Positions 1 through 64,000 of a stretch of DNA of 64,000 nucleotides are shown piece by piece. A model generated the notes under the pieces. The model ran no database searches. It was not told where the DNA came from and worked only from the letters and a program-made list of their open reading frames with translations. Positions within the stretch are counted from its first letter, which is position 1. The number at the start of each line of letters is the position of its first letter. The position numbers and the translations under genes are program-made. Origin of the DNA: Clostridiales bacterium (GTDB taxonomy: Bacteria > Bacillota > Clostridia > Christensenellales > Aristaeellaceae); contig JALFVL010000004.1 in NCBI GenBank assembly GCA_022787165.1, positions 1 to 64,000 on the forward strand, written 5' to 3'.

Positions 1-1397
1 CAACCGACGCATTCTCGACGTTTTCCGTCGTCAGCGCATATTCCTTGAGCTCGCTGTAATGCGTCGTGGCGACCGTGCGCGTGTGCATCGTCAGCAGTGT
101 CGCGAGAATCGCCTGAGCGAGTGCCGCGCCCTCCGTCGGATCGGTGCCCGCACCCAGCTCATCAAAGAGGACAAGAGAACCCGGCGTCACATTTTCCAGA
201 ATGGAGACGATGTTCTTCATGTGTCCCGAGAAGGTCGAAAGGGACTGCTCGATGGATTGCTCATCGCCGATATCGGCAAAGACGTCGTCAAAGACAGCCA
301 GCTCCGTGCCGTATTCCGCCGGAACCTGGAGTCCCGCCTGCGCCATCAGCGTAAACAGACCGGTGGTCTTGAGCGTAACCGTCTTGCCGCCCGTGTTCGG
401 ACCGGTGATGATGAGCGTCGTGAAGGTCTCTCCGAGCCGGATGTCCAGCGGGACGACCTTTTCCGGGTCAATCAGCGGGTGACGTCCCCGGATGATGTTG
501 ATCCGCCCCTCGCCGTTCATCTTGGGCGGGCAGGCATGCATCTCCCGTGCCAGCGCGGCCTTAGCAAACGCGAAGTCGAGCTGCGCGAGAATCGCCAGAT
601 TGCCGGCAATCGCCCCCGCCTCTGGGGCGACCTGCGCGGAAAGCGCGCGAAGAATCCGCTCGATCTCCGTCTTTTCTGCCGAGATCAGCTGCTTGAGCTC
701 GTTTCCGATCTCCACCACCGCCATCGGCTCGACGAAGATCGTCGCGCCCGTCGAGGACTGATCGTGCACGATGCCCGGCACCATCCCGCGGTACTCCTGC
801 TTCACAGGCAGCACATACCGGTCGGCGCGCATCGTGATGATCGCTTCCTGCAGGTACTTCTGGAACGACGGATTGTGGATCATGCCGTTCAGCCGCTCGC
901 GCACGCGCTCGTTGCACGCGCGCATCTTGCGGCGGATGGTAAACAGCTCCGTGCTGGCACGGTCGGCGATCTCATCCTCGCTCAAAATAGCATCGGAAAT
1001 CGCCTGCTCAATCGGCTTGAAGGTGGAAAGCCGCGAGGCGTTCGCCGTGAGCATCGGCGTATTCTCCCGCTCGTTCACAAGCGCGTCCCGTGCGGCGCGT
1101 GAGGCGCGAAGGCAGGCTGCAATCTCCAGCAGAGCCCGCGGCGAGAGCGCGGAGCCGATCTCCGCCAGATGAAGCGGCGCGCGTACATCGCTGAAGGAAA
1201 CCATCGGCGTGCCGCCAAGATACGTCAGCACGGTGCGCGCCTCCTCGGTCTCCTGCTGGCTCCGGCGAACGTCGTCCATGTTGCCGGCGGGCGTCAGCGC
1301 GTCGCATAGCTCCCTGCCCATGTCCGAAACGCAATACTGCGCAAGCTGGCCTCGGATCTTTCCGAATTCCAGAACACGCAAGGATCTCTCTGTCATA
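1..1397 (-). CDS. mutS2: Endonuclease MutS2, N-terminal part (cut by window edge)
   Basis: About 465 N-terminal residues are visible; the rest, including the expected C-terminal Smr nuclease domain, lies beyond the window. Translation from the ATG at 1397 (AAGGAG five bases upstream) gives a MutS-type core and clamp region. The ATPase P-loop GPNTGGKT follows at about residues 331-338, and the downstream motif LFDELGAGTDP matches the MutS Walker B region. MutS2 proteins lack the mismatch-recognition domain. They are linked to suppression of recombination and, in Bacillus, to rescue of collided ribosomes. The gene follows the U32 protein gene on the same strand after 54 bases, so co-transcription with the zapA cluster is likely. 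Identity is secure from the P-loop and domain order; only the C-terminus is unknown. Confidence 0.95.
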
Positions 1398-1451
1398 TAC
1401 ACTCCTTCGCAGACAACCTGTCCGCTTCTTTTCTTCCTTCCCCTCGGCGCC

Positions 1452-3797
1452 TTATTCGACGCCGCGCATCAGATGTCCCAGCGTCGCGCCCTCCTGCGCG
1501 TTGTGGCAAACAGGCCCGCCGTTCAGGAGGCTGCGGAAGGACGAAACCAGCTCCTTCTGCAGCCCGTCAGGTTCATCCGTGAAGCTCAGTCGAATCGAGC
1601 AATCCAGGGCCGTGAGCTTCTCCGCCGCCTTGCTCATGTCCGTAGGCACGCTGTTGTACAGCCGAAGCACGCAGCCATGCGGCATTTTCAGCCTTCTGGC
1701 CGGGAAGCGGTAGCCTTTCCTGTCCGTATACACCGCCGGGCAGCCGCCTTGCCTGTCGCAGGAAGCGCAGGCAGCGTCCTGGCGCTCGTCTCCCCGGGCC
1801 GTCCTCCTCGGGCAATGGGACAGGAGCATCAGCTGCGTGCGCCCATAGGCCTCGATGACCCAGCTGCCGCCCTGCTCCATCAGCCCGGAAAGCTCACGGC
1901 CGCTCAGCTCGCAGGATGCCGTCAGCCGCCGCGCGCCCAACACCGTCAAAAACCGCGCGCATTCGGCGTTCATCACGTTGAGCCCCTGCCCGCCCGTGAT
2001 GGGTACAGGCCAGTCTTTCTCCAGTTGGCCGATGTTGTTGACGACGACGCCCGAAAGCGCCTGCGCATGGCGGCAGACGAACGCATGCAGCGCGTCAAGC
2101 TCCTCCGTCTGCGTCACGGCCGGCAGCACGAGCAGCGGGCAAGCCGCCCCCCTGCGCTCGATCTGCGCCTCGAGTGCCTCCGCCTGATAGCTCTGTGGGA
2201 GCCATTCGAACGCATCAGCTCCGGCGTCGAGCAGCGCCTGCGCCTCCTCCAGCCGTTCCCCCTGAACGAGCAGGAGGCGTTCCCGCTCCGGGAAAACGCA
2301 GGGCTCGCAGACGGGCTGACGATCGGGCCGCACGACCTGCGTGCGCGCCCTGCGCATCGCCTCCAGCGCGTCGCGCCGAAGCGCGTTGAGCATGCCCGCC
2401 GTCATGAACGCGCCCTCGCTGCGCAGCGTCAGATGTTCGATCCCATAGGGCGTTCCACCCGTTTTGCCAATCTGCTTCATCGCAGCCGCTTCATCGAGCG
2501 CGCGCTGCTGCGCCGGCTCGACGAGCTGTTCAAGCGACGCGGTGACGACATGACCCTCTCCGTCGTCAAGCGTCAGCACGGGTCGCTTGCCCGGCATCGC
2601 GTCAAGCGCCGCCCTGATCGGAATCAGGCGCCCCTCCCGGCTCATCGCCTCGCGGATCTCCCGCATCTGCATCGCATCCGTCAGTCGATAGACTGCATCC
2701 CCGGGCTGTACATGTCCGCCCGCAGCGCGCACGGTCGCCGTCTCTCCGGCGCATTCCTCCGGGCCGGAATAGGTCAGCTCCGTCTCCTCCCGGCCGCGGA
2801 TCTGCAAGCCGTCTCCGTCGCCGAGCGTCCGTTCCAGGGAAACCCTGGCCAGCGGGCCGCGCACGGAGGTCACCTTTCCCATATAGACGCCCCAGTGGTT
2901 TGGGCGCTCCCAGCTCATCAGCGCGGCGTTGCTCCTGTCCATGACATAGCCTTCCGTGAAGCCGCCGCGGTTGAAGATCTGCCGCAGACTCTCCAGCGTC
3001 GCCGCGTCCGGATGATACGGCACATGGGCCTGCGCTGCGTCGAGCGCTTTCCGATAGGCGCGCGTCACGATGCCGACATACTCCGGCCGCTTCATGCGCC
3101 CCTCCAGCTTGAAGGAATAGACGCCCGCGTCCCGCAGCTCGGGCAGATGGTCGATCAGCATGAGGTCCTTCGTGGAGAGGAGGTAGCCCTTCGTGCCGTC
3201 CTCCAAACCATAAGGCAGGCGGCACGGCTGCGCACAGCGGCCGCGGTTTCCGCTCCTCCCGCCGATCATGCTCGAAAAAAGGCATTGGCCCGACACCGCC
3301 ACGCAGAGCGCTCCGTGTGCAAAGGCCTCGATCTCCACGCCCGTATCCGCCATCTTCCGCAGCTCGGAAAGGCTGCATTCCCGGGCCGGCACGACACGCT
3401 CAAAGCCCAGTCGCTTGAGCAGCGCCGCCCCCTGCGCATTGTTGACGGTCATCTGCGTGCTCGCGTGCAGCGTCAGCTCCGGAAAACGCGCCCTCGCGAT
3501 GCGCGCTGCGCCAAAGTCCTGCACGAGGATCGCGTCAACGCCACAGCGCGCAAGCAGCTCAAGCACGTCGCACAGGTCGTCCGTCTCGCACTGCTTGACC
3601 AGCGTGTTGACCGTCACATAGATCTTTCTCCCACGCTCATGGGCATAGGCGACGGCCTCTTCAAGCCCCGGCCCATCGAAATTTCCCGCATAGCTGCGCG
3701 CCCCAAAGGCCGTATACCCGAGGTAAACGGCGTCCGCGCCGCAGGAAACCGCCGCGACAAGCGCCTCGCGGTTGCCCGCCGGAGAGAGTAATTCCAT
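1452..3797 (-). CDS. U32 family peptidase / RlhA-like protein with DUF3656
   Basis: 781 aa. The N-terminus MELLSPAGNREALVAAVSCG followed by GADAVYLG is the typical start of the U32 (collagenase-like) TIM-barrel family. The family core AYGRxQLMLLSHCP is also present, with cysteines in a C-x5-C-x2-C-x4-C cluster nearby. The C-terminal half matches the DUF3656 extension of long U32 proteins. Related proteins (RlhA, TrhP/TrhO) act in hydroxylation of 23S rRNA or tRNA, so an RNA-modification role is more likely than protease activity; this is inference from the family. It starts at ATG 3797 with GGAGG four bases upstream. It sits between zapA and mutS2, a common clostridial arrangement. Confidence 0.9.
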   Translation of the reverse strand: MELLSPAGNREALVAAVSCGADAVYLGYTAFGARSYAGNFDGPGLEEAVAYAHERGRKIYVTVNTLVKQCETDDLCDVLELLARCGVDAILVQDFGAARIARARFPELTLHASTQMTVNNAQGAALLKRLGFERVVPARECSLSELRKMADTGVEIEAFAHGALCVAVSGQCLFSSMIGGRSGNRGRCAQPCRLPYGLEDGTKGYLLSTKDLMLIDHLPELRDAGVYSFKLEGRMKRPEYVGIVTRAYRKALDAAQAHVPYHPDAATLESLRQIFNRGGFTEGYVMDRSNAALMSWERPNHWGVYMGKVTSVRGPLARVSLERTLGDGDGLQIRGREETELTYSGPEECAGETATVRAAGGHVQPGDAVYRLTDAMQMREIREAMSREGRLIPIRAALDAMPGKRPVLTLDDGEGHVVTASLEQLVEPAQQRALDEAAAMKQIGKTGGTPYGIEHLTLRSEGAFMTAGMLNALRRDALEAMRRARTQVVRPDRQPVCEPCVFPERERLLLVQGERLEEAQALLDAGADAFEWLPQSYQAEALEAQIERRGAACPLLVLPAVTQTEELDALHAFVCRHAQALSGVVVNNIGQLEKDWPVPITGGQGLNVMNAECARFLTVLGARRLTASCELSGRELSGLMEQGGSWVIEAYGRTQLMLLSHCPRRTARGDERQDAACASCDRQGGCPAVYTDRKGYRFPARRLKMPHGCVLRLYNSVPTDMSKAAEKLTALDCSIRLSFTDEPDGLQKELVSSFRSLLNGGPVCHNAQEGATLGHLMRGVE

Positions 3798-3848
3798 AAT
3801 GCCTCCAAAAAACGGCGGCGCAGTCCAGTTCCTGCGGCCGCCGCGATA

Positions 3849-4109
3849 TCACGCCTCCTGCTTCGGCCCCATTGCGGCCAGCTCTCTTTGAAGGCGTAGG
3901 TTTTCATCCTGCGCGTGAAACAGCTCGTCTGCCAGCGTCATCGCGGTAAGCACAGGGACCATTCCCTCTGCTGCCCGGGTCGTGATCGCGAGCTCGCGCA
4001 TCGTCCTGTCGACGTAGCGGGCCATGCGCTGCACCTCGTCCGGCGACTTCTCCGTCAGAAGCGTGTAGTCACGTCCCATCAGGTGAACGACGACCTTGTT
4101 CTTTTTCAC
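3849..4109 (-). CDS. zapA: Cell division protein ZapA
   Basis: 86 aa from the GTG at 4109. The frame stays open upstream to an ATG at 4154, but that start would overlap the cyclophilin gene by 32 bases. The GTG has a purine-rich GGGGGAAG upstream and gives the usual ZapA beginning (KKNKVVVHLMGRDYTL). The protein has the family pattern: a short beta-rich head with the G-x-x-Y-x-L segment, then a helical region ending in a predicted coiled coil (DELFHAQDENLRLQRELAAM). ZapA binds FtsZ and promotes bundling at the division septum. It is 13 bases from the preceding cyclophilin gene, so translation is probably coupled. Confidence 0.9.
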   Translation of the reverse strand: MKKNKVVVHLMGRDYTLLTEKSPDEVQRMARYVDRTMRELAITTRAAEGMVPVLTAMTLADELFHAQDENLRLQRELAAMGPKQEA

Positions 4110-4122
4110 GGCGCTTCCCCCA

Positions 4123-4647
4123 TCAGAACCAGCTCTTGAGCTTCTCGGCGACATACGTCACGCCAAACGTCTCCACGCGCACGGACTTCATTCGCTGCGC
4201 CTCATAAGGCTTGTCCATCGCGTCGCGCGGCGCGCTGACGATCTCGTCCGCCGTTTCCATGCCCTCCGTCACCTTGCCGAACGCGGCATACTGTCCGTCC
4301 AGATACGGCGCGTCGTCGACCATGATGAAGAACTGGGAGCCGGCGGAATTGGGCATGTTGCTGCGTGCCATCGAGAGCACGCCGCGGGTGTGCTTAAGTG
4401 GGTTGGCGACGCCGTTGCGCGCAAATTCGCCCTTGATGCAGTAGCCCGGGCCGCCAGTGCCGCGCCCCTGCGGATCGCCGCCCTGAATCATAAAGCCGGG
4501 GATCACGCGATGAAAGATCACGCCGTCATAAAAGCCCTTGTTGGCCAGCTCGACGAAGTTCGCGACGCTGATGGGCGCAATGTCGGGATAGAGCTCCCCC
4601 TTCATGACCTTTCCGTTTTCCATCTCAATCGTAAATACGGGATTCAT
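4123..4647 (-). CDS. Cyclophilin-type peptidyl-prolyl cis-trans isomerase
   Basis: 174 aa from the ATG at 4647, which has GGAGG eight bases upstream; an in-frame ATG at 4662 lacks such a site. The protein carries the cyclophilin core: NFVELANKGFYDGVIFHRVI (the active-site FHRV), then GFMIQGGDPQGRGTGGPGY and the NSAGSQFFI segment. No signal peptide is visible, so it is probably cytoplasmic like Bacillus PpiB. It catalyses cis-trans isomerisation of X-Pro bonds. It lies directly upstream of zapA; the pairing looks positional rather than functional. Confidence 0.93.
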   Translation of the reverse strand: MNPVFTIEMENGKVMKGELYPDIAPISVANFVELANKGFYDGVIFHRVIPGFMIQGGDPQGRGTGGPGYCIKGEFARNGVANPLKHTRGVLSMARSNMPNSAGSQFFIMVDDAPYLDGQYAAFGKVTEGMETADEIVSAPRDAMDKPYEAQRMKSVRVETFGVTYVAEKLKSWF

Positions 4648-4677
4648 GCTTGTGTCCTCCATTCATTTTAAGCATAT

Positions 4678-5631
4678 TCAGGCGTACATCGCCTTGAGAT
4701 TCTCCGTGAGCAGCGACGCGACGTCGCGCTCAATGTGCTGGCTGTCAAGCTGATAACCGGATCGCGCCAGCGGCAGATACGCATCCGCCAGCAACGGCCA
4801 AAGCCGTTCGCGCGCGCCAATCCATCGGCCGAGCATCAGCTCGGGAAGATGGGCTTCACTCGCATACGGCAGAAATCGCGTGCCCAGCGCCTCAAGGGCG
4901 AGCGGAAGATGCTCCATCTCCGTCAGCCGCACGAGCATCCTGGGCCGGGAAGCGGCCAGAGCGATAAGCGCCCGCTCCGCATCCCCATTCGCGCTCACCA
5001 CCGCGCGAACGGAAGAAAACGCATCCAGCAGCTCCGCAAACGTGCGAGCCTGTGCCTCCCCCTCCAGCGCGGCATGCAGCACGCAGCGCGCATCCTCGCA
5101 CGCCGGCAGCACCGCATAGCGCAGCGCATCCTCCGACACGCCGCGCACGAGCAGATCCCGCGCGCCGCAGGCATGCGCGGCTTCGGCAATTCGGGCGGCC
5201 ACAGCCCTGTAATCGACGCCGTAGCGCTCCGGCACAAAGCACGCGCTGTCGATGACCGGCAGGGCAGCGATACGGTCGTCGCTTGGCAGGAACTCCTGCG
5301 CGCGCTCGAGCGATACCGTGACCAGCACGCGCTGTGCCCGCATGACGTCGAGCACCTCCCGAAGCCATGCGTTTCGCTCGTAGCTCTGCTGCATGGAAAC
5401 CGCGCTGGCCCTATCCCGGGCGGGAAGCCCCAGCGCCTCCATCGCGGCATACACCGCCGCGCCATCCTCGCCAAACGGCGTTCCCTGTCCCTGGCGCAGC
5501 GATGCCATCAGCGGCTCTACGCCCATTTCGCCCTGCTGCGCGTCAAAGCAGAGCATCGTCTCCGACACCTGCGCGCGGCGCACCGCCTGCTTGACGCAGC
5601 GCCTCAGTTCCTGCTTGTCGCTGATGAGCAC
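4678..5631 (-). CDS. Amidohydrolase-like protein of unknown function
   Basis: 317 aa, GTG start at 5631 with GGAGG seven bases upstream; the start overlaps the end of hemZ by 28 bases. I do not recognise a named family. The C-terminal ~90 residues (RFLPYASEAHLPELMLGRW onward, ending LLTENLKAMYA) resemble the end of amidohydrolase/uronate-isomerase TIM barrels, where a conserved E-N-A-x-x-L/M-x motif closes the domain. No His-x-His metal motif is visible near the N-terminus, so a hydrolase activity cannot be assumed. The alternating helix/strand pattern fits a barrel. Its position between hemZ and the cyclophilin gene gives no clear functional hint. Confidence 0.7.
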   Translation of the reverse strand: MLISDKQELRRCVKQAVRRAQVSETMLCFDAQQGEMGVEPLMASLRQGQGTPFGEDGAAVYAAMEALGLPARDRASAVSMQQSYERNAWLREVLDVMRAQRVLVTVSLERAQEFLPSDDRIAALPVIDSACFVPERYGVDYRAVAARIAEAAHACGARDLLVRGVSEDALRYAVLPACEDARCVLHAALEGEAQARTFAELLDAFSSVRAVVSANGDAERALIALAASRPRMLVRLTEMEHLPLALEALGTRFLPYASEAHLPELMLGRWIGARERLWPLLADAYLPLARSGYQLDSQHIERDVASLLTENLKAMYA

Positions 5632-7124
5632 GGCTCTCCCTCCCTTGACGTCAGGCCGCTCCGCTCAAGCTGAACGGCCTTGTGCGAAAAGGCCTCGCGC
5701 TTGCGCGCGATCATCTCGTCCACGCGTTCGATATATTGCTCAATATTGGCTATATTCGGTGCCCGCAGGATCTTTTCCTCTTGCCGCATGACGCATTTTG
5801 AAATTCCGCCCGCGCCCAGCGCGAGCACGCTGGCCGTCTCCTCCATGTTGTCGATGTTGTAGCGGCAGAGGAAGCCCTCCTTCGCGTAGCCAACGTTTTC
5901 CAGGTTGGCGGCCATGTATTTCTGACGGTAGAGATAGTAGGCCCTCATGCCCAGCGCATGCGCTGTCTCCCGCCCCAGCGCGACCATGTCGGCCACATCC
6001 TGTTCGCTCTGCCGGTATCCCTGCTCGTGCAGCCGCGAGGAGCGCTTGATCGCCAGCGTATGCACGGTCAGGCTCTCCGGCGAAAGCGCACGAATCCTCT
6101 CCAGCGTCCGCGCAAACATCGCATAGTCCTCGCCCGGCAGCGCGGCGATCACGTCCATATTGATGTCGTCAAACCCAAGCTGCCGCGCCAGATTGTAGCA
6201 GTCGATGGTCTGCTGCGCCGTATGTGCCCGGCCGATGCGAAGAAGCGTTTCGTCGTTCATCGTCTGGGGATTGATCGAGATGCGTGTGACGGGATGATCG
6301 CGCAGCATCCGCAGCTTCCCGACATCCAGCGTGTCCGGCCGCCCCGCCTCGACCGTCAGCTCGTCAAATGGGCCAAACCGCGCCTCCATGCGCGAGAGCA
6401 GCCGGTCAAGCTGCGCCGTGCTCAGGCTGCTGGGCGTTCCGCCGCCGACATACGCGACGCGCGTATCAAACCCCATTTCCTTCGCCATTTCGGCACAGGC
6501 GTCGATCTCGCGAAACAGTGCCGACAGATACGGCTCCACGAGATGACCGTCGCCAATCTCCCCTGATGAAAAGGAGCAGTACGCGCAGCGCGTCGTGCAA
6601 AACGGAATGCCGACATACAGGTCGCAGACGTTCTGCGCCCGCCGGATGAAGCCCTCCTGCGCGTCGAGAATCTCGTCGAGCAGACTAATTTTCTCCTGCG
6701 AGAGGTCAAACAACTCCGAAAGAGCCTGCTTCGCCTCGTCGCGGGAGAGGCCCCGCTCCATCTGCTGGTAATACAGCCGCGTCGGGCGAATGCCCGTCAG
6801 CGATCCCCATGCAGGATGCCTTCCCGTATAGCGCTTCAAAAGCTGATAGCAGCATCGCTTGATCAGCCGTTTGAGCTGGCGCTTTTCCTCCAGGCCGCCA
6901 TCCTGAACAGCTTCGCCGCTCATCCCCATGAAGAGACTCTTTGCCCCTGCTGTCAGCGCGAAGCTCTCGCGCCAGAGCGCGCCGTCAAGCCTGTGGCTGT
7001 GGATCAGCTCCGCGTCGTGCTCCTCCTGCAGGGTCACCGCAGCACCCTCGCCATAGAACAGGCGGACGATGTCGGCAATGTCGTTTTGAAACGCCGTCAA
7101 CGGCGTCTCAATCGCTATTTTCAC
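5604..7124 (-). CDS. hemZ: Radical SAM coproporphyrinogen dehydrogenase HemZ
   Basis: 506 aa. The radical-SAM cluster motif is C-x3-C-x2-C in PFCTTRCAYCSF, near residue 175-185, followed by the GGGTPSSL glycine-rich SAM-binding segment. The long N-terminal extension (about 165 residues) before the radical-SAM domain is typical of clostridial HemZ. The assigned reaction is oxygen-independent oxidation of coproporphyrinogen. HemZ proteins are poorly characterised and some HemN relatives have other roles (HutW, HemW), so substrate is inferred from family. The GTG start overlaps the stop of the upstream hydrolase in a GTGA arrangement, indicating translational coupling. Confidence 0.88.
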   Translation of the reverse strand: MKIAIETPLTAFQNDIADIVRLFYGEGAAVTLQEEHDAELIHSHRLDGALWRESFALTAGAKSLFMGMSGEAVQDGGLEEKRQLKRLIKRCCYQLLKRYTGRHPAWGSLTGIRPTRLYYQQMERGLSRDEAKQALSELFDLSQEKISLLDEILDAQEGFIRRAQNVCDLYVGIPFCTTRCAYCSFSSGEIGDGHLVEPYLSALFREIDACAEMAKEMGFDTRVAYVGGGTPSSLSTAQLDRLLSRMEARFGPFDELTVEAGRPDTLDVGKLRMLRDHPVTRISINPQTMNDETLLRIGRAHTAQQTIDCYNLARQLGFDDINMDVIAALPGEDYAMFARTLERIRALSPESLTVHTLAIKRSSRLHEQGYRQSEQDVADMVALGRETAHALGMRAYYLYRQKYMAANLENVGYAKEGFLCRYNIDNMEETASVLALGAGGISKCVMRQEEKILRAPNIANIEQYIERVDEMIARKREAFSHKAVQLERSGLTSREGEPCSSATSRN

Positions 7125-7729
7125 GCGTATTGCCCCCGTTCCCAGGCAACCTTCGTCTTCATGCCGTGGCCGGGATAGGCGACCGTCTCCTTGGGCAGCG
7201 CGAGCAGCCGCTTGAGGGACATCGCCATCTGCATGTTGTTTCCCCCGGGCAGATCGACGCGGCCATAGCTGCCGTAAAACATCGTATCGCCGCTGAAGAG
7301 CACGTTGCCCGTCTGGTAACAGACGCCGCCGGGCGTATGCCCCGGGGTATGCAGGACGTTCAGCTCGAGGCCGGCCTCCCGCACGACATCCCCTTCGCGC
7401 AGCAGCACATCGGCCTGCGGCAGCGTGAGCTTCGCCCCGATGACGCCGGAGACGTTAAGCTCCGGATCGGAGAGCGCCGGCGCATCGAGCTCATGCACGT
7501 AGAGCTTCGCGCCGCGCTCCAGCCAGGGGCGCGCATACAGCATGTGGTCAAAGTGCGCGTGCGTCAGCAGCACAGCCTTGACCGTCCGCCCGCAGACCGC
7601 ACCCTCCACCGACGCAAACTCCGCGCCGGGATCGATCAGGAGGCATTCCTGCCCGCCGCCCGGTCCCACGACGTAGGTGTTGACCTCCAGCGGCCCGCCC
7701 GTGACCGTTCGAATGTCGAGATTGTCCAT
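7121..7729 (-). CDS. MBL-fold metallo-hydrolase (glyoxalase II-like)
   Basis: 202 aa. The metal-binding motif THAHFDH (H-x-H-x-D-H) is present, followed by HTPGHTPGG, SGDTMF and a late YPGHG. These supply the full set of ligands of the YcbL/YqgX glyoxalase II-like subfamily. It probably hydrolyses a thioester such as S-lactoyl-thiol, but the substrate is not shown by sequence. Its ATG overlaps the dtd stop by one base (TGATG), and its own stop overlaps the hemZ start, so dtd, this gene and hemZ look like one coupled transcription unit. Confidence 0.9.
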   Translation of the reverse strand: MDNLDIRTVTGGPLEVNTYVVGPGGGQECLLIDPGAEFASVEGAVCGRTVKAVLLTHAHFDHMLYARPWLERGAKLYVHELDAPALSDPELNVSGVIGAKLTLPQADVLLREGDVVREAGLELNVLHTPGHTPGGVCYQTGNVLFSGDTMFYGSYGRVDLPGGNNMQMAMSLKRLLALPKETVAYPGHGMKTKVAWERGQYA

Positions 7730-8178
7730 CAGAACGTCCTCCTCGAATCGACAAGCAGCGTCACCGGCCCGTCATTGACGAGCGAAACCTTCATGTCCGT
7801 CTGGAAGATGCCGGTCTCTACGTGCACGCCCGCGGCGCGAAGGCCCTCGCAGTAGGCGTCGTACAGCGGCACAGCCGTCTCCGGGCGCGCCGCCCTGATG
7901 AAGCTCGGCCGGCGGCCATGACGGACATCGCCATGCAGCGTAAACTGCGAAATCGCGAGAATTTCGCCTCCATCGTCGAGGATCGAGCGGTTCATCTTTC
8001 CCGCCTCGTCTTCAAAAATGCGCAGGTTCACGGTCTTGTCGACGCAGTAGCGCACGTCCTCCTGGGTGTCCCCATCCTCCACGCCGCAGAGCACCATAAA
8101 GCCCTTGCCGATGCTGCCCACCACGCTGCCTTCGACGCGCACGCTCGACTCAAGCACCCTCTGTATCACCAGTCTCAT
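7729..8178 (-). CDS. dtd: D-aminoacyl-tRNA deacylase
   Basis: 149 aa, the standard length for DTD. It starts MRLVIQRV and contains the two cross-dimer active-site motifs of the family: SQFTL (here ISQFTLHGD) and the GPVT motif near the C-terminus ([11 protein letters not shown]). DTD removes D-amino acids (and glycine from tRNA-Ala) mischarged on tRNA. The ATG at 8178 has AAAGGAG upstream. It directly follows relA, a very common order (relA-dtd) in Firmicutes. Confidence 0.96.
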
Positions 8179-8192
8179 GCCGGAAAACTCCT

Positions 8193-10376
8193 TTAAATTC
8201 TGAAAATTTCAATGGTATCCTGCCGCTTGGCGATCTGCTTGATCACCCAGTCGAGCTCCTGCTTGTTGGCAACCTGGAGCGTCAGCTCAATCGTGCAGGT
8301 CTGGTTGCTGCTGTTCACGCGCGCGTTGAGCGCGCATACCGTCACCTTCTGGGCGGAGAGATAGCTCATCAGGTCGGCGATCAGGTTGTGCCGGTCATAA
8401 GCCAGAATCTGAATCGAGCCGTTGTAGGAGGAATTGGTCGTGTCCGACCACTCCGCCGCAACCCAGCGCGCCGGGTCGTGCGAAGCGTTGACGTTCATGC
8501 ATTCCTTGGAATGGATCGTCACGCCCCGCCCCCGCGTGATGTAGCCGATAATTTCGTCGCCCGGCAGCGGTGTGCAGCATTTGGCAAAGTGTACCTGACA
8601 GCCCGGCAGGCCGGCGACCATGATGCCCATGTCGTTTTTGGCCGAGGCATTTTGCTTGAACGGCGCGTTCTCGCTCGTCCTGGGCAGCACGGGGATCAGG
8701 GGCTTTTCATGGCTCTTCTGCTCCTCGCGAAGGCGCGTGACGACCTGCGCCGCCGTGATGCCGCCGCAGCCGACCGCCGCATAGAGGTCATCCAGATCCG
8801 CGAAGGAGAACTTGTGCAGGATCGGCTCAACATACTCGCTTTTGAGCAGCGCGGGCAGGCTCGATGCCTGGCGCTTGGCCTCATACTCGAGCATCTGCTT
8901 GCCGCTGGCGATATTCTCCTCCTTGAGTTCCTTTTTGTAGAACTGGCGGATCTTCGCCTTGGCCTGCGAGGTCTTGGCAATCTTGAGCCAGTCGCGGCTG
9001 GGGCCCTTGCTGTTTTGCTGGGTGATGATCTCGACAAAATCACCCGTGGCCAGCTGCGCATCGAGCGTCACAATCCGCCCATTGATCTTCGCGCCGACGC
9101 ATTTGTTGCCGACCGCGCTGTGAATCCTGTAGGCAAAATCGATTGGCGTCGCGCCCTTGGGCAGATCGATGATCTCGCCCTTGGGCGTAAAGACGAAGAT
9201 TTCATCGCTGAACAGATCGACCTTGAGCGACTTGATAAATTCCTCAGAATCGCGGGTGTCGTTCTGCCAGTCCAGAATCTGGCGCAGCCAATAGAGCTTG
9301 TTATCCAGCGCGTCGGCGACCTGCTTGCCTTCCTTGTAGCGCCAGTGCGCCGCGATGCCGTATTCGGCGATGCGGTGCATCTCGTAGGTGCGGATCTGCA
9401 CCTCAAAGGGCATACCGTTTTCGCCCACGACCGTCGTGTGCAGCGACTGATACATGTTGGGCTTGGGCATGGAGATGTAGTCCTTGAAGCGGTTGGGAAC
9501 CTGCTTCCAAAGCGTATGCACGATGCCCAGCACAGCGTAGCAGTCCTGCACAGTATCGACAAGCACGCGGATCGCAATCAGATCAAAGATCTGCTCAAAC
9601 GGCTTGTGCTGGAGCACCATCTTTCGGTAAATGCTATAGAAGTGCTTGGGCCGCCCATCGATCTCGTAGCGGATATTCATCTCCTTGATCTTGTCGCTGA
9701 GCGTGTTGATGACGGAGCGGATATTCGCCTCTCGCTCCGCCCGTTTCATGCCGACCTTGACGATCAGGTTGTGATAGCCCTCGGGATCGAGGTAGCGCAG
9801 GCAGAGATCCTCAAGCTCCTGCTTGATCTTGTAGACGCCCAGCCTGTGTGCCAGGGGCGCGTAAATGTCCAGCGTCTCCTGCGCGATGCGCTTCTGACTT
9901 TCCGGCGACTGCGATTTGAGCGTGCGCATGTTGTGCGTTCGGTCCGCCAGCTTGATGAGCACGACGCGGATGTCCTTGCTCATCGCCAGGATCATCTTGC
10001 GGATGCTCTCCGCCTGCTGCTCCACGCGTGAGGAAAAATCGAGCCGCTTGAGCTTGGTCACGCCGTCGACCAGCAGCGCAACCTCCTGGCCGAATTCCCG
10101 CTCGATCACCTCAAGCGTCACGTCCTCGCAGTCCTCGACGGTGTCGTGCAAAAGGCCTGCGGCGATGGTCGGCGCGTCGAGCATCAGCTTGGCAAGAATG
10201 CCCGCCACCGTCAGCGGATGAATAAAATACGGTTCACCGGACTTGCGCATCTGCCCGGCATGGGCCTTTTCGGCAAAATGATACGCCTTCTCCACCAGCT
10301 CCACGTTGGCTTCCGGATGGTATTTCACCAGCGTTCCAACGAGCTCATCGAGATTCTTGCATTCCTCCTGCGTCAA
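8193..10376 (-). CDS. relA: Bifunctional (p)ppGpp synthetase/hydrolase
   Basis: 727 aa, the length of Rel proteins. Domains in order: HD hydrolase ([19 protein letters not shown] at about residues 50-80), synthetase domain ([18 protein letters not shown] region, about 230-350), TGS domain ([22 protein letters not shown], about 395-455), a RIS/zinc-finger region with [14 protein letters not shown], and a C-terminal ACT domain. Both catalytic halves look intact, so it should make and degrade (p)ppGpp in the stringent response. The start is a TTG at 10376 with GGGGG nine bases upstream; a nearby ATG is out of frame. Confidence 0.95.
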
Positions 10377-10426
10377 AACCGGTATCCCCCTTTCGTTCCC
10401 CTTTGTTTGCGCTCAAGCTGCCGCGC

Positions 10427-12826
10427 TCAGCCTCCCCTGGCCTCAGCAAGTTCCCGCAGCCTTGCCCGAACGGCACTCGCCTCCAGAGAAACCTTGCCGC
10501 TGGGCAGCAGCCGGTAACGGAAGGGCGCCGTCGCAAATTCGATGAGCGCAAGCTCCTTGAAAATATACAGTCCGCACAGCGCCATACTCTCGGTCATGCC
10601 CGTCTGCGCGGCAAGGCTGGACAGCGTATTCTCCATCGCCTCGCGCTGGCGCAGCGCGCGATAGAGCGTTCGCAGTGCGTCATCGGGCGGAAGCAGACGC
10701 TGCGCCGCGGCGGCGCTCTGCTGCTCAAGCCCGGAAACCTCGATGATCCTCGCCTGCGGGAATTGCGCCAGCACGACGCCGCGCTCGGCGCCGTTCATAA
10801 AGCCATCCAGCATGACGATTGCTCGCGGCCTGCACTGTATCTGCGCCCAGTCAGGCGCCATCACAAGTGTGTTGAACATCCGCTCATCGCTCAGCTCACC
10901 CAGCGCGTAATCGAGCTGGGCATGCAGAATCGCCAGATGGATATTTGCCATCTTCAGCGCGGGAAGGGTATGCACACACACAAGCGTTCCCTGATAAACT
11001 GTCAGCAATTCATCGGAGAGCACATGCTTCGCTTCCTCGAGCTTCATGCGCTCCACGCCGTCCGCGGTTGCTCCATCCCTGCGCGAGAGCGTCTCAAGCA
11101 GCGCTCGGTCGATCTCGCCCTCCTGCCGCTGGCATTCCTGCAGGAACGCCTTGGCGGGCATGTACGCCTGAACCTGCCGGATTTCGCATTGGACGCTGCG
11201 CCTGTCCTGCCATTCATTGATGGACAGGCTGACCACCGCCTCGATCACCTCCGGCATCGAGCGGGCGCGAGGGCCCATGCGAAAGGCGATGGCATTTCGC
11301 ATCTCCCCGCCCTGCGCCAGGCGCATCCGAAGATGGGCACCATCCTTGCCGATCTGCCGCACATCCGTCGTATGCACGCCGCGCACGCAGAAGACCGGCG
11401 ATGGGTTGCCAAAGCCAGTCGGCTGCATCAGGTCAAACGCCGCGACCAGCTCCTCCGTCATCTCGGCAAGTTCAAGCTCCAGGTCGTATTCCTCCGTTGG
11501 AATGAAGGCCTCGGGTCTGGCCTGCCTGCGGATAGCCTGCGTCAGTCTGCGCCGGAACTCGGGTACATGCTTCATCTCGATCGTCAGGCCTGCCGCCTGC
11601 GCGTGTCCGCCAAAGCGGACGAACAGATCGCGGCATTCCGACATGGCCTGATGGATGTCAACCCCGGGAATAGAGCGCGCGGAGCCGACGCAGATGTCGC
11701 CGTCCTGCGCGAGCAGCACCGTCGGCCACTTGTATTTTTCCACCAGCCGGGAGGCGGCCAACCCAATCACACCCGGGTTCCATCCCTCGCCGCAGACGAC
11801 GATGGCGCGCTCCTCTCTGAAGTCGATGTCCCTTTTCGTGATAGCATCCGCCTGCGTGAAAATCTCAATCTCCAGCTCACGCCGCTTGACGTTGTCCTGG
11901 TCAAGCTCCGCGGCAATTTCCCTGGCCACGTCCATCTTGCGCGTGGTCAGCAGCTCCACGCCGCGCGAGGCGAGTGCCAGCCTGCCGCCCGCGTTGATGC
12001 GCGGCGCCATTCTGAAAGCGACGTCCGACGAGGAGACGCGCCTTAAATCAACCCCGGCAGACTCCATCAGCGCAATCAGCCCCGGACGTTTGGTTCTGGC
12101 CATGTCCGCCAGGCCGAAGGAGACGATCACGCGGTTTTCTCCCATCAGCGGAACGATGTCGGCAATCGTCGCCAGCGCGGCCAGCTCCCATAGCGGCTCA
12201 ATCGCCTCGACGCCGCCCAACGCCTGCACCAGCTTGAAGGCCACGCCCGCGCCGCAGAGACGGCGGAATGGATAGCAGCCCATCAGCGGGTTGAGCACGG
12301 CCTCGCACTGTGGCAGCTCCGGCCCAAGCTGATGGTGATCCGTGACGATCACGCGCATACCGAGCTCCCGGGCGCGGCGAACCTCGGCCGGGCAGGTGAT
12401 GCCGCAGTCAACGGTGATGAGCAGCTTCGCATGTGCGGCAATCTGCTCCACAGCCGCGAGGTTGAGGCCGTAGCCCTCCCCATGCCGGTCAGGGATGTAA
12501 AAGGAGACCTTGGCTCCCTGCTTGCGCAGATACGTCAGCAGGATGGCGGTCGCCGTCACGCCGTCCACGTCGTAATCGCCAAACACGACGATCTCCTCGC
12601 CCCGGCCGATGGCATCCCGGACAACCGCGACAGCCTTGTCCATATCCTGCATAAGCAAGGGATCGTGCAAATCCTCGCGTCTGGGATGCAGGTAGGCTTC
12701 GATTTTTTCCGGCGTGTCAAGCCCTCTGTCCAGCAGCAGCTCAAGCAGCCTCGGGGCGACGCCGAGCCGCTCAAGCTCCGGCGGAATCGCCTCCCGCACG
12801 CTGCGCTTTGGCAAAAACTGAAGCAT
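10427..12826 (-). CDS. recJ: Single-stranded-DNA-specific exonuclease RecJ
   Basis: 799 aa from the ATG at 12826, which follows AAAGGAGG; the reading frame is open 87 bases further up but without a ribosome site. DHH-family motifs are present: VVFGDYDVDGVTATAILL (motif I), the DHHQLG motif, and GGRLALASRGVELL. A DHHA1/OB region follows (GFGNPSPVF). The C-terminal ~250 residues are an extra region seen in long Firmicute RecJ proteins. RecJ degrades single-stranded DNA 5' to 3' during recombination and repair. Only 50 bases separate it from relA. A large hairpin occupies the leader just upstream. Confidence 0.94.
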   Translation of the reverse strand: MLQFLPKRSVREAIPPELERLGVAPRLLELLLDRGLDTPEKIEAYLHPRREDLHDPLLMQDMDKAVAVVRDAIGRGEEIVVFGDYDVDGVTATAILLTYLRKQGAKVSFYIPDRHGEGYGLNLAAVEQIAAHAKLLITVDCGITCPAEVRRARELGMRVIVTDHHQLGPELPQCEAVLNPLMGCYPFRRLCGAGVAFKLVQALGGVEAIEPLWELAALATIADIVPLMGENRVIVSFGLADMARTKRPGLIALMESAGVDLRRVSSSDVAFRMAPRINAGGRLALASRGVELLTTRKMDVAREIAAELDQDNVKRRELEIEIFTQADAITKRDIDFREERAIVVCGEGWNPGVIGLAASRLVEKYKWPTVLLAQDGDICVGSARSIPGVDIHQAMSECRDLFVRFGGHAQAAGLTIEMKHVPEFRRRLTQAIRRQARPEAFIPTEEYDLELELAEMTEELVAAFDLMQPTGFGNPSPVFCVRGVHTTDVRQIGKDGAHLRMRLAQGGEMRNAIAFRMGPRARSMPEVIEAVVSLSINEWQDRRSVQCEIRQVQAYMPAKAFLQECQRQEGEIDRALLETLSRRDGATADGVERMKLEEAKHVLSDELLTVYQGTLVCVHTLPALKMANIHLAILHAQLDYALGELSDERMFNTLVMAPDWAQIQCRPRAIVMLDGFMNGAERGVVLAQFPQARIIEVSGLEQQSAAAAQRLLPPDDALRTLYRALRQREAMENTLSSLAAQTGMTESMALCGLYIFKELALIEFATAPFRYRLLPSGKVSLEASAVRARLRELAEARGG

Positions 12827-12851
12827 GTCGCGGCCTCCTTTCTTCGTTATT

Positions 12852-12898
12852 CTCTGTCCGGCGATAGACGCAGCTTCCGCGTTCATCGCCGGGCAGAG
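12852..12898 (-). promoter_or_regulatory. Long hairpin in the recJ leader
   Basis: Positions 12852-12865 and 12885-12898 form a 14-bp inverted repeat with one mismatch (G-U in RNA). An inner ACGC/GCGT stem continues it, so nearly the whole 47-base segment can fold. It ends 26 bases before the recJ ATG and lies just upstream of the ribosome binding site. It could be a transcript-stabilising 5' hairpin or a protein site. It is not followed by a T-run, so a terminator is unlikely. Confidence 0.45.
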
Positions 12899-12923
12899 TA
12901 CGCTTCTGATCAAAAAGCGCGCA

Positions 12924-12949
12924 AGGGGCGGGATCGCTCTCCCGCCCCT
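12924..12949 (-). terminator. Probable terminator after secF
   Basis: A perfect 10-bp stem (12924-12933 with 12940-12949, GC-rich) and a 6-base loop lie 33 bases after the secF stop. On the minus strand a TTTTT run follows about 8 bases past the stem, so it is a somewhat imperfect intrinsic terminator. Confidence 0.6.
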
Positions 12950-12981
12950 GCTGCACTCTGCTTTCGGGGATTTCGTTCCGC

Positions 12982-13881
12982 TCAGGCTCTGGCCTTCCTG
13001 CGCGCGTTGCGCAGGTTCATCAGCGCGGCCCAGACGTAGCCGTTGATGAGGTTGGCAGAATAGGTGCCGGCCACAATGCCGACAATCAGCGGCAGCGCGA
13101 ACTGCTTGATGGAATCCACGCCCAGAACATACAGCGTCACAATCGTCAGCAGCGTAGTGACGGTGGTGTTGAGCGTGCGCGGGAGAGACTCCGTCACGGA
13201 GAGATTCACAATCTCGTCGCGCGGCAGCGAGCGGACACCGGACTTGTGGCTGTTCTCGCGGACGCGATCGAGAATGATGATCGTGTTGTTGATGGAGTAG
13301 CCGACGATGGTCAGCAGCGCCGCGATGAAGGTCGTCTCCACGCGCACGAAGCTGCTGAAAATCACCGCGAAGGAGAGCATGATGCCCACATCGTGCAGGA
13401 TGCCGATGATCGCGGCGAGACCGGAGAAGAAGTCAAAGCGGATGGCGATATACGCCAGCATCAGCACGGCGGCGAGCGTCACACTCTTGATCGCGTTGCT
13501 GATCAGATCGCGGCCAGCAATCGCGCCCACGCGCGTGATGTCAACGTACTCAATCGCCGGATAGGTCTTGGCCAGCTCCGCTTCCAGCGCGTCGCGCAGG
13601 TCGTCGGTATTCTCCTTGTCGCTGATGCGAATCTGAACCTGCGTGCCCTCGTCGCCGGTCTTAGCAATCTGCGCGTCAGCGATGCCGCAGGCGTCAAGCG
13701 CCGCCGTGACGTCGTCCGTCGTGAACTCGGCGCCCATGTTGTAGGTCATGATCGTGCCGCCGGTAAAGTCGATGCCCAGGTTCATGCCGTTTCCGGTCAG
13801 CGTGAGCACAAGCGCGATGAGCATGATGGCGATGGAAACCGCCGCGCAGGGCTTGAGGTGATTCTTCATTTCGAATTTCAT
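12982..13881 (-). CDS. secF: Protein translocase subunit SecF
   Basis: 299 aa from the ATG at 13881 (GGAGG eight bases upstream). The first transmembrane segment (about residues 10-30) leads into the typical NLGIDFTGGTIMTYN motif, then a periplasmic-type loop and five further membrane segments. The segment AIRFDFFSGLAAIIGILHDV and GYSINNTIIILDRVRENS are conserved SecF motifs. With SecD it forms the proton-motive-force-driven SecDF complex assisting Sec export. It lies 18 bases after secD. Confidence 0.96.
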   Translation of the reverse strand: MKFEMKNHLKPCAAVSIAIMLIALVLTLTGNGMNLGIDFTGGTIMTYNMGAEFTTDDVTAALDACGIADAQIAKTGDEGTQVQIRISDKENTDDLRDALEAELAKTYPAIEYVDITRVGAIAGRDLISNAIKSVTLAAVLMLAYIAIRFDFFSGLAAIIGILHDVGIMLSFAVIFSSFVRVETTFIAALLTIVGYSINNTIIILDRVRENSHKSGVRSLPRDEIVNLSVTESLPRTLNTTVTTLLTIVTLYVLGVDSIKQFALPLIVGIVAGTYSANLINGYVWAALMNLRNARRKARA

Positions 13882-13899
13882 GTGCATTCCCTCCTCACC

Positions 13900-15165
13900 T
13901 TAGCGCACGTACAGCTTCTGGTTCTTGAAGCCGAGGTCGGCAAAGATATCCAGCAGCTTATGGGTGACAAAGACAGCGGTGAACATCGAGGTCGCCACGG
14001 AGATGCCCAGCGTCAGCGCAAAGCCGCGGATGGTGCCCGTGCCGAACATGTAGAGCACCAGCGCCGCGATGATCGTCGTGACATTGGCGTCGACGATGGC
14101 GGAGAGCGCGTTGGAGAAGCCCTTGCGGATGGCGGACGTCAGCGGCCTGCCAACTCGCACCTCCTCGCGAATGCGCTCGAAGATGACCACGTTCGCGTCG
14201 ACGGCCATGCCAATGCCCAGAATGATGCCCGCAACGCCCGGCAGCGTCAGCTGCGCGCCGGTCAGCGCCAGCAGCAGGACGACGATCATGATGTAGATCG
14301 TCAGCGCAATGTCTGCCACGACGCCGCAGAGGCGGTAGCGCAGAAGCATAAAGAGCATGACGAGCACGACGCCGATGATGCCGGCGAGCAGCGCCTTGTC
14401 CAGCGCCTCAACGCCCAGCGTCGCGGAAATGGCGCTGACCTCAAGCTGCTCCAGCTCCAGCGGCAGCGCGCCGGAGAGGATCAGGGTCGCCAGATTTTCG
14501 GCGGATTCTGCGGTAAAGTTGCCGGTGATTTCGCCCTTGCCGCCCGCGATCACGGAATTGACGCGCGCGGTGGAGATCGTCTCGCCGTCCAGCGTGATGG
14601 AGATGGTCTTGCCCAGGTTCGCAGCGGTCGCCTCGGCGAAGATCTTCGCGCCCTCGTCGTTGAGCTCGAAAGCGATGCACGGCTGGCCGTTCTCGTCCTG
14701 GCTGCGGGCAGCATTCTTGACCATGGAGCCTTCCATGAGCACGGTGCCGGCTTCATCGATGAAGTTGAGCTGCGCCGGCGTGCCGATGATGCGCAGAATC
14801 TCGTTGGGATCGGAGACATTCGGAATCTCCACGCGGATCCGGTCGCTGCCCTGACGGGTGACGGTCGCCTCGGTGAAGCCCTGACGGGTCAGACGGCTGG
14901 TCAGGATAGAGACGGTAGAATCCATCTTGGCCTCAAAATCGTCAACCGTGCTGTCCTTGGCCTGGTAGACGGTATAGACGCCTCCACGCAGGTCCAGGCC
15001 GAGGCTGATCGCCTCGCCCCACGGCTTGAGGTAGTGAATCGACGTACCCTTGCCGATGCCAAACAGCGCCACGCAGGCGACAGCGGCGACGACAACCAGG
15101 ATCACGATCAGCGAGAGAATGGCGCGCAGGCGCGGATTCTTCGCCTTGGCTTTGTTGTTTGCCAT
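13900..15165 (-). CDS. secD: Protein translocase subunit SecD
   Basis: 421 aa, similar to short Firmicute SecD proteins. An N-terminal membrane segment is followed by GLDLRGGVYTVYQ (the D-L-R-G-G motif), the extracytoplasmic P1 region, and five C-terminal membrane helices with GMAVDANVVIFERIREE, where the conserved Asp of the SecD proton path lies. It works with SecF in late steps of protein export. It appears to be the second gene of a unit starting with the small membrane protein at 15218-15577. Confidence 0.96.
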   Translation of the reverse strand: MANNKAKAKNPRLRAILSLIVILVVVAAVACVALFGIGKGTSIHYLKPWGEAISLGLDLRGGVYTVYQAKDSTVDDFEAKMDSTVSILTSRLTRQGFTEATVTRQGSDRIRVEIPNVSDPNEILRIIGTPAQLNFIDEAGTVLMEGSMVKNAARSQDENGQPCIAFELNDEGAKIFAEATAANLGKTISITLDGETISTARVNSVIAGGKGEITGNFTAESAENLATLILSGALPLELEQLEVSAISATLGVEALDKALLAGIIGVVLVMLFMLLRYRLCGVVADIALTIYIMIVVLLLALTGAQLTLPGVAGIILGIGMAVDANVVIFERIREEVRVGRPLTSAIRKGFSNALSAIVDANVTTIIAALVLYMFGTGTIRGFALTLGISVATSMFTAVFVTHKLLDIFADLGFKNQKLYVR

Positions 15166-15217
15166 AGTTTTTTCCTCTCTTCGGTTCTTGATGATGGATC
15201 ACAAGCGGATTTATCCT

Positions 15218-15577
15218 CTAAGCAAATCCGTCACCGAGCGCAAAGGCCTGATAGACCGTGCGCAGGTAACTGGCTCCGCGCAGCACGTTTCCGTTGGCAT
15301 CGCTGTGCGCAGCGCTTCGCACAGCGATGCGCATCGGCGCTGCCCTCAATGACGCAGTCAGCCTGCGATGCGCGTCGCCGCCATTCATCGCCCGGCGCTC
15401 AATCTCCTGTCCCGCGCTGGAGACGGCATTCAGGCAGGCCTGCACGGCCACGGGGCAGACAGCCTCCTGCTGCGCTTCCTCCCGGGCGACAAGCCTTCCC
15501 GCGCCGCTGAGGAGCACACAGACAAAGGCAAGCACAAAGACAGTCAGCAGCATCGCCAGACCGTTCATCCGCCTCAT
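15218..15577 (-). CDS. Small membrane-anchored protein of unknown function
   Basis: 119 aa from the ATG at 15577, preceded by AAGGAGG seven bases upstream. It has one hydrophobic segment (LAMLLTVFVLAFVCVLLSG, about residues 7-25), then a soluble tail with two cysteines (VCPVAVQACLNA). I recognise no family. A consensus promoter lies 54 bases upstream of the start and secD follows 52 bases after its stop, so it is probably the first gene of a secD-secF operon. A perfect 13-bp inverted repeat sits inside the coding sequence (15297-15330). Coding is supported by the ribosome site, promoter and membrane segment; function is unknown. Confidence 0.65.
   Translation of the reverse strand: MRRMNGLAMLLTVFVLAFVCVLLSGAGRLVAREEAQQEAVCPVAVQACLNAVSSAGQEIERRAMNGGDAHRRLTASLRAAPMRIAVRSAAHSDANGNVLRGASYLRTVYQAFALGDGFA
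15297..15330. repeat. 13-bp perfect inverted repeat inside a coding sequence
   Basis: Arms 15297-15309 and 15318-15330 are exact reverse complements around an 8-base loop. The repeat lies within the small membrane protein gene and encodes part of RIAVRSAAHSDAN. Stem strength is unusual for coding DNA here. Confidence 0.6.
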
Positions 15578-15630
15578 CCGCGCACCTCCTTCGATTTGGG
15601 CAGAAAAACCCACAATCATACATGTCCTCA

Positions 15631-15659
15631 ATTATATTCGCAAAAGATCATTCCGTCAA
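15631..15659 (-). promoter_or_regulatory. Sigma-A promoter for the orf119-secD-secF unit
   Basis: TTGACG (15654-15659) and TATAAT (15631-15636) on the minus strand are separated by 17 bases, a near-perfect housekeeping promoter. Expected transcription start is about 15624, giving a leader of about 47 bases. Confidence 0.8.
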
Positions 15660-15894
15660 GATTTTCATGGAAAACATTGCTCCTCGCTTCGCTCGCCACA
15701 AACAAAACAGCCATCTTTGCGCCCCTTTCGCGGCGCAGCCCCTTCCCTGCACCATGCGCCTTGCCATAAGGACATCAAAGAGCCGCGAACCTCCTCCCAT
15801 TCGTTCGGAAATCCGCAGCCCTGGTTTTCTATTATCCCTGACAGCTCATGCGCTCCGTCCGCCGGAAGTTCTCCGCGTCCCCCGGAAAACGGGC
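15660..15894. other. Intergenic stretch between the Cof phosphatase gene and the secDF promoter
   Basis: No credible ORF. The only structure I see is a weak 6-bp hairpin at 15718-15737 (TGCGCC/GGCGCA), which could help end transcription of the phosphatase gene, but it has no clear T-run. Confidence 0.4.
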
Positions 15895-16740
15895 TTATGC
15901 GCTCTTCGCCTCCAGCACTCGCTCGATCATCGCCGCAACACCGCATTCGTCGTTACTCAGCGTCTCATAGCGGCAAATCTCCCTGACCTCTGGCGCGGCA
16001 TTGCCCATCGCGACGCTGTGCGCAGCGTATTGCAGCATGGAGAGGTCGTTCTGCGCGTCGCCCATCGCCATGACCGCCTCCCGGGTCAGGCCAAAATGCG
16101 CGGCAAGCCGCGCAAGCGCCGCGCCCTTTCCAGCCTGTGCCGGCATGATTTCGATGTTTCCAGACGCAGAGCTGGTGATCTGAAGCTGCGGCAGGGCGCG
16201 CCTGAGCGCCTCCCGCAGCGGCGCGATGCGAGCGTCTGGCGTATCGCCGATGTCACTGCCCACGCCCACGGCAAAGAGCTTCATCAGTCCGCGATCCGCC
16301 GCTGCCCGAAGGGCCTGCTCGCCATAGCGCACGTCGATGAGACCACGCTGCACAAGGTGATATACCCTGCGTGTCTGATCCTGTACGGTGGTGACCAAAC
16401 CGTCCTCAAATCCGTTGATCATCATCTCCGAGGCCATCAGCAGGTCAATCGCCGCATGCGCGTCCCTTGGCGCGATACTGCACCGGAAGAGGATGTTCCC
16501 GCCGGGCAGCGGGCCGTCGCTCGCCCGCGCACCGTTTGCCGCGATGATCGAGCACGGAAGCTCGAGCCGTCGGATAAAATCGCTGGCGTCCTCGAGCATT
16601 CTCCCCGTCGCGATGCAGACATGAATGCCTGCCGCATCCGCCCGGCGGATGGCCTCCGCGTTGCGCTGAGGGAGCGTTCGATGGTCACTCATCAGCAGTG
16701 TGCCGTCCATATCCAGCGCAATCAGTCTGACTTGCTTCAT
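15895..16740 (-). CDS. Cof-type HAD-family phosphatase
   Basis: 281 aa from the ATG at 16740 with GGAGG seven bases upstream. HAD motifs are clear: motif I ALDMDGTLL at the N-terminus, motif II in CIATGR, and motif IV AMGDAQNDLSML near the C-terminus, with the large C2B cap between II and III as in Cof/YbjI-type phosphatases. These hydrolyse small phosphorylated metabolites such as sugar phosphates or FMN; the substrate cannot be told from sequence. It follows the pseudouridine synthase gene by 14 bases, so the two are probably co-transcribed. Confidence 0.93.
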   Translation of the reverse strand: MKQVRLIALDMDGTLLMSDHRTLPQRNAEAIRRADAAGIHVCIATGRMLEDASDFIRRLELPCSIIAANGARASDGPLPGGNILFRCSIAPRDAHAAIDLLMASEMMINGFEDGLVTTVQDQTRRVYHLVQRGLIDVRYGEQALRAAADRGLMKLFAVGVGSDIGDTPDARIAPLREALRRALPQLQITSSASGNIEIMPAQAGKGAALARLAAHFGLTREAVMAMGDAQNDLSMLQYAAHSVAMGNAAPEVREICRYETLSNDECGVAAMIERVLEAKSA

Positions 16741-16754
16741 GCCGTTTCCTCCCA

Positions 16755-17636
16755 TCAAAACGGACAGGTTGTTTCAAAGCTGCGCCCGTTCAGGTAGCTG
16801 AGCGCACCCTCCGCCTGAAACACGAGGCGCGTCGCCCAGAGCTGCTGGCGTCGAAGGCCCAGACGCCGGTTGAGCTGGCGGTCGCCATATTTGTCGTCCC
16901 CCAGAATCGGGTGGCCAATGTGCGCCAGATGCGCGCGAATCTGATGCGTCCGCCCGGTAATCAGCTCGACCTCGAGCCGGGATTGCTCGCCCGCTTTAAG
17001 CACGCGATAGGCCGTCACGATCTCCAGCGCGCCCCGGGCCGGATAATCGGTCACAGCGACGCGGGATATCTCCGCATCCTTGCGCAGGTAGGCACGCATG
17101 ACTGCCTCGCGCTGCGCGGGGCAGCCCTTGACCCGGCAGGTATAGAATTTCTGGAAGGTGCGCTCCGAAAATGCCTGGACAGCGGATTCGTAGGCGGCCT
17201 CATCCTTTGTCATCAGAAGAAGACCTCCGGTCTGCACATCGAGACGGTGGCAGAGCCGGACGTGGTCGGTTTCCTTCCCTGATGACTTCAGGTAGGCAAT
17301 CGAGCGGGTCAGCGCGCTGTCGCCTTCAAGCGGCTTGTCCTCGTTCTGCGCCGGGAGCCCCTGCGGCTTGTCAATCAGCAGCACATGCGCGTCCTCATAG
17401 ACAACCCTGGGCATGGGCAGCTTTTTTTCGGGATTCAGAGCACGCTTGGGAAAAAACGCCCGAATCTCCTGCCCGGCAAAGACGCGGACATCCTGCGTCA
17501 TGCGCTCCCCATCAACGCGCACATCCCGATGCCGGATCGCTTCCCGGATCGCCCAAACCGGTATCTCCGGCGCTGCCTGCGTCAGCACGGCCGAAAGCAT
17601 CCATCCATCCTGCGCCTCCTGAACCATCGTCTCCAC
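16755..17636 (-). CDS. RluA-family pseudouridine synthase
   Basis: 293 aa from GTG 17636, seven bases after GGAGG; an in-frame ATG two codons upstream sits too close to that site. An N-terminal S4-like RNA-binding region is followed by the catalytic domain. The active-site motif is CHRLDVQTGGLLLMTK, with Asp as the nucleophile and Gly where many relatives have Ser. LITGRTHQIRAHLAHIGHPI, the second family motif, is also present. It isomerises uridine to pseudouridine in rRNA or tRNA; the exact site is unknown. The variant HRLD-x-Q-T-G-G motif occurs in a Firmicute subfamily and should not impair activity. Confidence 0.92.
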   Translation of the reverse strand: METMVQEAQDGWMLSAVLTQAAPEIPVWAIREAIRHRDVRVDGERMTQDVRVFAGQEIRAFFPKRALNPEKKLPMPRVVYEDAHVLLIDKPQGLPAQNEDKPLEGDSALTRSIAYLKSSGKETDHVRLCHRLDVQTGGLLLMTKDEAAYESAVQAFSERTFQKFYTCRVKGCPAQREAVMRAYLRKDAEISRVAVTDYPARGALEIVTAYRVLKAGEQSRLEVELITGRTHQIRAHLAHIGHPILGDDKYGDRQLNRRLGLRRQQLWATRLVFQAEGALSYLNGRSFETTCPF

Positions 17637-17738
17637 GAGCATTCCTCCCCCCCGTTCTGCTTTTGTGTTCTGCCGGCTCCCGAGCCTGCTGCGGAATCGT
17701 TTTGCGGAAGAAAACAGCGATCTTCCGCTCTCGACGGT

Positions 17739-18776
17739 TTATTGCAGCGCGCCATGCTCGGCGCATTCGATCCATTTGGGCGTCATATAGTACATGTTTG
17801 CCAGCGCCCCCCGCATGGCAGGCGAAATGAAGACGATCAAAGACGCCTGAAGCACCTCCTCCATCGCCGGCAATGGTGCTCCCTGCTTGCACAGAAAGCG
17901 AAGCGTGCGCGCGACCTCCGGGGCCCGGAGCCCTGCGCGCAGGGCTCCCTCGATGACACGCTCCAAATCCGCCTGAAGCGGGATCTCCTCCGGCAGGATA
18001 TCCATCAAAGCCCCTGCTTCCCCTGCCGGCGGCAAAAGCAGGCCGCTGCGCCTGCGCCGCGCCGCGATCAGATGCTGAGGATCCGCAACCGCGGGATGCA
18101 CCAGCATGACGCCGCCGCTGTAATCGACACAGTCGTAGCTGGCCCAAAGATAGCGCCGTGCCAGCTGCATGGAGAGCTCATCCTGCCCGCCGCTGCCAAG
18201 CACCTCGGTGAGAATCAGCTGCTGGGGCTGCCTGTCATCCATCGCCCCCACGCGATAGAGCGTGCTGCTCAGATACCCCTCCAGCGCGTCAAACCGGCGG
18301 CGAACCGCCTCATGCTCCTCCCTGGCGAAGGCCCGGGCCACCGGCTGCACGACAGGCGCCTCCAGCTCGATATAGGGCTTCCCGGAAACGAGGCCGACGC
18401 TGGCCCACAGGCGCAGCGAGAGCGCCCGAGCCGCATCCAGCTCCGTCGGATCCTCAATCGGCGCGCTTCCGCCCAGCACGAGCGCCCGCTCCACCAGATC
18501 ATGCTCATCGCGCGAAAGGCAGTCCGCCTGCCGGCTGATGGTGCTCAGAACGGTCCTCCAGACCTCTCCCAGCTGCTGGCTGTGTATGGGCTTGCGCTCG
18601 ATGTCCTGCCAGCTCTGCTCAAGCTTGCGCACAAGCGCCGCAGGCTGAAGTGCCTCCAGCCGCCCCGCGCCAAGCGGCGCAAGCTGCGCAACCCTCTGCT
18701 CGAACCTGCGTCTCTGCATGGATTCGAGCGTCTTTTCCCTCCATCCGCCAACAAACACTTCTTCCTGCCTGAACAT
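17739..18776 (-). CDS. Hypothetical protein, no family recognised
   Basis: 345 aa from the second ATG of the frame (18776), placed seven bases after GGAG; the first ATG is six bases further up. The protein is soluble, rich in Leu, Ala and Arg, and mostly helical. No signal peptide, membrane segment or known catalytic motif is visible. An internal segment (YDCVDYSGGVMLVHP, about residue 215) may be a beta-strand core. It is followed after 102 bases by the RluA-type gene on the same strand. Length and codon regularity support a real gene; I assign no function. Confidence 0.75.
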   Translation of the reverse strand: MFRQEEVFVGGWREKTLESMQRRRFEQRVAQLAPLGAGRLEALQPAALVRKLEQSWQDIERKPIHSQQLGEVWRTVLSTISRQADCLSRDEHDLVERALVLGGSAPIEDPTELDAARALSLRLWASVGLVSGKPYIELEAPVVQPVARAFAREEHEAVRRRFDALEGYLSSTLYRVGAMDDRQPQQLILTEVLGSGGQDELSMQLARRYLWASYDCVDYSGGVMLVHPAVADPQHLIAARRRRSGLLLPPAGEAGALMDILPEEIPLQADLERVIEGALRAGLRAPEVARTLRFLCKQGAPLPAMEEVLQASLIVFISPAMRGALANMYYMTPKWIECAEHGALQ

Positions 18777-18842
18777 CCGCATTCTCCCCCTGTGATCGCT
18801 TGATAATTCTTCTTTCTCCCTCCATATTCACAGCGCACATCG

Positions 18843-18875
18843 AAATGGCACCCGTGATAAGCATGGGTGCCATTT
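18843..18875 (-). terminator. Hairpin downstream of ilvE, possible terminator
   Basis: Perfect 11-bp stem (18843-18853 with 18865-18875) and an 11-base loop lie 36 bases beyond the ilvE stop. Only a short ATTT tract follows on the minus strand, so termination strength is uncertain. Confidence 0.5.
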
Positions 18876-18910
18876 GAATGCGTTTATCTTTTGAAAGCCC
18901 GAATGTTCAA

Positions 18911-19981
18911 TCAGTCGATGCGAAGCACCCAGCCAAACGGATCCTCGACATTGCCGAACTGAATACCGGTGAGCGTGTCGTAGAACTTCTGCGTCAGCGG
19001 GCCGATCTCGCCTCCGGAGATGGTGATTTCCCTGTCGTTCCAGGCCAGACGGCCAACCGGCGACACGACCGCAGCCGTACCGGATCCGAACGCCTCCTCG
19101 AGCTCGCCCTTGTCCGCCGCGTCAAAGACATCCTGCACGGTAATACGGCGCTCATCCACCGGTACACCCATGTGCTTGGCCAGCTTGATGATGGAATCAC
19201 GCGTGATACCGCCGAGAATGGAGCCCAGCAGCGGCGGCGTCACCAGCGCATCCTTGAACTTGAAGAACATGTTCATGGAGCCGACTTCTTCGATGTACTT
19301 GTTCTCCTTGCCGTCCAGCCAGAGCACCTGCTCATAGCCCTTCTTCTCCGCGATAGCGCCGGCGAGGATCGAGGCCGCGTAGTTGCCGCCGGTCTTCGTG
19401 AAGCCGACGCCGCCCTTGACGGCGCGAACAAGCTCCGGCTCGACATAGATACCCACGGGCGCGAGTCCCTTGGGATAATAGGCGCCCGACGGAGAGCAGA
19501 TGATGAAGAAGCGATAGGTATGGGAGGCGTGCACGCCCAGCATGACATCGGTGGAAATCATGGTCGGGCGGATGTACAGCGACGTGCCCGGCGCGGAGGG
19601 AACCCAGTCGGCATCCGCCTTGATCAGGGCAAGCAGGCCGGCAAGCGCTTCCTCGATATCGATCTCCGGCATGCCCATGCGCACGGCGGAGCGATTCATA
19701 CGCGCAAAGTTGTCGCGCGGGCGGAAGAGCTGCAGCCCGCCGTCCTTTCGGCGGTAGCACTTCATGCCCTCGAAAATCTCCTGCGCATAGTGGAACACCG
19801 TGCAGGCCGGATCCATGACGAACGGGCCATACGGAACCACGCGCGCATCATGCCATCCGCGCCCCAGCTCGTAATCCATGATGAACATGTGATCGGTAAA
19901 GACCTTGCCAAACCCAAGCTTCGACTCGTCCTCAGGCTTCTTCTTCGGGTTGGTCGTCAATGTGACAGGAATATCGTACAT
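18911..19981 (-). CDS. ilvE: Branched-chain amino acid aminotransferase
   Basis: 356 aa from the ATG at 19981 with GGAGG nine bases upstream; the frame opens 48 bases earlier without a ribosome site. It is a fold-type IV PLP enzyme of the eukaryote-like BCAT group: the PLP lysine lies in FTKTGGNYAAS, followed by EEVGSMNMFF and GGITRDSIIKLA. It transfers the amino group between Leu/Ile/Val and 2-oxoglutarate, the last step of branched-chain amino acid synthesis. It stands alone with its own promoter rather than in an ilv operon. No T-box is visible in its short leader. Confidence 0.95.
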   Translation of the reverse strand: MYDIPVTLTTNPKKKPEDESKLGFGKVFTDHMFIMDYELGRGWHDARVVPYGPFVMDPACTVFHYAQEIFEGMKCYRRKDGGLQLFRPRDNFARMNRSAVRMGMPEIDIEEALAGLLALIKADADWVPSAPGTSLYIRPTMISTDVMLGVHASHTYRFFIICSPSGAYYPKGLAPVGIYVEPELVRAVKGGVGFTKTGGNYAASILAGAIAEKKGYEQVLWLDGKENKYIEEVGSMNMFFKFKDALVTPPLLGSILGGITRDSIIKLAKHMGVPVDERRITVQDVFDAADKGELEEAFGSGTAAVVSPVGRLAWNDREITISGGEIGPLTQKFYDTLTGIQFGNVEDPFGWVLRID

Positions 19982-19998
19982 TGATTTTTTCCTCCATA

Positions 19999-20021
19999 AA
20001 GTTCGAAATTCTGACGAACTT
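19999..20021 (-). promoter_or_regulatory. Inverted repeat in the ilvE leader
   Basis: A 7-bp perfect repeat (19999-20005 with 20015-20021, AAGTTCG/CGAACTT) lies between the promoter and the ribosome binding site of ilvE. It could be an operator or an RNA hairpin limiting translation. Confidence 0.4.
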
Positions 20022-20053
20022 CGGGGCAAATCGCCTCAAATCGCAACGAGATT

Positions 20054-20082
20054 ATTTTATCGCCAACACCTTTGGCTGTCAA
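20054..20082 (-). promoter_or_regulatory. Sigma-A promoter for ilvE
   Basis: TTGACA (20077-20082) and TAAAAT (20054-20059) on the minus strand with a 17-base spacer. The start would lie near 20047, giving a ~67-base leader. Confidence 0.75.
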
Positions 20083-20093
20083 GGGTTCACTTT

Positions 20094-20193
20094 GCCAAAA
20101 CATGCAGATTCTTGAGAAAAACGCAAGTTTATGACGAATAATTTTCACCTGTTCAGGGGATAGATGGCGGTTTTGCGCATGTTTGGCTTTTTT
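20094..20193 (+). ncRNA. Possible small RNA or leader with a closing stem and T-run
   Basis: The arm at 20094-20105 (GCCAAAACATGC) pairs with 20177-20187 (GCATGTTTGGC), leaving one bulged base, and TTTTTT follows immediately at 20188-20193. The geometry resembles a ~95-nt RNA whose terminal stem doubles as a terminator. I found no convincing promoter and match no known family. It lies in the 542-bp divergent gap between ilvE and the MATE gene. The rest of the gap (20194-20445) holds two short hairpins (20332-20348 and 20406-20425) and no credible ORF. Confidence 0.3.
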
Positions 20194-20445
20194 CCCGCCG
20201 CCGCCTGCCAAATCCTTCCTTCTGCGCTTGGAAACCCGTCGTCGCCAGCGCAGGCAGCCGCACCGATGCAGCCCTTCTTCACCCCATCCATGCGGCCATA
20301 CGCCATTGGAGCAGGTAGAGCACGGAAAAAGCCGGCTTCCCGCCGGCATCAATCATGAAAGGCGCAGCAGAGATGTGCCTCCTGCGCCGTGTTTTCTCAG
20401 AAAAATGCCGGAAAAGTCCCCGGCAAAATCCTGTATTTCTGCGCA

Positions 20446-20474
20446 TTGACAGCGCTTTCCCTTTTTTCTAAAAT
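20446..20474 (+). promoter_or_regulatory. Sigma-A promoter for the MATE-marR operon
   Basis: TTGACA (20446-20451), 17 bases, TAAAAT (20469-20474). An imperfect dyad just downstream (ATATCT near 20474-20479 and AGAT near 20490) overlaps the expected start and may be a MarR operator. Confidence 0.7.
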
Positions 20475-20523
20475 ATCTCATGGGTATTAGATTTTATGAA
20501 GCTGCATTCCAGGAGGAAATCCC

Positions 20524-21900
20524 ATGTCTCATTGTGCTGCTCCCCGCAAGGAAAACAAGATGGGCTATATGCCCATTCCGCGTCTGGTCATCGGCATGGC
20601 TGTCCCGCTGATGCTCTCGCTGCTTGTGCAATCCCTGTATAATATTGTCGACAGCATCTTCGTCGCCCGCATTGGCGAGACCGCGCTGACCGCCACCTCA
20701 CTGGCCTACCCCATGCAGATTCTCATGATCGCGCTGGCCGTCGGCACCGGCGTGGGCATCAATGCGCTGCTCAGCCGTCTGCTGGGCGCGCGTCAGCTTG
20801 AGCAGGTGCGCCAGGCAGCGACGACTGGGCTGCTGCTCGCCGTCGCCAGCTCGCTGATCTTCGTGCTGTTGGGTCTCTTTGCGGTGCCGTCCCTCGTCGG
20901 CTTTGTGACCAGCAACCCGCAGACCGCCGAATTCTGCGCCGACTATCTGCGTATCTGCATGCTGCTGTGCAGCGGCACATTTCTGGAGACAATGGCCCAG
21001 CGCTTCCTGCAGGCTTCCGGCAATACGACGCTCAGCATGCTCTCCCTGATCGTCGGCGCCGGAACGAATATCATCCTTGACCCGATCCTGATCTTTGGCT
21101 GCTTTGGCCTTCCGGCGCTCGGCATCCGCGGCGCCGCCATCGCCACGGTCATCGGCCAGTGGCTGGGCGCCATCACGGCTCTGCTGCTCAACCGCCTCTT
21201 TAATCCGGAGGTGCAGCCCGTGTTCAGGGGCTACCGCTTCCGTCTGGACACCGTTCGCGCAATCTACAAGGTCGGCCTGCCGACGATCATCATGCAGGCG
21301 ATGGGCAGCGTCATGAATTTCTCAATGAATGCAATTCTGATGAGCTGTTCCCCGACGGCGGTCGCGTTCTTCGGCGCATACTATAAGCTGCAAAACTTCC
21401 TCTTCATGCCGACAATGGGCCTGGGCCAGGCCGCCATTCCGATCATCGGCTACAACTTTGGCGCCAGGGACGGCGCACGCATCCGGCAGACGCTGCGCAC
21501 TGCGCTGCCCGTTGCTGCCGGAATCGGCCTCATTGGAACCATCGCTTTTATGCTGCTGCCGCGCCAACTGCTTTCGCTCTTCTCCGCCTCGGAGGAAATG
21601 CTCGCCATCGGCGTCCCAGCCTTCCGCATCATCTGCGTCACCTTTGCGCCCGCCGCCATCACCATCATTCTCGGTTATTCGGCCTCCGGTCTGGGCAACG
21701 GCATCCTCAACATGATGGGTACTGGGCTGCGTCAGGTTGTCCTGCTGGTTCCCTTCGCTGTGCTGTTTCTCCATCTGGGCGGTATCCAAATGGTGTGGTA
21801 CGCGATGTGGATTTCAGAGCTTTGCGCCATGCTCTACTGCATCCTTTCCATCCGCAGGGAGCTTGAGCGCAAAGTTAATCCCCTGTGCGGCAAGGCGTAA
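20524..21900 (+). CDS. MATE-family efflux transporter
   Basis: 458 aa with twelve predicted membrane helices and the MATE fold. Segments typical of the family include the N-terminal PLMLSLLVQSLYNIVDSIFV and GVGINALLSRLLGA, and an internal duplicate (MGLGQAAIPIIGYNFGA) in the second half. Such proteins export cationic drugs or metabolites in exchange for Na+ or H+. The ATG has GGAGG seven bases upstream. A MarR-type regulator gene follows after 19 bases in the same direction, a common exporter-regulator operon. Confidence 0.93.
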   Translation: MSHCAAPRKENKMGYMPIPRLVIGMAVPLMLSLLVQSLYNIVDSIFVARIGETALTATSLAYPMQILMIALAVGTGVGINALLSRLLGARQLEQVRQAATTGLLLAVASSLIFVLLGLFAVPSLVGFVTSNPQTAEFCADYLRICMLLCSGTFLETMAQRFLQASGNTTLSMLSLIVGAGTNIILDPILIFGCFGLPALGIRGAAIATVIGQWLGAITALLLNRLFNPEVQPVFRGYRFRLDTVRAIYKVGLPTIIMQAMGSVMNFSMNAILMSCSPTAVAFFGAYYKLQNFLFMPTMGLGQAAIPIIGYNFGARDGARIRQTLRTALPVAAGIGLIGTIAFMLLPRQLLSLFSASEEMLAIGVPAFRIICVTFAPAAITIILGYSASGLGNGILNMMGTGLRQVVLLVPFAVLFLHLGGIQMVWYAMWISELCAMLYCILSIRRELERKVNPLCGKA

Positions 21901-21919
21901 GCCTCGGGAGGAACAGACA

Positions 21920-22345
21920 ATGACAGCCAATCTGTCCACGCATGTGCTGCATCAGCTCAATCAGCTGCGCCGACTTGAGCGCAGCAGCGCGCCGGCGATC
22001 GATCCGCTACATGGGCAGGGCTATGTGCTCTATCACCTGTGCCACCGCGGTGCGCCCGCCCAGCCCGGCGAGCTTTGCTCCGAGCTGGGCATCACCTCTC
22101 CTCGCATGGCCAGTATCCTCGACTCGCTGGAGCGCCAGGGCCTGCTCTCACGTCAAAGCGACACAGCCGATCGCCGTCGCATCATCGTGACGCTGACCGA
22201 TGACGGCCGCGCACTCGTGCAAGATCACGACGCGCAGCAGCTCGCGCGCATCGCCTCGCTGCTTGACATGCTGGGTGAGGAGGACGCCAAAGCCTGTGTA
22301 CGCATTCTTGACAAGATACTGCGCTACGAGCAGTCCCTCCGCTGA
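21920..22345 (+). CDS. MarR-family transcriptional regulator
   Basis: 141 aa from the ATG at 21920 (GGGAGG upstream). The winged-helix core is clear: ELGITSPRMASILDSLERQGLLSRQSDTADRRRIIV, with the recognition helix followed by the D-x-R-R wing. Terminal helices would form the dimer interface. Position directly after the MATE gene implies that it controls this operon, probably as a ligand-released repressor; the ligand is unknown. Confidence 0.92.
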   Translation: MTANLSTHVLHQLNQLRRLERSSAPAIDPLHGQGYVLYHLCHRGAPAQPGELCSELGITSPRMASILDSLERQGLLSRQSDTADRRRIIVTLTDDGRALVQDHDAQQLARIASLLDMLGEEDAKACVRILDKILRYEQSLR

Positions 22346-22386
22346 ATCCATATCCTTTTTTTCGCCGCACTTTGCCCTGTCCATGC

Positions 22387-22426
22387 AGAGCAGCCCGGAA
22401 TTCACGTCCCGAGCTGCTCTCTTTCT
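22387..22426 (+). terminator. Terminator of the MATE-marR operon
   Basis: An 8-bp stem (AGAGCAGC 22387-22394 with GCTGCTCT 22413-22420) with a partly paired loop, followed by CTTTCT. It lies 42 bases after the marR stop. Confidence 0.65.
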
Positions 22427-22588
22427 ATATTCTATTCTTGAAGATATTCGGGCTTCTCATTGAGCGCCCTCTGACCGGCAGCCGCCCAAAGGCGGACACG
22501 GCAGGGCGCGTCTTTTCCCCAGAAGGTATCCTGCAAAAGGCTTGTGAATGGTCATCGTAACGGCTCCCGGCCTTCCCGATTCCCTGTT

Positions 22589-23329
22589 TCAGCTCACTCT
22601 CAGCTTCTGGGCGAGCATCGCGATCATCTGGGCATTGGTCGGCTTGCCGCGCGTGGGATCGAGCGTGTTGCCAAAGAAGCCATAGATGCCATCCGGCCCA
22701 ACCGTGTCGATCGTCGTCTCCACGGCGTGTCGGATCAACCGTTCCACGTTCTGCGGCGTTGTCGCCTCCCGCATGGCAATCGGCTGATAGAGACGCTTGC
22801 TCAGGCTGAAGAGGCGGGATTCACTCAGACTTGCCAGCGCCGCTGCCCAAGCCAAATAATCAAAACCGCGCAGGCTCTCGCGCATCCCCATCTCCCGCAG
22901 AAGCGCGGAGGCGCGGCCGCGCACCTCCTGAGCCGCGAGCCAGTCAATCTTTGTATCGATCTCCCGGATCACCTGACGAAGCGCGCCGCCAAGCTCCTCT
23001 GCGTTCCAGGGAACGCCCACCACGCATGCCGCGCCACGCCTGATGAACCCCTCTTTCGCCATCGGAAGCATCGCGCCGCCGATCACGCGGGGCGCTCGCT
23101 CGCCGATCATTGCCTGAAGTCTGTCCACAACGGCCAGCCCGTCAAGCTCCGCCAGCACGGCGTCAATCACCAGAATGTCCGGCTCAAAGCGCTGGGCGCT
23201 GGCCAGCACTTCCCCGCCACGATGGACGATACGGAAGACGCAGGTCTCCCCGTCCTCCATCTCCTCCCGCACCTTTTCAATGGCGCTGCTGTTGCGCACT
23301 GCACAGAGGACATCAACCGTTTTCATCAT
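22589..23329 (-). CDS. spo0A: Spo0A-family sporulation regulator with degenerate receiver domain
   Basis: 246 aa from the ATG at 23329. The C-terminal ~105 residues are clearly the Spo0A DNA-binding domain: REMGMRESLRGFDYL, TTPQNVERLIRHAVE (recognition helix) and TRGKPTNAQMIAMLAQKLR. The N-terminus has receiver-like spacing and keeps the phospho-acceptor Asp (D56, in ILVIDAVLAELDG). The acidic pair of VADDN reads AVRN (residues 10-13), the Thr position is Ala86 and the Lys position is Val106. So Mg2+ binding and classical phosphorylation are doubtful. It lies 93 bases after spoIVB, the usual place of spo0A. It is either this organism's Spo0A with altered activation or a paralogue. Confidence 0.85.
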   Translation of the reverse strand: MMKTVDVLCAVRNSSAIEKVREEMEDGETCVFRIVHRGGEVLASAQRFEPDILVIDAVLAELDGLAVVDRLQAMIGERAPRVIGGAMLPMAKEGFIRRGAACVVGVPWNAEELGGALRQVIREIDTKIDWLAAQEVRGRASALLREMGMRESLRGFDYLAWAAALASLSESRLFSLSKRLYQPIAMREATTPQNVERLIRHAVETTIDTVGPDGIYGFFGNTLDPTRGKPTNAQMIAMLAQKLRVS

Positions 23330-23421
23330 GGTGCTTCCTGTTCCTCTTTCTTTCCTGCGTCCCGTCTCCTTTTGTTGCCTGAAGCGCAGGATTCGTATTG
23401 CTGGCGTTCGGCGTGCCGCCT

Positions 23422-24468
23422 TCACGCAGACAGGCCGTCGCTCTGCTCGAGCATCCACTCGATGTACATGCCGTAGCCCTGGGTCGAATCGCTCAGATAG
23501 ACGTGCGTCACAGCGCCGACAATCCGCCCATCCTGGAGAATCGGGCTGCCGCTCATGCCCTGCACAATGCCGCCCGTCGCGTCAAGCAGCGCTTCATCGG
23601 TCACCCGCAGAACCATCCCTTTTGGGCCCGGCGCTTTCTGCGCGAAGCATCGCACGATCTCAATGGCATATTCTCTGGGCCCATCCCCGTCGACAGTCGC
23701 GATGATCGTCGCCGGGCCGGTATGTACGTCGCTTCTCGTCCCAACAGGAAGCCCCTGAGGATAGAGCAGCGTCTCCGGCGTCCGCTCCATCTGCCCATAG
23801 ATGCCGTAGCCGCTGTTGTGGGAGAGCGTGCCGATCTGGTCATTCTCACGCAGGAAGCTGCCGCGCAGTTCGCCCGCCTTGCCGCTCTGACCGCGTGTCA
23901 CGCCAACAACCTGCGCATTCAGGATTGCGCCGTCGCGGACATCCAGAATATCGCCCGTATCGGCATCGACAATCGCGTGCCCCAGCGCGCCATACGCGCC
24001 GGAGGCCGGGTCAATGTAGGAAAGCGTGCCCACGCCGGCCGTGCTGTCGCGGACCCAGACGCCCAGACGCCGCTGCCCATCCGACTGATCGACAGGCACG
24101 GCGGCTTCCAGAACGGTTCGCTTTCCTCCGCGCAAAACGCCCAGCGTCACCTCGTCCGTCTGCGCGGCGCCAACCAGCTCCGCGAGATCCTTCGCGCTCT
24201 CCACCGGCTCTTCCTCAACTGTCAGAATCACGTCTCCAACGCGCAGCGCGCTTGCGCCCTGCTTCCCCCGGGCGACGACGAGTACGCCCTTCGTATGCAG
24301 CGCCACACCGACCGCAACGCCCCCGGGAATCAGCATTCGCGTCTCGCTCTTCGCCGAAACCGGCTGCGCCGCCTGCCATGAAAGCGCGCCACCCCATGGC
24401 AGCGTCATGCCCGCCATCGCCACCGCAAGCGCTGCCAAGCAAAGTCCTCGTCTTCCCCATTTTTTCAT
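23422..24468 (-). CDS. spoIVB: SpoIVB serine peptidase
   Basis: 348 aa. It has a signal/anchor segment at residues 6-26, a PDZ domain (about 55-115, RVGDVILTVEEEPV) and a C-terminal S55 peptidase domain. The catalytic His region is GALGHAIVD and the catalytic Ser lies in GMSGSPILQDGRIVGAVTHV (Ser about 306). In Bacillus, SpoIVB is secreted from the forespore and triggers pro-sigma-K processing through SpoIVFA. The ATG has GGAGG nine bases upstream. It is followed directly by the Spo0A-like gene, as in most endospore formers. Confidence 0.96.
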   Translation of the reverse strand: MKKWGRRGLCLAALAVAMAGMTLPWGGALSWQAAQPVSAKSETRMLIPGGVAVGVALHTKGVLVVARGKQGASALRVGDVILTVEEEPVESAKDLAELVGAAQTDEVTLGVLRGGKRTVLEAAVPVDQSDGQRRLGVWVRDSTAGVGTLSYIDPASGAYGALGHAIVDADTGDILDVRDGAILNAQVVGVTRGQSGKAGELRGSFLRENDQIGTLSHNSGYGIYGQMERTPETLLYPQGLPVGTRSDVHTGPATIIATVDGDGPREYAIEIVRCFAQKAPGPKGMVLRVTDEALLDATGGIVQGMSGSPILQDGRIVGAVTHVYLSDSTQGYGMYIEWMLEQSDGLSA

Positions 24469-24531
24469 GGTTCATGCCCTCCGTTTCCGTCTGCCTGACC
24501 TCACAGAAAGCATGAGCCATTGCGGCGTACG

Positions 24532-25008
24532 TTATGCGCCGGTCTCCTCCGGCTTTTTCTGGCTGTCCAGAAGCTGCTGAAGCTCCGCCATGAAGGATTG
24601 AACGTCCTTAAACTGACGATAGACCGAAGCGAAGCGGATATACGCGACCTCGTCAAGCGTCTTGAGCCCGTCCATGACCAGTTCGCCAATCCGCTCGCTG
24701 GTGACCTCCTGATCCGGCTGGCTGCACACACTCGCCTCAATCCGGTTGACAAGCTTTTCGATCTCGCTCAGTGCCACAGGCCGCTTCTCACAGGCCTTGA
24801 TGATGCCGCTCCTGACCTTCGAAGCGTCAAACGGCTCGCGGCGCTTGTCTTTTTTGACGACCAGAACAGGCAGCATTTCGATCTTCTCGTAGGTCGTGAA
24901 GCGCCTCTGACAGCGCTCGCATTCGCGGCGGCGGCGGATGGCGCCATCCTCTGTCGGGCGCGAGTCCACCACGCGGCTCTCTGTACAATTACAGTATATG
25001 CACTTCAT
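24532..25008 (-). CDS. nrdR: Transcriptional repressor NrdR
   Basis: 158 aa. The N-terminal zinc ribbon has two C-x2-C pairs (MKCIYCNC and CERCQRRFTTYE), followed by an ATP-cone domain (VVKKDKRREPFDASKVRSGI). NrdR senses ATP/dATP and represses ribonucleotide reductase genes through NrdR boxes. No nrd genes are in this window, so its targets are elsewhere. A promoter with TATAAT lies just upstream (25065-25093). Confidence 0.97.
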   Translation of the reverse strand: MKCIYCNCTESRVVDSRPTEDGAIRRRRECERCQRRFTTYEKIEMLPVLVVKKDKRREPFDASKVRSGIIKACEKRPVALSEIEKLVNRIEASVCSQPDQEVTSERIGELVMDGLKTLDEVAYIRFASVYRQFKDVQSFMAELQQLLDSQKKPEETGA

Positions 25009-25046
25009 GTCGGTTTTCTCCCTCGTTCGGCATTTTTCTTTCTCAT

Positions 25047-25059
25047 CGCATCCGATGCG
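25047..25059. promoter_or_regulatory. Perfect palindrome at the nrdR start site
   Basis: CGCATC-C-GATGCG lies immediately downstream of the nrdR -10 box, where the transcription start is expected. It could be an operator or a 5' hairpin. It does not obviously match the paired NrdR-box layout. Confidence 0.4.
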
Positions 25060-25064
25060 TTTCC

Positions 25065-25093
25065 ATTATACCCTTTTGCACACTTTTCGTAAA
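25065..25093 (-). promoter_or_regulatory. Sigma-A promoter for nrdR
   Basis: TTTACG (25088-25093), 17-base spacer, TATAAT (25065-25070) on the minus strand, 57 bases before the nrdR ATG. Confidence 0.75.
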
Positions 25094-25104
25094 CTCCCGA
25101 TTTT

Positions 25105-25347
25105 TTATGTGCAGCATCCGGGCGAAACGAGGATGACATCGTCGCCGATGCAGGCAATCTGCTGCCAGGAGATGGTCAGCTGGTTTTTATCCCCATGAAA
25201 GAAGGAGGTGAGGCCGCCCGGGCAGGAGACGATCAGTGCCAGAATGCGCCCGGTCTTTGAATCCAGCTCCAGATCCCCCGCGCGCCCAAGAAGTTTTCCA
25301 TCGCCGATACAGATGATATCCTTCCTTTTGAGTTCGGAAAAAGTCAT
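25105..25347 (-). CDS. YlmC/YmxH-family PRC-barrel sporulation protein
   Basis: 80 aa from the ATG at 25347, preceded by AAAGGAGG. It is a short PRC-barrel protein: MTFSELKRKDIICIGDGKLLG, then DLELDSKTGRILALIV and the IGDDVILV end typical of the YlmC/YmxH family. These small proteins are conserved in endospore formers and expressed during sporulation; the molecular role is unclear. It is divergent from sigG across a 137-bp region containing a palindrome, as expected for a sporulation gene pair. Confidence 0.9.
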   Translation of the reverse strand: MTFSELKRKDIICIGDGKLLGRAGDLELDSKTGRILALIVSCPGGLTSFFHGDKNQLTISWQQIACIGDDVILVSPGCCT

Positions 25348-25400
25348 GGCAAGCTTCCTCCTTTTTTCGCTGCCCCTGCGGCCTCTATATGCTCCTGCCG

Positions 25401-25435
25401 GCAAAATATGACCGGTTTGACCGGGAATATTTTGC
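25401..25435. promoter_or_regulatory. Nested palindrome between ylmC and sigG
   Basis: Outer arms GCAAAATAT (25401-25409) and ATATTTTGC (25427-25435) are exact inverses. Inside, CCGGT/ACCGG forms a second stem, and GACCGG occurs twice as a direct repeat. The element lies in the divergent promoter region and overlaps the putative sigG -35 box. Confidence 0.5.
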
Positions 25436-25454
25436 TGCTGCCATCGTCATAATG
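25425..25454 (+). promoter_or_regulatory. Possible forespore-type promoter for sigG
   Basis: GAATA (25425-25429) and CATAATG (25448-25454) with 18 bases between them resemble sigma-F/sigma-G elements. Such a site would fit forespore activation and autoregulation of sigG. The match is approximate. Confidence 0.35.
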
Positions 25455-25484
25455 CACTTATCTTCGCAGCAGGAGGTATTCATC

Positions 25485-26258
25485 ATGGCGTTTGGCAAGG
25501 TTGAAATCTGCGGTGTAGACACGTCCTCCCTCCCGATTCTCTCCAATGAGCGCATGCGAGAACTCTTTCCCCTCGTGCATGGCGGCGATCAGGCTGCCCG
25601 AGAAGAATTCATTCGCGGCAATCTTCGGCTTGTGCTCAGCGTATTGCAGCGATTTCATCATCGCGGAGAGAACGTGGACGATCTGTTTCAGGTCGGCTGC
25701 ATTGGCTTGATCAAGGCGCTGGATAACTTTGACGTCACGCAGAACGTCCGCTTCTCAACCTATGCTGTCCCGATGATTATCGGAGAAATCCGTCGGTATC
25801 TGCGGGACAACAACGCCATCCGCGTCAGCCGTTCCCTGCGGGATATGGCCTACAAGGCGCTGCAAATGCGCGACAGGCTTCAGACAGAGCTGGGCAGGGA
25901 GCCGACCTCCGCGGAGATCGCCGCGAAAATGGGGCTGCCCGAAGAGGACGTCGTTCTCGCACTCGAAGCCATCCAGGATCCCATCAGCCTCTGTGAGCCG
26001 ATTGGCGGAGATACGGCCGACGCGCTGACCATCGGTGACCAGGTGCGCGATGAGAGCGTCAGCGCGGACGGCTGGCTTCAGAGCATTGCGATCCGTGAGG
26101 CAATGAACCGCCTGACGGATCGCGAGCAAAAGATTCTGAATCTGCGCTTCTTCCAGGGACGCACGCAGATGGAGGTTGCCGGAGAGATCGGGATCAGCCA
26201 GGCACAGGTCTCCCGGCTTGAAAAAGCCGCGCTGACACACATGAGAAAGCTGTTCTGA
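25485..26258 (+). CDS. sigG: RNA polymerase sporulation sigma factor SigG
   Basis: 257 aa from the ATG at 25485 with AGGAGG eight bases upstream. The N-terminus KVEICGVDTSSLPILSNERM is the SigG signature (VEICGV-x-T-x-L-P-x-L). Region 2 is RFSTYAVPMIIGEIRRYLRD and region 4 is SQAQVSRLEKAALTHMRK. SigG drives late forespore gene expression. In Bacillus it lies next to sigE and spoIIGA; here it stands between ylmC and spoIIP. Confidence 0.97.
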   Translation: MAFGKVEICGVDTSSLPILSNERMRELFPLVHGGDQAAREEFIRGNLRLVLSVLQRFHHRGENVDDLFQVGCIGLIKALDNFDVTQNVRFSTYAVPMIIGEIRRYLRDNNAIRVSRSLRDMAYKALQMRDRLQTELGREPTSAEIAAKMGLPEEDVVLALEAIQDPISLCEPIGGDTADALTIGDQVRDESVSADGWLQSIAIREAMNRLTDREQKILNLRFFQGRTQMEVAGEIGISQAQVSRLEKAALTHMRKLF

Positions 26259-26279
26259 AGCCGCTTTGCCTTCCGGATG

Positions 26280-27095
26280 TCATGGAATCTCGCCCGCGTT
26301 ATGGACATCTGCAATCGCCTGCGCGATGACTGGACACGCGGCGAGCGCCTCCCTGAGCGTATTGCGGTTGTTGCCGACCTCGATGAGCACCGCGTGCGGC
26401 GAAACATGCTGGTTGAACCGCCCAGTCTTGACCTTGACCTCGCGTGATATGCCCGGCACAATCGCATTCATGGCGTCGGTGACGGCCTGCGCAAGCCTGA
26501 GGTTCTGCGGCCAGTCGGGCCGCTCGTCGAACCCGGAGCCGGTCGCACCGGTGCCCTTGCCGACCAGGAGCATGACATAGGCCATCGTCTCCCCGCCCAG
26601 TGTCACGCCATTGGCGCTGTTGAACAGTCCGCTGTATGCGTCCCGGTGAACATCCAGAATGTAGTCGTAATGCTCACCTGCCTCGAGCCGGCTCTCAATC
26701 ATCTTAAGCGACCGGTTATAGGCATCAGAGATGTTCGGCGGCTCAAACGCCGTCGTATCCTGCACCACGTCGAACCCCAGCTGCCTCAATTCTTCGGCGA
26801 GCGTCTCCCCGACCCTGACCATGTTCTGCGTCTCGTCCTTTGTTCTCCAGGTTTCCGTAGGTTCATAGGTGGCCTCCTCTTCCATTTCATAGGCCTCCCA
26901 GGTGTGCGTATGGTAGATCAGGATTCGCGGCCGCTCCACGGCCGCCGCCTGCTCTTCCTCCTGCGCCGGGGCAAGTACTTCGATTTCAAGCAGCGGCCTG
27001 TTTGCTTCCTGAAAGCGGAACCATCCCACAGCGCAAGCAAAAACGGCCAGCGCGCAAAACGCTGCCGCTCCCTTTCCGGCTCCATGACCGCGCAT
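26280..27095 (-). CDS. spoIIP: Stage II sporulation protein P
   Basis: 271 aa. It has an N-terminal membrane anchor (residues 7-25) and the SpoIIP amidase/endopeptidase domain. The zinc-binding motif region IYHTHTWEAY is followed by the conserved Glu segment (YEPTETW), ILDVHRDAYS, and VLIEVGNNRNTLREA, where the second conserved Glu lies. SpoIIP degrades peptidoglycan with SpoIID during engulfment. It ends 21 bases from sigG in convergent orientation. The ATG has GGAGG seven bases upstream. Confidence 0.94.
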   Translation of the reverse strand: MRGHGAGKGAAAFCALAVFACAVGWFRFQEANRPLLEIEVLAPAQEEEQAAAVERPRILIYHTHTWEAYEMEEEATYEPTETWRTKDETQNMVRVGETLAEELRQLGFDVVQDTTAFEPPNISDAYNRSLKMIESRLEAGEHYDYILDVHRDAYSGLFNSANGVTLGGETMAYVMLLVGKGTGATGSGFDERPDWPQNLRLAQAVTDAMNAIVPGISREVKVKTGRFNQHVSPHAVLIEVGNNRNTLREALAACPVIAQAIADVHNAGEIP

Positions 27096-27172
27096 CGCAT
27101 TCCCTCCCCGCGCCGGATTTCCATACAGTCTATGAAGCGCGTGCGCCGGTTATGATGTCCGCGTTTTCGCTC

Positions 27173-27199
27173 ACGCCTTCCTTTGGCGGGCATATTTTG
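27173..27199 (+). promoter_or_regulatory. Possible mother-cell (sigma-K-like) promoter
   Basis: AC (27173-27174), 16 bases, CATATTTTG (27191-27199) approximates the sigma-K pattern AC-N16/17-CATANNNTA, 53 bases before the coat-like gene. One base of the -10 deviates. Confidence 0.3.
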
Positions 27200-27251
27200 A
27201 AATCGTGAGGATTCCGCCTCACAGAACAATCAGCCCAAGGAGGCGTGCGCC

Positions 27252-28064
27252 ATGAGCTTTTACTCTTACAAGAACGCGAACTCGACGCGCTGTCCGTGCA
27301 GCGTCAGCGGAAACGACGTGCTCAAAGGCCTGAACGAGAAAGTCTGCATTCAGGTGCAGCGCGTCTACGACAGCTGCCTGCAGCAGGAGCAGCTCGACAA
27401 CCAGCGGGTTACGCTCATCAGCTACGGGCTCGTTCCTGGCTGCGGCTGCGGCGTGACCAACGATCAGGCTGCCGAAACGGCGAACACCCAGCCCAACATG
27501 CCCATCACATTTGAAAGCTGCCGCTCGACGACGACCGAGGGCACCATCCGCAATCTTTCGGTCGAGCGCCTGTGCGACAGGCCGTGCTTCGCTCGCGTAC
27601 GCGGACAGATCGATGTGCCCATCGATATCCTCTTTACTGACGCCACCTGCCGGGAGTATATCGGCCGCGGCCTCGTGACGGTCGACAAGGACGTCCTGCT
27701 CTCCATTCCGGATGAGTCCATCGTGCCCTACACCATTGAGGCTATGGTCTCCGCGATCTGCGTATCCGGTACATACGTCGGCAATAACGTCTTTGCGCTC
27801 GAGGTCTGCGTGACCGTCGTCCTCAAGGTGCTGGCCAAGGTCGAAATTCTCGTCCCGAGCTACGGCTTCTGCGACGTCCCTCCCTGCGAGGAATTCGCGG
27901 ATTCCGTTTGCGACGAGTTCTTCAGCCTGCCACTCTTCCCGCAGGCCCTCTGTGACGACGATGCGCTCCGCGCCCGCAACGTCAGCTGCACCTGCGGCAC
28001 ATACAGCAGCGCAACCGGCATCGGGTGCAGCGGCCATACCGGCGGATGTGGCTGCACCCGTTAA
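27252..28064 (+). CDS. Cysteine-rich spore-coat-like protein
   Basis: 270 aa, ATG eight bases after GGAGG. About 24 cysteines are concentrated at the two ends (TRCPCSV, PGCGCGV, SCTCGTYS, GGCGCTR), with a valine-rich, beta-strand middle (RVRGQIDVPIDILFTDATC, ALEVCVTVVLKVLAKVEILV). It resembles clostridial cysteine-rich proteins that I associate with the spore coat or exosporium. I know them mainly as hypothetical or coat-annotated sequences, so the role is inference. A possible sigma-K promoter and the neighbouring sigG and spoIIP genes fit a late sporulation role. The cysteines could cross-link by disulphides or bind metal. Confidence 0.75.
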   Translation: MSFYSYKNANSTRCPCSVSGNDVLKGLNEKVCIQVQRVYDSCLQQEQLDNQRVTLISYGLVPGCGCGVTNDQAAETANTQPNMPITFESCRSTTTEGTIRNLSVERLCDRPCFARVRGQIDVPIDILFTDATCREYIGRGLVTVDKDVLLSIPDESIVPYTIEAMVSAICVSGTYVGNNVFALEVCVTVVLKVLAKVEILVPSYGFCDVPPCEEFADSVCDEFFSLPLFPQALCDDDALRARNVSCTCGTYSSATGIGCSGHTGGCGCTR

Positions 28065-28306
28065 GCCCCTTTTCCCCCGTAGAAACGATTGGCATCACAA
28101 AGGGATCGCTCTCGCGATCCCTCACTTGTCAGCATAAGCAAGATGTTTTATTCAATGATTCATTCCTTAGGGAATGATGGAGTATTTTTTCTCCCCTTTC
28201 GGGGAGAAAAACCCTTTTGTCGAGGGTCTGAGGGATCGCTTGCTCGATCCCTCATTTCACGTGGTTCAAGACGGGATTACCCAATGTCCGTATGGCAGAC
28301 ACTTGA
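28065..28306. other. Convergent intergenic region with four hairpins
   Basis: The gap between the coat-like gene (+) and the CmpB-type gene (-) holds four inverted repeats: 28101-28122 (9 bp), 28160-28177 (7 bp), 28186-28211 (11 bp, T-rich arm against A-rich arm) and 28229-28254 (10 bp). The first and last share AGGGATCGCT and look like copies of one another. They probably include the terminators of both flanking genes, although none has a textbook T-run. Confidence 0.5.
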
Positions 28307-29344
28307 TCATGAGCTTTGGGTCTTGTCCCTCCGTGCCTTCCCTGGCCGCTGCCTCAGGACGTCAAAGGCAACGCTGTGCCGCTGAGAGGATGCTGTCGGG
28401 TTGCGGCGCAGCACCTTCTCGGCGCGCCGCATTCTGCGAATCCTCTCGTCGTGCAGCAGCGCAGTCTGCTCCTCGTACTTGCGCCGGGCATCCTCAATCT
28501 CCCTGCGCAGGAGCTGTGAATCCGGCAGATACGTCGCGACCTCGGTGAGTATCCTTTCAAAATTCGCAAATCGCTGTCTGGCGCCCTCCTCCAGGCCGAT
28601 CCGCTTTTCTGCCATGAGCGCTTTGACCCGCTCGCGCGCCGCGGTAATATGCTCTACGCCGGCAAAGAGCTCCTCCTGCCTGGCATCAACACGTCCGGCA
28701 AAGGCGTGAACCATATCGCCAATGCGGCCGCTGATGCTGTCCAGCCCGACGTGAAGCGCCTCCAGCTCCTTTGCGTAGCGTTCCATCGATTCGAGCAGCC
28801 TGCGAAGATCGAGCGCCTTGCGCACAGCAAACACCGTATCGACCGCGGCAAAGGCTGTCAGCACGCATGCGGCGATCAGCGCCATGCGCGGCGCGACCCG
28901 GAGCATGGCCGGCCGGAGCATCGGATGGACAACACAGACGATCATCGCGGAAAAGACGGCCCACGTTGCAGCCGACATCGCGCAGATATGACCATTCAGG
29001 TTGAGCGGCTGATCCGAATAATCCCAATAGCGGACGTGAAACAGCGCCTCCATTGCCCAGCCCGTCACATATTCGACGAAGGAGGCAACCACAGCGCCCA
29101 CCAGCGCGACCAGAAGCACGCTCTCCTTGACGGGCACACAGCTGAGCAGCACACTCAGCGCGCCGAAGCCGTAGATGGGCAGAATGGGACCCGTCAAAAA
29201 TCCGCGGTTGACGAAGCGCCTCTCCTTCACCAGATAGAGACTCACCTCCCAGCACCAGCCTGCAAAGCTGTACAGATAAAAGACGAGCATCCATTGTCCG
29301 AGGCTGTATTCCTCAAGCAGGAGTGAACGGATTGATTCGAGCAA
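28307..29344 (-). CDS. CmpB-family (putative ABC transporter type IV) membrane protein with C-terminal coiled coil
   Basis: About 345 aa. The domain matches the CmpB / putative ABC transporter permease family: YLYSFAGWCWEV, RGFLTGPILPIYGFGA, EYVTGWAMEALFHVRYWDYSD and LNGHIC are its hallmark motifs. Five or so membrane helices occupy residues 15-200. The last ~140 residues are charged and coiled-coil-like (RLLESMERYAKELEALH onward). Transport has not been shown for the family. The start is uncertain: I favour TTG 29344 after AGGGGAAG, because the ATG at 29488 would overlap the MATE gene by 50 bases. Confidence 0.82.
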   Translation of the reverse strand: MLESIRSLLLEEYSLGQWMLVFYLYSFAGWCWEVSLYLVKERRFVNRGFLTGPILPIYGFGALSVLLSCVPVKESVLLVALVGAVVASFVEYVTGWAMEALFHVRYWDYSDQPLNLNGHICAMSAATWAVFSAMIVCVVHPMLRPAMLRVAPRMALIAACVLTAFAAVDTVFAVRKALDLRRLLESMERYAKELEALHVGLDSISGRIGDMVHAFAGRVDARQEELFAGVEHITAARERVKALMAEKRIGLEEGARQRFANFERILTEVATYLPDSQLLRREIEDARRKYEEQTALLHDERIRRMRRAEKVLRRNPTASSQRHSVAFDVLRQRPGKARRDKTQSS

Positions 29345-29438
29345 CGCTTTCTTCCCCTTACCTTCCCCTGTTCCAGTCTTTTCCTTCTTCTCATAATACC
29401 CGCTTCGCTCTGGCCTGTCAATGCGCGGTCGCCGCGGG

Positions 29439-30788
29439 TCAAATTCTCGCCATGCTCTGCCACTTTCCCTGCCTGAACCGCCAGACATAGATCACCGCAC
29501 GGAACAGCCAGTCGACCAGCATCGCGAACCAGACGCCCAGCGCGCCATACCCCATGCGAACACCGACCACATAGCTTAGCGCCACGCGGAACCCGACCAT
29601 GGAGAGGATCGAAGAGATCATCGTGAATCGGACGTCGTTGGCCGCGCGCAGCGCATTGGGCAGCGACAGCGCCAGCGGCCAGAGGATCATCGCAAAGCCG
29701 TTGTGGATGAAGATGAGCTTCGTCGCCAGCTCGCGCGACGCGTCGGAAAGCGTGTACAGATTCAGGATCAGCGACAGAGCGGCCAGCAGCACAATGTTAA
29801 CCGCCGCGAGCATCGCATACTCAATCACCAGGAGCTTTCGCGTGTAATAGCGCACCTGCTCATTGTCATGCGCGCCAACGCAGCGCCCAACAACTGTCAG
29901 GATCGCCAGATTCATGGCCGCGCCCGCCAGCACGCCGATGGCGTCCAAGTTGTTCGCCACGGCATTGGCGGCAATCTGCACCGTGCCAAACGTCGAAATC
30001 ATGCTGACGACGACGATTCGCCCCAGCTCGAAGAGGCCGTTTTCGATCCCGCTCGGGATGCCGATGTACAGTATCTGCCCGATGAGCATCCCCTGTGGTC
30101 TGAGCGCCTCTCCGGGCACGATAAAAAGCTGCCTGCGCCGGTCGCAGGTCAGCGCGAGCATGACCAGCGCCGCCATCATCCGGGAGAGCAGCGTGGAAAT
30201 CGCCGCGCCGGCAACGCCCATGCGCAAGCCGAAAATCAAAATGGCATTGCCGACAAGATTCATCAGGTTCATCCCCAAGGAGACGACGGTCGGCGTCCTC
30301 GAATCGTTCATCGAGCGGAACAGCGCTCCGCAGGAGTTGAAGATCGCCAGAAACGGAAAGCTGATCGCCGAAATCGTCAGGTACGTCAGCGCCGCTGCCA
30401 TGACGTCTGCCTCGATCTGCCCGAAGAGAACGGACAGCAGCGGCCGACGGACAAGCAGCGTCAGCGCCGTGATGATCAGCGACGAAAGCAGCGTAACCAG
30501 CATGAGCTGGCTGCTCGCCTCACAGGCCTTATCCCGCTCCCGATGTCCGAGATACTGCGACGCAATAACCGCGCCGCCCGTGGCAATCGCCGCAAAGACG
30601 GCGTTGATCAGCATGTTGATCATGTCCACCAGCGAAACGCCGGAGATGGCTGCCTCGCCGACCGAGGAGATCATCATCGTATCGACCATGCCGACCGTGC
30701 GCACAAGCACCTGATCGATCACCAGCGGCACAATCAGCCGCCGCAGATCCTCGTTGGAAAACAGTCTTTCCCGCTTTTCGCTCATCAT
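29439..30788 (-). CDS. MATE-family efflux transporter (second)
   Basis: 449 aa from the ATG at 30788, nine bases after GGAGG. Twelve predicted membrane helices, with the MATE pattern VDTMMISSVGEAAISGVSLVDMINMLI and GGAVIASQYLGHRERDKA in the N-terminal half and FGTVQIAANAVANNLDAIG in the C-terminal half. It is not closely similar to the MATE protein at 20524-21900 and belongs to a different subgroup. No regulator is fused or adjacent on the same strand. The CmpB-type gene follows downstream. Confidence 0.92.
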   Translation of the reverse strand: MMSEKRERLFSNEDLRRLIVPLVIDQVLVRTVGMVDTMMISSVGEAAISGVSLVDMINMLINAVFAAIATGGAVIASQYLGHRERDKACEASSQLMLVTLLSSLIITALTLLVRRPLLSVLFGQIEADVMAAALTYLTISAISFPFLAIFNSCGALFRSMNDSRTPTVVSLGMNLMNLVGNAILIFGLRMGVAGAAISTLLSRMMAALVMLALTCDRRRQLFIVPGEALRPQGMLIGQILYIGIPSGIENGLFELGRIVVVSMISTFGTVQIAANAVANNLDAIGVLAGAAMNLAILTVVGRCVGAHDNEQVRYYTRKLLVIEYAMLAAVNIVLLAALSLILNLYTLSDASRELATKLIFIHNGFAMILWPLALSLPNALRAANDVRFTMISSILSMVGFRVALSYVVGVRMGYGALGVWFAMLVDWLFRAVIYVWRFRQGKWQSMARI

Positions 30789-30918
30789 TCGCAAAGTCCT
30801 CCCTGCCCGGCAAACGTCTGCTTCTGCTTGAGAAGAAAAAGCGGGCAGAACCCGCTTTTATGTGTTAGCTTATTATAATGCATGCCTGTCCACAAGGCAA
30901 GATTGGATTTCACCAGTT

Positions 30919-31455
30919 TTATGCGCCGTTTCCTGTCGAACTCTCCATCTGCGTCGCCTCGAAGCTGATTTCCCGGCCCAGCACGTAGCAGGTCACCCGA
31001 ACGTGACGCGAGAGCGCATCCTGCGGGATGGTCGTGAGCACCGTCGCGGAAAGGTCGCCCCGGCTGCCGGCAGCAAGCACATAAGCCCCGGGATCGGCAA
31101 GCTGGAGCACATCCTCCCCGCCGCCATCTGTGGAGGCGACGGGCACGACATCGAGCGAAACCCACTCCGCAGGGAAGAATCCCATGTTTCCGAGGCGAAC
31201 CGTGCAGGTTTCAAACCAGCTGTCCTCCGCGTTCAGGCCGTCCGTTGCGCCGAAGAGACGCCCCGAGAACGTCCCCTCATCCAGCTGGGCGAGCAACGCT
31301 TCAAAGGCCTCCGGCACCTCTGACGCCCGAACCCGGCTCACCGTCACCTGCTCGACCCGCGGAGCAAGCGTGTTCATGCCGTAGAGTACGACGCACGCTC
31401 CGGCCACCGTCAAAAGCAGCATGGCAATCGCCAGCACCTTCATCGCCTTGTTCAT
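30919..31455 (-). CDS. Membrane-anchored protein of the ZorAB-like operon
   Basis: 178 aa, ATG with GGAGG upstream. One N-terminal membrane segment (residues 5-26) is followed by an extracytoplasmic beta-rich domain (FETCTVRLGNMGFF, VRVTCYVLGREISFEAT). I recognise no family. It starts one base after the stop of the MotB/OmpA-like gene and is the last gene of the three-gene operon. It may be an accessory subunit of the motor-like complex. This is inferred only from gene order. Confidence 0.8.
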   Translation of the reverse strand: MNKAMKVLAIAMLLLTVAGACVVLYGMNTLAPRVEQVTVSRVRASEVPEAFEALLAQLDEGTFSGRLFGATDGLNAEDSWFETCTVRLGNMGFFPAEWVSLDVVPVASTDGGGEDVLQLADPGAYVLAAGSRGDLSATVLTTIPQDALSRHVRVTCYVLGREISFEATQMESSTGNGA

Positions 31456-31456
31456 G

Positions 31457-32395
31457 TCAATCCTCCTGCTGTCCTTCCAGAATGGCGCTCATCTGATCGA
31501 TCATCTCGGAATCCTTCATGCGGAACTTGAACACCACGCGCCGCGATGCATCCATGTCGACCGTCGTGCCATCCGCCATGTACACCGGATCGGAATACGA
31601 ACGCCCATTGGCCGTCAGGATGTCCTGCAGCACGAGCTTTTCCTCGTAGGTCAGGCCTGTCATCTCCGCGCCCAGGCAGTAGGTCGCCACAGCCAGCGCG
31701 CGCTCCTGAGAGAGCGCCAGGTTGTTCAGATAGGTGCCCGTCGTGTCCGTATGTCCCTCGATGATGATCTCGCCAACATAATCCGCGTTCTCCCCGCTCA
31801 TCAGTGTGCGGACATAGACGGGAATAAATGCGTTGAGCAGCTCTTTGCCGCTCTGCTTGAGCTCATTTTTTCCGGTGTCAAAGAGAACGGCGCCCGTGAA
31901 GGCGATCGCGCCCGTCTTTCTGTCCACCACCGCGTTGAGACCTACGCTGCTCAGCTCGGTGCTCAGCTCCTCGATGATCTGCGTCCGCAGGCCGATGAGC
32001 TTGTCGATCTGCGTCTGCTGCGCAGCCAGCAATGCGGCCTGCTCCTCGATCTTGCTCTGCTGAAGGGAGAGGCTCTCCTGAGCGGCCGTGAGTGCGCTCC
32101 GGTTTTCGTCAAGCTCCTCCTGCTGCTCCTTGAGCATGAGCGTGGTCGTCGCCAGCAGCTCTTCCTTGTCCTTGAGCTGGGCCTCCTGGTCAAGCAGGAT
32201 GCTTTGCTGCGTGGCCAGCTGTGCCTCCTGCGTTTGCAGCTCGATCGTCTTCTTCTGCTGCAAATCGATCAGTTGATAGACGGCGGCGAACAGGATCAGC
32301 GCGAATGTAAAGAGCATGCCCGCCATCATGTCGGAATAGGAGGTCCAGTAGCTTCCGTTATCCCCGTTCTGCCTGAGCTTCTTTCCCGGACGCAT
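31457..32395 (-). CDS. ZorB-like / MotB-type protein with OmpA peptidoglycan-binding domain
   Basis: 312 aa. The N-terminus SYWTSYSDMMAGMLFTFALILF is a MotB-plug-type helix with the ion-conducting Asp at residue 22. A long coiled coil (about residues 45-160) leads to an OmpA-like domain with EGHTDTTGTYLNNLALSQERALAV. This is the architecture of MotB and of ZorB from Zorya defence systems. The protein should pair with the MotA/ZorA-like gene 3 bases upstream as an H+-driven stator anchored to the cell wall. No flagellar genes are nearby, so a ZorB-like or other motor role is more likely than flagellar function. Confidence 0.88.
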   Translation of the reverse strand: MRPGKKLRQNGDNGSYWTSYSDMMAGMLFTFALILFAAVYQLIDLQQKKTIELQTQEAQLATQQSILLDQEAQLKDKEELLATTTLMLKEQQEELDENRSALTAAQESLSLQQSKIEEQAALLAAQQTQIDKLIGLRTQIIEELSTELSSVGLNAVVDRKTGAIAFTGAVLFDTGKNELKQSGKELLNAFIPVYVRTLMSGENADYVGEIIIEGHTDTTGTYLNNLALSQERALAVATYCLGAEMTGLTYEEKLVLQDILTANGRSYSDPVYMADGTTVDMDASRRVVFKFRMKDSEMIDQMSAILEGQQED

Positions 32396-32398
32396 GGG

Positions 32399-33973
32399 TT
32401 ACTCCTTTCCTTTGCGGGCAGCGTTTTCCGCCGCGCCGCTGAGCTTCTCCATGTTCTTCTGCAGGCGAACGAGCGCCGTCACGAACTGATCAACCTGCTC
32501 CGCATAGCGCTCTCGGCTCTGGCTGAGCAGCTGCGGCATAACCTGCGCGGTCTCGCGCATGCTGTTGAGCGTCTCGTTGAGCTCGCGTATGGAGGTCGTG
32601 ATGCTCTCGTCAAACAGCGCGGTCGTGCGCGCAAGGTTGTCCTGCGTCTCCTTCGTAAAGGTCTCGTAAGCGCCCGCCAGCGTCTGGGAGCCCTCGTGCA
32701 TCTGCGCAACGACGCGGTCCATTTCCTTGGCCGTGGCGCGCGTCTGCTCCTGCGCGTTGGTCAGGAATCGATCCGTCCAGACGGTATACTGCTGCGACGT
32801 CGAGGCAAGCGCTGCCTGGTACTCCTGCAGCCTGGAAAGATACAGCGCCTGCTGGCCGCTGGTCTTGTTCATCGCCTCCAGCAGCTCAAGCGTTTTGCGG
32901 TTGGTCTCCTCCACATGGGTGCGGGAATCGTCCATATCCCGGACATACGCCTCAAAATGCTCAAGTACGCCCTGGGAAAGCTGATGCATGTTGATGACGT
33001 CCTGCGTCATCTGCGCAATCGCCTGCGAGGCTGCCTGCATCTCCTGCTGGGTCTTCTGCTGCTGCGCGCCGGTCTGCGCGAGCACCTGTCTGAGATGGTC
33101 AAATTCCTGCCCCAGCGCGACGTTCATGCGCTGAACAAAGACCTGCGCGATCCGGTCGACTCCCTCGACCTGCGCCTGCGTTGCCGCGAGAATGAAGTTG
33201 TCCATCGAGCGCTGAACGGGCAGCATGGCCCGCAGGATGCTCTGCTCCATCTGCACAGCCAGCTTCTGGCTGACCTCCTCGACGGCCTGGCGAATATAGG
33301 CCGTCTGCTCCTGCTGCATGGCGAGCATCGCCGTATCCTCAGAAACCGGCTTGGGCATCGCATAGAGGCTGAACACCTCGCAGAAGCGGTCGATTGCCCT
33401 CTGGCATTTGCTCAGGTAGTGATGATAAATCAGGTTGAAGCTGAGCGAGCCGATAACGCCGACGATCGAGGTCAGGAAGGCCGTGCTCATGCCGCCAATC
33501 AGCTTGTCCATGGCCTTGAGCAGGACAGTGGTGTCCGCCGCGGTGAGCGTGAGGCCGGAAAGGCCCATCACCAGCCCCAGAAACGTGCCCAGAATGCCCA
33601 GGGAGGTGAGCAAACCGGGCGTCATCTCCGCCAGGCGCGTTCCGCCCGCGGCATAGATCACCGTGTCTTCATTGATATAGTGGGAGACATCGCAGGATTC
33701 TCCGTGCGCGTCGCGCATCTCGGCGTTCTGCAAAAAGTCCGCCCATGTTCCCTGCATCGCGTCGCCCAGAAAGCTCAGGTCGTTCCAGGACTTTTTTTCC
33801 TTGTTCTGCTTTGTTTCCGAAATAACGGTGCGCGCCGCGCGGCGCAGACGTCCGCCTGCGCGCACAAGCGGCAGCACGCAGCGGGCCAGCGCCCCCAGCC
33901 AGACGAGCAAAATGGCTAGGTAGATCAATGTATCCAGAGAAAAGATGCTTTTGAGCAGCCTGAGCACGTCCAT
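32399..33973 (-). CDS. ZorA-like / MotA-TolQ-ExbB family protein with long coiled-coil tail
   Basis: 524 aa. An N-terminal membrane segment is followed by the MotA/TolQ/ExbB core: LLTSLGILGTFLGLVMGLSGL and LIGGMSTAFLTSIVGVIGSLSFNLIY (about residues 120-190). The remaining ~310 residues form an almost continuous coiled coil rich in Gln and Glu, like the long cytoplasmic tail of ZorA. MotA itself has a much shorter cytoplasmic part, so the tail is the key distinction. The ATG has AAAGGAG upstream and a promoter lies at 34021-34049. No zorC, zorD or zorE is present here. Confidence 0.85.
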   Translation of the reverse strand: MDVLRLLKSIFSLDTLIYLAILLVWLGALARCVLPLVRAGGRLRRAARTVISETKQNKEKKSWNDLSFLGDAMQGTWADFLQNAEMRDAHGESCDVSHYINEDTVIYAAGGTRLAEMTPGLLTSLGILGTFLGLVMGLSGLTLTAADTTVLLKAMDKLIGGMSTAFLTSIVGVIGSLSFNLIYHHYLSKCQRAIDRFCEVFSLYAMPKPVSEDTAMLAMQQEQTAYIRQAVEEVSQKLAVQMEQSILRAMLPVQRSMDNFILAATQAQVEGVDRIAQVFVQRMNVALGQEFDHLRQVLAQTGAQQQKTQQEMQAASQAIAQMTQDVINMHQLSQGVLEHFEAYVRDMDDSRTHVEETNRKTLELLEAMNKTSGQQALYLSRLQEYQAALASTSQQYTVWTDRFLTNAQEQTRATAKEMDRVVAQMHEGSQTLAGAYETFTKETQDNLARTTALFDESITTSIRELNETLNSMRETAQVMPQLLSQSRERYAEQVDQFVTALVRLQKNMEKLSGAAENAARKGKE

Positions 33974-34020
33974 ATCCGCGACTCCTTTCGTTGCCGTATA
34001 TCTTCAAGTCTTCTGTTGTT

Positions 34021-34049
34021 ATTGTAACCGATTTATGCCGATCTGTAAA
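34021..34049 (-). promoter_or_regulatory. Sigma-A promoter for the ZorAB-like operon
   Basis: TTTACA (34044-34049), 17-base spacer, TACAAT... read on the minus strand as TACAAT at 34021-34026. It lies 48 bases upstream of the first gene. A 6-bp hairpin (GGATTC/GAATCC, 34059-34076) lies just upstream of it. Confidence 0.7.
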
Positions 34050-34076
34050 GCAAAGGCGGATTCCTGTCAGAATCCG

Positions 34077-34275
34077 GCTGTTGTTCGCCTATGGAATTTA
34101 CTGAAAGCTTGCGATGTTTTTTTGACTTTTTGCCGAAATCAGGAATTTATAAGAAAATATCGGTTCAACCTCTTGCGAAAACATAATGAAACAGGTAAAA
34201 TATCCACGTTTATGATCCTGCGCTGACGGCATCGCCCCTCAGAGCTGTGAAATTCAATTTACAGGAGCAAGGCAT
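34077..34275 (+). promoter_or_regulatory. AT-rich upstream region of the second marR gene
   Basis: This stretch is visibly more AT-rich than its surroundings. TTGACT (near 34121) followed after 17-19 bases by ATTTATAAG is a plausible promoter. AAAATATC occurs twice near 34155 and 34197 and could be a regulator site. No ORF is seen. Confidence 0.45.
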
Positions 34276-34734
34276 ATGACAAAGAAACGTGCGATTGACC
34301 CCGCTATGATCGATTCTGTTGCGCAAAACATGTTTCATGTTTTGCCCTTGATTAAAAAACGTCTGCTGCACATGGACCTGGTGCAGAAGGAGCACGGAAC
34401 CCCCCTTTCCCATGTTCAGGTTCTGGCGATGCTTCAGGATGTTGGCACGATGTCCGTCTCCGAAATCTCCCGCCGCCTGGGAATTGCGAAGCCCAATATC
34501 ACCCCGCTCGTCGATCGGCTCTATGAGGGCGGCTATGTGGACAGGCAGCACGATGAAAACGACCGCCGCGTCGTGAATATCGTCCTTCTCCCCGCTGGAG
34601 AGGAGAAGCTCGCTGCAATCCGCGCAACCATCGCCCGTCAGATTCAGGTACAGTCGGAAAATCTCTCCGTTTCTGAGTTCCGCGAGCTGAGCGACGCCCT
34701 CTCCAGCGTCGTCCGAATCCTCTCCTCTCTGTAA
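34276..34734 (+). CDS. MarR-family transcriptional regulator (second)
   Basis: 152 aa, ATG eight bases after AGGAG. The winged helix is clear: SVSEISRRLGIAKPNITPLVDRLYEGGYVDRQHDENDRRVVNIVLL, including the D-x-N-D-R-R wing. It is divergent from the ZorAB-like operon, so it may control itself, that operon, or both. No exporter or enzyme gene follows on the same strand. Ligand unknown. Confidence 0.9.
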   Translation: MTKKRAIDPAMIDSVAQNMFHVLPLIKKRLLHMDLVQKEHGTPLSHVQVLAMLQDVGTMSVSEISRRLGIAKPNITPLVDRLYEGGYVDRQHDENDRRVVNIVLLPAGEEKLAAIRATIARQIQVQSENLSVSEFRELSDALSSVVRILSSL

Positions 34735-34896
34735 TACGGTTTCCTTCGCTCCCGTTCAGGGAGCTTATTTTATTGTCTCCTTACTCTTTACATGACCGGC
34801 TCCTCGCCGCAGACTGCGCGCAAAGGACAGTCTGCCTATTTGACGGTTCAGACGCGGTCTTTCTTCCCATGTTTTCCGGATATATCCTCTTTACTC

Positions 34897-34988
34897 TGAA
34901 AGTCCCTCTGCAAAGCTCCGGTCTCGACCGCAAAGCAGTGGTCTTTCATCACTTGGTCGGAAATGCAACCGGCATCATGCCGGTTTAT
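34897..34988 (-). repeat. Intergenic repeat, copy A
   Basis: One of four related ~90-105 bp elements. On the minus strand it begins with ATAAACCGGCATGATGCCGG (a strong hairpin), then TTGCA, and continues to a GGAGCTTTGCAGAGGGAC-like end. It lies directly beyond the terminator of the nucleotide-sugar dehydratase gene. Similarity with copy D extends further, to about 34884 (shared TTTACTCTGAAA on the plus strand). Confidence 0.8.
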
Positions 34989-34990
34989 GG

Positions 34991-35017
34991 AAAAATCCCG
35001 GCCTTTGGGGCCGGGAT
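34991..35017 (-). terminator. Terminator of the nucleotide-sugar dehydratase gene
   Basis: A 9-bp perfect stem (ATCCCGGCC 34995-35003 with GGCCGGGAT 35009-35017) followed on the minus strand by TTTTT. It lies 8 bases past the stop, a strong intrinsic terminator. Confidence 0.85.
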
Positions 35018-35024
35018 GCCGCTT

Positions 35025-36908
35025 TTAGCCCGCCGCTTTCGCGTTTTCGGGCTTTTTTTCCTTCCAGGGATGAAACGTCGGCACGACATCGGCTATGGCC
35101 TCCACCGCGCGTTCGTCATTGTCGTCAACAACCGCCTCGAGCCGGGACATCATGCGCTCGAACTGCTCGTCGTCCACCTTGTCCACATTGGCGACGAAGA
35201 TCTTCTTGTGCGCCGTTTTCGTCATCTTGTCCCGCTCCGAATCCATGAGCAGCTCCTCGTAGAGCTTCTCACCCGGGCGCAGGCCGATGATCTTGATGGG
35301 CATATCCACGTTGGGCTCATAGCCATACGCGCGAATCAGCTTCTGCGCCAAATCCATGATGCGAACCGGCTCGCCCATGTCGAGCACGAAGATGGAGCCG
35401 GACTTTGCGATGCCACCGGCCTGCAGGACGAGCTGCGCCGCCTCTGGAATGGTCATGAAATAGCGGGTGATGTCAGGATGCGTCACCGTCACGGGGCCGC
35501 CCTTGCGAATCTGCGCCTCCATCAGAGGGATGACGCTGCCGTGGCTGCCCAGCACATTGCCGAATCGGACAGCCATGCATTTCATGCTCGTTTTCTCCCC
35601 GTAGCGCTGAATGAGCATCTCCGTGATGCGCTTGGTCGCGCCCATGACGTTCGTCGGGTTCACGGCCTTGTCCGTAGAGAGCTGGACGAGGCGCTCCACG
35701 CCATGCGCGCTGGCGGATTCGAGCAGGTTGCGCGTGCCGAAGACGTTGTTTTTGATGGCCTCCGCCGGGCTGCGCTCCATCAGCGGCACATGCTTGTGTG
35801 CCGCGGCATGAAAGACCACCTCCGGGTGATAGAGATCGAAGACCTCATCCAGCCGGCGCTTGTCCCGTATGGATCCAATCAGCGTAATCACCGGGCAATC
35901 GGAGCCATAACGCTGGCGAAGCTCGTATTCAAGCTCATAGGCGCAATTCTCGTAGATTTCAAAGATGATCAGCAGCTTGGGCTTGAAATGCATGATCTGG
36001 CGGCAGATTTCGGAGCCGATGGAGCCGCCGCCGCCTGTGACCATGACGGTTTTCCCGGAGAGATAGCCCGCGATGGAAGCGGTATCCAGCTCCACCTCCT
36101 CGCGCGAGAGAAAGTCGGAGATATTGAGCTCGCGGATAAACGGCGCGCCTTCGCTGCCGACGGCGTCAGCATCCGTCGGCTCGGAAAGCATCCGCGTATG
36201 GCAATGCGCCTGATTGCACAGCTCGAGCACCTCCTGCATCCGCTCGCTGTTCCCCAGCGAGGGAATCGCGACGATGATCTCGCGAATGCCGTAACGCGTG
36301 ACCAGCCTGGGAATGTCCTTCGTCGTGCCCCTTACAGGCACGTTCTGGATGCGCAGGCCCTGCTTGCTCTTTGCGTCGTCGACCAGAATCACGGGCTTGC
36401 CCATCTGCTTGGGATTCTTGTTGCAGATGTTGACCGCATAGGCGCCTGCCTCACCCGCTCCGACGATCATCACGGGCATGGCGTCACCCAGTCCGCCGGG
36501 AATCCTGTCCTTTGAAAAGACGCGCCATAGCATGCGGCAGCCGCCGATGGCGATGGTGCCGATCAGCGGAATCAGAATCAGCACGCTTCTGAACAGACCC
36601 AGGCTGAAAAACTGATTGGCCGCCAGCGTCAGCCCGCAGGCAATGGCGCTGAGCAGCGACAGCCGCGCCGCATCCCGGACGCCCGCGTAGCGCCACATGA
36701 TCTGATAGATGCCGCCAATCGCGTAGCAGAGCATGTAGATCGCCAGGATGAGCGGAAGCGCGCCCAGCAGCGTCTGAATGTGGCGCACGGGAATGTACAT
36801 TTCAAAGCGGAGCTCCATGCTCGCATATATCGACAAAAGAATGAGCGCCAGATCCAGCAGGAACATGCCCGCCTTGCGCATCCAGGCGTTCTCTCTCAAT
36901 CGTTTCAT
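35025..36908 (-). CDS. CapD/PglF-type nucleotide-sugar 4,6-dehydratase
   Basis: 627 aa from the ATG at 36908 (GGGGGAC upstream). Four N-terminal membrane helices (about residues 12-125) precede a CoA-binding-like Rossmann domain (GAGEAGAYAVNICNKN). The catalytic SDR domain follows, with VTGGGGSIGSEI and STDKAVNPTNVMGATK. The M-x-x-x-K in place of Y-x-x-x-K is the mark of membrane-bound UDP-GlcNAc 4,6-dehydratases (PglF/WbpM/CapD). It should make a 4-keto-6-deoxy sugar for glycans such as surface polysaccharide or glycoproteins. No glycosyltransferase cluster is in this window, so the product is unknown. Confidence 0.92.
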   Translation of the reverse strand: MKRLRENAWMRKAGMFLLDLALILLSIYASMELRFEMYIPVRHIQTLLGALPLILAIYMLCYAIGGIYQIMWRYAGVRDAARLSLLSAIACGLTLAANQFFSLGLFRSVLILIPLIGTIAIGGCRMLWRVFSKDRIPGGLGDAMPVMIVGAGEAGAYAVNICNKNPKQMGKPVILVDDAKSKQGLRIQNVPVRGTTKDIPRLVTRYGIREIIVAIPSLGNSERMQEVLELCNQAHCHTRMLSEPTDADAVGSEGAPFIRELNISDFLSREEVELDTASIAGYLSGKTVMVTGGGGSIGSEICRQIMHFKPKLLIIFEIYENCAYELEYELRQRYGSDCPVITLIGSIRDKRRLDEVFDLYHPEVVFHAAAHKHVPLMERSPAEAIKNNVFGTRNLLESASAHGVERLVQLSTDKAVNPTNVMGATKRITEMLIQRYGEKTSMKCMAVRFGNVLGSHGSVIPLMEAQIRKGGPVTVTHPDITRYFMTIPEAAQLVLQAGGIAKSGSIFVLDMGEPVRIMDLAQKLIRAYGYEPNVDMPIKIIGLRPGEKLYEELLMDSERDKMTKTAHKKIFVANVDKVDDEQFERMMSRLEAVVDDNDERAVEAIADVVPTFHPWKEKKPENAKAAG

Positions 36909-37037
36909 CGTTAGTCCCCCATCATTTATCCTATCCCTTGCAGGGCAGTTGTTCAAAGATGGATTATAGCATAGAATCCATGCCGTTTTCAACCCCGCAG
37001 CCCGCTTTGCCCTCATTTTCAGCGTATCCCGAACACG

Positions 37038-37124
37038 GAGACACTCTTCAGCTCCGGACTCGACCGTTAAGCAACAGGACTGTATCACTTCGTCGGTGAT
37101 GCGGCCGGCATCATGCCGGTTTAG
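37038..37124 (-). repeat. Intergenic repeat, copy B
   Basis: Related to copies A, C and D. On the minus strand it begins CTAAACCGGCATGATGCCGG and runs through GAAGTGATACAGTCC, GTTGCTTAACGG and CCGGAGCTGAAGAG. It lies just beyond the galK terminator, in the sense direction of galK, within the 284-bp gap before the dehydratase gene. I see no ORF in that gap. Confidence 0.8.
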
Positions 37125-37128
37125 GCTG

Positions 37129-37158
37129 AAAAAAACGCGGAGGAAAAACTTCCCCCGC
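37129..37158 (-). terminator. Terminator of galK
   Basis: A 9-bp stem with one wobble (37137-37145 with 37150-37158) followed on the minus strand by seven Ts, 35 bases after the galK stop. Confidence 0.85.
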
Positions 37159-37192
37159 ATCTCTTTGACCCCTGCTCTGTTCAGTTTCGCTC

Positions 37193-38473
37193 TTACGCCA
37201 GCGGCATCATCACGGCGCCCTCCGGGCGAATCATCAGCGGCGTACAGCTTCCCTTGCCGAACGCTCCTTCGATCATCGCAATATAGTCGTTCAGGCGCGT
37301 CGTGGGCACATAGGCCTGGATCGTGCCCGCAAAACCGCCGCCATGAACGCGCTGTGCCCCCTCGCCAGCCAGGAAGCGGCGGCTGAGCTCGATACCCATC
37401 GCCATCTGCTCCTGGTTCGGGCGGGCATAGACGTTCTGAAGCAGCTTCCAGCTGCTGTCACCCGAACGGGTCACAGCGTCAAAGAATGCCGGCAGGTCGC
37501 CCGCGCGAACTGCGGCAACCTCCTCGAGCACCCGGGCATTGTCGTCGTAGAAATGCAGCGCGCGCAGCACAGCGCGATCGCCCACCGCCTTGCGCAGCTT
37601 GCCGATATTGGCCTCCACCTGCTCCTGCGGCACCTCACGCAGCACCTTCTTGCCAAACTGCGCCGCGACAGCCTCCATCTCTGTGCGGATGGCGGCATAA
37701 TCATCGGTCAGATCGCCATGGTCGCCGCCGGTATTCACCACGCAGAGCGCATAGCCCTTCGCGGCGAAATCACAGGCAATGGCCTCCACCTGCGCATCCT
37801 CCGTCTTAAAGTCGATCGTCACCATGCCGCCGACGGAAGAAGCCATCTGATCCATCAGGCCACAGGGCTTGCCGAAATAGACATTCTCCACCTTCTGGGC
37901 GATCACCGCGCGCGTCTTCGAATCGACGACAAATCCATTGTACAATCCATCAAGGATCGCCGCAATCAGCACCTCAAACGCCGCCGAGGAGGAAAGCCCG
38001 CTGCCGCGCAGCACAGAGCTGGACACCGTCGCGCGGAAGCCACCGACCGCATAGCCCATCTGGCGCATCACGCCTGCCGTGCCGCGAATCAACGCGAGCG
38101 TCGTGCCGAAGTCCGCCTCGCGAACCTCCAGCGCATCAATTGGGACGGTGATCGGTGGGAAGCCCTCGCTGTCCACAACGATCACGCCGTCGTCCGTCTT
38201 CTCGACAAAGGCGACCGTATCGAGATTGACCGCCGCAGCCATCACGCGGCCGTTGTTGTGGTCGGTATGGTTTCCGCCGATCTCCGTGCGCCCTGGCGCG
38301 GAAAAGAAGCAGATTTCCCCCTTGGGTGCGCCGAAACGCGCCTCAAAGCGCTCCACCAGCTTGCCGTAGCGCACGCGCTGGGCCTCAAGAATCTGCTTTC
38401 CCTCACCATACAGGGTCGCCACGCGGGAAGCAAACGTCTCAGACTGGGAATATGCGGTCCACTGACTGTTCAT
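37193..38473 (-). CDS. galK: Galactokinase
   Basis: 426 aa from the ATG at 38473 with GGAGG eight bases upstream. It is a GHMP kinase: the galactose-binding motif PGRTEIGGNHTDHNNG near residue 60, the ATP-binding motif LRGSGLSSSAAFEV, and the late RVHGGGFAGTIQAYV. It phosphorylates galactose to galactose-1-phosphate, the first step of the Leloir pathway. galT and galE are not adjacent, so it is a solitary gene with its own promoter and terminator. Confidence 0.95.
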   Translation of the reverse strand: MNSQWTAYSQSETFASRVATLYGEGKQILEAQRVRYGKLVERFEARFGAPKGEICFFSAPGRTEIGGNHTDHNNGRVMAAAVNLDTVAFVEKTDDGVIVVDSEGFPPITVPIDALEVREADFGTTLALIRGTAGVMRQMGYAVGGFRATVSSSVLRGSGLSSSAAFEVLIAAILDGLYNGFVVDSKTRAVIAQKVENVYFGKPCGLMDQMASSVGGMVTIDFKTEDAQVEAIACDFAAKGYALCVVNTGGDHGDLTDDYAAIRTEMEAVAAQFGKKVLREVPQEQVEANIGKLRKAVGDRAVLRALHFYDDNARVLEEVAAVRAGDLPAFFDAVTRSGDSSWKLLQNVYARPNQEQMAMGIELSRRFLAGEGAQRVHGGGFAGTIQAYVPTTRLNDYIAMIEGAFGKGSCTPLMIRPEGAVMMPLA

Positions 38474-38539
38474 TGCCTGTTCCTCCATTAGTAAGAATCA
38501 TCTCGTTGCCTGTCGATTGGCACAGCTTGTCTTTATCCT

Positions 38540-38568
38540 ATTATTGACGTCCTGCCGGAATTTGTCAA
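38540..38568 (-). promoter_or_regulatory. Sigma-A promoter for galK
   Basis: TTGACA (38563-38568) and AATAAT (38540-38545) with 17 bases between them, 67 bases upstream of the galK ATG. Confidence 0.65.
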
Positions 38569-38693
38569 GGGTTTACAGCGAAGGCTGTCTGAAAAACTGT
38601 CCTTCCGCAGCCTGATTGCGTCTGAGACCGGCCGCTTCTCCCGTTCACAAGCGCAGCATGCCATCCTGTTCTCACAAAATACCCCTCTTTTAA

Positions 38694-38708
38694 GTTCAAA
38701 TTGTGAAC
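38694..38708 (+). promoter_or_regulatory. Operator palindrome 1 of the marR-degV region
   Basis: GTTCA-AATTG-TGAAC, a 5+5 palindrome located 18 bases upstream of the -35 box. It is matched by a second copy at 38764-38778. Confidence 0.6.
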
Positions 38709-38725
38709 AATTTTGCTTCCTCCTC

Positions 38726-38754
38726 TTGACAAACCTGGAACAGGCGTGTATCCT
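38726..38754 (+). promoter_or_regulatory. Promoter of the third marR gene
   Basis: TTGACA (38726-38731), 17-base spacer, TATCCT (38749-38754). It lies between two GTTCA-N5-TGAAC palindromes. Confidence 0.7.
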
Positions 38755-38763
38755 GTACAAGTC

Positions 38764-38778
38764 GTTCACTTTATGAAC
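38764..38778 (+). promoter_or_regulatory. Operator palindrome 2 of the marR-degV region
   Basis: GTTCA-CTTTA-TGAAC, at the expected transcription start of the marR gene. Its centre is 70 bases from the centre of palindrome 1, about seven helical turns, so two bound dimers would lie on the same DNA face. Confidence 0.6.
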
Positions 38779-38801
38779 CTTTATCCATGCCGGAGGCCTA
38801 C

Positions 38802-39248
38802 ATGAATGAGGAACAACTCCAAGCCGGCGACAAGCTCCTGGATGCCTGGCTTAACCTGACATCGACCCTTTGGAACACACGTCTCGTCGTCTCCATGCCC
38901 TATAACGAGGCCCATGTGCTCGGTCTGCTCCTGCGCCACTGCGGCGAGCCAATGACCGCCACTGATCTCATCCATCGAACGTATCTGCTCAAGAGCCAGA
39001 TGAACAAGCTTCTCACCTCGCTGGAGAGCAAGGGATTTATCACTCGTGTCCGCGCAAAAGAGGATAAGCGCCGCATCGAGATCCGCCTCACGCCGGAGGG
39101 TGTCCTTGCCTACCGCGAGGAGCACAAGCGCGTCGAGGCCATCCTCCAGCAGCTGACAGGGCGCATCGGCGCGCAGCGCGCGTTGGACATCGCCCAGGAC
39201 CTCAGTGAGATCGTCACGCTGCTTGACGACATTCTGACCGGCTTCTGA
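38802..39248 (+). CDS. MarR-family transcriptional regulator (third)
   Basis: 148 aa from the ATG at 38802, five bases after GGAGG; an ATG at 38787 has no ribosome site. Winged-helix segment: DLIHRTYLLKSQMNKLLTSLESKGFITRVRAKEDKRRIEIRLT. Two palindromes of the form GTTCA-N5-TGAAC flank its promoter, so autoregulation is very likely. It may co-regulate degV, which follows after 69 bases, and perhaps the divergent galK. Ligand unknown. Confidence 0.9.
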   Translation: MNEEQLQAGDKLLDAWLNLTSTLWNTRLVVSMPYNEAHVLGLLLRHCGEPMTATDLIHRTYLLKSQMNKLLTSLESKGFITRVRAKEDKRRIEIRLTPEGVLAYREEHKRVEAILQQLTGRIGAQRALDIAQDLSEIVTLLDDILTGF

Positions 39249-39317
39249 GTTCCACAACCAACCCTGCGGGCACACCCCTTGACAAGAAGGGCGCCAAGCA
39301 AAAGAAAGGACATCGAC

Positions 39318-40163
39318 ATGATCCGCATTATCACCGATTCCGCCGCCGATTTCAGCCGCGAGGAGCTTGAGCAAAACAGGATTGATTCCGTCCCCCTGCA
39401 GATCGCCTTTGGCGATGACACCTTTGCGGACAATAACGAGGATCTGCCCGCCGGGGCGTTCTGGAGCCGCCTCAACGCCGGAGAAAACCCAAAAACCTCT
39501 CAGCCCTCTCCGGAAGCCTTCCTCCGCCTGTTTGAGGAAGCCAGGGCTGACGGCGATGAGGTCATTTGCGTCCTGCTCTCCTCCGCGCTCTCCGGCACCT
39601 TCCAAAGCGCCCTCCTCGCGCGCGACATGCTCGATGACGCGCCGGTGGTTCTCGTCGATTCCCTCCTGGCAACCATCGGCGAGAAGCTGCTCGTTCTTCA
39701 CGCCTGCCGTCTTCGTGACAAGGGGCTTTCTGCCGGGGACATCGCCAGCGAGCTTGAACGCTTCAAGACGCGCATCCGCGTGCTGGGCTGTCTCAACACA
39801 CTCGATAATCTCGCGCGCGGCGGCCGCATTCCCAAGGCCGCAGCCAATCTCGGCACGCTGGTACAGCTCAAACCGCTGGTCACGCTGACACCGGATGGAC
39901 AGATCACGCTCGCCGGCAAGGGCATGGGCCTGCATCGCGCGACGGATGCGCTCATCAAGCTCACGCTCGAGCGCCCTGCCGATCCTGCCTATCCTGTCCT
40001 CCCTCTCTACACGCATACCACGGAGAACTGCGCAGCCTTTATCCGCAAGCTGAACCAGGCCGGTTTTGCATGCGACATGGCAGTCGCGATGCCCGTCGGA
40101 CCCACCATCGCCACGCACCTCGGGCCCTCCGCCTTCGGTATCGCCTATGTGACCGCCGAGTGA
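39318..40163 (+). CDS. DegV-family protein (fatty-acid-binding)
   Basis: 281 aa from the ATG at 39318 (AAAGGA upstream). The start IRIITDSAADF is the typical DegV beginning, and LLSSALSGTFQSALLARD and FKTRIRVLGCLNTLDNLARGGRI are conserved. Members of this family (FakB) bind fatty acids and present them to the kinase FakA. No fakA is in this window. It is probably co-transcribed with the upstream marR and ends at a strong terminator. Confidence 0.93.
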   Translation: MIRIITDSAADFSREELEQNRIDSVPLQIAFGDDTFADNNEDLPAGAFWSRLNAGENPKTSQPSPEAFLRLFEEARADGDEVICVLLSSALSGTFQSALLARDMLDDAPVVLVDSLLATIGEKLLVLHACRLRDKGLSAGDIASELERFKTRIRVLGCLNTLDNLARGGRIPKAAANLGTLVQLKPLVTLTPDGQITLAGKGMGLHRATDALIKLTLERPADPAYPVLPLYTHTTENCAAFIRKLNQAGFACDMAVAMPVGPTIATHLGPSAFGIAYVTAE

Positions 40164-40187
40164 CCGGACTGCCCGGCCCGTAAAGAG

Positions 40188-40240
40188 AACACCCCGCATT
40201 TCATCCGGCTCCGGATGACTGCGGGGTGTTTCTTCTTTAT
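40188..40240 (+). terminator. Terminator of the marR-degV unit
   Basis: An 11-bp stem (AACACCCCGCA 40188-40198 with TGCGGGGTGTT 40220-40230), with an inner CATCCGG/CCGGATG hairpin, followed by TCTTCTTT. It may also serve the convergent Gx transporter gene. Confidence 0.85.
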
Positions 40241-40255
40241 TGGGAGAATCAAAGC

Positions 40256-40762
40256 TCAGTGCTTCAGCGCCTTGAGATGCTTCATGACCATGCGGGCGAT
40301 GATGCCCGTCAATACGCCCGTCAGCACGCCGGAAAGCATCAGAATCGGGAGATAGGTGACGATCAGCTGCGGCGTATGGAGAATCGCAACCGCCATCAGA
40401 ATCTGTCCGACGTTGAAGAACACGGCTCCAATCGCGCTCACGCCAATGATGCTGACGCCCTTGACGCGCATGATCAGGATCATGGCGAGCAGAGAGAGTA
40501 CACCGCCCGCGAGCGAATAGAGCATCGCGGACATGTTCATGTAGATCAGCCAGCTGAGCAGCGCCTTGAGCAGCATCAGCAGAATCGACTGACGGATGCC
40601 GAGCATATACAGGCTGTAGAGCAGCACAGAATTGGCAAGACCGAGCTTGATTCCCGGCACTGGAACCGGCAGCGGAAACTGCCGCTCAATCAGGCCGAAC
40701 ACCAGCATCAGGCTGGTCAGCAGCCCCGAGAGGGCCACCCTTGAAGCGCCACCATTGCGCAT
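40256..40762 (-). CDS. Gx transporter family protein (heptaprenyl diphosphate synthase component I-like)
   Basis: 168 aa, five or six hydrophobic segments. It carries the family pattern FGLIERQFPLPVPVPGIKLGLANSVLLYSLY. Members are annotated as heptaprenyl diphosphate synthase component I or as Gx transporters, resembling ECF S-components; transport of a small molecule is likely but unproven. It follows a NusG domain II protein by 28 bases, the usual clostridial pair. Confidence 0.88.
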   Translation of the reverse strand: MRNGGASRVALSGLLTSLMLVFGLIERQFPLPVPVPGIKLGLANSVLLYSLYMLGIRQSILLMLLKALLSWLIYMNMSAMLYSLAGGVLSLLAMILIMRVKGVSIIGVSAIGAVFFNVGQILMAVAILHTPQLIVTYLPILMLSGVLTGVLTGIIARMVMKHLKALKH

Positions 40763-40790
40763 GAATTCGTCTTCCTTCCTGGTTGCCCTG

Positions 40791-41399
40791 TCACTCGACG
40801 GGAACCATCTCGATCGTCACCTCGTTGGGCAGGCAGATGACGAACGTGCTCAGAATTCTCGTCTGGTAGTTGTCAAGCGATATTTCGCCCTGCCCCACGC
40901 AGTCCTGATTTTCGCAGGTCGAGGTCTCCATGTAGACCTTCTCCGGCGTGATATGAACCTTGTTGACCTTGCCGTCCTCCTGCTGGATGGTGATGATCTT
41001 GTCCCTGTCCATCGGGATGGGATCGCCATACTGACGGCCGCCAACCGTCAAAACGACATAGCCCTTCACCTCGGCCGTTTGCGCGCGCGGCATGGGGCCC
41101 GCTGCGGCTTCCGCCTTCCCAGCAGTTGCCGCCGGAGCCGCCGTCTCTTCGGGCTCCTCGGTTGTCTCGGGCGCCGCGGACGCTTCCGGAGCTTCGGTCT
41201 GCACCGGCGCCTGCGTCGCTTCAGGTGTCTGCTGCGGCGCAGGGCTCTCATCGAGATAAGTCACGGCATCCGGCGCAAGCGTCTCCTGCGCCACCTTGTC
41301 CTCAAGCTTTGTCCTAGGCAGAAGTCTGGAAGCTGCCAGCATGACGGCCGCAACGGCGATGACAGCAGCAATGACAAGCAGATCCTTCCTTTTTGGCAT
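40791..41399 (-). CDS. NusG domain II-containing membrane-anchored protein
   Basis: 202 aa. An N-terminal membrane anchor (residues 7-25) is followed by a low-complexity linker rich in Pro, Ala, Glu and Thr (about 45-100) and a C-terminal NusG domain II-like fold. The segment CENQDCVGQGEIS carries the C-x4-C typical of these proteins. It is not the transcription factor NusG. Proteins of this type are usually found beside Gx transporters, as here. Function is unknown. The ATG has GGAGG upstream. Confidence 0.87.
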   Translation of the reverse strand: MPKRKDLLVIAAVIAVAAVMLAASRLLPRTKLEDKVAQETLAPDAVTYLDESPAPQQTPEATQAPVQTEAPEASAAPETTEEPEETAAPAATAGKAEAAAGPMPRAQTAEVKGYVVLTVGGRQYGDPIPMDRDKIITIQQEDGKVNKVHITPEKVYMETSTCENQDCVGQGEISLDNYQTRILSTFVICLPNEVTIEMVPVE

Positions 41400-41414
41400 G
41401 TGCGCGTTCCTCCA

Positions 41415-41783
41415 TCAGGCCTTGTCCGGCTGCTCGCCGTAATCGATGCTCAGCTCATTTGTCCCGTCGGACCAGAGGCGCTCAAGCTGATAATACTCGC
41501 GATCCTGCTCATGAAAAATGTGTACCATCAGGTCACCGTAATCCAGCACGCACCAGCGTCCTTCGGTCATGCCCTCGCGGCGCCTGGCAAACAGATCCTG
41601 CTTGGCGAGTTCCTCCTCCACATGCTCCGCAAGCGCCTTTACCTGCGGCACAGAGCGTCCCGTCGCAATCACCATATAATCCGTGATCACCGTCATCTCG
41701 TCCACCTTCAGTGCGACGATGTCCTTGGCGCGCTTTGCGTCGAGCGCCTTCGCGGCGAGCACAGCCATTTCGCTTGCGTTCAT
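41415..41783 (-). CDS. rsfS: Ribosome silencing factor RsfS
   Basis: 122 aa from the ATG at 41783, seven bases after GGAGG; the frame is open far upstream but without a start signal. It matches RsfS/Iojap: KDIVALKVDEMTVITDYMVIATGRS, WCVLDYGDLMVHIF and the REYYQLERLWSD end. RsfS binds ribosomal protein uL14 and blocks subunit joining when nutrients are short. It follows the fused nadD-yqeK gene, the conserved order nadD-yqeK-rsfS. Confidence 0.96.
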   Translation of the reverse strand: MNASEMAVLAAKALDAKRAKDIVALKVDEMTVITDYMVIATGRSVPQVKALAEHVEEELAKQDLFARRREGMTEGRWCVLDYGDLMVHIFHEQDREYYQLERLWSDGTNELSIDYGEQPDKA

Positions 41784-41967
41784 AGAATGTCCTCCTGTTT
41801 GTTTGATCTCAATGTCCTTTTTAAAGCCTCGATCCGGGCATGAAGCTGCCACGTTTGCTTCGTTTTTCCAGCAAAACCGTCGGTACATGACGGTTTGTTT
41901 CAAAGCGCTTTGGGACAGCGTCTGCATGGATCCGCCGTCTGTCTGCCGGCACGTTTCCGTTTCTGCT

Positions 41968-43146
41968 CTACTGCTCCAACTCGTAATAAGCCAGGGCCGC
42001 CATTGTGTCGGGATGCAGCGTCTTTCCCTGCTGGCGCACATGCTCAAGGCTCATGCGCAGCGCCATACGCAGCGCCTCATTCAGGTCGGTCAGGCATGCC
42101 TCCCGAAGCTCTTCCAGCCCCGGATAGGTTTTTCTGTGGGGCTCGATCATATCGGCGAGATAGATGATCTTTTCCAGGCTGGTCATGCCCGCGCGCCCTG
42201 TCGTATGCCAGCGGATCGCGCCGAGCACTTCCGGGTCCGTGACGCCGTACACGGTCTGCGCAATACACATGCCTGCAACAGAATGCATCAGCGCCTTCGA
42301 TTCCTTCATCACCGGATCGAGCGGCAGCTGCCGCGCTGCCTTGACCATCTGAGAAAGTGCCATGCACTTGGCACAGTCGTGCAGAAGACCGGCCAACGAC
42401 GCCTTCTCCTCGCTGACGCCAAACATGCACGCCATCCTTCGCGCGGTCTCCTCCACGCCGAGCGTATGCTCGAAGCGCTGCGCGTCGAGCGTCTTCCTGA
42501 GCTTGTAGATCATCTTGTCGCGTTTCATCGATTGTCCATCACCCTGATCCGATCCATATAGTCCGTGGGAACGGATATAGCCTTCCACCAGCAGCGGCAC
42601 CTCATCCGTCAGCGGTTCTCCCTTTGCTGCATCTGCCCGAACCTGCGTCGAGGAAATATCCAGCTTTCCGGCGGCAAGGAAATCGATCCTTGCGCCCCGG
42701 GCCCTCCAGCGCTGCGCATAGTGCTCCGCCTCTGCATCATCCTCACCAGGCCGCAGCATCACCAGAAAGCCGCATAGCCCGATCACCTCGTCAATCCGCC
42801 GCCAGGTATCCAGCAGCCGCAGCGTGTCCGCGCCAATCAGATAGATCAGCTCGCTCTGCGGCATCTGGTTGCGCAGATGGTGCAGTGTATCCACCGTGTA
42901 AATCACGCCGCAGCGGTCAATCTCTTCCCGGGAGACCTCCATGCCCGACTCTCCTGTCAGCGCCAGCTCTACCATCTCATAGCGGCATTCTTTGTCTGCC
43001 AGGCCATCATGCTTGTGCGGTGGATTCCCCGAGGGCAAAAACAGCACCCGATCGACGCATCCGTTGTCAAGCGCAGCCCTGGCCAGATGCAGATGACCGT
43101 AATGGATGGGATTGAAGCTTCCGCCCATCAGACCGATTCTCTCCAT
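41968..43146 (-). CDS. nadD: Fused nicotinate-nucleotide adenylyltransferase and YqeK HD-domain hydrolase
   Basis: 392 aa. Residues 1-200 are NadD: MGGSFNPIHYGHLHLAR with the (H/T)xxH nucleotidyltransferase motif, then GADTLRLLDTWRRIDEV and ISSTQVR. Residues ~205-392 are YqeK: RFEHTLGVEETARRMA, LLHDCAKCMA (HD motif) and RWHTTGRAGM, with LADMIEPHRK. YqeK enzymes hydrolyse Ap4A symmetrically. The two genes are usually separate but adjacent; here one frame covers both with no stop, giving a bifunctional protein. The start is the second ATG (43146), nine bases after AAGGA. Confidence 0.93.
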   Translation of the reverse strand: MERIGLMGGSFNPIHYGHLHLARAALDNGCVDRVLFLPSGNPPHKHDGLADKECRYEMVELALTGESGMEVSREEIDRCGVIYTVDTLHHLRNQMPQSELIYLIGADTLRLLDTWRRIDEVIGLCGFLVMLRPGEDDAEAEHYAQRWRARGARIDFLAAGKLDISSTQVRADAAKGEPLTDEVPLLVEGYIRSHGLYGSDQGDGQSMKRDKMIYKLRKTLDAQRFEHTLGVEETARRMACMFGVSEEKASLAGLLHDCAKCMALSQMVKAARQLPLDPVMKESKALMHSVAGMCIAQTVYGVTDPEVLGAIRWHTTGRAGMTSLEKIIYLADMIEPHRKTYPGLEELREACLTDLNEALRMALRMSLEHVRQQGKTLHPDTMAALAYYELEQ

Positions 43147-43320
43147 CCGCTCCATTCCTTCCCTCAGCCCAGCTTCAGCCGCCTTTCAGGCATTCCTGCG
43201 CACGAAGTGCGCACAACATAATATTATAGCAAACTTGCCGCCGTTTCGAAAGAGGGAATGGAATACATTTTCAAAAATCGAGAAAAGATAATCCAAAGCA
43301 AACGAAAGGACGTATGCGCG

Positions 43321-44142
43321 ATGACTTCTCCCTTTGACTCCAAAAACCGTGTAGCGACGATGCTGGACAGGCTTGCGCTCCGTCTGCTGCTGCTGCTGCT
43401 CTGCGTGCTGTTTTTTTACAGACTCTGGCGCCAATCCACGTTAAGCCTCCTGGCCGGGGCCGCCCTTTTTGCGCTCGTGCTGCTGACGCTGGCGCTCTTT
43501 GAGCGGCGCACGCTCTCTGTACGCGACCGCCTGCTCCGCGAGCGGATCGGCGGCGCGATCGCGCTGGAAGAGCTGCTGCTCATGCCAGCCAGATGCGCCG
43601 GCGAAACCGTCTGCGCGCTGCTTTCCGATGTTCTCGGCGCGAAAAGACTCGAGGGCTCGTCCATGTGCTACGAGGGCGAGGTCTGGCTGATCCGCTGCGC
43701 ACAGTGCATGCAGGGCTCCTCCGCCTCTGAGGGCGACGTACTCGCCGCGCACAGGGCCCGTGTGGAGGCCAGCGCCGACAAATGCGCGCTCGTCTCCACA
43801 GGCGGATTTTCCCCCTCGGCGACCCGCGCAGCGGAATGGATGGACCCGCCCGTCCGACTCATCAGCGGCAGACAGCTGGCGCATTTGGCCGGCAGGCTTC
43901 ACCCGGCGACCGACGAGGAGATCGCCGCGCATGCCCGTCGGGCCCGTGTGCCCTTCTCCTTCTCGCGCATCCGCGCACTGGCGCTCTCCCCGGCCAAGCT
44001 GCCCAGATATCTTCTCTGCGCGTTTCTGCTCCTGCTCCTCTATCTGGCCGGCGGCTCGATGCTGGCACTCCTCCCCTGCCTGCTGGCCTTCACGCTGGCC
44101 CTGCTCTGCCGTCAGGAGAACCGCCGGGCGTTCCGTCTATAA
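43321..44142 (+). CDS. Membrane protein with a degenerate Mrr-like endonuclease domain
   Basis: 273 aa from the ATG at 43321 (AAAGGA upstream). Two N-terminal membrane helices (about residues 18-60) and two C-terminal ones (about 225-265) flank a soluble domain. That domain follows the Mrr/restriction-endonuclease pattern: VLGAKRLEG, EVWLIRCAQC (the place of the Q-x-K strand), ALVSTGGFSPSATRAAEWM and VRLISGRQLAHL. The catalytic Lys of the VQVK motif appears replaced (IRCAQ), so nuclease activity is doubtful. Membrane-embedded Mrr-like proteins are common in Firmicutes and poorly understood. Confidence 0.75.
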   Translation: MTSPFDSKNRVATMLDRLALRLLLLLLCVLFFYRLWRQSTLSLLAGAALFALVLLTLALFERRTLSVRDRLLRERIGGAIALEELLLMPARCAGETVCALLSDVLGAKRLEGSSMCYEGEVWLIRCAQCMQGSSASEGDVLAAHRARVEASADKCALVSTGGFSPSATRAAEWMDPPVRLISGRQLAHLAGRLHPATDEEIAAHARRARVPFSFSRIRALALSPAKLPRYLLCAFLLLLLYLAGGSMLALLPCLLAFTLALLCRQENRRAFRL

Positions 44143-44150
44143 GCCTGCGC

Positions 44151-44909
44151 TCACAGCTCCCCGTAAATGCGTTGCATCTCCTGTGTAAACCCGCCCTCGG
44201 GCGTATGCGTCAGCAGCATCGGAAGAAGATGGAGTCCCGGCCGGGCGCCCTTGATCCCTTCCAGGAGCAGCAGCCTGGGTGCGTTTTCCGCATGCGCCGC
44301 AACAAGGCGAAGGCGCTTGGGTTCCACGCGCGCGCCGCGCATCGCGTCGCAAAGCTGCAACATCCGCGCCGCCGGGAAGACGCAGCAGAGCCTGCCCCCG
44401 TTGCGAAGCACGCGAGCGCAGGCTGCCATCCATTCCTCCAGAGAGCAGTTCACGCCGCTTCTGGAGAGGGCTCGCGTCTGCGCAGGGCTGACCAGTCCGG
44501 CGCCCTGCGCCGTGTAAGGCGGGTTGGTCACGACCAGGTGGCAAACCTCATACCCGATGTGCTCAGCCGCGTCCCTGCAATCCGCCTGATGTATGCGGAT
44601 CCGGTCGTTCAGTCCATTGAGCCTCACGCTGCGCGCCGCCATATCGGCAACCTCAGGCTGAATCTCAAAGGCGTCAAATGTCGTTTTCTCGCTTCTGGCA
44701 GAGATCAGCAGCGGCAGCACGCCGGTGCCCGTACCCATGTCACAGACATGCTCTCCCTTTTTGGCGGCCGCAAAGTCCGCCAGCAGGACGGCATCCGTCC
44801 CAAAGCGGAAACCATCCTGCCTTTGCAGAATGCGCAGTCCTGCGCGCTGCAGCTCATCCAGACGCTCGCCCGGACGAATCAGCGCCTCTGCCGTCTCTGC
44901 TGTCTGCAT
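44151..44909 (-). CDS. tRNA1(Val) A37 N6-methyltransferase-like protein
   Basis: 252 aa from the ATG at 44909, nine bases after GGAGG. SAM-dependent methyltransferase: motif I VCDMGTGTGVLPLL, then FEIQPEVADMAARS and the catalytic VTNPPY motif of N6-adenine methyltransferases. This matches the YabB/TrmN6 (YfiC) family that methylates A37 of tRNA-Val. The genes on either side do not add information. Confidence 0.9.
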   Translation of the reverse strand: MQTAETAEALIRPGERLDELQRAGLRILQRQDGFRFGTDAVLLADFAAAKKGEHVCDMGTGTGVLPLLISARSEKTTFDAFEIQPEVADMAARSVRLNGLNDRIRIHQADCRDAAEHIGYEVCHLVVTNPPYTAQGAGLVSPAQTRALSRSGVNCSLEEWMAACARVLRNGGRLCCVFPAARMLQLCDAMRGARVEPKRLRLVAAHAENAPRLLLLEGIKGARPGLHLLPMLLTHTPEGGFTQEMQRIYGEL

Positions 44910-44949
44910 GTCAGACGCCCTCCATTCCATTTAGCCATCAACCCCGACG

Positions 44950-46452
44950 TCAGTCCTGCGCCTCGATCTCCGCCCAGCGCATGCTGCGCTTGACGGCGCG
45001 ATGCCATCCATGCAGTGCTGCCTGGCGATCCGCCTCCAACATCTGCGGCATCAGGCTAAGATCCTTCTTCCAGACGCGCCGCAGGTCATCCATGCCCGTA
45101 TACAACCCGACCGCCAGTCCGGCCATCAGCGCGACACCCAACGCGGTCGTCTCGATCACGGCAGGACGGATGACGCGACAGTTGAGAACGTCCGCCTGGA
45201 ACTGCATCAGGAACTGATTGGCGCTCGCTCCGCCGTCCACGCGCATTTCGGTGGGCTGGCGTCCGCAATCCGACGCCATGGCAGCCACCAGATCAGCCGA
45301 CTGATAGGCAATCGACTCAAGCGCCGCGCGCACGATGTGGGCGCGCCCTGTGCCGCGTGTGATGCCGATGATCGTGCCGCGGCTGTACATATCCCAATAC
45401 GGCGCGCCCAGGCCCGTGAACGAGGGCACCATGTATACCCCGCCGGAATCCTTGACCGAGCGCGCGATCGTCTCCGTCTCGGAGGCGCGCTCGACCAGCT
45501 TCATCTCGTCACGCAGCCATTGCACCGCCGCGCCGCCCACAAAGACGCTGCCCTCCAGCGCATAGGTGCATTTTCCGCCGATCCGCCAGGCAATCGTCGT
45601 CACCAGACCGCTCTTGCTTCGGATAATATCGTCTCCGGTGTTCATCAGCAGGAAACAGCCCGTTCCATAGGTATTCTTCATCATGCCGGGATCAAAGCAG
45701 CCCTGTCCAAAGAGCGCGCTGTGCTGATCGCCGGCCAGCGCCGCAACCGGAATCGCCCGGCCCAGTATCTCTGGATCGAGCATGCCGATCACGCCGGAGG
45801 AATCGACGACCTGCGGCAGAATCGCGCGCGGAATCCGCAGCGCGCTGAGCATCGTATCGTCCCAATCGTTCTTGCGGATGTCAAAAAGCATTGTCCGGCT
45901 GGCGTTCGTCGCGTCGGTCACGTGTGGCCTGCCGGAGACAAGATTCCAAACCAGGAAGCTGTCCACCGTACCAAAGCAAAGCTCTCCACGCTCCGCCCTG
46001 GCGCGCAGGTCAAGCTTGTCAAGCAGCCAGCTGAGCTTCGTGCCGGAGAAATACGCATCGGGAACGAGGCCCGTCGTCTCCCGGATATGCGGCTCGAGAC
46101 CCTCCTCGCAAAGCCTCTGCACGATGGACGCCGTCCTTCTGCATTGCCAGACAATCGCGTTGTGCATCGGCTGGCCCGTCTTCCTGTCCCAGAGCAGTGT
46201 CGTCTCCCGCTGGTTGGTGATGCCGATGGCGGCAATGTCCCCGACAGGAATGCCACTGATTCGCACGGCATCCCGCAGCGCATCCACCTGCGTATTGAGG
46301 ATGGCCATCGGATCGTGCTCCACCCAGCCCGGCTGCGGATAGATTTGCTCGAACTCATAGCTCTTCATGGCAACGATGTTGGCCTGCTCGTCGAAGATCA
46401 CCGCGCGCGAGCTCGTCGTTCCCTGATCCAGGGCAATAACATATTTGGGCAT
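44950..46452 (-). CDS. glpK: Glycerol kinase
   Basis: 500 aa, the standard length. FGGY-kinase motifs: IALDQGTTSSRAVIFDEQ at the N-terminus, ITNQRETTLLWD, and AALAGDQHSALFGQGCFDPG; the C-terminal signature is SIAYQSADLVAAM. It phosphorylates glycerol to sn-glycerol-3-phosphate. No glpF, glpD or glpP is adjacent, so it is a solitary gene here. The ATG has GGAGG upstream. Confidence 0.97.
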   Translation of the reverse strand: MPKYVIALDQGTTSSRAVIFDEQANIVAMKSYEFEQIYPQPGWVEHDPMAILNTQVDALRDAVRISGIPVGDIAAIGITNQRETTLLWDRKTGQPMHNAIVWQCRRTASIVQRLCEEGLEPHIRETTGLVPDAYFSGTKLSWLLDKLDLRARAERGELCFGTVDSFLVWNLVSGRPHVTDATNASRTMLFDIRKNDWDDTMLSALRIPRAILPQVVDSSGVIGMLDPEILGRAIPVAALAGDQHSALFGQGCFDPGMMKNTYGTGCFLLMNTGDDIIRSKSGLVTTIAWRIGGKCTYALEGSVFVGGAAVQWLRDEMKLVERASETETIARSVKDSGGVYMVPSFTGLGAPYWDMYSRGTIIGITRGTGRAHIVRAALESIAYQSADLVAAMASDCGRQPTEMRVDGGASANQFLMQFQADVLNCRVIRPAVIETTALGVALMAGLAVGLYTGMDDLRRVWKKDLSLMPQMLEADRQAALHGWHRAVKRSMRWAEIEAQD

Positions 46453-46517
46453 AAGCTCCCTCCTTATAAAAAGACGCCGCTGCGGAATACGTCCCCGCAG
46501 CGGCGAAAGATGCGCAA

Positions 46518-48800
46518 TTACTGAAGCTCAACGAAATAGATCATGCCGCCCGTGGTGCCCACGACGATTTCGTTGCCGTATGCGGCGGGCGTCGAGCGAA
46601 TCGCACTGCCGAGATTGACGGTGCTGATCGTCGTGCCGCTGAAGCCATCCATCAGGCGCAGTGTGCCATTCTCGTCGCCCATCACCAGATAGCTCTTGCC
46701 ATCGGGCTGGTACATCGCGATCGGAGAGGAGACGGAATCGACGTCGATCGGCTGGCTCCAGACCTCTTCACCGGTCTCCTTGTCAAGCGCATAGACGACG
46801 GCATAGTTATTCTTGTCGTCGATGACCACGCGGTTGACGTTGAAGATCACCAGATCGCTGATATCTCCCTGGCCGATGAGCGGCGCAGCCATCAAGCCGG
46901 CATAGATGCCCTCCTTCGCGGTCTTGCTGGCATACTTGCCCTTGATTTCGCCGCCATACTCCCAGACCACTTCGCCGGTGAGCGCGTCAAGCTTGACGAG
47001 CTTGATCACGCTGCTGCGCTCACGCTTGTTGACGACGTTTCCGGCGTAGAGATAGACACCGTCTTCCTCGCATTCGAGAGAAACCGTGCCCACCACGCTG
47101 TCCTCCATGTCAAACGCCCAGACGCACTGCATCGTGTTCATGTCGACGCACTGAATCGAGCCGGCCTTGTCGCCAAAGTAGGCATAGTCGCCATACGTCG
47201 CGACGCTCGTGGAGATGCCCTGCTTCGCGTTCTTGAGCGAGGTCACATAGCCATAGGCCGTGCTCTGCGGATCGACGCTGATCTGCGCATTGTCAAGGCC
47301 AAACTCGGTATTCATCGAGAGCGCATACAGCAAGCCGTTATCCGCGCCGTAGATGACAGTATCCGAATCCGCCTCAATGATGGGCGACGTGGAAACGGAG
47401 CCGACCTTCGCGGATTTGGAGTTGTCCGAATAGCCGGTTTCAAAGCCGATGAGCTTCTGATCGATCAGGTTGTACACGCGCAGGCCCATGATGCCAGTAT
47501 AACCGGAGACCGTGTCCTGCGTCTGACCGACATACAGAAGCGGATAGCCATAGGGATTGATGCTCGCGGTCGTCTGCATCGGGAAGCCGACAGTGATCGG
47601 TTGACGGCTGTAGATCTTCTTGTCCAGATCGAAGAAGTAGATATTGCCGTCACTGGATGGGAAGATGACCTCCTTCATTGCCGTCGTCGCACGGCTCTCG
47701 TCGGAGATATTCATCATCTCACGAATGTTCTTGTACCACTTGACGATCAGCGGCTGGCTGCCGTAGCCAAAGCCCGTGTACTCGTTATCAAGCACAGTGG
47801 TACGGATGCCGCGAACCACACTGAGCTGCTCGTTGGCGACCTCAACCGTCCCCGCCGCGCTGTTCTGGCGCAGGGGACCGCCGCGGAAGGTCAGCACACC
47901 CGCCTGCTGGGAGTAGGTCGCAGGATCGCCCATGCTCACATCCTCAGCACGGCTGATCGTCTCCGTCTTCTCCCCATCGGCAAGCACAAAGCTCTCCTTA
48001 ATGACCTTGGAAGGCTCCGCGTCCTCTGCAGCGCTTGCGCTCAGCGCCTGATACGGCGTGGGCGTCGGCTCAGGTGTCGGCGTGGGCGTGGGTGTCGGGG
48101 TAGGCGTCGGCGTCGGGGTGGGCGTCGGCGTCGGGGTGGGCGTCGGCGTCGGCGTCGGGGTCGGCGTAGGCGTCGGCGTCGGGGTAGCCGTTGGGGTGGG
48201 CGTCGGCGTCGGCGTCGGCGTAGGCGTCGGAGTGGGTGTCGCGGTCGGCGTCGCAGTCGGCGCAGGCGTCGGAACTGCCGTCGGCGTCGCAGTCGGCTCA
48301 GGCGTGGCCGTCGGCGTCGCAGTCGCCATCACGATAGGCATCGGCGTTGCGGTCGGTTCGGGCGTCGCCTTGCCCGGAAGGATGCCGCCAAGCAGCGCGT
48401 CACGCTGTGCCGGGAACACAAACCAGCCTGCCACGGCCAGCGCAAGCAGCAGCACGACGATGAGCACTGCGATCAGACAGCCCTTGCCGCCCTTTTTCTT
48501 TCCTCTGCCATGCTTCGAGGCGTGGGCGCTCTCCTCCCAGCCATCGTCGTCATCCTCATCCTCAAACCACTCCTGCGGAACGGACGAGGCTGGCTTGGGC
48601 GTGCCGCCCTTGAGCACGGGCTTTTCCCGGGAGGGTGCGGAGACCGGGCGCTCCTGACTGGGAGGAAGCTGCGGCTCCGGCTGCAGCGACTCCTGCGGCT
48701 CCTCCCTTTGCTGCCTTTCAAATTCTTCAAAAGCCTTTTCCTGAGCTGCGGCTCTCCTGCGCCTGCGCGGTTCCGGCGTTCCGTTCTTCTGTTCGTCCAA
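46518..48800 (-). CDS. Membrane-anchored PQQ-type beta-propeller protein with Thr-Pro linker
   Basis: About 760 aa. The N-terminal ~105 residues are charged and probably cytoplasmic. A basic stretch ([12 protein letters not shown]) and a membrane helix (residues ~110-132) follow, then a Thr-Pro repeat linker (~140-255). A C-terminal PQQ-like propeller (~300-760) carries repeats such as [12 protein letters not shown] and [12 protein letters not shown]. The propeller should lie outside the cell. No ligand is evident; related proteins serve as scaffolds or sensors. The start is probably TTG 48800, eight bases after GAGG; a GTG at 48809 overlaps that site. Confidence 0.85.
48058..48360. repeat. 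GGCGTC-type microsatellite coding a Thr-Pro linker
   Basis: Imperfect tandem hexamers of the GGCGTC/GGGGTC type cover about 300 bases and encode mostly TP repeats on the minus strand. The plus strand has an open Gly-Val repeat frame, which is a by-product. Length may vary between strains by slippage. Confidence 0.85.
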
Positions 48801-48965
48801 ACTGTACACCTCATTTCAGACAATGTCTTGAATCATTATACAGGAATTTCTGACTTTTCTCAATCCCATTTTCGCGAAAACCTGTCTTCCGCTCCATTTT
48901 TATCCTGACAGCCTACGAAATGCTTCATAGAATGAAGTGAAGACTCCTAAAAGGAGGAACCGCCC

Positions 48966-49268
48966 ATGATCGATTCGCTCTCGCCATACGCCCTGCTTCA
49001 GGCCAGCAAGCCCAGGCAACCGAAGGTCGTGACCACGGCGTATGACCTCTTCAGCGCCGCGCAATCATCCCCGGCGCCCACAGGCAACATATCGCGCGAG
49101 CGCGCCTGTGAGCCCGTGTCCGCTGCGCCCACAGATGGAACACCCGCGCCTTCACGCAGCCCGGCCGCCTCCATGCCGCTCGTACCCAAAGCGCGTACCC
49201 ATTACATCTCCGACATCAAGCGTCGTCACAGCGAGGCGCTTCGCCGGGCATGTCCGCCGCCTCCCTGA
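48966..49268 (+). CDS. Small hypothetical protein
   Basis: 100 aa. The ATG follows GGAGG at eight bases, a strong ribosome site. The protein is rich in Pro, Ala and Ser in the middle and ends with a basic helix (THYISDIKRRHSEALRRA). No membrane segment or known motif. It is divergent from the PQQ-propeller gene. Its 3' end overlaps the convergent gene at 49216-49743 by 53 bases. The case for coding rests mainly on the ribosome site. Confidence 0.6.
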   Translation: MIDSLSPYALLQASKPRQPKVVTTAYDLFSAAQSSPAPTGNISRERACEPVSAAPTDGTPAPSRSPAASMPLVPKARTHYISDIKRRHSEALRRACPPPP

Positions 49269-49743
49269 CCGGCTGCCTCCACCGTCCGCCCTCATACCGC
49301 GCCTGCGGCCAACAGGGCGGCGGCGGCCATCTCCGCTCCGGCAGGTGACTTCGCCCGAAAGCCTCCCGTGTGGCATCTGGCTCCTCTCTCCACGCCGTTT
49401 TCGGCACATCTTTGGCCTGCGCAGTTTTCCGCGCAGGCTTTTTTTGCCGCTGTGCCGAGGCCATCCTGCTTAGACAGGCCGCCTTTGCCTCCGGTCCCGT
49501 GCAGAAGAGGAGTTTTTCTCCCTGCAGCGCGTAGGCCCCGAGGAGCCCTATGCCAGGATCCGGCCAAATCTGCTCCTCACCCGTCGCCAGCAGCCTTTGT
49601 TCCCTTTCCCTGCCATCCTTCTGCATCAACACCAGCACCGCTCCTCCCTCCGAGATACCCTGCGCGCGCAGGCGAAGCTCTCCCTTGTCCTGCATCAGGT
49701 ATCCTGCCAGAGCGCCGTTTCCGCTTCTGAGTACGAAATTCAT
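49216..49743 (-). CDS. Hypothetical protein with a short beta-rich N-terminal domain
   Basis: 175 aa, ATG ten bases after GGAGG. The first ~85 residues look folded (GNGALAGYLMQDKGELRLRAQG, then LLGAYALQGEKLLFCTG). The rest is charged, Pro- and Arg-rich and probably disordered. I recognise no family. It overlaps the small convergent gene at 48966-49268 by 53 bases, so one of the two ends may be mis-called. It is divergent from vanW. Confidence 0.6.
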   Translation of the reverse strand: MNFVLRSGNGALAGYLMQDKGELRLRAQGISEGGAVLVLMQKDGREREQRLLATGEEQIWPDPGIGLLGAYALQGEKLLFCTGPEAKAACLSRMASAQRQKKPARKTAQAKDVPKTAWREEPDATREAFGRSHLPERRWPPPPCWPQARYEGGRWRQPVREAADMPGEAPRCDDA

Positions 49744-49785
49744 CCTTCATCCCCCTCCCGAGACAAAACTATGCCGGATTGTGTC

Positions 49786-49814
49786 TTGCCTTGCCCCTCG
49801 TTTGGCGGTATAAT
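49786..49814 (+). promoter_or_regulatory. Sigma-A promoter for the VanW gene
   Basis: TTGCCT (49786-49791), 17 bases, TATAAT (49809-49814). The leader of ~92 bases contains a CCGCCT-GC-GGGCGG hairpin near 49863. Confidence 0.7.
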
Positions 49815-49912
49815 AAAAGATAATCTGCGGTCGTTTCTTCGGCCTGCAATCATCTGCCCATGCCGCCTGCGGGCGGAGGGCTTCCAGCTTCGCCCATAAC
49901 GGAGGATGTCCT

Positions 49913-50989
49913 GTGCGATATAAACTGCTTTCCCTGCTGCTGCTCCTTGTGACGCTGTCCTGCTGCGCCGCCGCGGACACGGGCACCGCCATCTGCCTGG
50001 AGGATTTCCTCGCCTCCGCCGATTCAAACGGCCGCCCCCGGATTCTCTATACCGGGCAGACGTCTGTCAGCCTGACCAAGCGCAGCGAACCCGACGCGGA
50101 AAGCGCCTCTCTGGGAACGCTCAAGGTCAAGGAAACGGTTCAGATCTTCGGCTTTGACCAGACCTGGCTCTTCTGCTGGGATGACGCCGCCGGTATCTAC
50201 TACATCAAGCGCGCCAACGTGGTGGATATCGTGCCCGTAGCAGGCAACGACGTCCCCTACGGCGTCATTCCCAACCGGTTTGTCGCCGTCACGGCATGCG
50301 ATACGACGCTGTATGCCTCGCCCGATCCCGGATCCGAGGCGCTTGACAGCTATCCCGCCGACACGCGCATGAGCGTGTGGATGATTCAGGACGGCTGGGC
50401 CGTCGTTCCCTACAAGCGTCTGGTCGGCTATATCTATGTCGGCGATCTCAAGGAGCTCACGCCCGTCGCCCCGTCTGTCGAATACGCGCAGGACGGCGAC
50501 ATCATCGCCGCCTTCACCACCTTCTACTCCCTCAAGCAAACGGAGCTGAACATCGGCCGCATGGAAAACATCCGCGTCGGCTGCATGTACATCAGCCACA
50601 GCTACGAGCCCGGCGAGGAATTTGATTTCAACGCCATCGCCGGCCCGTATCGCGCCAGCCGCGGCTACAAACCCTCTCCCGTTCTGGTGGACGGCGGCAC
50701 GGTCGCCGGTTCCGGCGGCGGTACCTGTCAGGTCTCTACGACGCTGTACAACGCGCTGCTCCAGCTCTACGACGGAATCACGATCCTCTATCGCCATGCA
50801 CATGGTCCGGGCGGCGCCTCCTACGCGCCACACGGTGTCGATGCCGCCGTCGGCCGCAGCGGCGATGCCGGTGTCATCGAGCTCAACCTTGAATTCCGCA
50901 ACGACTTTGATTTTCCCATCACCATCGATTCGACCGTGCAGAATGGCTCCCTGTGCATCTGTATCCGCAAGGGGCGCGTCAGCGAATAA
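49913..50989 (+). CDS. VanW-family protein with SH3-like repeats
   Basis: 358 aa from GTG 49913, seven bases after GGAGG. A signal peptide (residues 1-20, ending at CCAAAD) is followed by two SH3-like segments (about 45-95 and 115-175). The VanW domain comes next: EEFDFNAIAGPYRASRGYKPSP, GGGTCQVSTTLYNAL and the HAHGPGGASYAPHGVDAAV block. VanW proteins are common in Clostridia and are thought to act at the cell envelope, but the reaction is unknown. This is not evidence of vancomycin resistance. It is a single-gene unit with promoter and terminator. Confidence 0.9.
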   Translation: MRYKLLSLLLLLVTLSCCAAADTGTAICLEDFLASADSNGRPRILYTGQTSVSLTKRSEPDAESASLGTLKVKETVQIFGFDQTWLFCWDDAAGIYYIKRANVVDIVPVAGNDVPYGVIPNRFVAVTACDTTLYASPDPGSEALDSYPADTRMSVWMIQDGWAVVPYKRLVGYIYVGDLKELTPVAPSVEYAQDGDIIAAFTTFYSLKQTELNIGRMENIRVGCMYISHSYEPGEEFDFNAIAGPYRASRGYKPSPVLVDGGTVAGSGGGTCQVSTTLYNALLQLYDGITILYRHAHGPGGASYAPHGVDAAVGRSGDAGVIELNLEFRNDFDFPITIDSTVQNGSLCICIRKGRVSE

Positions 50990-51012
50990 GCAGCGCTTCT
51001 CTTTCCAGCGCC

Positions 51013-51103
51013 CGCTACCGGCATGATGCCGGTAGCAGGCCCTCCGAAGTGTTGTAAATCCCGTTGCTTTGTGACCGATGCCGAAGCTTACAGAAGGATT
51101 TAC
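51013..51103 (+). repeat. Intergenic repeat, copy C
   Basis: Fourth-family member in plus orientation: CGCTACCGGCATGATGCCGG hairpin, TAGCA, CCCTCCGAAGTG, GTTGCTTTG and CCGAAGCTTACAG. It lies between the vanW stop and its terminator, so it should be transcribed as the 3' untranslated part of the vanW mRNA. Orientation relative to the preceding gene matches copies A, B and D. Confidence 0.8.
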
Positions 51104-51120
51104 AGAGCAAAGAACACGCA

Positions 51121-51157
51121 GCCCCCGGATTCCCTTGCCGGAATCCGGGGGCTTTCT
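51121..51157 (+). terminator. Terminator of vanW (possibly also recN)
   Basis: A 13-bp perfect stem (51121-51133 with 51140-51152), 6-base loop, then TTTCT on the plus strand. The convergent recN gene ends 24 bases away and may share it. Confidence 0.8.
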
Positions 51158-51180
51158 GTCATTTGATGATGGCTCCGCTT

Positions 51181-52926
51181 TTATCCCTTTCTGTACGCCG
51201 CCCTCAGCGCCTGCTTGCGCCTTTGTGCGTCGGCAAGCATCGTCTGCGCATGGCGGACGCTGCTCTCACTCTCACAATCCGCGCCGCCGACCATCCTGGC
51301 GATCTCCTGCGCGCGCTGCCCGTCGTTCAGATGCGTAACCTCCGTGCGCGTCGCGCCATCCTCGTCATACTTGCGCACAAGGAACTGTTCGTCCGCCATC
51401 GCAGCGATCTGCGGCAGGTGCGTCACACAGATGACCTGATGATGGTCGCCGATCTGGCTCATTTTCTCAGCGACAACCTGTGCCATCCGTCCGCTGATGC
51501 CGGTATCGATCTCGTCAAAGACCATGCTCCTGGGGATGCCCGGCTTCTGCGCGGAGAGGTTCTTGAGCGCGAGCATAATGCGCGAGAGCTCGCCGCCGGA
51601 GGCGACCTTGGCCAAGGGCCTGAGCGGCTGCCCCAGATTCGCGCAGAACATCATCTCCATCCGGTCCGCGCCCTGTGCGCTGAACCGGTCGCTCAGCTTT
51701 TCACCTGCGGCGAGCGGCAAAAAGGACATCGACAGGCGCGCATTCTTCATGCCCAGATCGTGCAGCTGGGTTTCCATGCTCGCCTCAAAGCGGCGCGCCG
51801 CGCCCTCCCGGGCATGCGTCAAATGCATGGAAACGGTCTCCAGCGCTTTCGCGCTCTGGCGGAACTCCTTCTCCAGCCGCTCCATCTCCTCGTCGGAATC
51901 CTCCAGCCCGGCGAGCTCTGCGGCAATCTTATCCCGATAGCGGATCATCTCGCGGGTCGTCGCGCCGTATTTCCGGTTGAGCCGCTTGAGCAGGTCGAGC
52001 CGTGCTTCGACGCGCTCGGCCTCCTCCTCGTCAAAATCCATCTCCTCCCGCAGGGCCGACAGGTCGCGCACGGCATCCTCGACCTCATAGCAGAGACCGT
52101 CGAGCCGCGCGTAAACGGACTCATATTTTTCATCCAGCGGGGCGACCGGCGCGAGCGCATCGACGCCACGGCGGAGCTGCTCCACAGCAGCAGAGGCGTT
52201 TTCGTCCCCATCGCTCAAAAGCGAGCAGGCCTCATCAAACGCCTCCATGATCTTGCCCGCATTGCGGTAGAAGACCTTCTGGCGCGAAAGCTCCTCTTCC
52301 TCACCCTCGACGAGATGCGCGCTGCGAAGCTCATCAAGCTGGAAGGCGAGCATATCCTGCCGCTGCGCGCGCTCGGAAACGCTCTTGCGCAGCCGTGAGA
52401 GCTTCTGCCCCGCCTGGCGCCAGGCCGTGTAGAGGCGCTCGTTCTCCTCAAGCAGCGGCCGGATCTCGTCGGACGCGTATTCATCGAGATAACCGATGTG
52501 GTTGCGGCTGTCCAGCAGAAGCTGATGCTCATGCTGGCCGTGAATGTCCAGGAGCTGCGCGGAAACCTGCCGAAGCGTCTGAAGCGGCACAATGGTGCCG
52601 TTCAGGCGGCAAATGTTCTTGCCCGCGCTCGTCAGCTCGCGGGAGATGGAGACCATGTCCTCGTCGCCCGTGAGCTCCAGCTCCGTGAGCATCCGCTGTA
52701 CCTTCTCGTTGTCCGCGATGTCAAATACGGCCTCCACGCGGGCCTTGGCCTCGCCGCTGGCGATCAGCTCCCTGTCGGCGCGCTCGCCGAGCACGAGGTT
52801 GACCGCATCCACGACGATCGACTTGCCGGCGCCCGTCTCGCCCGTCATCACGTTCATCCCCGGCGCAAAGTCGATGGTCATATCCTGAATCAGCGCCAGA
52901 TGGTGAATACTCAGCTGAAGCAGCAT
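51181..52926 (-). CDS. recN: DNA repair protein RecN
   Basis: 581 aa. SMC-like ATPase: N-terminal MLLQLSIHHLALIQDM, Walker A GETGAGKS (about residues 30-37), a long coiled coil in the middle, the ABC-type signature LSRIMLALKNL, and Walker B VFDEIDTGISGR. It promotes double-strand break repair by tethering DNA ends. It follows argR by 21 bases, the widespread argR-recN pair. The ATG has GGAGG upstream. Confidence 0.97.
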   Translation of the reverse strand: MLLQLSIHHLALIQDMTIDFAPGMNVMTGETGAGKSIVVDAVNLVLGERADRELIASGEAKARVEAVFDIADNEKVQRMLTELELTGDEDMVSISRELTSAGKNICRLNGTIVPLQTLRQVSAQLLDIHGQHEHQLLLDSRNHIGYLDEYASDEIRPLLEENERLYTAWRQAGQKLSRLRKSVSERAQRQDMLAFQLDELRSAHLVEGEEEELSRQKVFYRNAGKIMEAFDEACSLLSDGDENASAAVEQLRRGVDALAPVAPLDEKYESVYARLDGLCYEVEDAVRDLSALREEMDFDEEEAERVEARLDLLKRLNRKYGATTREMIRYRDKIAAELAGLEDSDEEMERLEKEFRQSAKALETVSMHLTHAREGAARRFEASMETQLHDLGMKNARLSMSFLPLAAGEKLSDRFSAQGADRMEMMFCANLGQPLRPLAKVASGGELSRIMLALKNLSAQKPGIPRSMVFDEIDTGISGRMAQVVAEKMSQIGDHHQVICVTHLPQIAAMADEQFLVRKYDEDGATRTEVTHLNDGQRAQEIARMVGGADCESESSVRHAQTMLADAQRRKQALRAAYRKG

Positions 52927-52947
52927 ACTGTCCTCCTGAAGGAAACA

Positions 52948-53397
52948 TCACCGGATAATGCCGCGAAAGCGGCGCATGACCGCATCCACGTCTTCATTGG
53001 AACGAACGATCACGAGAATCGTGTTGTCGCCTGCGATGGTGCCCAGCACCTCTGGCCACTTGAGGCAGTCCACCGCCTCGCCGGCGACATGCGCGCTGCC
53101 CGGCAGCGTCCTGATGACGATCAGGTTATTCGCGCTGTCCATGCTGACGACAGAATCCGACAGCATGCGGATCAGGCGATCATTGGTGCCCTGCTCCTCC
53201 TTATCCATGGTCGCATAGCGGTAGCTTCCGTCCTCCGCGAGCACCTTGAGCAGATGCATCTCCTTGATATCGCGCGAAACGGTGGCCTGCGTCACCAACA
53301 GGCCGCGCTCGCCGAGCGCCTGCGCGAGTTCCTCCTGGGTCTGAATGCTTTGGCTCTCCACGATTTCGCGGATCAAAGCCTGTCGTCTCGCCTTCAT
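52948..53397 (-). CDS. argR: Arginine repressor ArgR
   Basis: 149 aa. N-terminal winged helix (MKARRQALIREIVESQSIQT, TQATVSRDIKEMHLLKV) and C-terminal arginine-binding and hexamerisation domain ending with GTIAGDNTILVIVRSNEDVD. With arginine it controls arginine synthesis and breakdown genes, none of which are in this window. It lies 16 bases after nadK. Confidence 0.96.
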   Translation of the reverse strand: MKARRQALIREIVESQSIQTQEELAQALGERGLLVTQATVSRDIKEMHLLKVLAEDGSYRYATMDKEEQGTNDRLIRMLSDSVVSMDSANNLIVIRTLPGSAHVAGEAVDCLKWPEVLGTIAGDNTILVIVRSNEDVDAVMRRFRGIIR

Positions 53398-53413
53398 GCG
53401 GGAACCTCCTTGT

Positions 53414-54298
53414 TCACAGACTCCACTGCGAAAGCTTGTCCTTCAGCAGCGAAAAGAAATTTCTCTCCTTGGGGAAACGGATCAGCAGCGCGTCATGCGG
53501 CGAGCGGATGATCGTAATCTGTTCCTGGTTGAGCATCTGACAGATGGGCTGCCCGTCGATGGAAAGGCGGATGCCTTCCCGCATCTCCTTCATATCGATG
53601 CGCAGCGTGATTCGCTCCTGACAGGAGAGGACGATCGGCCGCGATTGCAGCGAATGCGGACAGATCGGGTTGAGCACAAAGCAGGGCACATCCGGGCTGA
53701 CGATCGGGCCGCCCGCCGAGAGGGAATACGCCGTCGAGCCCGTCGGGCTGGCGACGACGACGCCGTCGGCGATATAGTGATCCACGAGCGTCTGCCCCAC
53801 AAACGCGTCCAGCGCGATCATCCGTTGCGAAAGCCCGCGGGAAATCGAAACCTCGTTGGTCGCGAACGCGGAAACCGACTGCCCGCCGCACTGCGCGTCC
53901 ACATACAGCATCATTCGGTGCTCGATCTCGTATTCACCACGCCGCAGCAGATCGAGCGCGTCGCCCAGCTCGTCGACCTGCGTCTCCAGCAGGAAGCCCA
54001 GTCTGCCCAGGTTGATGCCCAGCATTGGAATACCGCAGTCAACAAAGCAATCCAGCGCGCGCAGCATGGTTCCGTCCCCGCCGAAGACGAACAGCGCGTC
54101 AACAGACGAATCGCTGGGCCTGTCAAAGAACGTGGCGCCCTCTACCGTCTCCGGAAGGATAGAGCGCAGCTCGGCGCGATCCTCCTCAAAGAAACAGGGC
54201 TCAATCCCCTTCTCCCGGCATAGCGCGGCGCAGCGGCGCACGGCGTCAAACACGGCAGCCTTGTTCCGATTGAGATAGAACAGCACGCGGCGTATCAT
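53414..54298 (-). CDS. nadK: NAD kinase
   Basis: 294 aa. The family motif GGDGT is in FVFGGDGTMLRALD, followed by GINLGRLGFL, the NE-x-SISRG segment, ASPTGSTAYSLSAGGPIV and FVLNPICPHSL. It phosphorylates NAD to NADP. It sits in the conserved order dxs-tlyA-nadK-argR-recN. ATG with AGGAGG upstream. Confidence 0.96.
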   Translation of the reverse strand: MIRRVLFYLNRNKAAVFDAVRRCAALCREKGIEPCFFEEDRAELRSILPETVEGATFFDRPSDSSVDALFVFGGDGTMLRALDCFVDCGIPMLGINLGRLGFLLETQVDELGDALDLLRRGEYEIEHRMMLYVDAQCGGQSVSAFATNEVSISRGLSQRMIALDAFVGQTLVDHYIADGVVVASPTGSTAYSLSAGGPIVSPDVPCFVLNPICPHSLQSRPIVLSCQERITLRIDMKEMREGIRLSIDGQPICQMLNQEQITIIRSPHDALLIRFPKERNFFSLLKDKLSQWSL

Positions 54299-54390
54299 GG
54301 AAACCCTCCTGTCGATTTCTTCGTCGCTGGGCGGCCCGGCAAAATCCCGTCCCGCAGCACTGTGGGGCGTCCTCGCGGCGCCGCGCCGGG

Positions 54391-55209
54391 TCAGCTCTCC
54401 CGCAGGCTTTGATGCGCCTGCTCCACAACAGCGTCGATCTCCTCCAGCGTGACCCGATGCGTCGCCCTCTCCGCCGGCAGGATGTACACGAGAAACTCGA
54501 TGTTCCCCTCCGGTCCCTTGATGGGCGAAAAGGAGAGCGCCTGCGCCCGCCAGCCCATGTCGTTTTCAATGAAGCCCAGAATCTCCCGGATGACGTCGCG
54601 ATGCACCTGCGCGTCGCGAACGACGCCCTTCTTGCCCACGCGCTCCGGCCCGGCCTCAAACTGGGGCTTGATCAGCGAGATAAACGCGCCCTCCTCGCCA
54701 AGAATCCCGGCGGCCGCCGGCAGAATCTTGGTAATCGAGATGAAGGAAACGTCCATCACGCCGAGCGTCGGGCGAAGCGGCAGATCCTCCGGCTTGAGGT
54801 AGCGCGCGTTCGTGCGCTCCATTACGGTCACACGCGGATCGTTGCGCAGCTTCCAGTCGAGCTGTCCATAGCCCACGTCGATCGAATAGACGTGCGCCGC
54901 GCCGTTTTGCAGCAGCACATCCGTAAACCCGCCCGTGGACGCTCCAAGATCCATCGCGACGATCCCCCTGGGATCGACCCCGAAGACCTTAAGCCCCTTT
55001 TCGAGCTTGAGCGCGCCCCGGCTGACATAGCCCGTTCCCGTCTGTCGGACGATCAGCTCGTCCGTGTCGAGCACAGAAACCGACGCCTTGGTCACCTTCG
55101 TCTCGCGGATATAGACGACGCCGGACATGATCAGCGCCTGCGCCTTTTCCCGGCTCGCTGCCAGACCGCGCTCCACCAGCGCAACATCCGCCCTCTTCTT
55201 CTCAGCCAT
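54391..55209 (-). CDS. tlyA: TlyA-family rRNA 2'-O-methyltransferase
   Basis: 272 aa from the ATG at 55209, six bases after AGGAGA. An N-terminal S4 RNA-binding domain (RADVALVERGLAASREKAQALI) precedes an FtsJ-like methyltransferase with MDLGASTGGFTDVLLQNGA and VMDVSFISI. Mycobacterial TlyA methylates 16S and 23S rRNA at cytidine 2'-OH; the name hemolysin is historical. Its start overlaps the dxs stop by 8 bases. Confidence 0.94.
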   Translation of the reverse strand: MAEKKRADVALVERGLAASREKAQALIMSGVVYIRETKVTKASVSVLDTDELIVRQTGTGYVSRGALKLEKGLKVFGVDPRGIVAMDLGASTGGFTDVLLQNGAAHVYSIDVGYGQLDWKLRNDPRVTVMERTNARYLKPEDLPLRPTLGVMDVSFISITKILPAAAGILGEEGAFISLIKPQFEAGPERVGKKGVVRDAQVHRDVIREILGFIENDMGWRAQALSFSPIKGPEGNIEFLVYILPAERATHRVTLEEIDAVVEQAHQSLRES

Positions 55210-57091
55210 CTGTTCTCTCCTGCCTGCCAAGCGCCTGTTCAAAACGCGCGGCAATCTGCTCCGGCATCAGAGCGCATTCCTCCAGCAGCTGTGCAACCGT
55301 CCCATGCGCGACAAACCGGTCGCCGATGCCCAGCATGTCGATCGGCTCGCGCACGCCGTTCATCGCGCAGAGCCTTGCGATCTCCGCCCCAAATCCGCCG
55401 ACAAGCTCGCCCTCCTCCACGACGAACAGCCCGGTCTTTTCCCGGAACAGGCGCGTGAGGCAATCCATATCCATCGGCTTGAGCGAGCAGCAGTCAATCA
55501 CGCCCACGTCATAGCCTTTCTCACGCAGCAGCGCGCTCGCGCGCACTGCATGCTGCGTCATCCGCCCATACGCGAGAATGATATATGCCTTCGAAGGCAC
55601 CATTGTCTGCCATTTGCCGACCTCGAACGTCCGCCCGTCTGCGCTCTGCGCATAGGGTTCAATCCCCTCCTTGGGATACTGCACGACACACGGCCCCTTG
55701 AGCGACAGCGTCGCGCGAACGGCCAGGCGAATCTCCTGCGTATCCCGCGGCGCGAGCAGCGTCAGATTCGGAATGCTCAGCAGCATGGGGACGCTGAGCA
55801 CGCCGTGATGCGTCTTGCCGTCGTCTCCGACGAGGCCGACATGATCCGTCAGAATGCAGACCGGCAGGTCCTGCAAGCAGACGTCATGAATAATCTGATC
55901 GTATGCGCGCTGAAGGAAGGTCGAGTATACGGCAAAATAAGGCCGCATTCCGCCGCGTGCCAGGCCGGCGGCCATGCTGACGGCATGCTGCTCCGCGATG
56001 CCGACATCAAAGAAGCGGTCGGGATAGTAGGTCGCGAACTCGTTCAGACCGGTTCCGCCCGCCATCGCCGCGGTAATCGCGACGACGCGCTCATCCTCCG
56101 CCGCCATGGCCACGAGGGTCTTGCCCGCCGCCTGGGCTGCGCTTTCCTTGCTGCTCTGGTTTCGCTTCAGGCCATTTTCCACACGGAAGGGCGCCACGCC
56201 GTGGAATTTCTCCGGCTGGCGCTCGGCAAGATCGTAGCCATAGCCCTTTTTCGTGATGACGTGGATCATCACGGGCGTGTCACTGATCTGCTTGGCCTCC
56301 TCAAAGACGTGGGTCATTTCCTCGATGTTGTGCCCGTCAAACGGTCCGAGGTACCGAAAGCCCAGTGCCTCAAACAGCTCGCCCTCCGTCACGACGGATT
56401 TGATCATGTTCTTGGCCTTCTCGATTGCCCCGGCAACCGGCTTGCCGACCAACGGGATGCGCTCCAGCCTCTGCTTGATGCGCTTCTTCCCACCATACCA
56501 GGAGGCGCTTGCGCGCAGATGCTTGAAATAAGAGGAGAGCGCGCCGACGTTTTTGGAAATTGACATCTCGTTATCGTTGAGAATGACGATCAGACGGTTA
56601 TGTCCGTTTCCCGCGTCGTTCATCGCCTCATAACACATGCCGCCAGTCAATGCGCCATCTCCGACGATCGCCACCACATGATAGTCCTCATGATGCAGAT
56701 CCCTTGCCCGCGCGAGGCCCAACGCCATCGAGATCGCGGTCGAGGAATGCCCCGTGTCAAAGAGATCGTGCTCGCTCTCCTCGCGGCAGGGGAATCCGCT
56801 CATGCCGTGGTAGGAGCGCAGCGTAGCGAACTGCTCCTGACGCCCGGTGAGCAGCTTGTGCGCGTAAATCTGATGCCCGACGTCAAAGAGAATCTTGTCC
56901 CTCGGGCTGGAAAACGCCCGATGCAGCGCAATCGTCAGCTCAACGTCCCCCAGGTTGGAGGCGAGATGGCCGCCCTGACGCGAAACGGTATCGATAATCG
57001 TCTGACGCAGCTCGGTTGCCAGCTGGGCACACTGCGTCTGATCGAGCTTCTTGACATCCTCCGGGCCGTGAATTTCCGGCAGAATTGCCAT
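55202..57091 (-). CDS. dxs: 1-deoxy-D-xylulose-5-phosphate synthase
   Basis: 629 aa from the ATG at 57091 (AAGGGGGG upstream). Thiamine-diphosphate enzyme: HQIYAHKLLTGR, the ThDP motif GDGALTGGMCYEAMND, DRFFDVGIAEQHAVSMAAG, and the transketolase C-terminal domain. It makes DXP from pyruvate and glyceraldehyde-3-phosphate, entry to the MEP isoprenoid pathway and to thiamine and pyridoxal. It shares the locus with ispA, with the OLE-like RNA and oapA between them. Confidence 0.97.
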   Translation of the reverse strand: MAILPEIHGPEDVKKLDQTQCAQLATELRQTIIDTVSRQGGHLASNLGDVELTIALHRAFSSPRDKILFDVGHQIYAHKLLTGRQEQFATLRSYHGMSGFPCREESEHDLFDTGHSSTAISMALGLARARDLHHEDYHVVAIVGDGALTGGMCYEAMNDAGNGHNRLIVILNDNEMSISKNVGALSSYFKHLRASASWYGGKKRIKQRLERIPLVGKPVAGAIEKAKNMIKSVVTEGELFEALGFRYLGPFDGHNIEEMTHVFEEAKQISDTPVMIHVITKKGYGYDLAERQPEKFHGVAPFRVENGLKRNQSSKESAAQAAGKTLVAMAAEDERVVAITAAMAGGTGLNEFATYYPDRFFDVGIAEQHAVSMAAGLARGGMRPYFAVYSTFLQRAYDQIIHDVCLQDLPVCILTDHVGLVGDDGKTHHGVLSVPMLLSIPNLTLLAPRDTQEIRLAVRATLSLKGPCVVQYPKEGIEPYAQSADGRTFEVGKWQTMVPSKAYIILAYGRMTQHAVRASALLREKGYDVGVIDCCSLKPMDMDCLTRLFREKTGLFVVEEGELVGGFGAEIARLCAMNGVREPIDMLGIGDRFVAHGTVAQLLEECALMPEQIAARFEQALGRQERTDG

Positions 57092-57104
57092 CCTGATCCC
57101 CCCT

Positions 57105-57686
57105 TTATCCTTTCTTCTTTTGCCTCGGCCACTTCTTTTTCGGCGTGCCCTTCCGTTCGAAGAGAGCCATTGCCCTGCCCACAAGCAAAACGATGCTCGA
57201 GCTTCGCTCGATGGCGAGGCCCTTACCGTAGGCCTTGCCGCCGATCATGAACGCCGAGGTAAAGGCCGTGGTCAGCATCGATGCGATGGCGCTGCGCAGG
57301 CCGAACCGCGTCAGATACACCGCAATGACCGCGCCGGCCGAGCCGGAGATGATGCCCACAATGTCGCCCACCACGTCGTTGAGGAGGCTCGAAACGCGCT
57401 CCGCCTTGCGGATCAGATGAAGTGCCTGCCTCGCGCCGGGAATCTTTTTGGAGGCCATCGCAATAAACGGCTGCTCGCTGGCGGAGGTCACAGCCGTACC
57501 GATGACGTCCGTGATGATGCCAATGAGCACCAAAACGATCAGAGAAACCAAAGCGACAAACAGGCCCGCGGACTCGACGAACACGCTGGTCAGCAGCGAC
57601 ATGACCAGAGACAGCCCGAAGGACAGGCAAACGACCGTCAGCACCCATCGCTGCTGACCTTGCTTATTCTTCTCCTTCTTGCTCAC
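57105..57686 (-). CDS. oapA: OLE-associated protein A (OapA)-like membrane protein
   Basis: 193 aa from GTG 57686 (GGAGTGA upstream). An ATG at 57719 opens the same frame, but it lies inside the terminator of the upstream RNA gene, so I reject it. About four membrane helices; LVLIGIITDVIGTAVTSASE, ASKKIPGARQALHLIRKAERVSSLLNDVVGDIVGIISGSAGA and FMIGGKAYGKGLAI match the clostridial CorB/DUF21-like family I associate with OapA. The C-terminus is strongly basic (KGTPKKKWPRQKKK). In Halalkalibacterium, OapA binds OLE RNA and holds it at the membrane. It lies directly downstream of the RNA gene. Confidence 0.82.
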   Translation of the reverse strand: MSKKEKNKQGQQRWVLTVVCLSFGLSLVMSLLTSVFVESAGLFVALVSLIVLVLIGIITDVIGTAVTSASEQPFIAMASKKIPGARQALHLIRKAERVSSLLNDVVGDIVGIISGSAGAVIAVYLTRFGLRSAIASMLTTAFTSAFMIGGKAYGKGLAIERSSSIVLLVGRAMALFERKGTPKKKWPRQKKKG

Positions 57687-57707
57687 AGATGGCTTCACTC
57701 CGATTTG

Positions 57708-57733
57708 AAAAAAGCCCACGAACCTGCGTGGGC
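57708..57733 (-). terminator. Terminator between the OLE-like RNA and oapA
   Basis: Stem GCCCACG (57714-57720) with CGTGGGC (57727-57733), 6-base loop, then six Ts on the minus strand (57708-57713). It marks the 3' end of the RNA and separates it from oapA. Confidence 0.85.
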
Positions 57734-58309
57734 GGATGACAAAAGGAAAGGTGGTGATATAACAAATAAACCTTGCGGCATAGGTTCGGTAGGATTTCCC
57801 CGTCCGTTACTTCCTGTCGCCATAGAAGCGGTTTCCCTTGAAAACGAACGTCACGCCGTCTCCGTGCGCGCGACCGAATTACCACTGAGTCCACACTGTA
57901 ATCTCTGTTATATCCCTGACAGACAGTCTAGGAGCTTTCCTCGGCAGCCTCGGTTCCTTCCTAGCCTCTTTTGCAGCCGGGGTTTCACACAGCGATCGCA
58001 TCGGTTTCCGTAAGCTCTTGGTCACCGTGCGTTGATCCATGATCCACCGCAACCGCTCAAGGCAGGCTACACTGCAGGCAGCTTGTGTACCGCCATGCAG
58101 GTTTTCATGACGCAAAGCCGTCATGCCTCCACGAAAGATGGGTCGAGCTCCGCCATGCCATTGACGGCCGCCCATAATTCTTACTTCCAGCATCAACCCC
58201 CGACTGGGCGTCAGCAGCCAACACCAGAAACTTCATCGATATGCCCTTTAACGGATTTTTAGCCCCGTCTTCAGAAGGAACTTTGCTGACTAGAATACTG
58301 CACCACCTG
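57708..58309 (-). ncRNA. ole: OLE RNA (ornate, large, extremophilic RNA), probable
   Basis: A ~600-nt transcript is predicted from the promoter at 58316-58344 to the terminator at 57708-57733. The interval has no credible ORF; short frames lack ribosome sites and family matches. Length fits OLE RNA (about 600 nt). Location fits too: OLE genes lie in the ispA-dxs isoprenoid/repair cluster directly before oapA, as here. Local structure is visible: a perfect 7-bp hairpin (58106-58112 with 58119-58125) and a longer CTAGGA/TCCTAG-closed segment (about 57926-57964). OLE forms a membrane ribonucleoprotein tied to Mg2+, cold, alcohol and carbon-source adaptation. I could not run a covariance search. 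Confidence 0.8.
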
Positions 58310-58315
58310 TCAGCT

Positions 58316-58344
58316 ATTATACCATGTCTGTCAAGCGCGCGCAA
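58316..58344 (-). promoter_or_regulatory. Promoter of the OLE-like RNA gene
   Basis: TATAAT (58316-58321) with TTGCGC (58339-58344) 17 bases upstream on the minus strand. A closer TTGACA is only 7 bases from the -10 box and is not used in that role. Start expected near 58309. Confidence 0.75.
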
Positions 58345-58380
58345 CAGCCCGCCCGGCCCAATTCTGCGCGCAGTCAACGC

Positions 58381-58848
58381 TCAGGCAACCAGCGCGCCGA
58401 CGAGAATGCCCAGCAGCGCGCCCGCCAGCACCTGAATCGGCGTATGGCCGACGAGCTCCTTGAGCCGCTCCTCGTCAAAGGCCAAGCCATTTCCGGCAAG
58501 CCCCTCGATCAGATGGTTGATCACAGCGGCATTGCGGCCCGTCGAGCGCCGCACGCCCGCCGCGTCATACATGACGACGCCGGCAAAGCAGAAGGCCAGG
58601 CCAAAGATCGTCGAGGAGAATCCCTCCCTAAAGCCGATGGTCGTCACCATGGCGCAGGCCATCGCGGAATGGGAACTCGGCATGCCTCCGGAGCCGAAAA
58701 GGCGCGTATGGTCAAAACGCCTGCTGATCGCCAGCGTCAGGAAGACCTTGAGCGCCTGCGCAATCGCCCAGGCAAGCACGGCGGCCTGTATGGGCCGGTT
58801 CGTTACGATGTCGAGCAAAATATTCACGATTGTCTGTCCCCCAGTCAC
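58381..58848 (-). CDS. Divergent PAP2-family membrane protein (YuiD/DUF212 type)
   Basis: 155 aa from GTG 58848, five bases after GGAGG and overlapping the ispA stop as GTGA. The PAP2-like motifs are SGGMPSSHSAMACA (phosphatase motif with Ser-His) and YDAAGVRRSTGRNAAVIN; four or five membrane helices. Homologues of this clade are often annotated acid phosphatase or undecaprenyl-pyrophosphate-phosphatase-like; activity is unproven. Coupling to ispA suggests a prenyl-phosphate substrate, which is inference. Confidence 0.87.
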   Translation of the reverse strand: MTGGQTIVNILLDIVTNRPIQAAVLAWAIAQALKVFLTLAISRRFDHTRLFGSGGMPSSHSAMACAMVTTIGFREGFSSTIFGLAFCFAGVVMYDAAGVRRSTGRNAAVINHLIEGLAGNGLAFDEERLKELVGHTPIQVLAGALLGILVGALVA

Positions 58849-59759
58849 TTCTTCCTCCCGCGAAGCTGCTGCGCAAACGCCTGCATGAACCAGGCACACT
58901 CGCCAAAGACAGCTATAGCCCGCTCAGCTTCATCCCACAGCGCGCGGGACTTTTCCCGCGAGGCCTGCACCCCCACAAGGGAAGGCCACGTCATTTTTCC
59001 GCGCTGCGCATCCATTCCCGTCTGTTTCCCAAGCTGCCCGGCGTCCCCTTCCACATCGAGCAGATCGTCGTCAATCTGAAATGCCAGGCCCATGCACCGG
59101 CCAAACCGCAGAAGCGCCTCCGTCTGCGCCTCGTCCGCCCCGGCAATGCAGGCAGCCGCCAGCAGCGGCGCCGTCAGCAGATCGGCAGTCTTGTGCGCAT
59201 GGATGTAGGCGAGCCTGCCCGCATCGGGCTGCATGTGCTCACTGAGCAGATCGATGCTCTGCCCCGCGATCATGCCGCTCACGCCGGCTCGCGACGCGAT
59301 CGCCTGCGCGGCAAGCACAAGACCGCGCAGGTTTTCGGGATGCGCAGCCGCGTGGTCAAGCAGGCATTCATAGGCGTAGTTGAGCAGGCCGTCGCCCGCC
59401 AGAATCGCCTGGCCCACACCGTAAACCTTGTGATTGGTCAGACGTCCCCGGCGGTAATCGTCGTCATCCATGCCCGGCAGGTCATCGTGAATCAGTGAAT
59501 AGGTGTGAATCATCTCCAGCGCCGCGGCAGGCACCTTTGCCTGCTCAAGCTCCCCGCCGAGCATCTCGCAGGCCGCCAGCAGCAGCACCGGCCTGACGCG
59601 CTTGCCCCCGGCGAGCAGACTGTAGCGCATCGCCTCGCACAGATGTGCCGGAATGATGCCGTCCTCCCGCGGCAGATCCTCGCGTGTCTGCGGCAGGAGC
59701 TTTTCGATCGTCTCCTCGACCATGCCGACATAGCGGCTGTACTGCTCATGATACGCCAT
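58845..59759 (-). CDS. ispA: Polyprenyl (farnesyl/geranyl) diphosphate synthase
   Basis: 304 aa from the ATG at 59759, seven bases after GGAG. The first aspartate-rich motif is LIHDDLPGMDDDDYRRG and the second FQIDDDLLDVEGD; LLAGGKRVRPVLLLAAC lies near the N-terminus. It condenses IPP with allylic diphosphates, downstream of Dxs in isoprenoid synthesis. The start overlaps the xseB end by 14 bases and the stop overlaps the PAP2-type gene, so the cluster is tightly coupled. Confidence 0.95.
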   Translation of the reverse strand: MAYHEQYSRYVGMVEETIEKLLPQTREDLPREDGIIPAHLCEAMRYSLLAGGKRVRPVLLLAACEMLGGELEQAKVPAAALEMIHTYSLIHDDLPGMDDDDYRRGRLTNHKVYGVGQAILAGDGLLNYAYECLLDHAAAHPENLRGLVLAAQAIASRAGVSGMIAGQSIDLLSEHMQPDAGRLAYIHAHKTADLLTAPLLAAACIAGADEAQTEALLRFGRCMGLAFQIDDDLLDVEGDAGQLGKQTGMDAQRGKMTWPSLVGVQASREKSRALWDEAERAIAVFGECAWFMQAFAQQLRGRKK

Positions 59760-59991
59760 TTTCATTCTCCTCAAACGTTTCAATCTCTGCTGTATCGGGA
59801 TCAATTTTCTCGATCCGCCTGCGGTGCTCCGCCAGCATGCCCTCCAGATGTGCCGCGAGCGCCATGCCTTCCTCGTAGGTCTTCATCGACTGCTCCAGCG
59901 AAAGCCCGCCCGCGTTCATGGAGGCGATCATGGCTTCGAGCGCCGCCACACCCTCTTCAAAGGAAGGCTTTGTCTTTTTTCTTGCCGTCAT
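59746..59991 (-). CDS. xseB: Exodeoxyribonuclease VII small subunit
   Basis: 81 aa. It matches XseB: PSFEEGVAALEAMIASMNAGGLSLEQSMKTYEEGM, a two-helix protein that binds XseA. The ATG overlaps the xseA stop (ATGA), so the subunits are translationally coupled. Confidence 0.95.
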   Translation of the reverse strand: MTARKKTKPSFEEGVAALEAMIASMNAGGLSLEQSMKTYEEGMALAAHLEGMLAEHRRRIEKIDPDTAEIETFEENENGVS

Positions 59992-61194
59992 GCGTGCATC
60001 TCCTTCCTCTGCGTCTCAAGCACCCGCACTCTTGCGCTGCCATCCCTCCATTGCAGCTCAGCCTCATCTCCCACGCCGAGACGGGCGGCGGATTCGACCA
60101 CCTTGTCCCCCTTGCGGACAATCGCGTATCCGCGCGCAAGCACGGCGTAGGGACTCAGCAGCTCCAGCTCACGCTTCTTCTGGGCGACGAGCGCCTCGCG
60201 CTGCACGAGGGCTTGCATCTGAGTCCTGGCAAGCGCCTGCCGAAAACCTTCAAGGCGCGCCGCCTCCCGCTCAACCACGCGCAGCGGGCTCTGCGCCGCC
60301 AGCCTGGCGCGAAGCAGGGAAAGCCGCGCGCCTTCCCGCTCAAGCCGCGTCTGCGCCGCGTCCGAAAGCAGGCTTCTCAATGAAAGCAGACGTGATTGCA
60401 TCTCATCCCGCCGCGGCACAACGCATTCCGCCGCCGCAGAGGGCGTTGGTGCGCGCAGATCCGCCGCCAAGTCGCACAGCGTCACATCCGTCTCATGCCC
60501 AACCGCCGAGACAATGGGCTTGGAGCAGCTCGCCACAGCACGCACGACGCTCTCCTCATTGAACGTAAAGAGATCCTCCATCGAGCCGCCGCCCCGCGCG
60601 ACGATGATCACGCTCACGGCGGGCAGTCGCTCCAGCAGGCGGATGCCGCGTGCAATCTCCTCCGCCGCGCCGACGCCCTGCACGCGAACAGGACAAAGCA
60701 GAATACGCGCCTGCGGATCACGGCGAAGCGAGACGTTCAGGATGTCGCGAATCACGGCGCCCGTCGGCGACGTGACGACGCCGACCGTGTCGACATAGGC
60801 GGGAATCGACTGCTTCGCGGCGGCGTCGAACAGCCCTTCCGCTTCCAGCCTGCCCTTGAGCGCCTGCAGACGCTCATAGAGCACGCCCATGCCCTGCGGA
60901 TGCAGCGCCCGAACGTAGAACTGATACCGGCCACCCCGGGCATAAAGCCCGACGCTGCCCGTCGCGACGGCGCGCATCCCCTCAAACGGCTCCGTCTGAA
61001 GCTGCGCCGCGTCCTCCGCCGTCATCGCGCAGGCGATGGCCGCCTGGTCGTCCTTCATCGTGAAGAAGAGCATCCCCGACTGATGAAACTTGAGGTTGCT
61101 GATCTCGCCCTTCAGATCGACGCGCGCGAGCATCGGATCGAGCTGAAACATCCGGCGGACGTATTCGTTGAGCTGGGAGACGCTCAGCGTCAGG

Positions 61195-61220
<26 letters not shown>
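59988..61220 (-). CDS. xseA: Exodeoxyribonuclease VII large subunit
   Basis: 410 aa. An N-terminal OB-fold domain ([35 protein letters not shown]) precedes the catalytic domain with [42 protein letters not shown] and PTPSAAAE. Exo VII degrades single-stranded DNA from both ends to oligonucleotides. The start overlaps folD by 26 bases; a GTG at 61205 is an alternative. Neither has a clear ribosome site. Confidence 0.95.
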
Positions 61221-62043
<823 letters not shown>

Positions 62044-62057
62044 ATTTTTCCCTCTCT

Positions 62058-63011
62058 TCAGTTCGATTGATTCTCCCGGTACGCCCTGGCGCCGAGCAGC
62101 GCGACACCAACAGCATTGTCCCCCGAAAGCTCCGGTCGGGCAAAGCACAGCCTGCATGGCAGACCGCGCTTTTTCGCCCGGCTGAGCATCATGTCCTTCA
62201 AAAGCCCGGAGGAGGCGACGCCGCCTGCCAGCAGCGCCTGACGGCACCCGGTTTCCCCGCAGGCAGCCTCGATCATCCGCAGGATCGACCTGCTCAGAAA
62301 GTCAAATACCTCACAGGCGATGTCCTCCCGCCCAAGCTCGCCCTGCTCAAGCCATCGCGCCGTCTTGTTTTCCGCGCCGGCGAGGTTGCAGCTCATTCCC
62401 TTGATGGAAACGCCGATTCTGCCCTGCGCCGCTCCCTGCATCGCCAGGCGCTCCAGCGCCGGCCCTGCCGGAAATCCAAGGCCCATCCGCACCCCCGTCC
62501 TGTCGACGAGCTGCCCGGCGTGCAGGTCGAGGCTGCCGCCCAGCAGCGTCAGCTTCCCGTCGCGGACAAGCAGCAGCTCGGTCGTCCCGCCGGAGAGATG
62601 CAGCGCCAGGAAAGGCCTGGAATCGTCAATGCCTGAATCGACCAGCGCCGCGCGGATGTGCCCCTCCTGATGGCTCACAGGATAAAAAGGCGCGCGCAAC
62701 AATGCCGCCGCTGCGCGCGCCTGACTCTCACCCGCACGAAAGACGGGCATATAGGATTCCTCCGCCGGCCGGGGACGGATGCTGGCAGCTACTGCGCAGA
62801 TTTCCGCCTGCGGCGCCGCTTCCATCACGCCTGCGATCATCTGCGGCAGATTCTTGACATGCTGAAACAGGCCCTGCGACTGCTGAAGGCCACGTTCGCC
62901 GGCTTCAACCGTGAGCAGACGCCGGCAGGAAGCGAGAAGCTCCCCCTCAGGCGTTACCAGCGCAGCCGAGGTCGTGTAGCAGCTCGTGTCAATACCCAGA
63001 ACAGCCTTCAC
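62058..63011 (-). CDS. TsaD/Kae1-like (M22 family) protein, second-copy type
   Basis: 317 aa from GTG 63011, which overlaps the nusB stop (GTGA). ASKHA-fold with the H-x-x-x-H metal motif ([11 protein letters not shown]) and the glycine-rich [16 protein letters not shown]. True TsaD is ~340 aa and has an HMEGH motif; this shorter variant is a paralogue seen in the nusB-folD cluster of Clostridia. Its role in tRNA t6A synthesis is uncertain and another tsaD is probably elsewhere in the genome. Confidence 0.85.
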
Positions 63012-63412
63012 GCCTTTGCCGCCAGCTTCCGGCTGATCGTGCCGAGCACGCCGTTGACAAACGGGCAGGATTCCTCGGCGGAAAACTTGCGCGTCAGCTC
63101 CACCGCCTCGTTGATGGACACGGGCACCGGCACACCGCCATACTGCATCTCGTAGACGGCGAGGCGAAGAATCGCCAAATCGACGCGGGACAGGCGGCCG
63201 ATCGTCCATCCGCGCAGACACGCGGAAATCTCGGCGTCAATCTCGGCTGCATGCTCGCGCACGCCGCTGACAGCCGCCTCAATATACGCCCGGTCGCTTT
63301 CGCCGGGCGTGTAGTCGATCAGATCGACGAGCGTTTCCGCTTCGCCTTCTCCGCCAAAGAGTTGTTCAAAAACGAGCTGCATCGCAGCCTCGCGTGCGAT
63401 TGGACGTGCCAT
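63008..63412 (-). CDS. nusB: Transcription antitermination factor NusB
   Basis: 134 aa, all-helical. N-terminal REAAMQLVFEQLFGGE, then IDAEISACLRGWTIGRLSRVDLAILRLAVYEMQYG and SINEAVELTRKFSAEESCPFVNGVLG are the NusB motifs. With NusE it loads onto boxA of rRNA operons. It follows the DUF2273 gene by 132 bases, which contain repeat copy D. Confidence 0.96.
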   Translation of the reverse strand: MARPIAREAAMQLVFEQLFGGEGEAETLVDLIDYTPGESDRAYIEAAVSGVREHAAEIDAEISACLRGWTIGRLSRVDLAILRLAVYEMQYGGVPVPVSINEAVELTRKFSAEESCPFVNGVLGTISRKLAAKA

Positions 63413-63441
63413 GTTTCTTTTGCTCCGATCCTCATTTACTC

Positions 63442-63534
63442 TGAAAAATCTTCCGAAAAGCCACAGCCTCAGTCGCCAGGCAACCGGGTTGACAACATTT
63501 CGGAGGGCTTGCAGCCGGCATCATGCCGGTTTAG
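63442..63534 (-). repeat. Intergenic repeat, copy D
   Basis: Minus-strand CTAAACCGGCATGATGCCGG hairpin, CTGCAAG, CCCTCCGAAATG, GTTGCCTGG and a GGCTTTTCGGAAGATTTTTC end. It lies between the DUF2273 and nusB genes, starting 11 bases after the DUF2273 stop. Similarity to copy A extends to about 63429. Confidence 0.8.
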
Positions 63535-63544
63535 TCAGTTTCCA

Positions 63545-63790
63545 TCATTCATACCGGTCGGCGTCATCGCGATGGAAGAACAGGATGATCCCCTTCAAAA
63601 AGCCCGCCTTGTCCTTCACGCCGCCGATAAACGCGCCGATCAGGCAGAAAACGCCGATCAGCAGTGCCTTGCCCACGCCAATCGTCAGGCAGAGCACGGC
63701 AAAGATGAGTCCCACCAGCGCACCAAAGAGCGCACAGGGACGGGTGCCCGCCGTGAGCATCTGGCTCATAAATGTCTTCAAATCCATCAT
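63545..63790 (-). CDS. DUF2273 family small membrane protein
   Basis: 81 aa with two membrane helices (about residues 17-35 and 38-56): FGALVGLIFAVLCLTIGVGKALLIG and GAFIGGVKDKAG are the DUF2273 motifs. The family occurs beside Asp23/Gls24 and amaP genes and is linked to the alkaline-shock/envelope response; function unknown. Its ATG overlaps the stop of the upstream gene (ATGA). Confidence 0.9.
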   Translation of the reverse strand: MMDLKTFMSQMLTAGTRPCALFGALVGLIFAVLCLTIGVGKALLIGVFCLIGAFIGGVKDKAGFLKGIILFFHRDDADRYE

Positions 63791-64000
63791 GCGTCTTCAC
63801 CCTGATCTTCCTGCACAGGCTCCTGCGCCTGTACATCAGCCGTCTCCTCCGCCGCATTCTCTTCCCCGGCAGGAATCTCCGCTTCGGATTTTCCGGCTTC
63901 GTCGGCGACGTCCGCCGCTTCCCGCTCTTCACTCACAAGCTCAGACTCGCTGGGCGCGCTCTGCGGCCCGGCTGCGCCAGGAAGCGTCTCCTGCTCAAGC
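63787..64000 (-). CDS. C-terminal end of a probable AmaP (Asp23 membrane anchor) protein, cut by window edge
   Basis: Seventy-one codons of an open frame run to a TGA at 63787-63789. The visible part is a very acidic, low-complexity tail (Glu-, Ala- and Pro-rich, ending EPVQEDQGEDA). No domain is visible. Position directly before DUF2273 and nusB fits amaP, whose C-terminus is often acidic. The name rests on synteny only. The stop overlaps the DUF2273 start. Confidence 0.55.
   Translation of the reverse strand, partial: LEQETLPGAAGPQSAPSESELVSEEREAADVADEAGKSEAEIPAGEENAAEETADVQAQEPVQEDQGEDA

Follow-up and report, generated by a model that had tools for sequence, protein, structure and literature searches.

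A full-length OLE RNA gene beside oapA in an Aristaeellaceae genome, and its presence and absence within the genus

Here, we describe a full-length OLE RNA gene and its adjoining oapA gene in a Clostridiales genome (GTDB order Christensenellales, family Aristaeellaceae; assembly GCA_022787165.1). The window, by which we mean the whole analysed stretch of 64,000 nt (contig JALFVL010000004.1, positions 1 to 64,000), carries both genes on its minus strand. Among structured RNAs of bacteria that have no assigned biochemical function, OLE is one of the largest, and it is known to work at the cell membrane. Our working model is that of a gene of the full-length OLE class that would yield its own transcript, adopt the OLE fold, have OapA, OapB, OapC and bS21 as partners and serve in stress management. 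To this model as a whole we give a probability of about 0.9. As an OLE RNA the copy is ordinary and looks intact, and the RNA family is already known.

Identity and genomic context of the OLE gene

Comparison of the window with 4227 Rfam families gave a match to OLE (RF01071) at 57735-58322 on the minus strand, with 462.8 bits (the Rfam gathering score is 50 bits) and an E value of 1.2e-132, covering model positions 1-616 and hence the full model. This was the sole Rfam hit in the whole window, and a permissive Rfam scan of 57600-58450 added no other RNA family. No second OLE copy was found in the window's genome, which is 90% complete with 2.49 Mb in 42 contigs, and none of the 14 control genomes gave a match. 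The sequence-only reading had proposed an OLE gene at this place and had named a covariance search of the interval as the test on which the proposal could fail. A full-length match far above threshold, with oapA as neighbour and another family absent, bears the proposal out. The gene and its surroundings are as follows.

57735..58322, minus strand: OLE RNA (RF01071), 588 nt; Rfam match, covariation in 16 sequences
58381..58851, minus strand: DUF212 (divergent PAP2) gene, directly upstream of OLE; PF02681, E 1.4e-48
58845..59759, minus strand: ispA, farnesyl diphosphate synthase; Pfam-based
57105..57686, minus strand: oapA, 193 aa, GTG start; 39-83% identity to relatives, DVVGD, weak CNNM similarity
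55202..57091, minus strand: dxs; PF13292, E 3.1e-115
52948..53397, minus strand: argR, in the same gene run; Pfam-based

With names read from Pfam matches, the minus-strand order is xseA, xseB, ispA, DUF212, OLE, oapA, dxs, tlyA, nadK, argR, recN. The gene had been placed between ispA and dxs, which is right in outline, but its direct upstream neighbour is the DUF212 gene and ispA lies one gene further. The non-coding gap, put earlier at about 660 bp, is real, but measures 694 nt from the stop of the DUF212 gene (58381) to the GTG start of oapA (57686). That the organism is a spore-former is supported by matches to SpoIVB and SpoIIP in the window and to SpoIIIAA/SpoIIIAE beyond its end. Elsewhere in the window, positions 48054-48355 hold a degenerate tandem repeat of period 6 (CGGCGT, 44 copies) that overlaps a period-30 array. 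It lies inside an open reading frame (46518-48809) with beta-propeller-like matches.

The next gene after OLE, on the same strand, is oapA, and its identity as an OapA-type protein, already suspected from the sequence alone, is confirmed by its identity to relatives, the DVVGD motif and a weak CNNM similarity. The DxxxD motif (D104-D108) is invariant in 16/16 aligned OapAs. This alignment includes 13 of the 14 other OapAs of the genus; that of G024 (L027) was left out of it because the match ran over a stop, and was included in a later OapA alignment. Against the CNNM family (PF01595) the protein scores E 0.006, which is below the cut-off, and 15/16 alignment members match at E 1 or better. 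Similarity to the CNNM region of an MpfA profile built for the genus is likewise weak (probability 43). A distant similarity of OapA to CNNM, below the level of MpfA, is described in PMC11332333. When PDB sequences were searched with the OapA profile, only chance matches came back (best E 0.69). A more distant OapA relative, 39% identical, is encoded in a Eubacteriaceae MAG (L071:1633-2181). OLE was not found in the 1.6 kb upstream of that oapA, a permissive threshold included, and may lie elsewhere because the locus begins at the contig start.

Distribution of OLE and oapA

OLE was found in 15/29 genomes of the window's genus and oapA in the same 15, while 14 had neither, so that the two agree in 29/29. 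OLE and oapA behave as one unit in this genus, present or absent together. In the family, 10/194 genomes and 3/39 genera carry OLE (genomes at least 85% complete; stricter filter, which loses some weak matches). In the order it is found in 154/395 genomes examined and 63/134 genera (an even sample of a larger group, limited to a completeness of 90% or more; again with the stricter filter that loses some weak matches). OLE is therefore common in the order and rare in the family. The new host had been presented as an extension of the range of OLE. This carries little weight, since 154/395 genomes of the same order have the RNA and a GTDB-wide OLE survey is published (PMC11332333). Three further genomes of the order (G234, G355, G528) gave two to four separate OLE matches each, with weaker best scores, which are perhaps interrupted or split copies.

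The place of the unit in the chromosome can be followed across the genus. Nine congeners lacking OLE have an assembled dxs locus; the order is ispA-DUF212-dxs in eight and ispA-dxs in G021, oapA is absent in 9/9, and neighbouring matches are 30-179 nt apart. No OLE was found elsewhere in these nine genomes. In five more OLE-minus genomes (G002, G007, G010, G012, G017) full-length dxs was not found; these were not used for comparing the locus, and a gap in the assembly may account for the absence of OLE from them. In a tree of dxs and tlyA, the OLE-minus genome G011 is sister to the OLE-plus G005 (support 100) and G004 groups with the OLE-plus G015 and G026 (support 89), while the other seven OLE-minus genomes form one clade (support 87). 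This suggests three losses of OLE-oapA in the genus as the simplest reading, in a tree whose only two genomes from outside the genus were both chosen as OLE-plus, which favours loss.

Because of this choice, and because most of the family examined is OLE-minus, gain has to be weighed as an alternative, in which part of the genus would have acquired OLE and oapA by horizontal transfer. The 10/194 genomes and 3/39 genera of the family would fit such a history. We nevertheless consider transfer rather unlikely, as G059, from another genus of the family, has the unit in the same position and gene order (folD-xseA-xseB-ispA-DUF212-OLE-oapA-dxs-tlyA), the RNA is present in so much of the order, and two of the genomes without OLE, G011 and G004, are nested among those that carry it.

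Probable promoter and intrinsic terminator

Two elements bound the RNA gene and are kept across the genus.

58316..58344, minus strand: probable promoter, TTGCGC (58344-58339), a 17-nt spacer ending in TG-N, and TATAAT (58321-58316); genus conservation
57714..57733, minus strand: intrinsic terminator between OLE and oapA, GCCCACG, 6-nt loop, CGTGGGC, then TTTTTT; 14/14 genus sequences

The TATAAT at 58321-58316 (minus strand) is preceded by TG-N and so is an extended -10 element, with TTGCGC 17 nt upstream. The sequence TGNTATAAT is present in 14/14 genus sequences examined. TTGC at the same spacing occurs in 12/14 (absent from G028 and G001) and also in two OLE loci from outside the genus, G059 and G147. 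A scan for sigma-70 promoters by plain consensus found 0 and did not score the TATAAT/TTGCGC element. The TATAAT promoter and the terminator noticed at first sight both stand up to comparison, the former through its conservation in all 14 sequences where a consensus scan alone misses it, the latter as a hairpin with T run at 57733-57714. Behind OLE, hairpin and T run are found in 14/14 genus sequences and begin within 26 nt in 13; in G025 the hairpin begins only 268 nt behind the OLE end. A TTGACA at 58329-58334, just upstream of the extended -10, is shared by 13/14 genus sequences (not G023) and absent from G059 and G147; it is too near the extended -10 for a normal -35.

Judging from these conserved elements, OLE would have an extended -10 promoter of its own, and transcription starting there would stop at the intrinsic terminator, so that the RNA would measure about 580-600 nt. 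The oapA gene behind the terminator might then be expressed via read-through or from another start. In H. halodurans, ole is reported within a polycistronic RNA (PMC12265935), and because of this report, we infer rather than assert the use of its own promoter and an independent transcript here. A long 5' leader of oapA, that is a cis-regulatory RNA instead of a free one, would fit with oapA lying directly behind on the same strand. The terminator standing between the two in every genus sequence compared, together with the match to the full OLE model, makes such a leader very improbable.

Structure of the RNA

The window's OLE folds more stably than expected from its composition (z = -3.36; 0/100 shuffles as stable), and with the full OLE model matched, the internal hairpins noticed earlier are real features. 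For comparison, we aligned 16 OLE sequences. Fourteen are the full-length ones among 15 copies in the genus, the copy of G018 being omitted because a contig end cuts it, and the other two come from G059 and G147. The Rfam structure line was projected onto the alignment, the P7 pairs were re-set, and 146 pairs were tested. Over the 16 sequences, 90.5% of cells at Rfam-structure pairs were paired, compared with 86.2% after shuffling, and slid versions of the structure dropped to 35.6-49.1%. Pairs with changes on both sides numbered 46 versus 19.2 in shuffles, with 0/500 as high. This covariation shows that the OLE structure is the one that the RNA would form.

RNAalifold on the 16 sequences added the helices P1, P2, P3.1 and P3, which the Rfam line leaves unpaired and whose names we assigned by position. 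The elements read from this and from the alignment, all on the minus strand, are these.

57750..58307, minus strand: P1 closing helix, 58307-58302 with 57755-57750; RNAalifold, 16 sequences
57923..58301, minus strand: P2, 58301-58290 with 57931-57923, with a CUAG palindrome inside that is invariant in 16/16; RNAalifold
57953..58281, minus strand: P3 of 9 bp (58281-58273 with 57961-57953) plus P3.1 of 4 bp (58288-58285 with 57948-57945); RNAalifold, covariation
58235..58240, minus strand: probable P4a site, a palindrome (AUCGAU) preceding P5; invariant in 16/16
58184..58230, minus strand: P5/P5.1, loop GCCCA (58209-58205) identical in 16/16; alignment
58133..58180, minus strand: P6/P6.1, loop with AUGGCA (58161-58156); CAAUGGCAUG identical in 16/16; alignment
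57964..58063, minus strand: P9, 100 nt, apex AAGAGCUUAC (58019-58010); alignment
57801..57850, minus strand: P12/P13-type hairpin region, GGCGAC (57821-57816) identical in 15/16, GGUGAC in G059; assigned by position

By position, several of these elements would correspond to protein sites known from other OLE RNAs. PMC12265935 places the OapA sites at palindromes within or close to P2 and P4a, and describes binding of OapB to P12.2 and P13. Conserved segments of the region of the OapC kink-turn and bS21 site are present in our alignment as well. The window's P6 lacks the CCUCCU seen in P6 of H. halodurans, and the window's P7 is shorter than the Rfam consensus. The Domain 1 loops that would make the dimer contacts (the A-rich L4, and L5.1 with L6.1) are identical in sequence in 16/16. 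At the P9 apex, a self-complementary stretch of at least 4 nt (G-U allowed) occurs in 15/16 sequences, not in G014; a stretch of such length is likely to arise by chance. The apex is compatible with a kissing loop on this weak test.

P3 has been proposed in print as a membrane-crossing helix. In the alignment, its 9 pairs have 91.6% of cells paired and a covariation score of 0.558, as against 0.257 in shuffles (0/500), in a test that favours P3, since RNAalifold had singled out this helix on the very alignment used for testing. Six of its pairs show changes on both sides, a count that alone is unexceptional, being reached by 67/500 shuffles. Together, P3 and P3.1 measure 13 bp, against a typical 12 in PMC12265935.

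Partner proteins in the genome

The earlier proposal to look for oapB and oapC elsewhere in the genome was followed, and homologues of both were found. The OapC homologue lies on contig C41 (G000:C41), with 3v7e (L7Ae-like) and 4lck (YbxF) as its best PDB matches (E 1e-15), and adjoins the start of a gene that we take, by eye, to be rpsL. OapB was not identified by a search with PF00467 (KOW). It was located through gene order as the open reading frame after map, the names map and adk being our assumption from recognition by eye. The OapB protein of the congener G022 has 7k9b (OLE-associated protein B) as its best PDB match (E 1.1e-8), and the copy in the window's genome (G000:C41:20303-20602) is 93% identical to it. 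It also resembles eL14, with eL14 chains behind 7k9b and the NCBIfam L14e model reaching 43.4 of 87 bits, below its cut-off; because of these other matches, binding of OLE by this homologue is something we infer. A bS21 homologue is found on contig C42. ArgR, whose gene lies in the run described above, is named as an unpublished OLE partner in PMC12265935.

Across the genus these proteins do not follow the RNA. OapB was found in 9/15 OLE-plus and 9/14 OLE-minus genomes, L7Ae-family hits, which include YlxQ-type proteins, in 26/29, and bS21 in 25/29. Neither OapB nor OapC can therefore serve to mark OLE in this genus. The OapBs of the OLE-plus genomes and of the OLE-minus G011, G012 and G017 are 89-98% identical to the G022 protein, those of the OLE-minus G003, G007, G009, G010, G021 and G027 only 43-56%, a split that distance between clades may explain.

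The structural and partner data bear on whether the gene could be a decayed, functionless OLE. The unit was not found in 14/29 genus genomes and loss may therefore be common, and the short P7 could be taken as a sign of erosion. Yet the match is full-length, its motifs are invariant in 16/16 sequences, changes are compensatory, the oapA frame is without stops, and OapB, OapC and bS21 homologues are in the genome, so that decay is extremely improbable. That the interval instead encodes a protein has a negligible chance, for although mechanical open reading frames lie in or across it on both strands (for example one of 105 aa on the minus strand at 57879-58196, and one of 297 aa on the plus strand at 57120-58013, the latter lying for the most part antisense to oapA), sequence constraint tracks base pairing and relatives differ within the interval by single-base length changes.

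Comparison with known OLE systems

An OLE RNA gene of the full-length class is the reading that we carry forward. It has in common with the OLE of H. halodurans the full model, an adjacent oapA with DxxxD, homologues of OapB, OapC and bS21 in the genome, conserved dimer-contact loops and a cluster of isoprenoid and repair genes. It differs in its short P7, in the DUF212 gene between ispA and OLE, and in what appear to be its own conserved promoter and terminator, the cluster of H. halodurans having been reported to be polycistronic. OLE variants 1 and 2 are assigned to the TANB77 and RF39 clades in PMC11332333. With these the window's RNA shares the class, and it appears set apart from them by its 100-nt P9, its P8 hairpin and the OapB-site region, which it keeps, and by the short P7.

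Homology with Halalkalibacterium halodurans, together with published cryo-EM work, points to an RNA that would dimerise, be kept at the membrane by OapA and bind OapC, bS21 and OapB. By homology with the same organism, it may help to manage Mg2+, cold, alcohol and carbon-source stress.

OLE-oapA and MpfA-type proteins

The MpfA family of CNNM-CBS-CorC/HlyC transporters shares with OapA a weakly similar CNNM region and differs in having no RNA and the extra CBS and CorC/HlyC domains. Within the genus, a CorC_HlyC domain was found in 5/15 OLE-plus and 12/14 OLE-minus genomes (Fisher p 0.008, a test that ignores phylogeny). With only the nine assembled OLE-minus loci counted, 8/9 carry it against 5/15 of the OLE carriers (Fisher p 0.013, again ignoring phylogeny), and among genomes at least 85% complete 1/8 OLE-plus and 7/7 OLE-minus do. 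None was found in the window's own genome. The domain is widespread, being present in 11/14 control genomes, and among the 23 CorC_HlyC matches the full MpfA architecture (CNNM, CBS, CorC_HlyC) was seen in 10/10 of those checked. Most genomes of the genus without OLE-oapA would thus hold an MpfA-type protein.

The pattern has to be read with its phylogeny. Seven of the nine OLE-minus genomes are one clade, G006 lacks both OLE and MpfA, and five carriers have both. G004 and G011 have MpfA-type proteins of different groups, and one event therefore fails to explain both. An anticorrelation of OLE and MpfA was published by Fernando and Breaker (PMC11332333). The genus agrees with it and adds no new principle.

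A more far-reaching idea is that, in this genus of gut bacteria, OLE-oapA and the MpfA-type transporters could stand in for each other in coping with the same ion stress, OLE and OapA together being a split MpfA in which the RNA replaces CBS and CorC/HlyC, and P3 being constrained for length and pairing rather than for sequence, as expected of a membrane-crossing helix. We regard this as speculative and unlikely to hold as stated.

The added value of the present data is comparative. Through the alignment, the published membrane-crossing candidate P3 gains support from covariation. Related species of the genus either have the unit at this place or lack it there, which offers a compact natural comparison for the proposal, already in print, of a replacement of OLE by MpfA, and this within-genus comparison is the part worth following.
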